Origin: an uncultured Pelagibacteraceae bacterium
GTDB lineage: Bacteria; Pseudomonadota; Alphaproteobacteria; Pelagibacterales; Pelagibacteraceae
Assembly: GCA_902522385.1 (NCBI GenBank)
Contig: CABYVK010000011.1
Coordinates: forward strand, 1 to 43,745
Reading direction: 5' to 3'
Length of the DNA stretch: 43,745 nucleotides
The notes under the pieces were generated by a model. The model made no database searches and was not told where the DNA came from. It saw only the letters and a program-made list of their open reading frames with translations. Each line of letters opens with the position of its first letter. Within the stretch, counting starts at the first letter, position 1. Made by a program: the position numbers and the translations under genes. Positions 1-43,745 of the stretch are shown here, piece after piece.

Positions 1-1650
1 TGATCCATGTTCTTTTAAATTCTTTTCAGTAGAGTGAATTAAAGTATCTGCTTGATTTCTAACATCAACCGACTCTCTTTTCTTTTTATCGGCTTCTTTA
101 TTAGCCTCTGCATCTTTTACCATTTTTTCAATTTCTTCATCACTTAATCCACCAGAAGCTTGAATTTGAATTTTTTGTTCTTTACCAGTTCCTTTGTCTT
201 TTGCTGAAACATTTACGATACCATTAGCATCAATATCAAATGTAACCTCAATTTGAGGAACTCCTCTTGGAGCTGGAGCGATACCGACTAATTCAAAATT
301 GCCTAAAGCTTTATTATCTGTTGCCATTTCTCTTTCACCCTGTAGAACTCTAATAGATACAGCAGGCTGATTGTCTTCAGCAGTGGAAAATACCTGACTT
401 TTTTTAGTTGGTATTGTTGTATTTTTATCAATTAGTTTAGTTGAAACACCTCCTAGAGTTTCAATACCAAGTGATAATGGAGTAACATCTAAAAGAAGCA
501 CATCTTTCACATCACCTTGTAAAACTCCAGCTTGAATTGCAGCACCCATTGCGACCACTTCATCAGGGTTTACACTCTTATTAGGATCTTTTCCAAAAAA
601 ATTTTTAACTTCTTCAATTACTTTAGGCATTCTAGTCATCCCACCAACCATAACAACTTCATCTATTTCACTTGCCGTTACACCTGCATCTTTTAATGCA
701 GTTTGGCATGGAGGCATTGTTTTAGAAATTAAATCCTCAACCAAAGCTTCAAGTTTAGCTCTAGTCATTTTCAAATTTATATGTTTTGGACCTGTTTTAT
801 CCGCTGTAATAAAAGGTAAATTTATATCCGTTTGTTCAGCAGACGATAATTCTATTTTTGCTTTCTCAGCAGCTTCTTTTAATCTTTGTAAAGCAAGTTT
901 ATCCGATTTTAAATCAATCCCATTATCTTTCTTAAATTCAGAAATTAAGTAATCAACAACAGCATTATCAAAATCTTCACCACCCAAAAAAGTATCACCG
1001 TTAGTTGATTTAACCTCAAAAACACCGTCACCAAGTTCTAAAATGGAAACATCAAATGTCCCTCCACCCAGATCATAAACTGCAATTTTTTTATTTTGTT
1101 TTTTATCCAAACCATATGCAAGTGATGCTGCAGTCGGTTCGTTAATAATTCTTAAAACTTCCAAACCTGCAATTTTTCCAGCATCTTTGGTTGCTTGTCT
1201 TTGTGCATCGTTAAAATACGCTGGTACTGTAATAACAGCTTTAGTTACAGCTTGACCTAAATATTTTTCTGCTGTTTCTTTCATTTTTTGTAAAATGAAT
1301 GCAGATATTTGAGAAGGCGAATATTTTTCACCTTTAGCTTCAATCCAAGCATCACCTTTTTCGGAATTAACTATTTTAAAAGGTGCAGACTCAACATCCT
1401 TTTTCACAGTTGGATCTTCAAAATTTCTTCCTATTAGTCTTTTAACAGCGAAGATAGTATTTTCAGGATTTGTAACAGCTTGTCTCTTTGCTGGCTGTCC
1501 AATTAATTTTTCGTTTTCATCTGTAAATGCAACAACTGATGGAGTGGTCCTAGCTCCTTCAGCATTTTCTAATACCTTGGCTTGTGTTCCTTCCATAATG
1601 GCAACACATGAATTTGTTGTTCCTAAGTCTATTCCAATAATCTTGCTCAT
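1..1650 (-). CDS. dnaK: Chaperone DnaK (Hsp70), 3' end cut by window edge
   Basis: ATP-dependent cytoplasmic Hsp70 chaperone that folds nascent and stress-damaged proteins with GrpE and DnaJ. The start codon is at 1648-1650, and the product opens with the actin-like ATPase signature [18 protein letters not shown]. The frame stays open to base 1 (550 codons), where it reads [13 protein letters not shown] inside the substrate-binding lid. A full DnaK is about 640 residues, so roughly 90-100 C-terminal residues lie outside; this is a window edge, not a broken gene. It lies downstream of grpE on the same strand, 63 bases away, with its own heat-shock-like promoter in that gap. DnaJ would be expected further left but is not in the window. 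Confidence 0.98.
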
Positions 1651-1673
1651 AATATTAATGTCTCTCTCTCGTC

Positions 1674-1701
1674 ATATAGGGTTTAAATGTAAAACTACAA
1701 G
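1674..1701 (-). promoter_or_regulatory. Heat-shock sigma-32 (RpoH)-like promoter of dnaK
   Basis: On the minus strand CTTGTAG (1695-1701) and CCCTATAT (1674-1681) are separated by 13 bases. The sigma-32 consensus is CTTGAAA and CCCCATNT with 11-16 bases between, so the -35 matches 5 of 7 and the -10 misses only one specified base. It ends 23 bases before the dnaK start, and a GAGAGAGA purine stretch that could serve as ribosome binding site follows. Matched by eye only. Confidence 0.5.
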
Positions 1702-1713
1702 TTGATCTCATAA

Positions 1714-2367
1714 TTATTTATTTTCCAGATTTTCCTTATTTTCTTCAGTTTTTTCCTGTTTAATTGTAACTTTTTTTGACACTCCTACCAATGAGGGTCT
1801 AAGTAATCTGTCTTTTATAGTAAAACCCTTTTGAATTTCCTGAATTATTGTTCCAGGTTCTTTCGTATCGTCTTCAATTTCCATCATTGCTTGATGAAAG
1901 TTTGGATCTAGTTTTTTGTTAAGGCTATCAATTGGTTTAATGTTATTTTTTTCAAATATTGAGATTAGATCTTTTTTAATAATGTCTAAATGTTCTAGGA
2001 TCTTTTTTAATGCCTCAGTTTCTTTTAACTTGTCGTCATTTTCAAGCACATGCTTTGATCTATCTAAGTTATCGATCAAATTTAATGCTTCTTTAGCAAA
2101 ACTATAACCGCCATATTCAAATGCATCTTCTTTTTCTTTTTCAAATCTTCTTCTTTGATTTTCCATTTCAGCAAAAGTTCTTGCTACTTTATCCTCGAGT
2201 TCTGCAATTTTTTCTTCTGGAGTTGGTTCTTTAACCTCTTCTTTAGTCTCGTGGTCTGTTTCTTGTTTATTTTCCTCGGCTATGTTTTCTTCAGGTTTTT
2301 CAGTTTCCTTTAATGTATCCTGGTTTTGACCTGTAGAAGTGTTATTTTTGTTTTCCTCTTTTTCCAT
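1714..2367 (-). CDS. grpE: Nucleotide exchange factor GrpE
   Basis: Cytoplasmic dimeric co-chaperone that releases ADP from DnaK. At 217 residues it is near the usual 190-210. An acidic, low-complexity N-terminus (about 1-50) leads into a long predicted coiled coil (about 50-135, containing RTFAEMENQRRRFEKEKEDA). A C-terminal beta-rich wing (about 150-200) carries the family pattern NFHQAMMEIEDDT...PGTIIQEIQKGFTIKDRLLRPS, given here in part. It precedes dnaK as in most bacteria and is divergent from rdgB by 36 bases. hrcA, often the gene before grpE, is absent here. The ATG at 2365-2367 is the only sensible start. Confidence 0.96.
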   Translation of the reverse strand: MEKEENKNNTSTGQNQDTLKETEKPEENIAEENKQETDHETKEEVKEPTPEEKIAELEDKVARTFAEMENQRRRFEKEKEDAFEYGGYSFAKEALNLIDNLDRSKHVLENDDKLKETEALKKILEHLDIIKKDLISIFEKNNIKPIDSLNKKLDPNFHQAMMEIEDDTKEPGTIIQEIQKGFTIKDRLLRPSLVGVSKKVTIKQEKTEENKENLENK

Positions 2368-2375
2368 AATCTTTT

Positions 2376-2403
2376 ATATGGTAAGGATTTTTATAATTTC
2401 TAG
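2376..2403 (-). promoter_or_regulatory. Possible sigma-32-like promoter of grpE
   Basis: Minus-strand CTAGAAA (2397-2403) and ACCATAT (2376-2382) are 14 bases apart. Each differs from the sigma-32 elements CTTGAAA and CCCATNT at one position. The -10 ends only 8 bases before the grpE ATG, so the message would be nearly leaderless. That lowers confidence, but a matching element before dnaK supports it. Confidence 0.35.
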
Positions 2404-3006
2404 ATGTTTAAACAAAAAATTAATAAATTACTCATTGGCACTAATAACAAGGGTAAATTACGCGAAATCAGGAGTTTGTTACCAAAAAGCATTAAAATTC
2501 ATTCCACATCTGAATTTAATCTCAAGAGCCCACTTGAAAACGGAAAGACATTTAAAGAAAACTCATTAATTAAATCTAAATATTTTTCAAAAAAAACAGG
2601 ATTAATTTGTTTGGCAGATGACTCGGGTTTAGAGATAGACATTTTGGATAAAAATCCTGGAATTTATTCTGCTAGGTGGGGAGGAAGACATGGAGATTTT
2701 AGCAAAGCTATAAGAAAAGTTTATAGTGAGCTAAATAAAAAAGATAAAAACTGGAAAAGTAAAAAAATTAAAGCAAGATTTATTTGTGCTCTTTCCATTT
2801 CATATTTCAATAAAAAAATTGCTTGTGTCGAAGGAAAAGTTGAAGGTCGTATTTCAGATAAACCAAAAGGTAAAAATGGATTTGGCTATGATCCAATTTT
2901 TATTCCTCTCAAAAGAAGAAAAACTTTTGGTGAAATGAAGCCATCTCAAAAATATAAAATGGATCACAGACACCATGCCTTTAAAAAAATCAGAAAATTT
3001 CTATAA
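2404..3006 (+). CDS. rdgB: XTP/dITP diphosphatase (non-canonical purine NTPase)
   Basis: House-cleaning enzyme of the Ham1/RdgB family that hydrolyses dITP, XTP and ITP to monophosphates so that deaminated purines stay out of DNA. At 200 residues it has family length. Visible motifs are the N-terminal substrate loop GTNNKGKLREI (12-22), the catalytic-site DDSGLEID (72-79), NGFGYDPIFIP and the C-terminal DHRHHAF. It is divergent from grpE, as in other alphaproteobacteria where rdgB sits by hrcA-grpE. Its 3' end overlaps the convergent periplasmic-protein gene by 17 bases. Confidence 0.95.
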   Translation: MFKQKINKLLIGTNNKGKLREIRSLLPKSIKIHSTSEFNLKSPLENGKTFKENSLIKSKYFSKKTGLICLADDSGLEIDILDKNPGIYSARWGGRHGDFSKAIRKVYSELNKKDKNWKSKKIKARFICALSISYFNKKIACVEGKVEGRISDKPKGKNGFGYDPIFIPLKRRKTFGEMKPSQKYKMDHRHHAFKKIRKFL

Positions 3007-4144
3007 TTTTTTTTTCTTGAATTTTATAAAAATTAAGTCTGTGATTAATTTTATTATTTTTAACATCGAAAATTCCTATTTTTCCTTTGAAAGTATTTTT
3101 TCTTTTAAAAATTTTATTTAGATTTTCTTTAGTCGAGTTTAAGGATAAATAATAAACTAAGCCAACAAGATCATAACTCAATAAAGATAAATGTGTAGCC
3201 TCTTCATTAAATTCATTAAAATATTTTATTTTATAATTATCGAAATTTTCTTTATTTATCGATGGATAATATAAAGGTTGTATGTCAGTCTCGTTTAATA
3301 AACTTTGGTCAAACCATTGATTTAAAGTTATAAAATGTTTGTTTTCTGGAAGTACATCTGTGTACAAAAGCGATGTCGATACGCTTTTTAGACCTTCATT
3401 AAAATCTGCAATCACAATAGCGTCAAAGTTCAAACCTCCCAACGAATATCTTTTTTCTAACCTTTTAATTTTTTTTTCTTTATTTGGGTCATTTGAATTT
3501 TTTATTCTTTGTATTTCATCTTCTAAATTCTGTTTTCTAACCCTATAATTTGTAATTTCTTCAATTTGTTTAGTAAGTTTTGTAGGTTCAGTATTGTATT
3601 CATAATCTTTATAAACTTTTATTTTTGAATTTTTTATACCTTTTTTAACTTCAAACTCATAATCTTGTATTGGTGTTAAGAACATAGTTCTTTTAATGTC
3701 ATTTTTTTTTAAAAATTTTTTTATTGTATTAAATTGTGATGTGGAATTTATTCCTGCTGAAATAACATTTTTTGGAAGATCTAATGTTTTATTAGTTAAT
3801 GATAAAAATGTTAAATCTTTCATTTCGTCTAAGTAAGTTAAACTTTCATAAAATACAGGACCAATAACAATCTTTATTCCCATTTCACTTAATTCAAATG
3901 CTGATTTTAAAGTTTGGTTAGCTTTTGTTGCTGTGTCTTTAGGAAAGATTTCTATTGAATTATTGTCAATATCTTTAACAGCTAATCCTACTGCTTTAAT
4001 GATTGAGTCTCCTATTTCTTTATTATCTCCAGTCATAGGTACCAACAATCCTATTTTGATTTTTTCTTGAGCGTTTACACTTTGAAAAAATAGAAAGTAA
4101 AAACTTAGAAAAATAAAATAAATAATTTTAGTTAATTTAGTCAT
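2990..4144 (-). CDS. Periplasmic binding-protein-fold protein, LpoA-like penicillin-binding protein activator
   Basis: A 384-residue secreted protein with an N-terminal signal peptide (about 1-25, ending QSVNA; no lipobox Cys). The body resembles type I periplasmic binding proteins: IKIGLLVPMTGDNKEIGDSI at 29-48, VIGPVFYES near 93-101 and DAIVIADFNEG near 241-251. The neighbours are telling: LpoA-like gene, rsmI and a BON lipoprotein form the order known in enterobacteria as lpoA-rsmI-(yraN)-dolP. I therefore infer a role in activating peptidoglycan synthases at the outer face. A solute-binding role (LivK-type) is the alternative, but no transporter genes are adjacent. Residues about 195-235 form an unusual charged, probably coiled-coil insertion. 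Confidence 0.75.
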   Translation of the reverse strand: MTKLTKIIYFIFLSFYFLFFQSVNAQEKIKIGLLVPMTGDNKEIGDSIIKAVGLAVKDIDNNSIEIFPKDTATKANQTLKSAFELSEMGIKIVIGPVFYESLTYLDEMKDLTFLSLTNKTLDLPKNVISAGINSTSQFNTIKKFLKKNDIKRTMFLTPIQDYEFEVKKGIKNSKIKVYKDYEYNTEPTKLTKQIEEITNYRVRKQNLEDEIQRIKNSNDPNKEKKIKRLEKRYSLGGLNFDAIVIADFNEGLKSVSTSLLYTDVLPENKHFITLNQWFDQSLLNETDIQPLYYPSINKENFDNYKIKYFNEFNEEATHLSLLSYDLVGLVYYLSLNSTKENLNKIFKRKNTFKGKIGIFDVKNNKINHRLNFYKIQEKKIIEIF

Positions 4145-4178
4145 TTTGATGCTAATATAATATTTTTTAAGCTAAATT

Positions 4179-5042
4179 ATGATCATAAAACCACAATTTA
4201 AATTAAAAGAATACGAAAATGGTCTTTATTTGGTCTCAACCCCATTGGGAAATCTTAAAGATATAACTTTAAGAGCAATTGAAGTTTTACAGCAGTCTGA
4301 TTATATTTTATGCGAAGATACTCGAGTTTCAAAAAATCTTTTAGATAAATATCAAATTAAATCAAAATTAATTTCGAATCATAAATTTAATGAAAAAAAA
4401 AATATAGTAAAAATTATTGCATATCTAAAGTTAGGAAAGATAATTTCTTTAATATCTGATGCTGGCACACCTGGTATTTCTGATCCTGGCTCAATATTAG
4501 TCAATGAGTGTATTAATAATGAGATAAGAATCTTTCCTATTCCAGGACCTTCGGCTGTTGCTACAGCTGTTTCAATCAGCGGATTTTCGGATAAATTCTT
4601 GTTTTGTGGTTTCTTTTCAGACAAAAAGCAACAACTATATAATGAATTAAAAAAATTCTCAGAATTTGAAAATTCTTTAGTTTTTTTTATTTCTCCTAAA
4701 AAAATTAATAAAGTCATACCTGAAATAAAAAAGAATTTCAGTGGAAGAAAGATAGTTTTATGTAGGGAAATAACAAAAGTGTATGAAGAATTTATCAGAA
4801 AAAACGTGGATGAACTAGAATTATTTGAGAAAGAACTAAAGGGTGAGCTTACAGTGGTTATTTCTGAAAAAAAAATAAATAAAAATATATCTGAAAAATT
4901 AACTGAATCGGATATGAATATAATTAAAAAAATGATTAATAAATTATCTACTAAAGAAATTACTGATATTTTAAGTCAAAGGACTAACATACCTAAAAAA
5001 CAAATATATAATTATTGTATAAAATTAAAAAATGAAAAATAA
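4179..5042 (+). CDS. rsmI: 16S rRNA (cytidine(1402)-2'-O)-methyltransferase RsmI
   Basis: SAM-dependent enzyme that 2'-O-methylates C1402 of 16S rRNA in the decoding centre. The 287 residues show the tetrapyrrole-methylase fold: LYLVSTPLGNLKDITLRA (17-33), CEDTRVSKNLL (45-55), SDAGTPGISDPG (93-104) and IPGPSAVATAVSISGF (121-136). The C-terminus carries the small RsmI tail helix-turn-helix (STKEITDILSQ...IPKKQIYNY). The ATG lies 34 bases from the divergent LpoA-like gene. The 3' end overlaps the BON lipoprotein start by 11 bases, so these two are co-transcribed. yraN, usually next to rsmI, is missing here. Confidence 0.95.
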   Translation: MIIKPQFKLKEYENGLYLVSTPLGNLKDITLRAIEVLQQSDYILCEDTRVSKNLLDKYQIKSKLISNHKFNEKKNIVKIIAYLKLGKIISLISDAGTPGISDPGSILVNECINNEIRIFPIPGPSAVATAVSISGFSDKFLFCGFFSDKKQQLYNELKKFSEFENSLVFFISPKKINKVIPEIKKNFSGRKIVLCREITKVYEEFIRKNVDELELFEKELKGELTVVISEKKINKNISEKLTESDMNIIKKMINKLSTKEITDILSQRTNIPKKQIYNYCIKLKNEK

Positions 5043-5625
5043 ATTATTAATTTATATCTTTATTAGTTTCATATTAACAGGATGCGTTGGGGTCGGTTCA
5101 AAAGGTCTTTTTGGAACTGGTGTTTCAGTAGCTTTAGATCCTAGAACGGTTGGTACTCAAATAGATGACTCTATTATGCAAAAAAGTATCAGTGCAAAAA
5201 TCTTAGCAAAAGATCGAAAATATCTTTTAACTGTAAAGACCAAAGTTTTAGATGGAAGAATTTTTGTAACTGGAAAGGTCGATAGCCCAGAAGAAAAATT
5301 AATGATTACTAAACTAGCATGGGAAACTAAAGGTGCTAGATCTGTAAAAAATGATATTAAATTAAAAGAAGAATTTAATTTTAAACAATCTGCAAAAGAT
5401 TTACTTATTACATCACAATTAAGAACAGCATTGATTATAAATAAAAATATAAAAGCAACTAATTATCAAATTGATACTTATAAAAAAAAGATTTATGTTT
5501 ATGGTATTGCTCTAACATCAGAGGAAAAAGATTTAGTGATAAGTGAGGCTAATGAAATAGTTGATGTTGAAGATGTAATAGCAAGTATATTACTTTTTGA
5601 GGATTTAAGAATTCAAAGAGAATAA
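5032..5625 (+). CDS. BON-domain outer-membrane lipoprotein, DolP (YraP)-like
   Basis: A 197-residue predicted lipoprotein. The signal peptide ends with lipobox LTGC (Cys18), and no Asp follows the Cys, which fits outer-membrane sorting. Two BON domains follow, roughly 47-115 (containing GRIFVTGKVDSPEEKLMI) and 118-190 (KKIYVYGIALTSEEKDL). DolP homologues bind anionic phospholipid and help maintain outer-membrane integrity and Bam function. Position directly after rsmI, overlapping it by 11 bases, supports the DolP assignment. It ends one base before the convergent maeB stop, leaving no room for a terminator. Confidence 0.85.
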   Translation: MKNKLLIYIFISFILTGCVGVGSKGLFGTGVSVALDPRTVGTQIDDSIMQKSISAKILAKDRKYLLTVKTKVLDGRIFVTGKVDSPEEKLMITKLAWETKGARSVKNDIKLKEEFNFKQSAKDLLITSQLRTALIINKNIKATNYQIDTYKKKIYVYGIALTSEEKDLVISEANEIVDVEDVIASILLFEDLRIQRE

Positions 5626-7911
5626 TTATTTTTTATAATCAATAACTTTAGACGAATAAGCTGCAATTGATGCTAAATTAATTATTTCAGAAGTAGAAGT
5701 TCTTAGAGGTGCAATTTCAATAGGAAGACCAAGTCCTATAAGTAAAGGACCAATAACTTTTGTGTCACCAAAAGTTTTCATTAACTTGTATGATATTGCT
5801 GCACTGTGTTGACCTGGCATTATAAGTATATTTGCTTTTCCTACTATTTTGGCAAAAGGATAAAGCTCTTTGTATTCAGAATTCAAAGCAACATCTGGTT
5901 GCATGTCTCCATCAAATTCAAAATCAACTTTTTTATCTTTTAAAATTTCTACTGCATTTCTTATATGTTTTGTTCTGCTAGTTAGAGGTTGACCGAACGT
6001 TGAGTGAGAAACAAATGCAACTTTGGGATCAAATCCAAAAAGTCTAACTACTCTTGCTGTAGATATAGCTATTTCAGCCATTTGTTCTGAAGTTGGATAT
6101 TCATGAACACTAGTATCTCCAATAAAAATAGTTTTTCCTTTATGAACTATCATATTTAATCCAAACATTATTTCTCCTTTTCTGACATCTACAACTTGTT
6201 TGATTTTTTCCAATGATGCTCCAAACCTTCTCGTGTTACCTGTCACGGCACCGTCAGCATCACCACAGGCAACCATACTTGTAGCCCAGACAACCCTATC
6301 ATTTCTAATCATTCTGTCACAATCTCTCTCCAATAATCCCTGTTCTCTCTGCAACTTTTTAAATAAATGTTTTACATATCTTTTTCTTTTTTCTTCATCT
6401 GTTGAGTTAACAATTTCAATATCAAAATTATCACTGTAACCAATATTTTTTATCTGTTCTTTAATTTTATTTTTTTTACCAATTAAAATTGGAATACCTA
6501 ATTTGGAATTTTTAAAGGCTATTGCTGCTTTTAAAGTATTTTCATCCTCACCATCTGCAAACACAATTCTTTTTTGATTTTTTTTGATGAATGTATTTAT
6601 ACCCTGCATAATGGTTACGGTTGGGTCAAGTCTTTGTTTTAGTTGATCTTTATAAACCTCAAAATCATCTATATTTTTTCTAGCTGCTCCACTATCTATA
6701 GCTGCTTTTGCTACAGCCGCTGGTATTACACTAATTAATCTTGGATCAAATGTAGATGGAATAATATAATCTTTTCCATAATGAGGTCTTTCTCCACCCA
6801 TAGCTGCAACAACTTCATCCGGAACATCTTCTCTTGCAAGCTTAGCTATAGCGTTAGCTGCAGCAACTTTCATTTCTTCATTTATAGTTTTGGATCTAAC
6901 ATCTAAGGCTCCTCTAAAGATATAAGGAAATCCAATTAAATTGTTCACTTGATTGGGATAATCTGATCTCCCTGTTGCAACAATTGCATCATTTCTAACC
7001 TCATTAATTTCCTCGGGGGTAATTTCTGGATCAGGATTAGCACAAGCAAATATAATTGGATTTTTTGCCATTGATTTAACCATCTCTTTTTTTAGAACAC
7101 CTTTTGCAGATAATCCTAAAAAAACATCTGCACCCTTAATAGCATCAGCTAAAGTTCTATGTTTAGTTTTAACTACATACCTAGATTTCCATTGATCAAT
7201 TCCCTCAGTTCTTCCTTCATAAATAACACCTTTTCTGTCTAGCATTATTATATTTTCAGATTTTACTCCTGAGTTTTTAAATAACTCAGTACAAGCTTGT
7301 GCTGAAGCTCCAGCACCATTAACTACAACTTTAATTTTTTTTATTGATTTACCACAAATATCCAAGGCATTGATTAATGCTGCGGTTGTTATAATTGCTG
7401 TTCCATGTTGATCATCATGAAAAACTGGAATATCTAAAATTTCTTTTAATTTCTGTTCTATTATAAAACAATCTGGGGCTGCTATGTCTTCTAAATTTAT
7501 TCCACCAAAGCTAGGTGCAAAATTTTTAATTGAATTTATAATTTCGTCTGAGTCTTTACAATCAATCTCTAAATCAATCGAATCGATGTCTGCAAATCTT
7601 TTAAATAATACGGCCTTTCCTTCCATCACAGGCTTTGATGCAAGAGCACCTAAATTTCCCATACCCAGTATTGCCGAACCATTACTTATAACAGCAACAA
7701 GGTTTCCTTTACTTGTATAATCATAAGCTGCTTCAGGGTTTTCACTAATCTTTTTTACAGGAGCAGCAACTCCTGGAGAATATGCTAAAGCGAGATCACG
7801 CTTAGTTGTCATATTTTTTGAGGAAATAATCTCAATCTTACCGGGTTTTTTATCTTTATGAAAATCTAAAGCTTCTTTATCTGTGTAATGATCGATTTTT
7901 GTTTTTTTCAT
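5626..7911 (-). CDS. maeB: NADP-dependent malic enzyme with C-terminal phosphotransacetylase-like domain
   Basis: Cytoplasmic oxidative decarboxylation of malate to pyruvate, generating NADPH and linking the TCA cycle to pyruvate. The N-terminal ~430 residues carry the malic-enzyme marks YSPGVAAP, GNLGALASKPVMEGKAVLFK, DLEIDCKD, HDDQHGTAI and the nucleotide loop NGAGASAQA. The C-terminal ~330 residues resemble phosphate acetyltransferase (FADGEDENTLKAA, SHSTFGQP), a regulatory rather than catalytic fusion in MaeB proteins. I chose the ATG at 7909-7911 (MKKTKIDHYTDKEAL, 761 aa); an in-frame TTG four codons upstream at 7921-7923 is possible. Divergent from murJ by 52 bases. Confidence 0.96.
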   Translation of the reverse strand: MKKTKIDHYTDKEALDFHKDKKPGKIEIISSKNMTTKRDLALAYSPGVAAPVKKISENPEAAYDYTSKGNLVAVISNGSAILGMGNLGALASKPVMEGKAVLFKRFADIDSIDLEIDCKDSDEIINSIKNFAPSFGGINLEDIAAPDCFIIEQKLKEILDIPVFHDDQHGTAIITTAALINALDICGKSIKKIKVVVNGAGASAQACTELFKNSGVKSENIIMLDRKGVIYEGRTEGIDQWKSRYVVKTKHRTLADAIKGADVFLGLSAKGVLKKEMVKSMAKNPIIFACANPDPEITPEEINEVRNDAIVATGRSDYPNQVNNLIGFPYIFRGALDVRSKTINEEMKVAAANAIAKLAREDVPDEVVAAMGGERPHYGKDYIIPSTFDPRLISVIPAAVAKAAIDSGAARKNIDDFEVYKDQLKQRLDPTVTIMQGINTFIKKNQKRIVFADGEDENTLKAAIAFKNSKLGIPILIGKKNKIKEQIKNIGYSDNFDIEIVNSTDEEKRKRYVKHLFKKLQREQGLLERDCDRMIRNDRVVWATSMVACGDADGAVTGNTRRFGASLEKIKQVVDVRKGEIMFGLNMIVHKGKTIFIGDTSVHEYPTSEQMAEIAISTARVVRLFGFDPKVAFVSHSTFGQPLTSRTKHIRNAVEILKDKKVDFEFDGDMQPDVALNSEYKELYPFAKIVGKANILIMPGQHSAAISYKLMKTFGDTKVIGPLLIGLGLPIEIAPLRTSTSEIINLASIAAYSSKVIDYKK

Positions 7912-7963
7912 TTCTGATAACAATAAGTGTACAATTGGGGTAAAATTAAGACTAATATGATTT

Positions 7964-9493
7964 ATGAACTTACTTAAGTCAACAGGTACATTTGGGTTTT
8001 ATACTATAGTAAGTAGGTTACTTGGTTATTTAAGAGATATTTTAATAGCAATTTTCCTAGGAACAGGAATGTTGGCCGATGCTTTTTTTGTAGCATTTAG
8101 AATTCCAAATACCTTTAGAAGATTGTTTGCAGAAGGAACCTTTAATGCAGCATTCGTTCCAAGTTACTCATCAGAAATTAATAAGGGAAAAAAACAATCA
8201 GATAAATTTGGTAACGATATTTTTAATCTCCTTTTTTTGGGATTGTTATTTTTAACAATAATAATTGAAATTTTCATGCCTGCTTTTGTTTCAATTATTG
8301 CACCAGGTTTTGTTGGTGATTTAGAAAAAATGGAGATAGCAATTAATTTAACAAGAATTACTTTTCCTTTTTTATTTTTTATTAGTTTAGCTTCATTTTT
8401 TTCTGCAATTTTAAATTCACATAATAAATTTGCAGCTGCAGCTGCTGCGCCAATAATTTTGAATATTATTTTAATCGTGGTATTGATTTTTTCGAAATCT
8501 TTGGGTGATCAGTTAGTTTATTATTTATCTTACGGTGTTTCTTTAGCTGGTTTTTTACAATTAATATTTTTATATAAATATGTATCGAAGTATTACTCCA
8601 TAAAATTTACTTTAAAATTTAATGTGAGTGCTAAAGTAAAGTTTTTTTTTAAAAAACTTTTACCAAGTATTTTTTCCTCTGGTGTTACCCAAATTAATAT
8701 TTTAATTGGCACAATAATTGCATCATTTCAGGATAGTGCAGTCTCTTATTTGTATTATGCAGATAGGATTTATCAAATTAACCTAGCTATAGCTGGCATT
8801 GCAATTAGTGTTGTTGTACTTCCACAGCTTTCAAAACATATACAATCAAGAAAAAAGAATAAAATTCTACTGATACAAAATAAAGCTCTTGAATTAAGTT
8901 TATTTTTAAGTCTTCCAGCAACTATTGCTTTAATTATTGGATCAGAAGAAATTATTTCAGCTTTATTTGGATATGGTTCATTTAATGAAAATTCAGTGAA
9001 TAACTCGAGTTTAGCTCTTTATTATTTTGCATTAGGTCTTCCTGCTTTTGCTTTAATAAAAGTTTTTTCAAGTTTTTTTTTCGCTAACCATAATACAAAA
9101 ACTCCATTTTACATTTCTTTGATTTCAGTAATACTTAATATTTTAATTAGTGTTTATTATTTTAGTGAAATTGGATTTATAATAATTCCAATAGCAACAT
9201 CTATTTCATCTTGGTTTAATTCAATATTGTTATTTTTATTTTTAAAGAATCGAAAATTGTTTTATTTCAACGAAGTATTTCATATAAAATTTATTAAAAT
9301 TATTTTTGCATCAATTTTGATGGGTTTATTTTTTAATTTTTTGTTAAATTTTTTTCAAAATGAATTAGCATTTAATCAATCAATTAAATCTTTATATTTA
9401 GTTTTATCTGTTATACTAGGATTATTGTTCTATTTGATTGTTTGTTATTTCATCAAAGCTTTTAAAATGAATGATATTAAATTAAAGTATTAA
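7964..9493 (+). CDS. murJ: Lipid II flippase MurJ (MviN family)
   Basis: Inner-membrane MOP-superfamily transporter that flips lipid II for peptidoglycan synthesis. The 509 residues are hydrophobic throughout, with about 14 predicted transmembrane segments. The N-terminus [20 protein letters not shown] and the loop [20 protein letters not shown], followed by [11 protein letters not shown], are family hallmarks that include the conserved Arg residues of the cavity. trpS begins four bases after its stop, so the two are probably one transcript. No clear Shine-Dalgarno is visible. Confidence 0.96.
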
Positions 9494-9497
9494 TTTT

Positions 9498-10499
9498 ATG
9501 GAAAAAAAAATTTTTTCAGGTGTTCAGCCTACGGGTAATCTTCATCTTGGAAATTATTTAGGTGCTATAAAAAACTTTGTAGATTTAAATGATGATGATA
9601 ATAACAAATGTATTTTTTGTGTAGTTGATCTACATGCAATTACAGTAAAACAAGATCCTAAGGAATTAAAAAATAATATTAGAGAAACTGTTGCAACTTT
9701 TATAGCAAGTGGAATAGATCCAAAAAAAAGTATAATTTTTAATCAATCTAGAGTAGCTGCTCATGCTGAAGGTGCGTGGATATTAAGCTGTGTTGCAAGA
9801 ATGGGCTGGTTGAATAGAATGACCCAATTTAAGGAGAAAGCTGGTAAAGACAAAGAGAAAGCTAGTATTGGATTATTTTCTTATCCAGTTTTGATGGCGG
9901 CTGATATTCTTTTGTACGATGCCACTCATGTTCCTGTGGGTGATGACCAAAAGCAACATTTGGAGCTATGTAGAGATATAGCTCAAAAATTTAATAATGA
10001 TTTTGAGGCTGAAGATTTTCTCCAGGTTCCTGAACCATTAATACAGAAAGAATTTTCAAGGATAATGAGTTTGAAGGATGGCTCAAAAAAAATGAGTAAA
10101 TCAGAATTGTCAGATTTAAGTAGAATAAACTTAACAGATGATAAAGATCAAATAATAAATAAAATTAAAAAAGCAAAAACTGATCCATTACCTATGCCAC
10201 AAAGTATAAAGGAACTTGATAAAAGATTAGAAGCAAAAAATCTTTTAGGAATTTATTCAAGCTTGACTAATTCTACATTAGAAAATTCAGTAAAAAATTT
10301 TGCAGGCAAAAACTTTTCAGAATTTAAAGAAAAATTAGCAGACGAGCTTGTGAATAAAATTGAACCTATTTCTAAAGAGATTAAAAAACTTTTAGGAGAT
10401 AAAGTTTATTTAGATGAAATTCTTCTAGATGGAGTTGAAAAAGCTAACATTATTGCATCTAAAAAGATTAAAAAAATTAAAGAAATAATAGGTTTTTAA
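9498..10499 (+). CDS. trpS: Tryptophanyl-tRNA synthetase
   Basis: Class Ic aminoacyl-tRNA synthetase charging tRNA-Trp. At 333 residues it matches the bacterial family. The HIGH-type motif is in [20 protein letters not shown] (5-24) and the KMSKS loop is [10 protein letters not shown] (near 197-206). Other active-site stretches are VVDLHAIT and [20 protein letters not shown], the latter across residues 131-150. Located between murJ and nfu, a common alphaproteobacterial order. Confidence 0.97.
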
Positions 10500-10550
10500 A
10501 AAAATTTATTAACAAGTTTAAATTTTTAAAATATTAACTATATATAATTT

Positions 10551-11093
10551 ATGTTCGTCCAAACAGAATCAACGCCAAATCCTAACTCTTTAAAATTTCT
10601 TCCTGGAAAGAAAGTTTCTAACAGTGGTCCCTATGAAATTATAAATAAAGATGATATTCAAAATGAATTAGTAAGGAATATATTGTCTGTAAATGGTGTT
10701 GAAGGTATTTTTTTAGGACAAGATTTTATTTCAGTGAACAAAAATAAAAATGTTAAGTGGGATGAAATAAAACATATTGTGATTTCTTTAATTAATGATT
10801 TTTATGCAGATGGTAAAGAGTTTGTAATTGATGAAAATATAAAAGAACAGGCATTGGATTTAAGTGAAATTGAGTCAAAAATAGTAAAAATTTTAGAAGA
10901 AAAAATTAGACCTGCTGTTGCTAGAGATGGTGGAGATATAAAATTTAAGGAATTTAAAAATGGAGTTGTAAAAGTACAACTACAAGGAAGTTGCTCTGGT
11001 TGCCCCAGTTCAACTATGACTTTAAAACAAGGTGTTCAAAATCTCTTATGTCATTATTTGCCTGAGGTTAAAGAGGTTGAAGCTATACAATGA
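10551..11093 (+). CDS. Fe-S cluster scaffold/carrier protein, Nfu type
   Basis: A 180-residue protein with an N-terminal Nfu_N domain (1-90, opening FVQTESTPNPNSLKFLPG) and a C-terminal NifU-like domain (about 105-175). The C-terminal domain carries the cluster-binding CSGC motif (Cys148, Cys151, in GSCSGCPSSTMTLKQGV). Such proteins carry a [4Fe-4S] cluster to apo-enzymes; MiaB, a radical-SAM protein encoded downstream, is a plausible client. A TATAAT at 10543-10548 would give a very short leader if used as a -10, but no convincing -35 is seen. Confidence 0.93.
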   Translation: MFVQTESTPNPNSLKFLPGKKVSNSGPYEIINKDDIQNELVRNILSVNGVEGIFLGQDFISVNKNKNVKWDEIKHIVISLINDFYADGKEFVIDENIKEQALDLSEIESKIVKILEEKIRPAVARDGGDIKFKEFKNGVVKVQLQGSCSGCPSSTMTLKQGVQNLLCHYLPEVKEVEAIQ

Positions 11094-11099
11094 TAATTT

Positions 11100-12164
11100 A
11101 TGAAAAAATTTAAAAAAAAAGGTTTTTTAAAAAATAAAAGTTTAAATATAGTTTCTCGGTTTTTTTTAAGTTCTTTTATTATAATTTCGTTCTTTTATGT
11201 GGCACCAATAATTATTAATTTTACAGAAAAAAATTTTAATAATAAAGAATTTACAAATAACTCAAAAAATATTTTAAATAACATTATAAAAAAAGATAAT
11301 TCATTAGAGGAAGATTCCTTGGTAGAAACTGATGAGAGAGATTTATTATATGACATTTTAGAAGAAAATAATTCTGAAATTAATTTAGTTAGATACACAA
11401 CATCTGAAATTGATTCTTTATTTAAAGAAGTAAATTATAATTTAAAAGATGTTAGAGACACAAAACTAGTAAAACCAGTAGATATAGGTCTTTTACCCAA
11501 GGAAATTAAAAATATAGGAAACACAAAAAAAAGAAAAGATATGTTTATAAAAATTGTTCTTCCTTTAATAGTTAAGGAAAACAATAAAATTAGAGTAGAT
11601 AGAAAAAGATTATTCACAATTCTAAGTAAAAATAGCAATACCGATATAGAAAAAAAATGGTTAGAAAAAAAATATAAACAATATGGTGTGAGAAAAAATG
11701 ATTTATCTACTTTAAAAGTAAGAATGGATGAAATACCAGTTTCATTAGCAATAGCACAAGCTGCTAAAGAAACAGGCTGGGGTACTTCAAGATTTGCTTT
11801 AAAGGGAAATGCTTTGTTTGGACAATGGACATGGTCTGGTGAAGGATTAAAACCTAAAAATGCTGATGAGGGTAAAGATCACAAAGTTATGAAATTTCAT
11901 AGTTTACAGCTTTCGGTGAGAGCTTACTTAAGAAATTTGAACACTCATTCAACATATAAAAATTTGAGAAAAGCAAGAACAGAACTAAGAAATCAAAATA
12001 AAGCTCTAGATAGTACAATTTTGGCTGAACATTTAGATAAATATGCTGAGACTGGAGATCGATACATTGAGGTTTTAAAGAAAATCATTGAACAGAATAA
12101 ATTGAAAGAATTTGATGAAGCAAGATTATTACCTTCAAGCAAAGATTTAGAAAGTTTAATTTAA
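11100..12164 (+). CDS. Membrane-anchored Bax-like glucosaminidase-domain protein
   Basis: A 354-residue protein with a basic N-terminus and one membrane segment (about 20-40), then a charged linker (40-150). The C-terminal domain resembles the FlgJ/Bax N-acetylglucosaminidase family: SLAIAQAAKETGWGTSRFA, with the probable catalytic Glu in AKETGWG (near residue 223), then GNALFGQWTWSGEG. The family cleaves the glycan backbone of murein, here presumably from the periplasmic side. It begins six bases after the nfu stop. Its stop tetranucleotide is shared with the convergent deacetylase gene. Substrate is inferred, not shown. Confidence 0.82.
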   Translation: MKKFKKKGFLKNKSLNIVSRFFLSSFIIISFFYVAPIIINFTEKNFNNKEFTNNSKNILNNIIKKDNSLEEDSLVETDERDLLYDILEENNSEINLVRYTTSEIDSLFKEVNYNLKDVRDTKLVKPVDIGLLPKEIKNIGNTKKRKDMFIKIVLPLIVKENNKIRVDRKRLFTILSKNSNTDIEKKWLEKKYKQYGVRKNDLSTLKVRMDEIPVSLAIAQAAKETGWGTSRFALKGNALFGQWTWSGEGLKPKNADEGKDHKVMKFHSLQLSVRAYLRNLNTHSTYKNLRKARTELRNQNKALDSTILAEHLDKYAETGDRYIEVLKKIIEQNKLKEFDEARLLPSSKDLESLI

Positions 12165-13222
12165 TTTTCTTTTATTGGAAATTGGACTCCAAACCATCTC
12201 CATTTCCCATTATCATTTAGAGAGCAATTTATTCTTCCTCTTCTTGGTTTGAATGGTTCTCTAAATTCAATTGTTAAAGAGTTATTAGCAAAGTTTGTTT
12301 TTGATTTTTCCCAAACGTTACCCTCATTGGAATAACAATTAATGTTTGATAAATTTTTTTGTTCCCCAAAAAATTCAACTTTGAAATTTGGAGGATTTGT
12401 ATTTTTGAATAGTTGTTTGTCCTCAGGAAGTATTTTTTTATATTCTAGTGGGAAATAATTTATTATTGATTTGAATCTTTTTAACTCTCCATATTTTTCG
12501 TTAATTGGAAATCTTGGTAATTCAAATTTATCTTTATTTAAATCAATTACTCCAGAGTGTTGGCCAAAAGCATATTTGAAATTTTTAGATATATAATCTT
12601 TCATAAACTTAGAGTATTCACCAAATGGATATGAAAATAGATTAGGTACATAACCAAGTTCTCTTAGAAAAATTTCATTAGCTGTTTCAATATCTAAAAT
12701 AAAATCCTCATTTTTTACATCTATAAGATATTCATGGGTATGAGAATGGTGTCCTATATATGCAAAATCATTACTCTCAACTTCTTTAATTTGCTCCCAA
12801 GTCATATAACCTCTTTTTCCTACTGGTTCAGTTGAAACAAATAAAATAAATGGAATTTTATTTTCTTTTAGATAAGGCCATGCTTCAGTATAAAAAGATT
12901 CAAAAGCATCATCGATTGTTATTAGAATTTCTTTTTTAGACTTTGGTATACTAAATTGTTCTGCAAAATTATTTGGATTCTGAAAATTAAAATTTGAGTT
13001 TCTTATAATATTCATATGTTCTTTAAAAATATCCATTTTAATATTGGTTGACGGGTACTTATTCTCATTAAAACGGTGATACATTATTGATAGAATTCCC
13101 TCATCATTAGAATAGTATTTGATATTATTTTCATCTGATTTAGAACTTAAATTAGAAAATAAAATAATTATGAATAAACTTATAATTGACGTAGCTAGTG
13201 AAAAAATTTTTTTAATGATCAT
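12161..13222 (-). CDS. Secreted polysaccharide deacetylase (NodB-fold) family protein
   Basis: A 353-residue protein with an N-terminal signal/anchor (1-27) and a carbohydrate-esterase-4 domain at about 40-230. Metal-site motifs are ITIDDAF (Asp104, Asp105) and HHSHTH (158-163), plus SYPFGEYS. It would remove acetyl groups from a cell-wall or surface glycan; which one is unknown. Residues about 230-353 form an unassigned C-terminal domain. The ATG at 13220-13222 is required to include the signal peptide. Consequently its first 53 bases overlap the start of tsaB on the other strand. The 3' end shares TTAA with the Bax-like gene; both act on glycans. Confidence 0.83.
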   Translation of the reverse strand: MIIKKIFSLATSIISLFIIILFSNLSSKSDENNIKYYSNDEGILSIMYHRFNENKYPSTNIKMDIFKEHMNIIRNSNFNFQNPNNFAEQFSIPKSKKEILITIDDAFESFYTEAWPYLKENKIPFILFVSTEPVGKRGYMTWEQIKEVESNDFAYIGHHSHTHEYLIDVKNEDFILDIETANEIFLRELGYVPNLFSYPFGEYSKFMKDYISKNFKYAFGQHSGVIDLNKDKFELPRFPINEKYGELKRFKSIINYFPLEYKKILPEDKQLFKNTNPPNFKVEFFGEQKNLSNINCYSNEGNVWEKSKTNFANNSLTIEFREPFKPRRGRINCSLNDNGKWRWFGVQFPIKEN

Positions 13223-13556
13223 TACTAGTAATGATATTTATAATATTACTAAAGAGAATACTAAAATAAATTATGAAAAATTAAGTTTAATTATTAATGA
13301 TTTTTTAAATTCTCATGATTTGAATTTAAGAGATATTAGTAGAATTTATTTAAATAGGGGTCCTGGAAGCTTTGCAGGAATTAGAAATTCAGTATCTATA
13401 GTAAAAGCATTTAATTTAACTAATAATATTGATTATTACTGTTACAGTATTCAAGATTTTAAAGGTGAAAAAGATATAAAATACGAAAATATCCCTAATT
13501 TGTGTGATAAATTTAATATTAAAAAAAATTTGATTAATCCCATTTATTTAAGTTAA
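13170..13556 (+). CDS. tsaB: Short TsaB-like protein (tRNA t6A synthesis partner)
   Basis: TsaB is the ASKHA-fold partner of TsaD in making N6-threonylcarbamoyladenosine at position 37 of ANN-decoding tRNAs. The N-terminal lobe is recognisable: MNKLIIDVAS (1-10) and the signature NRGPGSFAGIRNSVSIVKAF (62-81). The protein is only 128 residues against about 210-230. It still ends NPIYLS, resembling the conserved P-x-YLR tail of full TsaB, so most of the second lobe seems deleted internally. I chose the ATG at 13170 because the family starts immediately before this strand; a longer upstream frame to 13119 adds non-homologous residues. rimI, normally next, is absent. Confidence 0.75.
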   Translation: MNKLIIDVASEKIFLMIITSNDIYNITKENTKINYEKLSLIINDFLNSHDLNLRDISRIYLNRGPGSFAGIRNSVSIVKAFNLTNNIDYYCYSIQDFKGEKDIKYENIPNLCDKFNIKKNLINPIYLS

Positions 13557-13565
13557 AATTATTTA

Positions 13566-13979
13566 ATGTCAGAAACGATTGAACAAAAATGTTTATCTAA
13601 GGGAGTGAAATTAACCGATCAAAGAAGAGTAATTGCTCAAGTAATGTCAGAGTCAAGTGATCATCCTGATGTAGATGAGCTTTATAATAGAGTATCTAAA
13701 ATTGATCCTAAAATTAGTATTGCAACTGTTTATAGAACAGTAAAATTATTTGAAGAGAGTGGTATATTAACAAAGCATGAATTTAAAGGTGGAAAAGCAA
13801 GATACGAAGAACTTAACGAGGGTCATCATGATCATCTAATTGATGTTAAAACTGGAGAAATTATAGAATTTGTAGATGAAGAAATTGAGAAGCTTCAAAA
13901 AAAAGTTGCAGAAAAATATGGATACACACTAGTGGACCATAAATTAGAATTATATGGGGTCAAAAAAAAATCCCAATAA
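13566..13979 (+). CDS. fur: Fur-family metalloregulator (Fur/Mur type)
   Basis: A 137-residue DNA-binding repressor of the Fur family. The winged helix covers about 1-80, with KLTDQRRVIAQVMSES and the recognition-helix region SIATVYRTVKLFEESGIL (51-68). The metal-binding/dimer domain has HHDH (87-90). The usual structural-zinc Cys pairs (CxxC) of gamma-proteobacterial Fur are replaced, with LIDVKTG where LICLDCG would stand. This is typical of alphaproteobacterial Fur/Mur, which in several species senses manganese, so the metal cannot be told from sequence. It sits between tsaB and miaB as in many alphaproteobacteria. Confidence 0.9.
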   Translation: MSETIEQKCLSKGVKLTDQRRVIAQVMSESSDHPDVDELYNRVSKIDPKISIATVYRTVKLFEESGILTKHEFKGGKARYEELNEGHHDHLIDVKTGEIIEFVDEEIEKLQKKVAEKYGYTLVDHKLELYGVKKKSQ

Positions 13980-13980
13980 A

Positions 13981-15309
13981 ATGAACCAGAAAATATTTAT
14001 TAAAACTTTTGGGTGTCAAATGAATGAGTATGACTCAAACAGAATTTTTGACTCAGTTAAAAAAATTGGTTATGAAAAAACTGATAATTATGAAGAAGCG
14101 AATTGTTATCTTTTAAACACTTGTCACATTAGGGATAAAGCAAAAGAAAAAGTTTACTCAGAAATAGGTAGAGTAAAAAAAATTTTTAGGTCAAGAAAAA
14201 AACCACTTGTGATTATTGCTGGGTGTGTTGCACAAGCAGAAAACCAAGAGATGTTAAAAAGAGAACCTTACATAGATTTTGTTATTGGCCCTCAATCTTA
14301 TCATAAAATTAACGATACGATTTTAAATTATACTAAAAAAAAGAAAAAGATAGAAGAGACGGAGTTTGATGCAGTCTCTAAATTTAAATATTTAAGCAAA
14401 ATAAAAAATGAAGCTGGAAAAGTTTCATCCTTCTTAACTATTCAGGAAGGATGCGATAAGTTTTGCCATTTTTGTGTAGTTCCTTACACAAGGGGACCAG
14501 AATATTCTCGACCATTTAAACAAATTTTGGATGAAGCAAAATATTTAGTTGATAATGGTGCGAAAGAAATAATTTTACTCGGTCAAAATGTGAACGCTTA
14601 TGACAATTTAGGATATAGATTGTCAGATTTAATTTTAAATATTGAAAAATTACCTGAAATTAAGAGAATTAGATATACAACATCTCACCCAAAAGATATG
14701 ACAGAGGATTTGATTGAATTATATAAAACTTCTAAAAAGTTAATGCCACTTGTGCATTTACCTGTTCAAAGTGGATCTAATAAAATTTTAAAATCAATGA
14801 ACAGAAAACATACTATTGAGGAATATTTAAATATTTTTGATAAATTAAAAGAAATTAACCCTAAGATAGAATTTTCAAGTGATTTTATAATAGGTTATCC
14901 TGGTGAAGAAGATAAAGATTTTAAAGATACTTTTAGTTTAATTGAAAATGTTAAGTTTATTAACTCTTACTCTTTTATTTTTAGTCCAAGACCTGGAACA
15001 TTAGCTGAAAGTTTAGAGTTGATTGAAAAGAAAATTTCTATTGAAAGATTAGAAAAAATTCAAAATATTTTATTTGAAAATCAAATACAAATGAACAAAT
15101 CATTGCAGGGTAAAGTTATTGATGTTTTGGTTGAAAACTTAACCGATGATAAAAGTAAAGTTTTTGGTAGATCTGAGTATATGACATCTGTAATTTTTAA
15201 TGGTAAAAAGAATGACATTGGAAAAATAGTGCAAGTAAGAATTAAAGATAGCAATAGAAATACTTTATTCGGTGAAGTTAAAACTAATTCGGATCAGAAG
15301 GTTGCATAG
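13981..15309 (+). CDS. miaB: tRNA-2-methylthio-N6-dimethylallyladenosine synthase
   Basis: Radical-SAM methylthiotransferase converting i6A37 to ms2i6A37 in tRNAs that read UNN codons. The N-terminal MTTase domain carries three cluster Cys in FGCQMNEYDS, NTCHIRDKA and AGCVAQAE. The radical-SAM domain has GCDKFCHFCVVPYTRG (CxxxCxxC). A C-terminal TRAM domain ends the protein. I chose the ATG at 13981 (MNQKIFIKTFGCQMNEYD, 442 aa), one base after the fur stop; an in-frame ATG at 13954 inside fur would add nine unmatched residues. Needs [4Fe-4S] clusters, for which the upstream Nfu protein is a candidate supplier. Confidence 0.96.
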   Translation: MNQKIFIKTFGCQMNEYDSNRIFDSVKKIGYEKTDNYEEANCYLLNTCHIRDKAKEKVYSEIGRVKKIFRSRKKPLVIIAGCVAQAENQEMLKREPYIDFVIGPQSYHKINDTILNYTKKKKKIEETEFDAVSKFKYLSKIKNEAGKVSSFLTIQEGCDKFCHFCVVPYTRGPEYSRPFKQILDEAKYLVDNGAKEIILLGQNVNAYDNLGYRLSDLILNIEKLPEIKRIRYTTSHPKDMTEDLIELYKTSKKLMPLVHLPVQSGSNKILKSMNRKHTIEEYLNIFDKLKEINPKIEFSSDFIIGYPGEEDKDFKDTFSLIENVKFINSYSFIFSPRPGTLAESLELIEKKISIERLEKIQNILFENQIQMNKSLQGKVIDVLVENLTDDKSKVFGRSEYMTSVIFNGKKNDIGKIVQVRIKDSNRNTLFGEVKTNSDQKVA

Positions 15310-15312
15310 AAT

Positions 15313-16308
15313 TTGAGTGGAATAACTAAAAAAAATATCGATCAGTCATTAAAATTTGTTTATTCAGATAATAATTCTGTAAGCGTTATATTTCATGACA
15401 ATAACTTGTTAATGGGTGTAGTTGGGGAATTTAATAAAAATTTACAAGAATTAGAAAAAATTACAAATTGCAGCTTATATTCAAGGGGAAATTCAATTTT
15501 AATTAAATCAACACCTGAAAAGAATGAAAAAATTAAAAATGCTATTCAATTTTTAGCTAATCAGTTTATTAATAATGGAAGTATAGAGAATAAAGATATA
15601 CTTTCATCAGTTGATAACTTTATGATTAATGAAAAAGTAAAAAATAATAATGTTACAGATATTATTAAAACTCCCAAAAAATCTATAATTCCTAGATCTG
15701 AAAAACAAAAAAGCTATGTGAGAGCTCTGAGGGAGAGTGATATTATAATTTCAGCTGGACCAGCAGGAACAGGAAAAACTTTTTTGGCAGTAGCTGTAGG
15801 TTTGACTATGCTTTTAGAAAAAAAGATTGAGAGAATTATACTTTCAAGACCGGCTGTAGAAGCAGGCGAGCGTTTGGGATTTTTACCTGGTGATATGAAA
15901 GAAAAAGTAGATCCTTATCTTAGACCTTTATATGACTCATTATATGATCTCTTTGACTTTGAAAAAATACAGAGGATGATTGAGATTGGAGATATAGAGA
16001 TTGCGCCATTAGCGTTTATGAGAGGTAGAACTCTTAAAAATTCCTTTGCAATTTTAGACGAAGCACAAAATGCTACAGATACTCAGATTAAAATGTTCTT
16101 AACACGTATAGGTGAAAATTCAAAAATAGTCGTTAACGGAGATCCTTCTCAAATTGATTTACCAAATAAAAGCATGTCTGGGTTAGTCCGATCAAAAGAG
16201 TTGCTTGGTCATTTAAAGGAAATATCCATAGTTGATTTTGATCACTCAGATGTAGTTAGACATCCACTGGTTTCTAAAATAGTTAAAGCATACTCAAATA
16301 ATGATTAG
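15313..16308 (+). CDS. PhoH-family ATPase (YbeZ-like)
   Basis: Cytoplasmic P-loop ATPase of the PhoH/YbeZ family, thought to act with YbeY in rRNA/RNA quality control. The N-terminal ~120 residues are a KH-like RNA-binding region; the ATPase domain has Walker A SAGPAGTGKTFLAVAVG and Walker B FAILDEAQNA. 331 residues is normal. The start is a TTG at 15313, three bases after the miaB stop. The next in-frame ATG would delete part of the N-terminal domain, so the TTG is preferred. It overlaps ybeY by eight bases, the usual phoH-ybeY pair. Confidence 0.93.
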   Translation: MSGITKKNIDQSLKFVYSDNNSVSVIFHDNNLLMGVVGEFNKNLQELEKITNCSLYSRGNSILIKSTPEKNEKIKNAIQFLANQFINNGSIENKDILSSVDNFMINEKVKNNNVTDIIKTPKKSIIPRSEKQKSYVRALRESDIIISAGPAGTGKTFLAVAVGLTMLLEKKIERIILSRPAVEAGERLGFLPGDMKEKVDPYLRPLYDSLYDLFDFEKIQRMIEIGDIEIAPLAFMRGRTLKNSFAILDEAQNATDTQIKMFLTRIGENSKIVVNGDPSQIDLPNKSMSGLVRSKELLGHLKEISIVDFDHSDVVRHPLVSKIVKAYSNND

Positions 16309-16762
16309 TATTAATGTCTTCTCTGAGGAGACGGCTTGGTCAAAAAGACTTAAAAATAAGGATATTTTTTTTAAAAAAATATGTAAAGCTTTTCCAAAAA
16401 AATATAAATTTTTGAATAAAAAAGTAACCTTCACACTATTACTTTCAAATAATAAGAATATTAAAATATTAAATAAAGTTTTTAGAAAAAAAAATAAATC
16501 TACTGATATTTTATCTTTTCCATCAAATAAAAAAATAAAAATTTCAAAAAATACTTATCTTGGAGATATTATAATAAGCTATAATTATCTAGATAAGCCA
16601 AGATCACAGGATATAAAATCTTTTAAGGAAAAAGTAACTAAAATATTTATACATGGTTTTCTTCATCTTTTAGGTTTTGATCATAAAAAAAATAAGGATT
16701 ATTCTAAAATGTTAAAAGAGGAAAATCTATTATTTAAATCTGTACAATCAAAAATAAATTGA
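16301..16762 (+). CDS. ybeY: Endoribonuclease YbeY (16S rRNA 3'-end processing)
   Basis: Zinc-dependent single-strand RNase that matures the 16S rRNA 3' end and takes part in ribosome quality control. The 153 residues include the metal motif HGFLHLLGFDH (H-x3-H-x5-H) near 131-141 and upstream KNKSTDILSFPS, the family substrate loop. Overlaps phoH by eight bases, and lnt follows after one base: a conserved phoH-ybeY-(corC)-lnt order. corC, often between ybeY and lnt, is absent. Confidence 0.95.
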   Translation: MISINVFSEETAWSKRLKNKDIFFKKICKAFPKKYKFLNKKVTFTLLLSNNKNIKILNKVFRKKNKSTDILSFPSNKKIKISKNTYLGDIIISYNYLDKPRSQDIKSFKEKVTKIFIHGFLHLLGFDHKKNKDYSKMLKEENLLFKSVQSKIN

Positions 16763-16763
16763 A

Positions 16764-18308
16764 TTGAAAAGTAAATTTTATATTGAATTAATTTATTTAA
16801 TTTTATTAGGAGTATTTACTTCCTTTAGTTTACCTCCATTTAATTATGTTATAATAAATTTTTTAACTTTTAGTTTATTTTATATTTTTTTAATAAAAAA
16901 AATTGAGGTTTATAAAAATAAAAGAATATTTTTTCTCTATGGTTGGTTATTTGGGTTTGGTTATTTTGTAAGTAATTTATATTGGATTTCAATATCATTA
17001 ACATTTGATCAAAATTTTAAGTTTTTAATACCTTTTACAATAATATTAATACCTGTTTTCTTAGCCTTATTTTATGCTTTAGTTGCTTATTTATTTGCGG
17101 TTTTAAAAACAAATAATAATTTGAGCTCTTTTTTTCTTTTTTCTTTATTATTTGGACTAGTAGAATTTCTACGAGGATCAATACTGACTGGTTTTCCTTG
17201 GAATTTAATTGCTTATAGTTTCTCTAATCAAATCGAAATTTTAAACATTACATCAATCATAGGCACTTATAGCTTTAATCTTTTCTGTATTTCATTATTT
17301 GCAAGTCCATCAATATTTATTTTAAGAAAAAACAAAAAGGATATCAGTGTATGTGTTGCATTTCTTATTACAACAATGTCATTTTATATACTTGGTTCAC
17401 AAAATTTAGAAAAATTTAACAATCAAGAAGTAAAAAATCTTGACTATAAACTTAGAATTTTGAGTTCAAATATTAATATAGATAGATTTTATAATAATGT
17501 TGATCCAATAACTGCAATAGAAGAGTTAATTGAGATCAGCTCTCCTAAAAAAAATGAAAAAATAATTTTTATTTGGCCAGAAGGTATAATTCCAGGTATT
17601 TCACAAGATCAACTTAAAGAATACAAATGGTTATTTGAAAATAAATTCAACGAAAATCATCTATTAGCAATTGGAATTAATAGCAAAGAAGATGAAAATA
17701 AAAATATTAAATATTTTAATTCATTATCTATTTTTGACTATGACCTCAATTTAATAAATTCATATAAAAAAATTAATCTTGTCCCTTTTGGAGAATTTTT
17801 ACCTTTTGAAAAATTATTAAAAAGTATTGGTTTAAAAACAATTACTAATAACTACCAGTCATATTCAAAAGGCGAAAAAAGAAACATAATTGATCTTAAA
17901 TATAATAATTTATCAGTGAAAATATTGCCCCTTATTTGTTACGAGATAATTTATTCAGGTAAAATTTTCACAAACAGTAACTTTGATTATATTGTAAATA
18001 TTTCTGAAGATGGTTGGTTTGGTAATTCAATTGGCCCTGAGCAACATTTCACTCATAGTATTTTTAGAGCCATAGAGAGTGGGAAATATGTTTTAAGGTC
18101 TGCAAATAATGGTACAACAGCAATTATTAATCCAATGGGAGTTATTGAGCAAAAAGTTAATATAAATAAATCTGGTTACATAGATTTAAGTGAGTCAAGG
18201 AAAATAGAGATGACTCTATTTGCAAAATTTGGAAATAAAATTTTTGGATTTATAATTTTGTTGTATATTTTTTTAATATTTTCATTTAAGAAGCTTAGAA
18301 ATGAGTAA
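16764..18308 (+). CDS. lnt: Apolipoprotein N-acyltransferase
   Basis: Inner-membrane enzyme that adds the third acyl chain to the N-terminal Cys of lipoproteins, such as the DolP-like and LptM-like proteins in this window. The N-terminal half has about six membrane segments, including [17 protein letters not shown]. The nitrilase domain carries the catalytic triad: Glu in [10 protein letters not shown], Lys in [16 protein letters not shown] and Cys in [12 protein letters not shown] final membrane helix is near 493-510. At 514 residues it has normal length. The start is a TTG at 16764, one base after ybeY stops. Its end overlaps metK by eight bases. Confidence 0.95.
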
Positions 18309-19470
18309 TTTGAAAAATTATCTTTTCACAAGTGAGTCTGTTTCTGAAGGTCATCCAGACAAAGTATCTGATAGGATTTCAGATATGGTTGTTGATAGTT
18401 TTATTTCTGGAGATCCATATTCTAGAGTTGCTTGCGAAACACTAACGACAACAAACAAAGTTGTTTTAGCTGGAGAGGTAAGAGGACCTGAAATAAAAAA
18501 AGATGAATTAATTGAAAAAGTAAGAAATTGTATAAAAGATATTGGCTATGACCAAGAAGGTTTTACTTGGAAAGAAGCCACAAAAATTGAAAGTCATTTA
18601 CATTCCCAATCAGCTGATATCGCTATGGGAGTAGACTCATCAGGGAATAAAGATGAAGGAGCTGGAGATCAAGGTATTATGTTTGGATATGCATGTAATG
18701 AAACAGATGTTTTAATGCCAGCACCAATTCATTATTCTCATAAAATTTTAAGATTGATGGCGGAAGACAGAAAGTCAGGAAAGTTAAAAAATATTGAACC
18801 AGACTCAAAAAGCCAAGTAACATTTGAATATCTTGATGGAAAACCTTTAAAAGTCAAATCAGTGGTAATATCTTCTCAACATTCAGCTGATGTTAATCAA
18901 CAACAAGTAAGAGATTTATTAAGACCTTATATGTTAAAATCTATTCCTGAGAACTTTCTTGATGGTTTCATTGAGGATGAGTTTTATGTAAATCCAACAG
19001 GTAATTTCGTGATTGGTGGTCCAGATGGAGATTGTGGTCTAACGGGTAGAAAAATTATAGTCGATACATATGGAGGTGCAGCACCTCATGGTGGAGGAGC
19101 TTTTTCAGGAAAAGATCCAACAAAAGTTGACAGATCAGCAGCTTATGCAGCAAGATACATTGCCAAGAATGTTGTGGGTTCAAAAATTGCTGAAAAATGT
19201 TTAATTCAGTTAGCTTATGCAATTGGTGTATCAAAACCACTTTCTATTTACGTTGATTTATTTGATAACGATGAAGATAAAAATAAATTTGTTGTAGAAA
19301 AGATTAAAGAAAATTTTGATTTGAGTCCTAGAGGTATCAGAGAAATGTTGAATTTAAATAAACCAATATATGAAAAAACAGCTGCCTATGGCCATTTTGG
19401 TAGAGCACCTGAGGAAAATGGTTCATTTTCATGGGAAAAAACTGATAAAACTAATGTTTTTTCTAAATAG
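18301..19470 (+). CDS. metK: S-adenosylmethionine synthetase
   Basis: Makes SAM from methionine and ATP; SAM is the donor for RsmI and UbiE and a substrate of MiaB, all encoded in this window. 389 residues with all family marks: [20 protein letters not shown] (9-28), [15 protein letters not shown] and the P-loop-like [19 protein letters not shown]. The start is inside the lnt 3' end (8-base overlap), so it is probably the last gene of the long upstream transcript. No SAM riboswitch can fit before it. A terminator-like hairpin is found 58 bases after its stop. Confidence 0.98.
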
Positions 19471-19476
19471 TTTCTG

Positions 19477-19504
19477 TTGAATTAAAAAAAAACTTTACTA
19501 TATT
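19477..19504 (+). promoter_or_regulatory. Possible promoter of the nusA operon
   Basis: TTGAAT (19477-19482) and TATATT (19499-19504) are separated by 16 bases in the metK-nusA gap, close to the housekeeping consensus. In DNA this AT-rich such matches arise by chance. Its place between metK and the operon, upstream of the hairpin at 19528, makes it the best candidate. Confidence 0.4.
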
Positions 19505-19527
19505 GCACATTCATTGTTGAACTTTAC

Positions 19528-19554
19528 AAAATGGGCTTAAGCCCATTTTTTTTT
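19528..19554 (+). terminator. Intrinsic terminator or attenuator before nusA
   Basis: A perfect palindrome with a nine-base stem (19528-19536 with 19541-19549, containing ATGGGC/GCCCAT) and a TTAA loop runs straight into a T tract ending at 19554. GGAG at 19555-19558 and the nusA ATG at 19570 follow at once. It could end metK transcription. Because it lies downstream of the probable nusA promoter, it could also act as an attenuator. Similar hairpins precede rimP-nusA in other proteobacteria, and rimP is missing here. Confidence 0.7.
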
Positions 19555-19569
19555 GGAGCAAACAAAATT

Positions 19570-21123
19570 ATGTTAAATAAAAGAGCAGATAAACTTGAAT
19601 TATTAAGAATTGCTGAAGCTGTAGCTTTAGAAAAATCAATTGATAAAGAACTAATCATAAGTTCTATGGAAACGGGTATTGCTAAAGCTGCAAAATCAAA
19701 ATTTGGACAGGAAAATGAAATCAAAGTTTCTATCAATAGAGACAGTGGAGATATTGAGCTTTTTAGAAAATTGATAATCACTGAAAATCCTGAAAATGCA
19801 AATACAGAGATAAAATTGGAAGATGCAATAAATTTAAATGAATTAAACAAAGATAAGTCAATTGGTGACGAAGTTTTACAGCCACTTCCTTCATTTGATT
19901 TTGGAAGGATAGCTGCGCAAACGGCAAAGCAGGTGATAAGTTTTAATGTAAGAGAAGCTGAAAGAGAAAGACAATTTAATGATTTTATTGATAAGAAAGA
20001 ATCAATTTTAAGTGGAATTGTAAAGAGATTAGAATTTGGTAATGTAATTGTTGATTTAGGAAGAACTGAGGCAATAATTCAAAAAAATGAATTAATACCT
20101 CGTGAAAATATTAAAGCAGGTGATCGTATAAAAGCTTATTGTTATGATGTTAGAAGAGAACCCAGAGGGCAACAAATATTTCTATCTAGGGCTCATCCTA
20201 AATTTATGGAAAAGCTTTTTGTTCAAGAGGTCCCCGAAATTTATGATGGATTAATAGAAATTAAATCTTCTTCAAGAGATCCAGGAAGTAGAGCCAAAAT
20301 ATGTGTGAAAGCAGTTGATACATCTCTAGATCCAGTGGGTGCCTGTGTGGGTATGAGGGGCTCAAGAGTTCAAGCTGTTGTAAATGAACTTCAAGGAGAG
20401 AAAATTGATATAGTTAATTGGTCAGAAGATCCTGCTATTTTGGTTTCAAATGCATTGTCTCCAGCTGAAGTACAAAGAGTTAATGTTGATAATGAAAGAA
20501 AAAAACTTGATGTAATACTAACAGAAGAAAATCTAAGTAAAGCAATTGGAAGAAGAGGTCAAAACGTTAGACTTGCAACAAAACTTTTAAATTACGAAAT
20601 TAATATAATGACAGATGCAGAGGACTCTGAACGTAGACAATTAGAATTTAAAGAAAAAACTGAGAACTTTGTAAAAAATTTAGAGTTAGATGAAACCTTG
20701 GGTCAGTTACTTGTTGCTGAAGGTTTTTCAACTATTGATGATATTAAAGATAGTTCAGCTGAAAATTTAATGAAGATAGAAGGTATAGAAGAAGATACCG
20801 CTAAAGCGTTGATAGAAAGAGCTAAAGAGTTTTATGAAAAGGATCAGGAGGATATTTCTCAGAGAATTAAAGAATTAGGTCTTCAAGATGCCTTGATTAA
20901 TTTAAAGGGATTAACCCCAGGAATGTTAGTTACACTTGGTGAACAAAAAATTCTAAGTTTAGAAGATTTTGCAGATTTAGCATCTGATGAATTGACTGGT
21001 GGTTATGATGTGATTAAAGGTGAGAGAGTGAAAATCCAAGGTTATCTAGAAGATTTTGCTCTATCAAAAGAAGAAGCAGATGAACTAATTATGTCTGCTA
21101 GAAACATTGTTTATAAAGATTGA
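19570..21123 (+). CDS. nusA: Transcription termination/antitermination factor NusA
   Basis: RNA-polymerase-bound factor that promotes pausing and hairpin-dependent termination and takes part in rRNA antitermination. Domains in order: N-terminal RNAP-binding (about 1-125), S1 (about 130-200, SGIVKRLEFGNVIVDLG), two KH domains (DPVGACVGMRGSRVQAV and KAIGRRGQNVRLATKLL) and two C-terminal acidic helix-hairpin-helix repeats (about 350-517). I start it at the ATG at 19570 (MLNKRADKLELLRIAEAVAL, 517 aa). The longer frame to 19531 would translate through the terminator-like hairpin. GGAG lies 11 bases upstream. rimP, normally just before it, is absent. Confidence 0.96.
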   Translation: MLNKRADKLELLRIAEAVALEKSIDKELIISSMETGIAKAAKSKFGQENEIKVSINRDSGDIELFRKLIITENPENANTEIKLEDAINLNELNKDKSIGDEVLQPLPSFDFGRIAAQTAKQVISFNVREAERERQFNDFIDKKESILSGIVKRLEFGNVIVDLGRTEAIIQKNELIPRENIKAGDRIKAYCYDVRREPRGQQIFLSRAHPKFMEKLFVQEVPEIYDGLIEIKSSSRDPGSRAKICVKAVDTSLDPVGACVGMRGSRVQAVVNELQGEKIDIVNWSEDPAILVSNALSPAEVQRVNVDNERKKLDVILTEENLSKAIGRRGQNVRLATKLLNYEINIMTDAEDSERRQLEFKEKTENFVKNLELDETLGQLLVAEGFSTIDDIKDSSAENLMKIEGIEEDTAKALIERAKEFYEKDQEDISQRIKELGLQDALINLKGLTPGMLVTLGEQKILSLEDFADLASDELTGGYDVIKGERVKIQGYLEDFALSKEEADELIMSARNIVYKD

Positions 21124-21133
21124 GTGATGAGTT

Positions 21134-23353
21134 ATGGAGAAAAAAACAAAATTAACAATTACAGGTTCGGCCAAAAAATCAATCAAGAGTATTGAGATTG
21201 CTAAAACTCAAGGAAAAAATTCTGTAGTAATTGAAAAACAAACTGGAAAATTCTCGAGTAGAGGTGGATCATTTAGATCTAGCACAAATAAGCCAAAAAC
21301 AACCTCAACTTTCAACAGAGGAACACCATTAAAACCCTCATTTAACCCTAAATCACCCCCTATAGCAAACGATTTTGAAAAGAGAAAGCTAGCGGAGCAA
21401 AGAGCTACTAAACGACTTAAAGGAGATAGTGAAAACAAAGATAGAAAAACTTTAAAAGCAGGTGCAAAGAAGAGAGAATTAAAGTTAACTGTATCAAGAG
21501 CACTAAGTGATGAGATTGATGCAAAACAAAGAAGTTTAGCATCAGTTAAGAGAGCAAGACAAAAGGAAATTAAAAATGCTACAAAAGATGATTCTCATGA
21601 AAATTTAAAACCGATTAAAAGAGATGTTAATATTCCTGAAGCAATCACAGTAAGAGAACTTGCAAATAGAATGGCTGAACAATCAAGTAATGTGATTAAG
21701 CATTTATTTGGTATGGGTGTTACTGTAACTATCAATCAAACATTAGCTGCAGATACTGCGGAATATTTAGTTAAAGAATTTGGTCATAATCCAATTAGGG
21801 AAGAGAAAGCAGAAGAAATAATTCAAAAAATAAAAGCATCAAGAACAGAAAATTTAAAAAATCGACCACCAATAGTTACTGTCATGGGTCATGTGGATCA
21901 TGGCAAAACATCAGTACTAGATGTGCTCAGAAGTACAAACGTGGTTTCAGGAGAATTTGGTGGAATAACCCAACACATTGGAGCTTATCAAATTGAAAGT
22001 CAGGGTAATAAATTAACATTTATTGATACCCCAGGTCATGCTGCTTTTACGGAGATGAGAGCAAGAGGATCAAAATTAACCGATGTGGTTGTTTTAGTGG
22101 TTGCCGCAGATGATGGAGTTAAACCTCAAACAGTTGAGTCTATTAAACATGCTAAAGCTGCAAGTGTCCCAATTGTTGTGGCAATAAATAAATGTGATTT
22201 ACCGGAGGCAGATCCGCAGAAGATTAAAAATCAATTATTAGAGCACGAACTAATTGCCGAAGATTTATCCGGTGATACTTTAATGGTAGAAATTTCAACT
22301 AAAACAAAACAAAACTTAGATAAATTAGTAGAGTCAATAATATTACAAGCAGAGATTTTAGATCTTAAAACAGATTATGAATCTAAAGCTACAGGAATAG
22401 TTTTAGAGTCAAAAATTGATGTTGGCAGAGGTCCAGTTGCAAATATAATTGTAACAACTGGAACACTTAAGAGAGGTGATTTTTTTGTAAGTGGTTTAAA
22501 GTGGGGAAAAGTAAGAGCTATTATTAATGATAAAGGTAAAAATATTAATGAAGCATTACCTTCTACTCCTGTTGAAATTTTAGGAATAAATGGTCCAGCG
22601 AAAGCTGGAGATGATTTTATTGTTCTTGATACAGAAAAAGAAGCTAAGACACTGAGTGAAAATAGAGCTCAAGAGAGTAAGGATGGAAAAAATCCACTAT
22701 CTTTTGTAACTCAAGATTCTGCTTTTTCAGATAAATCTACTGAAGAACTAAATTTAATTATTAAATCTGATGTACATGGATCATCTGAAGCAATCAAAAA
22801 TGCAATTAGTCAAATCAAACATGAAGAGGTTAAACCTAAAATAATTTTATCAGATATTGGAATGGTAACAGAAACAGACGTTACATTAGCTAAAGCTTCA
22901 AATGCAGTATTAATAGCTTTCAATGTTAAACCAAGTAAAGAGGCAAAAAAACTTGCTGAAAATGAGAAGATAAAAATATCTTCTTATAATATTATTTATG
23001 AAGTTCTAGACTATATTAAACAAAGGATGTCAGGTTTGTTAGCACCAGATGTACAAGAAAAAATTACTGGTACTGCACAAATTTTAGAAATATTTAAAGT
23101 CTCGGGTGCAGGCAAAGTTGCTGGCTCAAAAGTAACTGAAGGAGAAATTAATAGTACTTCAGATGTAAGAATTATTAGAGATGGTGCTATTATTTATACT
23201 GGAAAAGTTTCAACAATATTTAGAGAAAAAAACCAAGTTAAACAGGTAAGTGATGGTCAAGAATGTGGGATAACCGTTAAAGATTATATGGACTTCCAAA
23301 AAAATGACACAATAGAGGCATTTAGTGTTACATCTACACAGAGGTCAATTTAA
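21134..23353 (+). CDS. infB: Translation initiation factor IF-2
   Basis: GTPase that brings fMet-tRNA to the 30S subunit. The N-terminal ~165 residues are basic and low-complexity (shorter than in E. coli; 739 residues overall against about 890). An IF2_N domain (ITVRELANRMAEQSSNVIKH) follows. The G domain has PPIVTVMGHVDHGKTS (G1), GGITQHIGAY (G2), FIDTPGHAAF (G3) and AINKCDLP (G4). Beta-barrel domains and the C-terminal tRNA-binding domain complete it. It follows nusA by 10 bases; ylxR, usually between them, is absent. rbfA starts on its stop codon (TAATG). Confidence 0.98.
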   Translation: MEKKTKLTITGSAKKSIKSIEIAKTQGKNSVVIEKQTGKFSSRGGSFRSSTNKPKTTSTFNRGTPLKPSFNPKSPPIANDFEKRKLAEQRATKRLKGDSENKDRKTLKAGAKKRELKLTVSRALSDEIDAKQRSLASVKRARQKEIKNATKDDSHENLKPIKRDVNIPEAITVRELANRMAEQSSNVIKHLFGMGVTVTINQTLAADTAEYLVKEFGHNPIREEKAEEIIQKIKASRTENLKNRPPIVTVMGHVDHGKTSVLDVLRSTNVVSGEFGGITQHIGAYQIESQGNKLTFIDTPGHAAFTEMRARGSKLTDVVVLVVAADDGVKPQTVESIKHAKAASVPIVVAINKCDLPEADPQKIKNQLLEHELIAEDLSGDTLMVEISTKTKQNLDKLVESIILQAEILDLKTDYESKATGIVLESKIDVGRGPVANIIVTTGTLKRGDFFVSGLKWGKVRAIINDKGKNINEALPSTPVEILGINGPAKAGDDFIVLDTEKEAKTLSENRAQESKDGKNPLSFVTQDSAFSDKSTEELNLIIKSDVHGSSEAIKNAISQIKHEEVKPKIILSDIGMVTETDVTLAKASNAVLIAFNVKPSKEAKKLAENEKIKISSYNIIYEVLDYIKQRMSGLLAPDVQEKITGTAQILEIFKVSGAGKVAGSKVTEGEINSTSDVRIIRDGAIIYTGKVSTIFREKNQVKQVSDGQECGITVKDYMDFQKNDTIEAFSVTSTQRSI

Positions 23354-23721
23354 TGGCAGATAGAATAGGAAAACCAGTGTCACAAAGACAGTTGAGAGTA
23401 GGTGAAATGATTAAGCAGTCTTTAAGCATGATTTTTATAAGGAATGAGGCTAAGGTGCCGAATTTAGAAACAAATACTATAACGGTTACTGAGGTTAGAA
23501 TGAGTCCTGATTTAAAAATTGCTAAAGCATATGTTCTTCCATTGGGTGGAAAAGATGCTGAGGAAACAATTTATATTTTAAAGGAATACTCATTTTTAAT
23601 TAGAAAAATTTTATCACAAAAAGTGGTTATGAAATTTTTACCAAAATTACTTTTTAGAAAAGACGAATCTTTTGAGTATGCGGAAAAAATAGAAAACTTA
23701 ATAAAACAAACAAATAAATAG
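23353..23721 (+). CDS. rbfA: 30S ribosome-binding factor RbfA
   Basis: Small KH-fold assembly factor needed for late 16S rRNA maturation and cold adaptation. 122 residues with RQLRVGEMIKQSLSMIF near the start and VTEVRMSPDLKIAKAYVLPL (45-64), typical of the family, then KFLPKLLFRKDESFEYAEKI. Starts on the infB stop (one-base overlap), so translation is coupled. truB, which usually separates rbfA and rpsO, is missing. Confidence 0.94.
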   Translation: MADRIGKPVSQRQLRVGEMIKQSLSMIFIRNEAKVPNLETNTITVTEVRMSPDLKIAKAYVLPLGGKDAEETIYILKEYSFLIRKILSQKVVMKFLPKLLFRKDESFEYAEKIENLIKQTNK

Positions 23722-23733
23722 GAAGAAAGAGGC

Positions 23734-23982
23734 ATGAACAAAAAGGTACAAGAATTAGCAATGCATGATAAGGATACTGGATCTTCAGAGATACAAATCG
23801 CTTTGCTAACAGAGAAAATTGAAACTCTCTCTAAACATATTAAGCAATTCAAAAAGGATAAACATTCATCTGTTGGATTGTTGAGAGCGGTAAATAGAAG
23901 AAAGAAATTGTTAGAATACCTAAAGAAAAATAAAATGGATTCTTACAAAAATGTACTGTCGAAATTGAATTTAAGAAAATAG
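23734..23982 (+). CDS. rpsO: 30S ribosomal protein S15
   Basis: Primary 16S rRNA-binding protein of the platform. 82 residues, slightly shorter than the usual 88-89 because the N-terminus is trimmed. Conserved stretches are DTGSSEIQIALLTEKIETLS and HSSVGLLRAVNRRKKLLEYL. GGAAGAAAGAGG at 23721-23732 gives a good purine-rich ribosome binding site. pnp follows after 57 bases, the usual rpsO-pnp pair. Confidence 0.96.
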   Translation: MNKKVQELAMHDKDTGSSEIQIALLTEKIETLSKHIKQFKKDKHSSVGLLRAVNRRKKLLEYLKKNKMDSYKNVLSKLNLRK

Positions 23983-24039
23983 AAGTCAAGATAGATAGAA
24001 CGGAATGGAACGAAACGAACGAAACGAAATGGAAATGAA
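23983..24039 (+). repeat. T-poor degenerate pentamer-repeat leader of pnp
   Basis: The whole rpsO-pnp gap is an array of near-repeats of (G/A)AA(C/T)G: GAACG, GAATG, GAACG, AAACG, AACG, AAACG, AAATG, and so on. Only six of 57 bases are T in an otherwise T-rich genome. No hairpin is apparent. The purine bias continues into the first ~45 codons of pnp. In enterobacteria the pnp leader is the site of PNPase autoregulation through an RNase III hairpin; this unstructured leader would need a different mechanism. Confidence 0.6.
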
Positions 24040-26112
24040 ATGTTTAAAGTATACAAGAAGGAAATTGAAGTAGCAGGAAAGAAGATAAGTTTAGAAACAG
24101 GTAAAGTAGCAAGACAGGCAGACGGTGCAATAATCGCAACATGTGGAGAGACAGTCGTACTAGCAACAGTGGTAGGAGCAAAAAAAGTAAATCCTGATAT
24201 GGATTACTTTCCATTATCTGTAAATTACCAAGAAAAATATTATGCAGCTGGAAAAATTCCAGGTGGATATTTTAAAAGAGAAGCAAGACCAACCGAGAGT
24301 GAAACATTAATCTCAAGATTAATTGATAGACCAATCAGACCTTTGTTTCCTGATGAATTTAAAAACGAAGTTCAGTTATTACCAACTGTGATTTCATATG
24401 ATAAAGAAAATGAACCAGATATTTTATCAATCACTGCTTCATCAGCAGCATTAGCCATATCGGGAATGCCATTTATGGGCCCTGTAGGAGCTTCAAGGGT
24501 TGGATTTATTGATGGAAAATATGTTTTAAACCCATCTAAAGCAGAATTAGAAAAATCTAAATTAGATTTAGTTGTAGCGGGTACAAAAGATGCTGTGCTT
24601 ATGGTTGAGTCTGAAGCAAATGGTTTAACAGAAGAAGAAATGTTAAATGCAGTTAAATTTGGTCATCAGGGTTTTGTTCCAGTGATTGAAATGATTGAGG
24701 AACTTGCAAAAGAATGTAAAAAACCTGAGTGGACAGTTGAAAAAAAAGATTTATCTGAAGTTAAGAAAAAACTTGAGGAAACTTTTACAGAAGATCTTAA
24801 GAAAGCTTTTGCAACAAGAGATAAACAAGATAGATCAAATCAAATCTCTGAAATCACTGATAAAGCTAAAAAGCTTTATGAAGAAGATGAAAACTATACT
24901 GATCTTGATGTTAACAGTCAGTTAAAAAATCTTGAAAAATCAATTGTTAGAACTGATATTCTAAAAAATAAAAATAGAATTGATGGTCGAGGTTTATCAG
25001 ATGTAAGACCTATCGAGTGTGAAGTTGGCGTTTTACCAAGAGCACATGGTTCTGCATTGTTTACAAGAGGAGAAACACAAGCAATTGTTGTTGCAACTTT
25101 AGGAACATCTGATGATGAACAAAGAATTGAAAGTTTAGATGGACTTCAAAGAGAAAGATTTATGCTTCACTATAATTTTCCTCCTTTTTCAGTTGGAGAA
25201 ACTGGAAGAATTGGAACTGGTAGAAGAGAAATCGGACATGGTAAACTAGCATGGAGAGCAATCAATTCTTCATTGCCTACAAAAGAAGCATTTCCATATA
25301 CTTTTAGAGTAGTTTCAGAGATTACTGAATCTAATGGTTCTTCTTCAATGGCAACTGTGTGTGGAACTTCTTTAGCATTAATGGATGCGGGAGTACCGAT
25401 TAAAGAGCCAGTTGCAGGTATTGCAATGGGTTTAATTAAAGAAGGTGATGATTTTAGTGTGTTATCAGATATTTTAGGTGATGAAGATCACTTAGGTGAT
25501 ATGGACTTTAAAGTTGCTGGAACTAAAGATGGAATTACTTCACTTCAAATGGATATCAAAATTACAGGTATTACATTTGAAATTATGGAGCAGGCATTAA
25601 GCCAAGCTAAAGATGGAAGAGTTCATATCTTAGGTGAAATGAATAAAGCATTATCAGCTTCAAGATCTGATGTTGGAAAACATACTCCAAAAATGGAACA
25701 AGTTAATGTTGATAAAAAAGACATTGCAGCTGTGATTGGAAAAGGTGGTGCAACAATCAGAGAGATAGTTGAAAAATCAGGTGCGAAAGTAGATGTAAAT
25801 GATGAAGGTGTAGTAACAGTTGCTGCTCCTGATGAAGAGTCTAGAAATATCGCAATGCAAATGATTAAAGACATCACTGCAAAAGCTGAATTAAACAAAA
25901 TTTATTCAGGTAAAGTAATGAAGATTATGGAGTTTGGGGCATTTGTTAATTTCTTAGGAAAGCAAGATGGACTAGTTCATATCTCAGAACTTGCAGATAA
26001 AAGAGTTGCTAAAGTAACTGATGTTGTAAAAGAAGGCGATGAGGTAAAAGTTAAAGTGATTGGTTTCGATAGAGGTAAAGTTAAACTTTCTATGAAACAA
26101 GCTACTGAATAA
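24040..26112 (+). CDS. pnp: Polyribonucleotide nucleotidyltransferase (PNPase)
   Basis: Phosphorolytic 3'-5' exoribonuclease and degradosome enzyme. 690 residues: RNase PH domain 1 (about 10-140, [20 protein letters not shown]), an alpha-helical linker, RNase PH domain 2 (about 310-545, with [20 protein letters not shown]), KH ([20 protein letters not shown], about 563-582) and S1 ([20 protein letters not shown]). The first ~45 codons use GTA, GCA, CTA and AAG more than the rest, keeping the mRNA T-poor. Ends two bases from the convergent small ORF. Confidence 0.98.
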
Positions 26113-26114
26113 AA

Positions 26115-26234
26115 TTAAAACCCACCTCGCCAATTGTTTTTATCATCAAATTGGTCTTTTTCATTTTTAGAGGTGGGTCTAAACAAATAATAAATTACAA
26201 ATATAAGACACAATATAAATATTAGGATTTCCAT
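26115..26234 (-). CDS. Candidate 39-residue membrane peptide after fabI
   Basis: I do not recognise a family. On the minus strand an ATG at 26232-26234 opens a 39-codon frame ending TAA at 26115-26117. The predicted peptide starts MEILIFILCLIFVIYYLF, a single hydrophobic segment (3-18), followed by a polar tail with RPTSKNEKDQFDDKNNW and ending RGGF. AGG lies just upstream (GTAGGT before the ATG). It begins 14 bases after the fabI stop, on the same strand, and fills the fabI-pnp gap almost exactly. Gene-like composition and tight packing argue for a real small protein; the alternative is a non-coding gap with a hairpin. Confidence 0.5.
   Translation of the reverse strand: MEILIFILCLIFVIYYLFRPTSKNEKDQFDDKNNWRGGF
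26120..26178 (-). terminator. Two-part hairpin between pnp and fabI
   Basis: Nine-base arms (26120-26128 and 26170-26178, ACCCACCTC/GAGGTGGGT) enclose a second imperfect stem (26130-26136 with 26147-26154). Read on the minus strand, the outer stem is followed by TTTTAATTTTA, so it could end the fabA-fabB-fabI transcript. On the plus strand no T tract follows, so it is a poor intrinsic terminator for pnp. It lies inside the small ORF. Confidence 0.45.
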
Positions 26235-26248
26235 ACCTACGATTTAAT

Positions 26249-27034
26249 TTAGCTTATATTTCTGGGATCTGGCATCCCAACTTTGTTATATCCAGCATCT
26301 ACATAGTGAATTTCGCCAGTAACTCCATTTGCAAGTTTGCTTAATAAATATAATGCTGAATTTCCAACATCATGAATATCTACATTTCTCTTTAGAAAAG
26401 AATGGTCTTCATTCCACTTATAAAGGAATTTCGCATCTCCAATTGCTGAAGCTGCCAGCGTTTTAATAGGCCCAGCACTGATTGCGTTAACTCTAATACC
26501 TTTAATTCCTAGGTCTCTAGCTAGGTATTTTACACTTGCTTCTAAAGCAGATTTGCAAACACCCATTACATTATAATTTGGAATAGCTTTAGTAGACTCG
26601 TAAGTTAAAGTTAATAAACTTCCACCCTTTTTCATTACCTTTGAAGCTTCTTTTGCTACTTCAGTAAATGAAAAGCATGAAATTAACATACTTCTTAAAA
26701 AGTTTTCTCTAGTCGTATTCAAATATTCACCTGATAATTCTGATTTATCAGAGAAAGCAACTGCATGAACTACAAAATCAATTTCACCCCATTGAGATTT
26801 GATATCTTCAAATAATTTTACAACTTCTTCTTTTTTCTCAACATCACAACTAAATGTAACGTTTGAATTTAATTTTTCTGCTAAAGGAACTACTCTTTTT
26901 TTTAAAGCATCTCCTAAATAAGTAAATGCTAGCTCAGCTCCAGCTTCTGAAAGTTTTTGAGAAATACCCCAGGCAATAGATCTTTCATTGGCAACACCCA
27001 TGATTAATCCTTTTTTACCTTTCATTAAACTCAT
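26249..27034 (-). CDS. fabI: Enoyl-[acyl-carrier-protein] reductase (NADH)
   Basis: Last reductive step of each type II fatty-acid elongation cycle. The 261 residues show an SDR fold with the atypical FabI glycine loop GVANERSIAWGI (about 13-24). The catalytic Tyr-x6-Lys is in YNVMGVCKSALEAS, preceded by TYESTKAIPNY. RVNAISAGPIKTLAAS is typical of FabI. Third gene of fabA-fabB-fabI, three bases after fabB. Two Met codons (residues 1 and 4) could start it; the first is used here. Confidence 0.96.
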   Translation of the reverse strand: MSLMKGKKGLIMGVANERSIAWGISQKLSEAGAELAFTYLGDALKKRVVPLAEKLNSNVTFSCDVEKKEEVVKLFEDIKSQWGEIDFVVHAVAFSDKSELSGEYLNTTRENFLRSMLISCFSFTEVAKEASKVMKKGGSLLTLTYESTKAIPNYNVMGVCKSALEASVKYLARDLGIKGIRVNAISAGPIKTLAASAIGDAKFLYKWNEDHSFLKRNVDIHDVGNSALYLLSKLANGVTGEIHYVDAGYNKVGMPDPRNIS

Positions 27035-27037
27035 AAA

Positions 27038-28249
27038 TTAAACTTTTTCAAAAATTAAAGCTGCATTGGTTCCACCAAAACCAAAGCTATTTGACATTAC
27101 TGTATTTAAATTTGCTACCGTTTCAGTTTTCGCAACAATTGGAAATTTTTTAGCATCAGCATCCATATCAGTAATATTTGCAGAACCTGTAATGAAATTA
27201 TTCTTCATCATTATTAAACAATAAATTGCTTCATGAACTGAAGCAGCTCCTAATGGATGACCTGATAAAGATTTAGTTGAACTTATTTTTGGAATATCAT
27301 TCCCAAATGTTTCTTTAATAGCATTAAGTTCAGTAATATCTCCAACAGGTGTTGATGTTCCGTGAGTATTAATATAGTCAATTTTATTGTTTGTAGTTGC
27401 CATCGCCATTTTCATACATCTAACAGCGCCTTCTCCTGATGGAGCTACCATATCATATCCATCCGAAGTTGCTCCATAACCAGTTAATTCTGCGTATATT
27501 TTAGCACCCCTTGCTTTAGCATGTTCGTACTCCTCAAGTACTAATACACCTGCACCACCTGCAATTACGAATCCATCTCTAGTTTTATCATAAGCTCTAG
27601 ACGCAGATTGAGGAGTATCATTATATTTTGATGATAAAGCCGTCATAGCATCAAACATTGCTGTCATCGCCCAATGAATTTCTTCACTTCCACCTGCAAA
27701 AACAACATCCTGTTTACCCATTTGAATTAATTCCATAGAATTTCCTATGCAGTGTCCACTTGTTGCACATGCAGAACTCATTGTGTAGTTAGTTCCTTTA
27801 ATTTTAAAAGGTACTGCAAGTGTTGCTGAAGCAGTACTGGCCATTGTTCTTGGAACAATAAACGGTCCCATTAATTTTGGTGTCTTAGCTCTAGTTTTAT
27901 CTGCTGCCAAAATTACATTTTCTATAGAGGGTCCTCCTGAACCCATCACAATTCCAGTTTTGAAATTACTTACTTCACTTTCTTCTAATCCTGAGTCTTC
28001 AATGGCCTCTTTCATTGCAATATAATTGTAAGCTGACCCTGAACCCATAAACCTTATTGTTTTTCTATCGATATGATCTTCAAGTTTAATATTTGGTTTA
28101 CCATGAACATGGCTTTTTAAATTATGCTCTTTGTATTCTTCTGCAAAAGAAATTCCTGATTTTGAATTTAATAGAGATTGATGAACTTCTTCTTGATTAT
28201 TGCCTAAGCAAGAAACTACTCCTAAACCGGTGATAACTACTCTTTTCAT
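27038..28249 (-). CDS. fabB: 3-oxoacyl-ACP synthase I (KAS I)
   Basis: Condensing enzyme that elongates acyl chains; with FabA it commits carbon to unsaturated fatty acids. 403 residues with the catalytic Cys in [14 protein letters not shown] and two His in [12 protein letters not shown] and [12 protein letters not shown], plus the C-terminal [15 protein letters not shown]. FabB rather than FabF is called because it is paired with fabA; the two subfamilies are hard to separate by eye. The start overlaps the fabA stop by one base (TAATG). Confidence 0.93.
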
Positions 28250-28749
28250 TATTTAAATAAACCTACCTTTAAACTTTCTGCTGAATATATTTTTTTATTA
28301 TCTGCAAGAACTATTCCATTTGCAAGCCCAACAGTTGTTCCACCAGGAGACATAATTTTCTTCATATCTATTTCATATTTTACACTTTTTACACTCTGTA
28401 AAACTTCACCTGTAAATTTTACAGTACCCACACCTAAAGCTCTTCCTTTTCCAGGATTTCCTAGCCAACCTAGAAAAAACCCTACCAGTTGCCACATAGC
28501 ATCTAAACCTAAGCACCCCGGCATAACTGGATCTTTTTTAAAATGACAATCAAAAAACCAAAGATCATCTTTAATATCTAATTCAGCTTTTAAAGAGCCT
28601 TTATTAAATGCTCCATTATTTTCATTGATTTCCGTTATTCTGTCAAACATTAGCATTGGCGGGAGAGGTAATTTTGCATTACCAGGACCAAAAAGGTCAC
28701 CATTTCCACAAGTTATTAGATCATCATAGGAGTATGAGTTTTTTTTCAT
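28249..28749 (-). CDS. fabA: 3-hydroxydecanoyl-ACP dehydratase/isomerase
   Basis: Dehydrates and isomerises the C10 intermediate, the branch point to unsaturated fatty acids. Family marks: [12 protein letters not shown], the active-site His in [20 protein letters not shown] with the catalytic Asp in [16 protein letters not shown] start it at the ATG at 28747-28749 ([10 protein letters not shown], 166 aa), which has GGGAG (28759-28763) nine bases upstream and matches the usual ~170 length. The longer frame to 28818 adds a non-family hydrophobic stretch. Divergent from irr by 93 bases, and an Irr-like box lies in that gap. Confidence 0.95.
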
Positions 28750-28816
28750 AATTTTGAGCTCCCTTAATACTTGATTTAATCCTAATATAATATAATAAAA
28801 CAGTATATTTTTATTC

Positions 28817-28837
28817 ATACTTTAGAATTATTATAAA
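28817..28837. promoter_or_regulatory. Probable Irr operator (ICE box) before irr
   Basis: TTTAGAA-TTA-TTATAAA (28821-28837) differs at one base from the two-armed ICE consensus TTTAGAA-N3-TTCTAAA described for Irr of other alphaproteobacteria. The 20 bases 28817-28836 recur exactly, as the reverse complement, at 29302-29321 before rubrerythrin. The box ends five bases before the irr start codon, so bound Irr would block irr transcription. It lies 68 bases upstream of the divergent fabA start. Confidence 0.75.
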
Positions 28838-28842
28838 ATACA

Positions 28843-29271
28843 ATGCCAAAAAACTGCAATTTTATTGAAAAATTAAGAGAGGTGGGACTTAGACCTACTA
28901 AGCAAAGAGTAAATATGTGTGAAGTTTTGTTTAATAGAGAAAAAACTTTCCATTTTACAATTAACGATTTGGTTAAAATGATATCTGAGAAAATGAATCA
29001 AAAGATATCTTTAGCTACAGTTTATAACACAGTTCATGCATTAGAAAAAAAAGGATATTTGAAAGAAATTTCAATCGATAGTCATAAAAGTTATTTTGAC
29101 ACAAACACATCAGCACATCATCATTTTTTTGATGAAGATACGAATGAATTAATCGATTGTGATGAGAATGATATTGATCCAGTAAATGTTAAAAAAAATA
29201 TCACTGGGAAAAAAATAAATTCAGTGGAAGTTTTGATTAAGGTTGCGAGTGATAATCAAAATCAAAAATAA
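28843..29271 (+). CDS. irr: Iron response regulator Irr (Fur family)
   Basis: Fur-family regulator that in alphaproteobacteria senses heme/iron status and binds ICE boxes. 142 residues: winged helix with REVGLRPTKQRVNMCEVLFN (12-31) and ISLATVYNTVHALEKKGYL (55-73), then a metal/heme domain with HHHFFDEDTNELIDC (92-106). The HHH cluster matches the second heme-binding region of Irr. The N-terminal GCPWHD heme motif of Bradyrhizobium is absent. Assignment to Irr rather than Fur rests on this, on divergence from fabA-fabB-fabI (the order seen in other alphaproteobacteria) and on ICE-like boxes on both sides. Confidence 0.88.
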   Translation: MPKNCNFIEKLREVGLRPTKQRVNMCEVLFNREKTFHFTINDLVKMISEKMNQKISLATVYNTVHALEKKGYLKEISIDSHKSYFDTNTSAHHHFFDEDTNELIDCDENDIDPVNVKKNITGKKINSVEVLIKVASDNQNQK

Positions 29272-29300
29272 TTCAATTAATTCATACACTTAAAAACTAC

Positions 29301-29321
29301 ATTATAATAATTCTAAAGTAT
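29301..29321. promoter_or_regulatory. Probable Irr operator (ICE box) before rubrerythrin
   Basis: ATTATAA-TAA-TTCTAAA (29301-29317) has one perfect and one near-perfect ICE arm. Bases 29302-29321 are the exact reverse complement of 28817-28836. It abuts and by one base overlaps the TTGACA -35 of the rubrerythrin promoter, a position where Irr could act either way. Confidence 0.72.
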
Positions 29322-29348
29322 TGACATACTGTCAGGATGCATTATATG
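29321..29348 (+). promoter_or_regulatory. Strong promoter of the rubrerythrin operon with operator-like palindrome
   Basis: Consensus TTGACA (29321-29326), 16 bases, then TATATG (29343-29348). TGACA-TAC-TGTCA (29322-29334) is a perfect inverted repeat overlapping the -35. AGGATGCATTA (29334-29344) resembles the NsrR half-site AAGATGYATTT at 9 of 11 positions. An AAGGAG ribosome binding site (29366-29371) lies five bases before the ATG, the clearest in the window. Promoter call is firm; regulators are guesses. Confidence 0.7.
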
Positions 29349-29376
29349 GTTTGTTAATCATTAAAAAGGAGAAAAA

Positions 29377-29793
29377 ATGTCTTTAAAAGGAAGTAAAACA
29401 GAGGAAAATTTAAAAGAAGCGTTTGCTGGTGAAAGTCAAGCAAACAGAAGATATCTTTATTTTGCACAAAAAGCTGACATAGAAGGTTACAATGATGTAG
29501 CTGCAGTTTTTAGATCAACAGCTGAAGGTGAAACTGGTCATGCTCATGGTCATTTAGAGTATTTAGAAGAAGTTGGTGATCCAGGAACTGGTATGCCAAT
29601 TGGTGAAACAAAAGCTAACTTAGCTTCAGCAGTACAAGGTGAAACTCATGAGTATACTGATATGTACCCTGGTATGGCTAAAACAGCTAGAGAAGAAGGC
29701 TTTGAAGAAATTGCTGACTGGTTTGAAACTTTAGCTAAAGCTGAAAAATCACACGCTGGTAAATTTCAAAAAACTTTAGAGTCTATTAGCTAA
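29377..29793 (+). CDS. Rubrerythrin (diiron domain only)
   Basis: Ferritin-like four-helix diiron protein, usually a peroxide reductase. Both E-x~33-E-x2-H iron motifs are visible: Glu19, Glu52 and His55 ([21 protein letters not shown]) and Glu89, Glu123 and His126 ([19 protein letters not shown]). At 138 residues it lacks the C-terminal rubredoxin [Fe(Cys)4] domain of classic rubrerythrins, so electrons must come from elsewhere, possibly the Fe-S protein encoded next. Consensus promoter, strong ribosome binding site and an Irr box suggest high, iron-responsive expression. Confidence 0.92.
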
Positions 29794-29799
29794 TTAAAT

Positions 29800-29830
29800 T
29801 TTTTAGTGGGCATTATTCGCCCACTAAAAA
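29800..29830 (+). other. Strong hairpin after rubrerythrin
   Basis: A perfect 12-base stem (29800-29811 with 29819-29830; core TTTTAGTGGGC/GCCCACTAAAA) and seven-base loop. No T run follows the 3' arm, so it is not a textbook terminator. It may stabilise the rubrerythrin mRNA 3' end or reduce read-through into the next gene, giving more rubrerythrin than partner protein. Confidence 0.55.
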
Positions 29831-29858
29831 CAATTCAAATCTCAACTAACTAAATTAT

Positions 29859-31190
29859 ATGAGTAAAGAAGGAAGTTTAGGTGCACCTATTAGACACCCT
29901 ATAGACTTTGAGCATCCTGATTTTTTAAATCCTGAAAAATTAGATGCTGAAATGAGAAGAGTGTTTGATATTTGCCATGGATGTCGAAGATGTTTTAATC
30001 TTTGTGATTCATTTCCGAAGCTATTCGACATGATTGATGAGTCTAAAAATGAGGATGTAGAAAGCTTATCTAGCGATCAATTTGCTCCTGTTGTTGATGC
30101 ATGTACTTTGTGTGATATGTGTTTTATGACTAAATGCCCATATGTTCCACCCCATGATTTTGATCTAGATTTTCCACATTTAATGCTACGATATAGAACA
30201 GCTCAAAAAAAATTAGGTAAATTACCAAGTGTACCAACACAATTAGCTCAAATAGATCGAAACGCTAAAATTGGTATTATGTTCTCAAAAATAGTCAACT
30301 GGGCATCAAATATTAAAAATAAATTAATTAGAAAAATCTTAGAGTTTATTACTGGAATAGATAAAAGAGTTCAGCTGCCAAAATATAACTCAGAAACTTT
30401 TTCAAACTTCTTTAAAAAGAATAAAGATAAGATAAATTATCTAACACCTTCTAAAGATAGAAAAGTAGTTATTTATTCAACTTGTTTTGTAAATTTTAAC
30501 AAAAAAAATACAGGTGTTGCTGCTTTAAAAGTTTTGAAGAAAAATGGTGTAGAGGTTCAGGAGGCTTATCCTGGTTGTTGTGGAATGCCATTTTTAGAGC
30601 AAGCAGACCTGCCAAAAGTTGTTGAACAAGCGAAAAAAGTTTCTAAAGATTTAATTGAATGGATTGATAAAGGATATAAAGTAGTAACTTTAACAGCTAG
30701 TTGTGGATTGATGTTAAAATTCGAATGGCCCTTGTTATTACCAAACGATGAAAAAATAAAAAAATTATCTTCAAATGTTATGGATATTGATGAGTATGTT
30801 GTGGATATTGCAAACAATGAGGGATTAGCAGAAGGATTAAATGAGATTGATGGAGGAGTAACCGTGCATCATGCTTGTCATGCTAGAGCACAGAATATGG
30901 GTATCAAAGCAAGAGACATGTTAAAATTGATACCAAACATTAAAATTGATGTAGTTGAAAGATGTGCAGGTCATGGAGGAACTTTTGGAGTAATGAAAGA
31001 AACTCATGATTTAGCAAATAAAGTTGGAAGACCTACAGCTAGACAAATAAAAACTAAAAATAATAAGTATATGGCTTCTGATTGTCCTTTAGCTGGTAAA
31101 CATTTAAAACAATTAGAAGTTGATACAAACATATCTAATGATGAGGCACTACACCCTATCGAATTGGTAGCAAAAAGTTATAACTTATGA
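29859..31190 (+). CDS. GlpC/HdrD-like (Fe-S) oxidoreductase subunit
   Basis: 443-residue protein with two ferredoxin-type [4Fe-4S] motifs near the N-terminus (CHGCRRCFNLC at about 39-49 and CTLCDMCFMTKCP at about 82-94) and two CCG-type domains (YPGCCGMPFLEQADL and VERCAGHGGTFGVM), the second with CAG in place of CCG. This layout is that of GlpC and heterodisulfide-reductase D subunits, which pass electrons at membranes or to disulfides. It lies 65 bases after rubrerythrin and overlaps the DUF3501 gene by four bases; the three genes recur together in many proteobacteria. I infer electron supply to rubrerythrin; this is not shown. Confidence 0.88.
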   Translation: MSKEGSLGAPIRHPIDFEHPDFLNPEKLDAEMRRVFDICHGCRRCFNLCDSFPKLFDMIDESKNEDVESLSSDQFAPVVDACTLCDMCFMTKCPYVPPHDFDLDFPHLMLRYRTAQKKLGKLPSVPTQLAQIDRNAKIGIMFSKIVNWASNIKNKLIRKILEFITGIDKRVQLPKYNSETFSNFFKKNKDKINYLTPSKDRKVVIYSTCFVNFNKKNTGVAALKVLKKNGVEVQEAYPGCCGMPFLEQADLPKVVEQAKKVSKDLIEWIDKGYKVVTLTASCGLMLKFEWPLLLPNDEKIKKLSSNVMDIDEYVVDIANNEGLAEGLNEIDGGVTVHHACHARAQNMGIKARDMLKLIPNIKIDVVERCAGHGGTFGVMKETHDLANKVGRPTARQIKTKNNKYMASDCPLAGKHLKQLEVDTNISNDEALHPIELVAKSYNL

Positions 31191-31786
31191 TTATGCCTAG
31201 AGAAAAAAGAGAAATTCAAAAAGAAGACATCATGTCTTTAGATGTTTATATAGAAAATAGACGTGAATTAAGAAAAAGTATTGTTGATTATAAAAAAAAT
31301 AGAAGAGTTTCTCTAGGGCCTTATGCTACTTTTTATTTTGAAAGTTATGAAACAATGTTAGCTCAAGTACAAGAAATGCTATACATTGAAAAAGGTGGTG
31401 ATGAGCAACTTCAGGATGAGTTAACTGCGTACAATCCTTTAATACCTAACGGCAAAGAACTAACGGCAACTTTAATGTTTGAAATAGATAATCCTATCTC
31501 AAGGGCTGCGTTTCTTGGAAAAGTTGGTGGAATAGAAGAAACAGTATTTATGAAAATAAATGGTGAGAAAATTAAAGCAGTTCCCGAGGAAGATGTTGAT
31601 AGAACTTCTTCTGAAGGAAAAGCTTCATCAGTACAGTTTATTCATTTTAATTTTACTGATGATCAAATAGAAAAATTTCAATCTAATAGCCCAGAAATTG
31701 AGCTCGGAATTGACCATAAAGAGTATTCTCATAGCACAAAATTATCTAAAGAAAATATAGCCTCTTTATCTACTGATTTTAGTTAA
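31187..31786 (+). CDS. DUF3501 family protein
   Basis: A 199-residue soluble protein of unknown function, recognised as DUF3501 from KEDIMSLDVYIENRRELRKS, RRVSLGPYATFYFESYETM and the strand FMKINGEKIKAVPEED. No catalytic motif, signal or membrane segment is seen. It is translationally coupled to the Fe-S protein (ATGA overlap) and is the third gene of the rubrerythrin operon, so it probably serves the same peroxide/iron process. An in-frame ATG at residue 3 is an equally good start. Its last four bases are shared with the convergent SH3 gene. Confidence 0.85.
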   Translation: MIMPREKREIQKEDIMSLDVYIENRRELRKSIVDYKKNRRVSLGPYATFYFESYETMLAQVQEMLYIEKGGDEQLQDELTAYNPLIPNGKELTATLMFEIDNPISRAAFLGKVGGIEETVFMKINGEKIKAVPEEDVDRTSSEGKASSVQFIHFNFTDDQIEKFQSNSPEIELGIDHKEYSHSTKLSKENIASLSTDFS

Positions 31787-32238
31787 TTTAGTCCCCAAAT
31801 ATTATCTGTTTTAATCCAACCTTCAAATTCTTCTGATGTAATTTTACACCAATTTTGTTGACATTTTTCTACAATTAATAATCTTCCCTCTTTTATTTGA
31901 GCAATTGGTTTAGCAAAAGATGTAGGTTTTTTAAATAAAACTTTATCTTTTGTAGCTATTACAGAATTATTTTTTTTTAATTGAGAGATATGAATCCACC
32001 CACTGTTATTTTTTAAATCTATAATTCGCCTGAAATTCTCTTTTTTATCGATTTGTTTTAATGGAAGATTTATTTTTTTATAAACGTATTTAATATCAGA
32101 TTCAAAACTTGGTCCGTAACGAACGTTTACTTTATTTTTTTTAAGAGAGACAAAAATTTCATTAGCAAACGAAATGTGAGTAAAAAATAACAAAAAAAAT
32201 ACTATATAAATTTTTTTTAATATTTGCTGCATAAGCAT
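31783..32238 (-). CDS. Secreted bacterial SH3-domain protein
   Basis: A 151-residue exported protein: signal peptide about 1-25 (IYIVFFLLFFTHISFANE), then two SH3b-like repeats. The first (about 30-85) has KVNVRYGPSFESDIKYVY and GWIHISQL; the second (about 90-148) has PIAQIKEGRLLIVEKCQQNW and GWIKTDNIWG. Such domains bind peptidoglycan or peptides; the ligand is unknown. The start overlaps the ThiF/MoeB gene by 22 bases; a second ATG two codons in (32230-32232) is equally possible. Last gene of the leftward ubiE operon. Confidence 0.82.
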   Translation of the reverse strand: MLMQQILKKIYIVFFLLFFTHISFANEIFVSLKKNKVNVRYGPSFESDIKYVYKKINLPLKQIDKKENFRRIIDLKNNSGWIHISQLKKNNSVIATKDKVLFKKPTSFAKPIAQIKEGRLLIVEKCQQNWCKITSEEFEGWIKTDNIWGLN

Positions 32239-32978
32239 TTTTTTCTTTTATTAATTTTTGCTTTTCTGAAATTTAAATTTAATAGATCTAGAATTAGAAT
32301 GTATCCATTTAAATTTTGTCCAATATTTAATATTTTTTTTAAAACTTCATTGGCTTGTAACGTACCTATTATTCCTGCAACGGTTCCTAAAATTCCCTCA
32401 TATTCACAATTTAAAATTTCATCAGATATTGTTTCTTCTTGATAAAAACATCTCAAGCAAGGATCTTTTTTGTTGGTAAAATTAAAAGTAAAAATGTGTC
32501 CATCAAACTTACTTATAGCACCAGTAACTAGAAATTTTTTATATTTTAGACTTAAATCATTTATCAAAAATTTACTTTCAAAGTTATCAGTCCCATCAAC
32601 AATATAGTCATAATTGTTAATAATTTTTTCAAATGTAGTTTTATTTAATTTTAAATTAAAAATATTTATTTTTGTCTTTGGATTAATTTTATTTAATTTT
32701 TTTTTTGCAATCTTTACTTTAGATTGATTTATATCTTTTTCATTATACAGGCTTTGTCTGTGGATATTAGAGAGACTTACAGTATCATGATCTGCAATCC
32801 CAAGTGTACCAATACCCGATCTAGTTAAAAATTCTGCTACTGGGCAACCTAGACCACCCATACCAACTATCAATACTTTTGAAGATAAAATTTTTTTTTG
32901 ACCTGTTGCACCAATATTTTTAAGAATTAATTGCCTCGAGAATTTCTCTATTTCTTTTTTGTTTAAATTTTTGCTCAT
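32217..32978 (-). CDS. ThiF/MoeB/HesA-family adenylyltransferase
   Basis: E1-like enzyme that adenylates the C-terminal Gly of a ubiquitin-like sulfur carrier (MoaD, ThiS or a relative). 253 residues; the nucleotide site is VGMGGLGCPVAEFLTRSGIG with the Arg finger in SNIHRQSLY, followed by VDGTDNFESKFLINDLS. The zinc site shows CLRC but the second pair is C-x-C (KKCLCSKY) rather than C-x2-C. No rhodanese domain. Without moaD or thiS nearby I cannot say MoeB or ThiF. ATGA overlap with dut, 22-base overlap with the SH3 gene. Confidence 0.87.
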   Translation of the reverse strand: MSKNLNKKEIEKFSRQLILKNIGATGQKKILSSKVLIVGMGGLGCPVAEFLTRSGIGTLGIADHDTVSLSNIHRQSLYNEKDINQSKVKIAKKKLNKINPKTKINIFNLKLNKTTFEKIINNYDYIVDGTDNFESKFLINDLSLKYKKFLVTGAISKFDGHIFTFNFTNKKDPCLRCFYQEETISDEILNCEYEGILGTVAGIIGTLQANEVLKKILNIGQNLNGYILILDLLNLNFRKAKINKRKKCLCSKY

Positions 32979-33412
32979 TTTCCTGTTGAGCCAAACCCAC
33001 CTTCTCCTCTAATTGTTTCTGGTAGATCATCAGTTTCCTCAAGATCCATTTTAATTACAGGTGTTAAAATCATTTGTGCTATTCTATCCTTATTATTTAT
33101 TAAAAAATCACTTTTTCCGTGATTAAAAAGGATTACTTTTATTTCTCCCCTGTAATCGCTATCAATAGTTCCAGGTGTATTTAAAACACTAATGTTGTTT
33201 TTTGCAGCTAAACCAGATCTTGGTCTTATTTGGATTTCGAAATCACTTGAAAATGCAACAGCAAGCCCTGTTGGTACTAAGCATGATGAGTTTGGTTTAA
33301 GATTAATAGGTTCTTTTACTAATGCCATCAAATCCATACCTGATGCACCTTCAGTTTTGTAAGCGGGTAATTCAACCGCAGGGTCTAACTTTTTGATAAG
33401 AACTTTTGCCAT
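32975..33412 (-). CDS. dut: dUTP diphosphatase
   Basis: Trimeric enzyme that hydrolyses dUTP to dUMP, keeping uracil out of DNA and feeding dTMP synthesis. 145 residues with the five family motifs: ASGMDLMA, PRSGLAAK, NTPGTIDSDYRGEIKVILFN (the catalytic Asp region), RIAQMILTPV and the C-terminal P-loop-like RGEGGFGSTGK. Follows coaBC with a one-base stop/start overlap, the usual coaBC-dut pair. Confidence 0.97.
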   Translation of the reverse strand: MAKVLIKKLDPAVELPAYKTEGASGMDLMALVKEPINLKPNSSCLVPTGLAVAFSSDFEIQIRPRSGLAAKNNISVLNTPGTIDSDYRGEIKVILFNHGKSDFLINNKDRIAQMILTPVIKMDLEETDDLPETIRGEGGFGSTGK

Positions 33413-34617
33413 TAATTTAATTGATCAATTATTCTATCAACTATTTCATCAGAAATTCCAGATTTTTTTTTGTACAAAAGTTTTTCTTTTTTAACGTCTT
33501 TGTTTTTATAATGAATTGTTACTTCATTATAATCAGAATTAAATCCTATATCTTTATTTGATACATCATTAGAAATTATCCAGTCACAACTTTTCTTATT
33601 TAATTTTTCCTCTGCATTTTTATCAATCTCGTTAGTTTCTGCTGCAAATCCAATGACGAGTTCAGGTCTCATAGAGTTATGGTTAGATACATAATGAAGT
33701 ATATCTACATTCTTTTCTAAACTTAAGTTTAAGTTCTCTTGTTTTTTAATTTTATTTTCATACTTTTTGTTAATTTTAAAATCAGCTACTGCAGCAGAAA
33801 AAATTGCTACATCAACAGGTAAATTTTCTTGAGTAGCAACTAACATTTCATCTGCTGTTTCAACTTTTATAAGATTAATATCTTTAGTTATTTCAAGATT
33901 AGTTGGACCTGATATTAATGTTGTATCAAAACCTTTTTTGGATAATGATTTTGCTAATTCATATCCTTGTTTGCCACTTGATTTATTTGTAATAAAACGA
34001 ACTGGATCTATGTACTCATTAGTTGGACCTGCTGTAACTAATGCTTTAAATTTTTTGTTATTTTTTTGAGTTAAGAAATATTTATTAACTTCTTCAGCAA
34101 TTACTGATGGGTCTGACATTTTACCCTCTCCATATTCACCACATGCCATATCACCAACCTCTGGACCTATTAGTTTATATCCAAACCCTTTTAATTTTTT
34201 TATATTTGTTTTAGTAGTTGGATGCTCCCACATTCTTATATTCATTGCTGGTGCTAAAATAATATCTTTATCTGATGCCAAAACAACAGTGGATGCTAAA
34301 TCATCAGTTGTACCTTGAGCCAGTTTCGAAATTGTATTTGCCGTTGCAGGTGCAATTACAATTATATCTGCCCACCTTGAAAGTGAAATATGATCCATTT
34401 CAGCCTCATTTTCTACACTAAATAAATTACTATAAACTTTACCTTGAGAAAGTGATGTAATTGAAAGCGGAGTTACAAACTCTTTTGCACTTGTTGTAAG
34501 AATTGTCTTTATTTCTGCACCATTCTTTTTAAAAAGCCTAATTGTTTCAAGACTTTTATAAGCAGATATTCCTCCACAGATAATAAATAGTATTTTTTTA
34601 TTTAACAAATTTTTCAT
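33412..34617 (-). CDS. coaBC: Bifunctional phosphopantothenoylcysteine synthetase/decarboxylase
   Basis: Two consecutive steps of coenzyme A synthesis. The N-terminal flavoprotein CoaC domain (about 1-185) has the FMN-binding GGISAYKSLE, the signature APAMNIRMWEHPTT and the catalytic Cys in GDMACGEYGEGKMSDP. The C-terminal CoaB domain (about 190-401) has VTAGPTNEYIDPVRFITNKS followed by SGKQGYELA, then GFAAETNE. 401 residues is normal. Lies eight bases after ubiB and overlaps dut by one. Confidence 0.97.
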   Translation of the reverse strand: MKNLLNKKILFIICGGISAYKSLETIRLFKKNGAEIKTILTTSAKEFVTPLSITSLSQGKVYSNLFSVENEAEMDHISLSRWADIIVIAPATANTISKLAQGTTDDLASTVVLASDKDIILAPAMNIRMWEHPTTKTNIKKLKGFGYKLIGPEVGDMACGEYGEGKMSDPSVIAEEVNKYFLTQKNNKKFKALVTAGPTNEYIDPVRFITNKSSGKQGYELAKSLSKKGFDTTLISGPTNLEITKDINLIKVETADEMLVATQENLPVDVAIFSAAVADFKINKKYENKIKKQENLNLSLEKNVDILHYVSNHNSMRPELVIGFAAETNEIDKNAEEKLNKKSCDWIISNDVSNKDIGFNSDYNEVTIHYKNKDVKKEKLLYKKKSGISDEIVDRIIDQLN

Positions 34618-34625
34618 CTGCAGAA

Positions 34626-36194
34626 TTAAAATACTATAAGGCCAAAAATTACAAGAAGTAATAAACCAATAATAGATTGATTTCTAAATGCTATCATTTC
34701 TGATTTCTTATCATTCAGAGCGGTGTAAGAATTTGAATTTTGTGGAATTTGACCACTAGCTAAAAAAGTTAATGCTTGATTTGCTTTATCCATAATCTCA
34801 GGAAATTCTGGTAAACGTTTAATCACTTCAGATGTATTTTTTAAAGTTTCATTTAAATTATTAATTGGATCTTTGGTTTCTTTAAGCCAATTTTCTAGTA
34901 CAGGCTTTGAAGTTGTCCAAATATTTGTGTTTGGATTTAGTTTTCTTGCTACACCTTCAACAACAACCATAGTTTTTTGCAACATTAATAATTGAGGTTG
35001 AGTTTGCATATTAAACTTTTCTGTTACATCAAACAATTGTTTGAGTAATTTACCTCCTGAAATATCTTTTACTTCTTGACCAAATATAGGCTCACCAATT
35101 GATCTCAAAGCTTGAGCTAGATCATCGATTGGTACATCTTTTGGAACTAATCCAGCCACTAAGTGAACTTCAGCTACTTTACGATAATCTCTTTGAATAA
35201 ATCCAAATAAAATTTCTGCTAAAAACCTTTTACTAAGTTTGTCTAACCTGCCCATAATCCCAAAATCTATAGGTACAATTTGGCCACTATTATCAACAAA
35301 AATATTTCCTTGATGCATATCTGCATGAAAAAAACCATCTCTTACAGCATGTCTTAAAAAATGTTGGATAATATCTTCAGCTATTTTATTAGTATCTAAA
35401 TTTCTTTTCTTTAGCTCCTCAGCTTCTCTTATCGAAATTCCATCTATCCAATCCAAAGTCATTACATTTTCACTAGTAAAATTCCAATAAATTTCAGGAA
35501 CTTTAAATCCAGCATCATTTTTAGTATTTTCAGCATATTCATTAGCAGCAGCAGCTTCGAATCTTAAATCCATTTCAAGATTAGTTATTTCTTTAAGTAA
35601 AAAAACAACTTCAACAAGTTTTAATCTTTTTGTTTTTTTTACAAATGACTCAATTATAAATGCAAACAGCATCATCGCATCTATTTCTTCATTAAATATT
35701 TTTTTTATATTTGGTCTTAAGATTTTTATTGCTACATCTTTAATTGTGCCATTGTCATTTATTTTTGCTTTATGAACTTGTGCAATTGAAGCAGCAGCAA
35801 CTGGTTCACTTAAATCGATTATTGAATTAAATGCATCAACTCCAAGATCTTCTTTAATAATTTCTTTTGCTTCATGAATTGAAAAAGGGGGTAATCGATC
35901 TTGAAGTTTTTCTAGCTTTAAAGATAATTCTTCTCCGATTATATCTGGTCTAGTAGCAAGAAATTGACCAAGTTTGATGAAAGTAGTACCCATAGATTCT
36001 AATGACCTAGATAGTCTTTCACCATCATCCTCAATTAAATTTTTTTGTTCTTTTTTTTCAAATGAAATAGATAAAACTTGGAATAATATTGTTACAGCTA
36101 AAGGAGGTTTTTTAAATTTTGATGCAATTTTTAAAATATCTGATTTTGCAATTTTTCTTCCTAATTTAAATAAAGTAATAAGTTTTTTAATCAT
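34626..36194 (-). CDS. ubiB: UbiB atypical kinase/ATPase for ubiquinone synthesis
   Basis: Membrane-associated ADCK/UbiB-family protein needed for ubiquinone biosynthesis. Family marks: the KxGQ motif in FIKLGQFLATRPDI, the Ala-rich loop AAASIAQVHKA, the catalytic-loop HADMHQGNIFV and the metal-binding IDFGIMGRL. The C-terminus has one membrane helix (SIIGLLLLVIFGLIVF). I start it at the ATG at 36192-36194, overlapping the ubiE stop by one base (TAATG), giving 522 aa. A TTG four codons upstream is less likely. Confidence 0.95.
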   Translation of the reverse strand: MIKKLITLFKLGRKIAKSDILKIASKFKKPPLAVTILFQVLSISFEKKEQKNLIEDDGERLSRSLESMGTTFIKLGQFLATRPDIIGEELSLKLEKLQDRLPPFSIHEAKEIIKEDLGVDAFNSIIDLSEPVAAASIAQVHKAKINDNGTIKDVAIKILRPNIKKIFNEEIDAMMLFAFIIESFVKKTKRLKLVEVVFLLKEITNLEMDLRFEAAAANEYAENTKNDAGFKVPEIYWNFTSENVMTLDWIDGISIREAEELKKRNLDTNKIAEDIIQHFLRHAVRDGFFHADMHQGNIFVDNSGQIVPIDFGIMGRLDKLSKRFLAEILFGFIQRDYRKVAEVHLVAGLVPKDVPIDDLAQALRSIGEPIFGQEVKDISGGKLLKQLFDVTEKFNMQTQPQLLMLQKTMVVVEGVARKLNPNTNIWTTSKPVLENWLKETKDPINNLNETLKNTSEVIKRLPEFPEIMDKANQALTFLASGQIPQNSNSYTALNDKKSEMIAFRNQSIIGLLLLVIFGLIVF

Positions 36195-36898
36195 TAAATT
36201 TTCCAACCACTATGAATTGAAACAATACCACCAGAAAGATTTCTATAAGAACATTTATGAAAATTATTTTTTTCCATCAACTCTATTAATTCATCTTGAT
36301 TAATAAATTGTTCAATACTTTTGATTAAATATTCGTAAGGTTCTTTTTCTCCAACTACAAACTGACCAATAATAGGAATGAGTTTTGAATAATTTTTATA
36401 TACAAAATCAAGATTTGAATTTTGAATCTTAGAAAATTCCAGACATAGATAGCGTCCACCAGGCTTTAAAACTCTATAGGCTTCTGAAAGTGCTTTATTT
36501 AAATTTTTTGTATTTCTTAGCCCAAAGCTAATAGTGTAATAATCAAATGAATTGTCTGTTATTGGTAATTTTTCTGCTGGAGAAATAACCCATTTTACAT
36601 TTTTGTAATTAGATAATTTTTGCTTTCCTTGACCAACCATTCCTTTATTAGGGTCTACACAAGTAATTTCAGCCTCTTTATTTGTGCTATCTAAAAATAA
36701 CTTTCCAACATCCCCTGTCCCGCACGCAACATCTATTAATTTTCTATTAACTCTCGGATTCATCATATTGATTAAACTTTTTTTCCAATATCTATGTACA
36801 CCCATAGACATAAAGTCATTCATCAAGTCATATTTGTTGTAGACCTGATTAAATACATTTTCTACAAGTCCTTTTTTATTTTGAAGATTTTGTTGCAT
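36194..36898 (-). CDS. ubiE: Ubiquinone/menaquinone C-methyltransferase
   Basis: SAM-dependent C-methylation of the demethoxyquinol intermediate in ubiquinone biosynthesis. 234 residues: the N-terminal FNQVYNKYDLMNDFMSMGVH is the ubiE/COQ5 signature 1 region; SAM motif I is VACGTGDVG; SFGLRNTKNLNKALSEAYRV followed by LKPGGR is signature 2. First gene of the leftward operon ubiE-ubiB-coaBC-dut; divergent from mutM by 29 bases, a widespread alphaproteobacterial arrangement. Confidence 0.97.
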   Translation of the reverse strand: MQQNLQNKKGLVENVFNQVYNKYDLMNDFMSMGVHRYWKKSLINMMNPRVNRKLIDVACGTGDVGKLFLDSTNKEAEITCVDPNKGMVGQGKQKLSNYKNVKWVISPAEKLPITDNSFDYYTISFGLRNTKNLNKALSEAYRVLKPGGRYLCLEFSKIQNSNLDFVYKNYSKLIPIIGQFVVGEKEPYEYLIKSIEQFINQDELIELMEKNNFHKCSYRNLSGGIVSIHSGWKI

Positions 36899-36927
36899 AA
36901 AAAAATATATATTGAATATAGTATCAA

Positions 36928-37791
36928 ATGCCAGAATTACCAGAAGTAGAAATTGTTAGACAATCCCTTCATAAAAAGATCAAAAAAAAAAGCATAAAAA
37001 AAGTAATAATTAGAAATAGGAATTTAAGGTTTAAAATACCAAGTGATTTTGAAAGTTTTCTTAAAAATAAAAAAATAATTGAAGTTAGTAGATTTTCTAA
37101 ATATTTGATTATCCATTTTGAAAATGAAGATTATTGTTTAATTCATTTAGGAATGTCTGGAACAATCCATATTCTTGATAACAAAAAGCCTCAAAAATTT
37201 ACGAACACTAGTTTTTATCATTCACCTTTTTTACCTAAAAAACACAACCATGCAGAGTTTGTATTTGATAGCTTTAAAGTATTTTATAATGATCCAAGAC
37301 GCTTTGGATTTTTCGAAATAATCAAAAATCATCAAGATTTAAAAAAAAGATTTAAATTAATGGGACCCGAACCCTTTAGCGACAAATTTAACTTAAATTA
37401 TTTAGTTAATTATTTTAAGAATAAAAAAAAGGATATAAAAAGTTTCTTACTTGACCAGAGATTTGTGTCTGGGATAGGTAATATTTATGCAAGTGAAATT
37501 CTTTTTGCTAGTAAAATAAATCCATTTAAAAAGGCAAAAAGACTGAGTAAAAATGAATGTTTAAATATTATTTTAAATTCTAAGAAAATACTTCAGCAGG
37601 CGATTAACAAGGGAGGTTCAAGCATAAGAGATTTTAAAGATATTTCAGGTAATAAAGGTAATTTTCAAAAGGAGTTTAAAGTTTATCAGCAAGAAGGAGC
37701 TAATTGTAAGCGCATGAAGTGCAAAGGTATTATAAAAAAAAAAATCACATCAAATAGATCAACTTTTTTTTGTGTTTCCTGTCAAAAATAG
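36928..37791 (+). CDS. mutM: Formamidopyrimidine-DNA glycosylase
   Basis: Bifunctional glycosylase/AP lyase removing 8-oxoguanine and Fapy lesions. The product begins PELPEVEIVRQSL after Met removal, giving the catalytic Pro2 and Glu3. Other marks are DPRRFGFFEI, the helix-two-turn-helix region GIGNIYASEILFASKINP and a C-terminal zinc finger of C-x4-C (NCKRMKCKG) and C-x2-C (FFCVSCQK). 287 residues. Divergent from ubiE; rpsT follows 50 bases downstream behind its own promoter. Confidence 0.97.
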   Translation: MPELPEVEIVRQSLHKKIKKKSIKKVIIRNRNLRFKIPSDFESFLKNKKIIEVSRFSKYLIIHFENEDYCLIHLGMSGTIHILDNKKPQKFTNTSFYHSPFLPKKHNHAEFVFDSFKVFYNDPRRFGFFEIIKNHQDLKKRFKLMGPEPFSDKFNLNYLVNYFKNKKKDIKSFLLDQRFVSGIGNIYASEILFASKINPFKKAKRLSKNECLNIILNSKKILQQAINKGGSSIRDFKDISGNKGNFQKEFKVYQQEGANCKRMKCKGIIKKKITSNRSTFFCVSCQK

Positions 37792-37803
37792 TTAAATATT
37801 TAG

Positions 37804-37832
37804 TTGACCACTATAAATTCTCAAGCTATACC
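37804..37832 (+). promoter_or_regulatory. Strong promoter of rpsT with GC-rich discriminator
   Basis: TTGACC (37804-37809), 17-base spacer, TATACC (37827-37832), followed by CCTGCGCAG up to the ATG at 37842. Both boxes match the housekeeping consensus at five and four of six. The predicted transcription start falls only a few bases before the ATG and no Shine-Dalgarno is present, so the message may be nearly leaderless. The CCCCTGCGC block is unusual in this AT-rich DNA and resembles stringent-control discriminators. Confidence 0.55.
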
Positions 37833-37841
37833 CCTGCGCAG

Positions 37842-38102
37842 ATGGCAAACACAAAATCAGCAATTAAGAGAATTAGAAGAATCTCTAAACAAACAGCGGT
37901 AAATAAAGCTAGAAAGAGTAAGTTTAGAAACGCTCTTAAGAAAATGAACCTTCTAATTGATAGTAAGAAGAAAGATGAAGCTCTAAAATTTCTACCAAAG
38001 TTAAACTCTGAGTTGATGAAAGTTGCTAAAACAGGAATAATAAAAAAACAAAATGCTTCTAGAAACGTTTCTAGAATTACCAAAAAAATAGCTGCAATCT
38101 AA
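37842..38102 (+). CDS. rpsT: 30S ribosomal protein S20
   Basis: Small basic 16S rRNA-binding protein. The ATG at 37842 gives 86 residues beginning MANTKSAIKRIRRISKQTA, the classic S20 start; a longer upstream frame overlapping mutM is not family-like. The C-terminus KTGIIKKQNASRNVSRITKK is also conserved. Alphaproteobacteria often have rpsT just before dnaA, as here. Confidence 0.96.
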   Translation: MANTKSAIKRIRRISKQTAVNKARKSKFRNALKKMNLLIDSKKKDEALKFLPKLNSELMKVAKTGIIKKQNASRNVSRITKKIAAI

Positions 38103-38204
38103 ACGTTAGCTTAATTTTTGAACAACTCCTGATATCCACATTATCTATTTAAGTTTTGTACTATGTTACTATATTTAGATTTAGTAAATATTTGGATTAT
38201 AGTC

Positions 38205-38267
38205 ATTCAATCTATATTCGATTTAATTTTAATTCAATCAATTAATTGATTCAATCTATATTTGATT
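38205..38267. repeat. Direct repeat pair with central palindrome
   Basis: ATTCAATCTATATTCGATT (38205-38223) and ATTCAATCTATATTTGATT (38249-38267) match at 18 of 19 bases, with starts 44 bases apart, about four helical turns. AATCAATTAATTGATT (38236-38251) is a perfect palindrome overlapping the second copy by three bases. The recurring core is ATTCAAT/ATTGA. The arrangement suggests binding sites for a dimeric or repeated protein on one DNA face. Confidence 0.65.
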
Positions 38268-38310
38268 CAATTTATAATTTTAAATTTAAGTTTAATTTAG
38301 AATTATTTTT

Positions 38311-38349
38311 TAAAATCTAAATCACAATCATAGATTTTATTTTTTTTTT
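38311..38349 (+). terminator. AT-rich hairpin with T tract before dnaA
   Basis: TAAAATCTA (38311-38319) and TAGATTTTA (38331-38339) form a nine-base stem with an 11-base loop, followed by nine T from 38341. It has the layout of an intrinsic terminator but only one or two G-C pairs in the stem, so it would be weak. It might limit read-through from rpsT into dnaA. Confidence 0.35.
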
Positions 38350-38413
38350 AATTTCTTTATTAACTTGTTGCAAATTTTTTTAAATAGTTCTAACTGAGAT
38401 TTCCCCTTAAGTT

Positions 38414-39832
38414 ATGAACAAATTAACAAATACAAAAAATATAAACAATTTTTCCTCTGAAGGCTTTGAGTGGAAGCAAGTACAGAATGAAATGAAAAAT
38501 AAACTCGGCTTAGAAGTTTATGAGAGCTGGTTAAAAAAGATTTCTTTTGTTGAGGAATTCAATAATTACTTATTATTATCAGTTCCGACAAGATTTATTA
38601 GAGATTGGATTACATCAAGGTATTTAGATCAAATATTACAAATAATTAAATTATATAAAAAAGACATTATTAGAATTGAGTTCAAAATAGTTGAAAAAGC
38701 TCAAGATATCACTTTAAAAGAAAATAATATTAAAGAGAATAATACTAATGAAAATGTTTCATTTATAAAAGATTCTTATCTCCAGTATAATCGAATTGAT
38801 CCGAATAAAAGATTCGATAATTTTATAACAGGTTCAAGTAACAAATTAGCTTACGAAGCTTCTTTAAAAGTTTCAGAAAATATATCTCATTATAATCCAC
38901 TTTATATTTATGGTGGTGTTGGAATGGGAAAAACTCACTTATTAAATTCAATAGGTTTAGAGCTTAAAAAAAATAATAAAGTAATGTTTATTTCTGCCGA
39001 ACGTTTCATGTATCAGTTTGTAAAATCAATTAAATCAAACGACATGGTTAAGTTTAAAGAATATTTTAGAAATACAGATATTTTATTAATCGATGATATC
39101 CAGTTTATAAGCGGAAAAGAGGCTATGCAGGAGGAGTTTTTTCATACATTTAATGCATTACTTGATAAGGGATCTCAAATAATTGTATCAGCTGATCGAG
39201 CACCAAACAAATTATCAAGGATTCAAGAAAGAATTAAATCAAGATTTTCTGGCGGATTAGTTGTTGATATTCAAAAGCCAGACCTTGAGTTAAGAAAAAA
39301 AATAGTTGAAAAAAAAACAGAGGAATTGAATGCTTTATATTCAGAACAATTACAAGTTTCTAGAGAAATTCAAGATTTTATAAGTAATGAAATAACTGGA
39401 AGTGTAAGAGAGTTAGTTGGTGCAATAAATAGAGTTATATCATTTTCAAGAATTTACAATAAACCTCCAAATTTTGCTGAAACAAAAGTAGTTTTAAAGG
39501 ATTTATTAAATTTAGCAGAAAATAAGGTTACAATAGATCTAATTCAGACAATTGTTTGTAAGTTTTTCAAAATCAGCAAAAATGAAATGCTATCATCAAG
39601 AAGATCAAGATATTTAGTAAGACCTAGGCAAACAGCAATTTATTTAACTAAAATTTTAACTTCTAAGTCATTACCTGAAATTGGAAGGGAATTTTCTAAC
39701 AGAGACCATACAACAATAATCCATTCAGTAAAAACTATTGAAAAGATAAAAGAAAAAGATCCTGAGATGGTTGATAATATAAATAAATTAAAAAACCAGA
39801 TTTTATATAATAATAAAGAAAATGAAATTTAA
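38414..39832 (+). CDS. dnaA: Chromosomal replication initiator DnaA
   Basis: AAA+ ATPase that opens the replication origin. 472 residues: domain I (about 12-85), a short linker, the ATPase domain with Walker A YGGVGMGKTHLLNS and Walker B LLIDDIQF, sensor region RIKSRFSGGLVVDI, and domain IV with the DNA-binding signature FSNRDHTTIIHSVKTIEK near the C-terminus. Overlaps dnaN by 11 bases. The 311-base gap upstream may carry its promoter and autoregulatory sites. Confidence 0.98.
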   Translation: MNKLTNTKNINNFSSEGFEWKQVQNEMKNKLGLEVYESWLKKISFVEEFNNYLLLSVPTRFIRDWITSRYLDQILQIIKLYKKDIIRIEFKIVEKAQDITLKENNIKENNTNENVSFIKDSYLQYNRIDPNKRFDNFITGSSNKLAYEASLKVSENISHYNPLYIYGGVGMGKTHLLNSIGLELKKNNKVMFISAERFMYQFVKSIKSNDMVKFKEYFRNTDILLIDDIQFISGKEAMQEEFFHTFNALLDKGSQIIVSADRAPNKLSRIQERIKSRFSGGLVVDIQKPDLELRKKIVEKKTEELNALYSEQLQVSREIQDFISNEITGSVRELVGAINRVISFSRIYNKPPNFAETKVVLKDLLNLAENKVTIDLIQTIVCKFFKISKNEMLSSRRSRYLVRPRQTAIYLTKILTSKSLPEIGREFSNRDHTTIIHSVKTIEKIKEKDPEMVDNINKLKNQILYNNKENEI

Positions 39833-40934
39833 CGTTAATCAACAGGATCTTCAGCAAGCATTAAATTATTGTCAAGGGGTTATTGAGAAAAGAAGCACAT
39901 TACCAATACTTTCTAATATTTTGTTAGATGTAAGCAATTCAAAACTTACTATAACTGCGACTGACCTAGATTTAATATTTATACATCAATTAAATAATGT
40001 AGAAATTCTTGAGGAGGGCAAAACAACCACAACTTCCTCAATCATGTATGATATTATAAGAAAATTTAATTCTGGAAAAAAAATAAATCTTTCTCTAACA
40101 GATATAAGCAAATTACAAGTGGAGTCTGAAAAGTCTATTTTTAATTTAAATTGTATAAATGCTACAGAGTTTCCATTAACAGACGAAAATTTTAATCAAA
40201 ATGAATTTAAAATTAAATCCAAACAACTTTTGAAACTATTAAATAAGTGTAAATTTTCAGTTTCTAATGATGAAACAAGGCATTATCTCAGTGGAATTTA
40301 TTTTCATCAAACAGAGGTTGAGGATAAAAATTATTTGACCGCAGTAGCAACTGATAGTCATAGAATGTCTATTTCAAAAATTCGATTAGAGGAAAAAATT
40401 GATTTTGACCCAATAATTTTACCTAAAAAAACAATTTTTCAACTTTGCTCTTTATTAGATAGTTATGACGGAGATGTGAAAGTTTCAAATGTAAAATCAA
40501 AAATAAAATTTGAATTAAATAATAGTATTTTAATTTCGAAACTTATTGATGGGAAATTTCCTAATTACATTCAAGTTATACCTAAAAATAATCAAAAAAA
40601 ATTAGAAATAGACTTAAAATTATTTTTAAATTCAGTTGATAGAGTAGCATCTGTTTCATTAGATAAAAAAGATGGTGTAAAATTCAATTTGTCTAAAGAT
40701 ACTCTAGATCTTTCGGTAAATAATACCAATAGTGGTGATGGTAAAGAAACTTTAAGTGTTAAGTTTGATCATGATTTAGAGATAAGTTTTAACTCTAGAT
40801 ATTTGATAGACGTTGCTTCACAATTAGATGGAGATAGAGTTGAAATTTTCTTTAATGATACTGGTTCACCAGCACTGATAAAAGATCCGGGTGATTTTGA
40901 TAGTATTTTTGTTGTTATGCCTATGAAGGGCTAA
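39822..40934 (+). CDS. dnaN: DNA polymerase III beta sliding clamp
   Basis: Ring-shaped processivity clamp. 370 residues in three clamp folds; recognisable stretches are EKRSTLPILSNILLDV (22-37), ETRHYLSGIYF, VATDSHRMSISKI and the C-terminal VFVMPMKG-like FVVMPMKG. Starts inside the dnaA 3' end (11-base overlap). Its stop shares bases with the convergent plsC. recF, gyrB and other usual followers are not here. Confidence 0.97.
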   Translation: MKFNVNQQDLQQALNYCQGVIEKRSTLPILSNILLDVSNSKLTITATDLDLIFIHQLNNVEILEEGKTTTTSSIMYDIIRKFNSGKKINLSLTDISKLQVESEKSIFNLNCINATEFPLTDENFNQNEFKIKSKQLLKLLNKCKFSVSNDETRHYLSGIYFHQTEVEDKNYLTAVATDSHRMSISKIRLEEKIDFDPIILPKKTIFQLCSLLDSYDGDVKVSNVKSKIKFELNNSILISKLIDGKFPNYIQVIPKNNQKKLEIDLKLFLNSVDRVASVSLDKKDGVKFNLSKDTLDLSVNNTNSGDGKETLSVKFDHDLEISFNSRYLIDVASQLDGDRVEIFFNDTGSPALIKDPGDFDSIFVVMPMKG

Positions 40935-41641
40935 TTAAGTAAATCTAATTCTGAATAAATATTTTTTTCAAGAATTTGAATAAAATTTTCCTTTGTTAAC
41001 CCAAAAGGAATTGGTTTTAGAATAGAGATTGTAATTGTATTATTAGAATTCTTTTTACCTTTTTTAGGCCACACATATCCAGAGTTAATTGCAACTGGCT
41101 GACAAGCAACATTTAGCTGTTCATAAATTCTCGAAGCACCTTTTTTAAAAGGTGGTCTTTCATCTGGAAGAACTCTAGTTCCTTGAGGAAAAATAATTAA
41201 AGGTCTATTAGAAGTAGCCATTATTTTTGAAATATCATCGAAAAAACCCAAGTTATCTTTTGTAACTTTGTTTCTTTTTATTGAAATTGATCCTATTTTT
41301 TTTAAGTACCAACCAAATATTGGAATTAACAATAATTCTTTTTTTAGAATAAATACAGGTGAGTTAAAGATAGTTTGTAAATAAAAAGTTTCAAACATTG
41401 ATTGATGAGATGCTGCTATAAAAAATTTTTCATTATTAATAATATTTTCTTTTCCTTTGATTGAAATTTTTACTGACAGAACAAACCTTAAACAAAAACT
41501 GGCCCAATAGCCCATTAATTTACCTCCCATCAAAACTACCTGTTTAGGTAAAAAAAATGATGGTAAAAAAATTATTGAAATAAAAATGATTCCAGTGAAA
41601 AACAATATTGAAAATAAAAAGTTTCTTATCATTTTTGTCAA
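40931..41641 (-). CDS. plsC: 1-acyl-sn-glycerol-3-phosphate acyltransferase
   Basis: Makes phosphatidic acid by acylating lysophosphatidate at the membrane. 236 residues with N-terminal hydrophobic segments (about 8-32). The acyltransferase motif is ASHQSMFET (H-x4-E where most families have H-x4-D), followed by the substrate motif FPQGTR (FPEGTR in most). Both substitutions are common in alphaproteobacterial homologues and do not imply loss of function. Four bases downstream of lysA; four-base overlap with convergent dnaN. An acyltransferase acting on another glycerol or sterol-like acceptor cannot be excluded. Confidence 0.87.
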   Translation of the reverse strand: MTKMIRNFLFSILFFTGIIFISIIFLPSFFLPKQVVLMGGKLMGYWASFCLRFVLSVKISIKGKENIINNEKFFIAASHQSMFETFYLQTIFNSPVFILKKELLLIPIFGWYLKKIGSISIKRNKVTKDNLGFFDDISKIMATSNRPLIIFPQGTRVLPDERPPFKKGASRIYEQLNVACQPVAINSGYVWPKKGKKNSNNTITISILKPIPFGLTKENFIQILEKNIYSELDLLN

Positions 41642-41644
41642 AAG

Positions 41645-42859
41645 CTAAATTATATCTTTATGCTTTTGTCTTTTTCTTATTACTGTAATTTTTGATCCTT
41701 TTATTAATAATTCTATTGGTTTAGGTCTTAAATTATAATTTGAGCTAAGTGACATTCCATAAGCTCCCACATCACATATTGCTATTAAATCTTTTTCATT
41801 CAAAACTTGAAATTTTTTTAATGTAACAAATTTATCTGTACTTTCACAAATAGGACCTACAAATTCATATGGTTTTTTAGATGTTTTGTTAGATTTTGTA
41901 ACAGGTAAAGTTTTATGAAATGCACCATACAAAGCAGGTCTCATTAAATCATTCATTGCGGCATCTAAAATTATAAATTTTTTACTTCCGCTATCTTTAA
42001 TATAGATTATTTTTGACACTAATGTACCAGTATTGCCAATAATTGATCTACCTGGCTCAAATATAATTTTAACTTTATGTTTTCTTAAAAATTTGAGAAT
42101 GGCTGTGTTGTATTTTTTATAATTAAGTTTTTTATTTTTATCAGTGTAAGTAATGCCCATACCTCCACCTAAATCTATAAATTCAAATTTATGATTTGCT
42201 TTAATTAGAATTTGACTGACCGCTTCAAGCATTTTTTCATAAGGTCTATGGTCTAAAATTTGACTGCCTATATGAACGCTTAGACATTTTAAATCAATAT
42301 TTTTTGAATTTTTGCAATAATTTATAATTTCATAGAATGTATTTTTATTTACACCAAATTTATTTTCTTTTTTCCCAGTGGATATTTGACTTAATGTTTT
42401 TGCATCTGTGTTAGGGTTTAGTCTTACACCAATTTTTATTCTTTTATTTTTTAATTTTGCTATTCGATTTATTTCTTTTATTTCACTTAAAGATTCAGCA
42501 TTAATAAGCAAAATTTTTTTATCAATAGCAAACCTGATTTCACTTGTTGTTTTACCAACACCAGAAAATACTATTTTGCTTGGATTAATTCCTGCTTTTA
42601 GTGCCATCATCAGTTCTCCTACCGAAACAACATCAGCACCTAATCCAAATTTTTTAATTTCTCTAATTATATTAACATTTGTGTTGGATTTAACCGCAAA
42701 GCAGATAAGTGGTGAAAAAGACCTGAAGTTTTTTTTAAAATTATTAATATTTTCTTTTAATTTAGAATAGGAGTAAGAATAAAATGGAGTTCCAAATTTA
42801 TTTGCGATTTTTTGAAGATTAATTTTTTCTATTGTTAGTGTTTTATTTATATATTTCAT
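41645..42859 (-). CDS. lysA: Diaminopimelate decarboxylase
   Basis: PLP enzyme for the last step of lysine synthesis. 404 residues. The PLP-binding Lys is in ICFAVKSNTNVNI, with the family marks LSVHIGSQI, DLGGGMGITY, FEPGRSIIGNTG, GPICESTDKF and the C-terminal CDVGAYGMSLSSNYN. It starts on the stop codon of the small LptM-like gene (TAATG). The argH-lptM-lysA order is common in alphaproteobacteria. Confidence 0.97.
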   Translation of the reverse strand: MKYINKTLTIEKINLQKIANKFGTPFYSYSYSKLKENINNFKKNFRSFSPLICFAVKSNTNVNIIREIKKFGLGADVVSVGELMMALKAGINPSKIVFSGVGKTTSEIRFAIDKKILLINAESLSEIKEINRIAKLKNKRIKIGVRLNPNTDAKTLSQISTGKKENKFGVNKNTFYEIINYCKNSKNIDLKCLSVHIGSQILDHRPYEKMLEAVSQILIKANHKFEFIDLGGGMGITYTDKNKKLNYKKYNTAILKFLRKHKVKIIFEPGRSIIGNTGTLVSKIIYIKDSGSKKFIILDAAMNDLMRPALYGAFHKTLPVTKSNKTSKKPYEFVGPICESTDKFVTLKKFQVLNEKDLIAICDVGAYGMSLSSNYNLRPKPIELLIKGSKITVIRKRQKHKDII

Positions 42860-42990
42860 TAAGCTAAGTTAACTGAAACTTTTTTTATTTCTGCTTTTTT
42901 ATCTGGTTCTACGTATTTAGGATCACCTTTTTTTCCACAAGAAATAACGGCACAAAATAACAATATAATTATGGTAAATTTTTTAATCAT
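42859..42990 (-). CDS. lptM: Small LptM (YifL)-like lipoprotein
   Basis: A 43-residue lipoprotein. The ATG at 42988-42990 overlaps the argH stop (ATGA) and the stop at 42859-42861 overlaps the lysA start (TAATG). The peptide starts MIKKFTIIILLFCAVISC, with lipobox Cys18, and continues GKKGDPKYVEPDKK. The C-G-x-K-G-x-P core is the hallmark of the LptM/YifL family, which in E. coli binds and stabilises the LPS translocon LptDE and also sits near lysine genes. No Asp after the Cys, so the outer membrane is expected. Assignment rests on this short core and on gene order. Confidence 0.8.
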   Translation of the reverse strand: MIKKFTIIILLFCAVISCGKKGDPKYVEPDKKAEIKKVSVNLA

Positions 42991-43745
42991 TTTTCTCTTT
43001 TATATTTCATTATCATTTTTTTAATATTATCAAAAGAAGTTCCACCATAAGATTTTTTCGAATTAATTGAATTTTTTAAATTAAATACTTTTAATACATC
43101 TTCTTTAAGTTTGGGTTCAATTTTTTTTAACTCATCTAAAGTTAATTCATTTAACTTCTTTTTTCTTTTTTCAGCCAAATTAACTACAGCAGCAGTTTTT
43201 TGGTATGCTTTTCTAAAAGACATTGAGTGATTTTTCACAAGATAGTCAGCTAAATCAGTGGCTGTAATATATCCAGAATTAGCAAGTTCTAACATTTTAC
43301 TCTTATTTGGATTACAATTTCTTAGTATTTCATCGCAAATTTTTAAACAATTATTTAGATTGTCGTTTGATTTAAAAACAATCTCCTTATCGTCTTGCAA
43401 ATCTTTAAAATAAGACAGTGGTAAGCCTTTTAAAATTGTAAGCATCGAAAATAAATTTCCATAAGCGCTTCCCGATTTTCCACGCAAGTACTCTAAAAGA
43501 TCAGGATTCTTCTTTTGTGGCATTATAGAAGATCCGGTAACAACTTTATCAGATAAATTGATCAAGTTAAAAGCATCCGAATTCCAAATAATCAACTCTT
43601 CAGCAATTCTAGAAATATGCATAGCACACACAGATGAAGCGTATAAAAAATCTAAAACAAAATCTCTATCTGAAACTGTATCAATAGAATTATTTGTAGG
43701 TATTTTGAAACCAAGTTTTTTGGTTGTATAATTTCTATCTATATT
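42987..43745 (-). CDS. argH: Argininosuccinate lyase, 5' part outside the window
   Basis: Last step of arginine synthesis, splitting argininosuccinate into arginine and fumarate. The frame stays open to the right edge (base 43745) and gives 252 C-terminal residues of an enzyme normally about 460 long. Upstream of the first internal Met it reads LGFKIPTNNSIDTVSDRDF, and further on TGSSIMPQKKNPDLLEYLRG, the fumarase/aspartase-superfamily signature with its mobile catalytic loop. The missing N-terminal ~200 residues lie outside; this is not a truncation. Confidence 0.97.
   Translation of the reverse strand, partial: NIDRNYTTKKLGFKIPTNNSIDTVSDRDFVLDFLYASSVCAMHISRIAEELIIWNSDAFNLINLSDKVVTGSSIMPQKKNPDLLEYLRGKSGSAYGNLFSMLTILKGLPLSYFKDLQDDKEIVFKSNDNLNNCLKICDEILRNCNPNKSKMLELANSGYITATDLADYLVKNHSMSFRKAYQKTAAVVNLAEKRKKKLNELTLDELKKIEPKLKEDVLKVFNLKNSINSKKSYGGTSFDNIKKMIMKYKREK

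Follow-up and report, generated by a model that had tools for sequence, protein, structure and literature searches.

In the surface ocean, few bacteria are as abundant as SAR11. The stretch of DNA analysed here (43,745 nucleotides from an uncultured Pelagibacteraceae bacterium; below, the window) carries one 20-base sequence twice, in opposite orientation, on the two sides of a gene for a Fur-superfamily regulator, and the question is what the two copies do. The sequence-only reading took them for boxes of the regulator Irr, of the type called ICE, one autoregulating irr and the other controlling a rubrerythrin operon, and together defining a minimal iron regulon. The exact inverted repeat is confirmed in both positions and on both strands (Table 1), and a scan of the window with up to three mismatches finds no third match to ATACTTTAGAATTATTATAA; dinucleotide shuffles of the window contain 0.13 such matches on average, with two or more in 2 of 100 shuffles.

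Table 1. Features of the irr locus; positions are those of the window.
Feature	Position	Strand	Basis
fabA, divergent neighbour, locus marker in relatives	28249..28749	-	profile matches
20-mer copy 1 (ATACTTTAGAATTATTATAA), proposed Irr autoregulation box	28817..28836	+	ICE 17-mer 28821-28837 (+), TTTAGAATTATTATAAA
irr, Fur-superfamily regulator, 142 aa, Irr-like	28843..29271	+	Pfam FUR, E 7.5e-22
20-mer copy 2, exact reverse complement of copy 1, proposed Irr box of the rubrerythrin operon	29302..29321	-	ICE 17-mer 29301-29317 (-), TTTAGAATTATTATAAT
TTGACA, proposed -35 of the rbr operon	29321..29326	+	TTGACAT in 71/71 distinct nearer loci
Decayed second ICE in the -35/-10 spacer	29331..29348	+	GTCAGGATGCATTATATG, vs GTTTAGAATGATTATATG at the same place in L017
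Rubrerythrin (rbr), 138 aa, aerobic type	29377..29793	+	Pfam Rubrerythrin, E 3.1e-29
Fe-S oxidoreductase, CCG domains, GlpC-like (RFO of PMC5114695)	29859..31190	+	profile matches
DUF3501 protein	31187..31786	+	Pfam, E 1.5e-62

The ICE consensus used for scoring, TTTAGAA-N3-TTCTAAA, comes from other alphaproteobacteria. The 17-mer associated with the first copy matches it at 13 of 14 consensus positions, and that of the second copy at 12 of 14. The start codon of irr lies 6 bases past the end of the first 20-mer and 5 bp past its 17-mer; the TTGACA of the rubrerythrin operon begins 3 bp after the second 17-mer, and the second 20-mer stops on the first base of this hexamer. Both sites are consensus matches near a promoter, kept in relatives (see below), as is expected of an ICE; boxes of this name are described as bound by Irr in passages of PMC3413700. 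The predicted placement, one box at irr and the other at the operon of rubrerythrin, the Fe-S protein and DUF3501, is borne out. A role of the first box in the control of the divergent fabA, also suggested, finds no support, this box being situated at the 5' end of irr; further divergent neighbours were read from their translations as fabB and fabI.

To assess conservation, we used 80 loci from genomes titled Pelagibacteraceae or Ca. Pelagibacter ubique (the best 80 of 134 candidates encoding a relative) and 30 loci from a second set of SAR11 genomes, 110 in total. All 110 contain fabA, irr, rbr and the Fe-S gene, and DUF3501 is detected in 98. Once rows sharing the same pair of upstream regions are removed, 101 distinct loci remain, 71 of them from the nearer set. 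Here, a match to at least 12 of the 14 consensus positions is present upstream of irr in 99 of the 101 distinct loci and upstream of rbr in 100 (1.0 and 0.7 expected, respectively, from first-order Markov shuffles); the loci below this level are L032 and L037 at irr, and L035 at rbr. The box positions are 96–100% identical in the 71 distinct nearer loci; since conservation extends into the 5' flank (77–100%), the footprint within this close clade has a sharp edge on the 3' side only. The same 20 bases are common to both sites only in the window locus, with at most 16 elsewhere among the 101 distinct loci: the operator in each place is conserved, not the sameness of the two copies. The claim thus survives the check for conservation in SAR11 relatives, the motif being kept at both places.

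The protein between the boxes has the fold and domain of the Fur superfamily. Its top NCBIfam models are IrrA (133.2 bits, cut-off 150) and Irr (121.6 bits, cut-off 170), followed by a third-best model at 62.5 bits. As both scores lie under the curated equivalog cut-offs, which are strict naming thresholds, we call the protein Irr-like, and the name leans also on synteny and on the boxes. The nearest PDB sequences are those of PerR and Fur, with PerR 2fe3 as the top chain (E 1.4e-12). The HxH motif, given in PMC7762939 as the haem-binding motif of Irr, is found in all 59 SAR11 Irr sequences of our tree set, in 58 as HHH. The N-terminal haem regulatory motif, in its Bradyrhizobium-type pattern, is seen in none of the 59; since the Rhodobacter sphaeroides Irr is also reported without it (PMC3413700), this does not bar membership of the Irr family. 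TTGATT, which fits the irr promoter in divergent relatives, is 19 bp farther from the box in the window clade. Transcripts of irr and zur in a SAR11 host are reported to be raised by infection with pelagiphage HTVC027P (PMC12753301).

The rubrerythrin of the window matches the NCBIfam model RuberyRbr at positions 3–145 of 194, so the C-terminal part of the full-length model is absent; with no rubredoxin domain, and with RFO and DUF3501 adjoining, it belongs to the aerobic-type rubrerythrin cluster. In its promoter, the 3' half of the decayed spacer ICE (ATTATATG) survives as the proposed -10; ATTATAT is 100% conserved in the 71 distinct nearer loci, compared with 38–93% at 11 of the 12 preceding positions. 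Over the 101 loci, a half-site before the -35 is seen upstream of rbr in 97, a box in the spacer in 14, and both in 11; the second set of 30 SAR11 genomes accounts for all 14 spacer boxes, and the 71 nearer loci for none. Rubrerythrin itself retains 91–100% identity over the 32 SAR11 genomes with rbr, and the adjoining Irr drops to about 52%.

In most SAR11 genomes examined, the gene downstream of irr is not rbr, but katG. Among 197 genomes of the family, rbr is found in 32 and katG in 130, and 131 encode an Irr orthologue that scores above 100 bits. Directly downstream of irr, these 131 genomes have rbr (32), katG (98), or neither (one genome, G096, with a partial Irr match), and never both. 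Conversely, irr lies upstream, on the same strand and within 260 bp, of all 32 rbr genes and of 98 of the 130 katG genes; the other 32 katG genomes have no Irr match above 100 bits. No genome has both rbr and katG (hypergeometric p 2e-18, a value that ignores relatedness and covers many incomplete genomes). In two loci, the katG gene (PF00141) is followed by those of a PF05118 and a DUF2061 protein, i.e., an aspartyl/asparaginyl hydroxylase-like protein and a small membrane protein (L205:6700-7293 and 7296-7535; L209:5764-6402), apparently in one operon with katG. A box of at least 12/14 is present upstream of katG in all 29 regions, four duplicate records and L232, where the start codon was not placed, having been excluded. 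It occupies the -35/-10 spacer in 25 regions, and a half-site precedes the -35 in 11, with both in nine; two regions belong to neither class and have the box elsewhere in the gap.

The Irr tree (59 rows) requires seven changes between the two cargoes, six of them forced by well-supported branches. Identity to the window differs by gene, e.g., 69% for fabA and 84% for the Fe-S protein in L030, 80% and 73%, respectively, in L020, which fits a transfer of cargo between lineages. Published surveys describe katG as common to most offshore SAR11 genera (PMC12636525) and rubrerythrin in 4 of the 28 SAR11 members of one study (PMC11366302).

To estimate the size of the regulon, the core TTTAGAAYNRTTATA was searched in 40 genomes of the genus with an irr match, the reversed pattern serving as control. 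Of its 79 exact matches, 66 lie within 250 bp of irr and cover 39 of the 40 genomes; the 13 off-locus matches compare with 40 for the control. A separate, looser pattern with two mismatches is uninformative given the AT-rich genome of the window (765 hits vs 1001 controls). A whole-genome scan of one relative, G026 (1,308,759 bases), with a PWM from 49 distinct sites, G026's own excluded, places the irr-locus boxes at ranks 1, 2, and 4 (25.0, 21.0, and 18.6 bits), rank 3 being inside a coding region; the reversed genome yields a single window at 21 bits, equal to the second-ranked true site, and none above. Among the intergenic sites of G026, nothing beyond the irr locus and a repeat array stands out. 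This array (G026 C1:76,168-76,311; L140 16,168-16,311) consists of four exact TTAGAA-N3-TTCTAA palindromes spaced by 65, 32, and 32 bp, with a degenerate fifth copy, and its 1.3-kb AT-rich gap is filled with TGTGTTAGA-like repeats; a pair of such palindromes is found in none of the 61 other genus genomes searched (10 of the 61 at least 90% complete). Being strain-specific and situated in a repeat-rich gap, the array was set aside as a second Irr target. A wider iron regulon was likewise rejected, as off-locus sites do not rise above control either in the 40 genomes or in the PWM scan, and boxes at many genes of iron uptake, storage and haem, the mark of a global Irr regulon, are not observed in these scans. 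The predicted SAR11 Irr regulon is essentially this one locus, with peroxide defence rather than iron supply as its target. Of the minimal iron regulon proposed earlier, "minimal" therefore stands and "iron" does not, the predicted target being a peroxide-scavenging operon, mostly katG.

Genomes that lack irr bear on the link between the boxes and this gene. In six of them, no Irr match is found and katG is still beside fabA: three have no box at katG (G001, G049, G077), two a decayed one (15.5 bits in G177, 12.6 bits in G062), and one an intact box (20.4 bits in G006). In seven further irr-less genomes with katG elsewhere, no site above 12 bits is seen in the fetched stretches. The core pattern occurs in 7 of 20 genomes picked for lacking an Irr match, in one of these (G006) beside katG. 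As judged from these genomes, the box tends to follow Irr. Together with consensus match and conservation, its loss or decay in five of the six genomes that have the downstream gene without irr upholds the assignment to Irr, and we consider it very probable that the boxes are Irr operators.

The second family of the order has irr, rbr, the Fe-S gene and DUF3501 with a near-palindromic box in five of eight fetched loci; neither of its two loci with irr and neither cargo has a box. One genome of this family, G198, carries irr-katG at another place, with boxes before both genes. Here, the irr-katG-hydroxylase block (L267; G198 C6:42500-49500) stands beside ABC transporter genes, and its Irr is 51% identical to that of Pelagibacteraceae, the usual level of its family being 40–45% to the window. 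From its sequence, the block looks as if the entire module had been transferred.

Outside the order, 83 of 142 genomes of the class, including the window's own, have an Irr match at E 1e-14; 20 of the 82 others were fetched, one per family, a non-random choice mostly among the best matches. In 17 of these 20 alphaproteobacterial families, irr is followed by rbr, the Fe-S gene and DUF3501. The gap between irr and rbr contains a box of at least 12/14 in 11 of the 17 (0.05 expected) and none in six; in L283 there are two perfect 14/14 boxes 32 bp apart, and double boxes in SAR11 are spaced by 31–32 bp from start to start. This synteny and these boxes suggest that the rubrerythrin operon is probably an old Irr target, and katG a replacement.

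What the compared genomes show is that both boxes exist and are conserved, that they go with irr, that hardly any other sites occur, and that the two cargoes adjoin irr and exclude each other; the mechanism that we propose goes further. Both 20-mers would serve as operators for Irr. From the box that separates the irr promoter region from the start codon, Irr would repress irr; from the other box, at the downstream operon's promoter, it would also repress a peroxide scavenger: aerobic-type rubrerythrin with the Fe-S oxidoreductase and DUF3501 in the window, and katG in the majority of the SAR11 genomes examined. With haem up, or Irr oxidised, Irr would leave the DNA and both transcripts would rise, so that Irr would switch a single peroxidase module with exchangeable cargo, locally and in the manner of PerR. 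Binding, repression over activation, and the haem or peroxide signal are the steps that we infer; repression is favoured by the box at the 5' end of irr and by the -35/-10 spacer boxes found in katG promoters and in some rbr promoters. Taken as a whole, autoregulation with repression of a swappable peroxidase operon seems to us a fairly likely description of the locus. The passages of PMC3413700 describe R. sphaeroides Irr as a repressor whose only two predicted boxes belong to the oxidative-stress genes mbfA and ccpA, and report that loss of irr makes the mutant more resistant to peroxide. That the katE promoter is not bound by this Irr (PMC3413700) counts against the model, as do the intact box of the irr-less G006, the sub-cut-off NCBIfam scores and the six irr-rbr gaps outside the order that lack a box of at least 12/14.

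Expression data are less easily accommodated. In Ca. P. ubique under iron limitation, rbr mRNA is up 1.57-fold, Fur and Irr proteins show no significant change, and fur and irr transcripts track stationary phase, as given in passages of PMC2864753; the rise of rbr runs opposite to simple repression at low iron. Under sulfur limitation, values of 0.17 for rbr mRNA and 2.24 for the protein are reported (PMC5069961). Irr can also activate, depending on the position of the box (PMC7762939), and this may apply to the window clade, where the spacer box of rbr is decayed and the remaining box lies just before the -35. A dual regulator, activating the rubrerythrin operon from the -35-proximal box at low iron and repressing irr, would account for the rise of rbr and for this arrangement; however, the strain in which rbr rises, if it is G026 as we infer, has both the upstream and the spacer box, and the box between -35 and -10 in 25 of 29 katG promoters fits repression. 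We hold such dual action to be unlikely, and retain repression at both sites as the preferred reading.

Another member of the Fur family (Fur itself or a paralogue of the Mur/Zur type) might instead bind the boxes, with irr as just one target, as sites within the family resemble each other and many SAR11 genomes have weaker Fur-like hits; yet the boxes are concentrated at irr and tend to vanish with it while katG stays, and the core pattern elsewhere is not above control, which makes this improbable. Slightly less credible still is a wider Irr iron regulon of more degenerate boxes missed by the scans: Irr boxes do vary elsewhere, and strict patterns and a PWM trained on the locus are biased to irr, but the G026 scan puts the irr locus at ranks 1, 2, and 4, and the remaining high-scoring intergenic sites are no better than control or belong to the array. 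A mobile or invertible element around irr might account for the copies as an inverted repeat that regulates nothing, which would suit identical copies inverted about one gene; the relatives, however, keep the motif at both places and not the identity between copies, and each of the 32 family genomes with rbr has irr ahead of it on the same strand, so hardly any weight is left to this explanation. On the ground of conservation without copy identity, a chance repeat was rejected as well.

If repression by Irr at both sites is right, the locus shows how SAR11 controls its own peroxidase, tying iron or haem status to peroxide defence, and whether a SAR11 lineage has katG would depend on which of two cargoes fills the one regulated slot; the irr-linked rubrerythrin operon is possibly the oldest Irr target in Alphaproteobacteria. 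More tentatively, with the chances slightly against so broad a statement, the SAR11 Irr may have shrunk from a global iron regulator to a haem/peroxide switch of a single "peroxidase slot", in which irr and its boxes form a fixed socket; the ancestral rubrerythrin-RFO-DUF3501 cargo, found beside irr in many alphaproteobacterial families, and katG would have been swapped at least six times, and the unit moved once into another SAR11 family, with a box position that varies with cargo and lineage and perhaps changes the sign of regulation. Neither a SAR11 Irr box nor the exchange of cargo is described in the titles, abstract openings and passages covered by our literature search, which lay outside subscription papers. 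Pelagibacter Irr sites may already be listed by Rodionov in 2006, in which case priority would possibly lie there.

PerR of Firmicutes is a Fur-superfamily repressor of itself and of peroxidases, katA/katG, and rubrerythrin-like genes. The SAR11 Irr would, if our model is right, work similarly, by self-repression and repression of a peroxidase; unlike PerR, it is Irr-like by profile (133 and 122 vs about 62 bits or less), and its signal is presumed to be haem or the oxidation of haem-bound Irr. The system resembles the Irr/ICE regulation of Rhizobiales and Rhodobacter in having a Fur-superfamily Irr with HxH and a promoter box of the TTTAGAA-N3-TTCTAAA type, and rubrerythrin-like and peroxidase genes are named among the targets there, too (PMC3413700). 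It differs in that the predicted SAR11 regulon is one locus, that the right half of the SAR11 box is usually TTATAAA, and that the target is a soluble aerobic-type rubrerythrin or katG beside irr, in place of bfr/mbfA/hem genes. The rubrerythrin operon itself has the same three genes, again without a rubredoxin domain, as the aerobic-type cluster RBR-RFO-DUF3501 (PMC5114695); passages of that paper name no regulator, whereas in SAR11 irr and its boxes join the cluster, with synteny of irr in 17 of 20 other alphaproteobacterial families.
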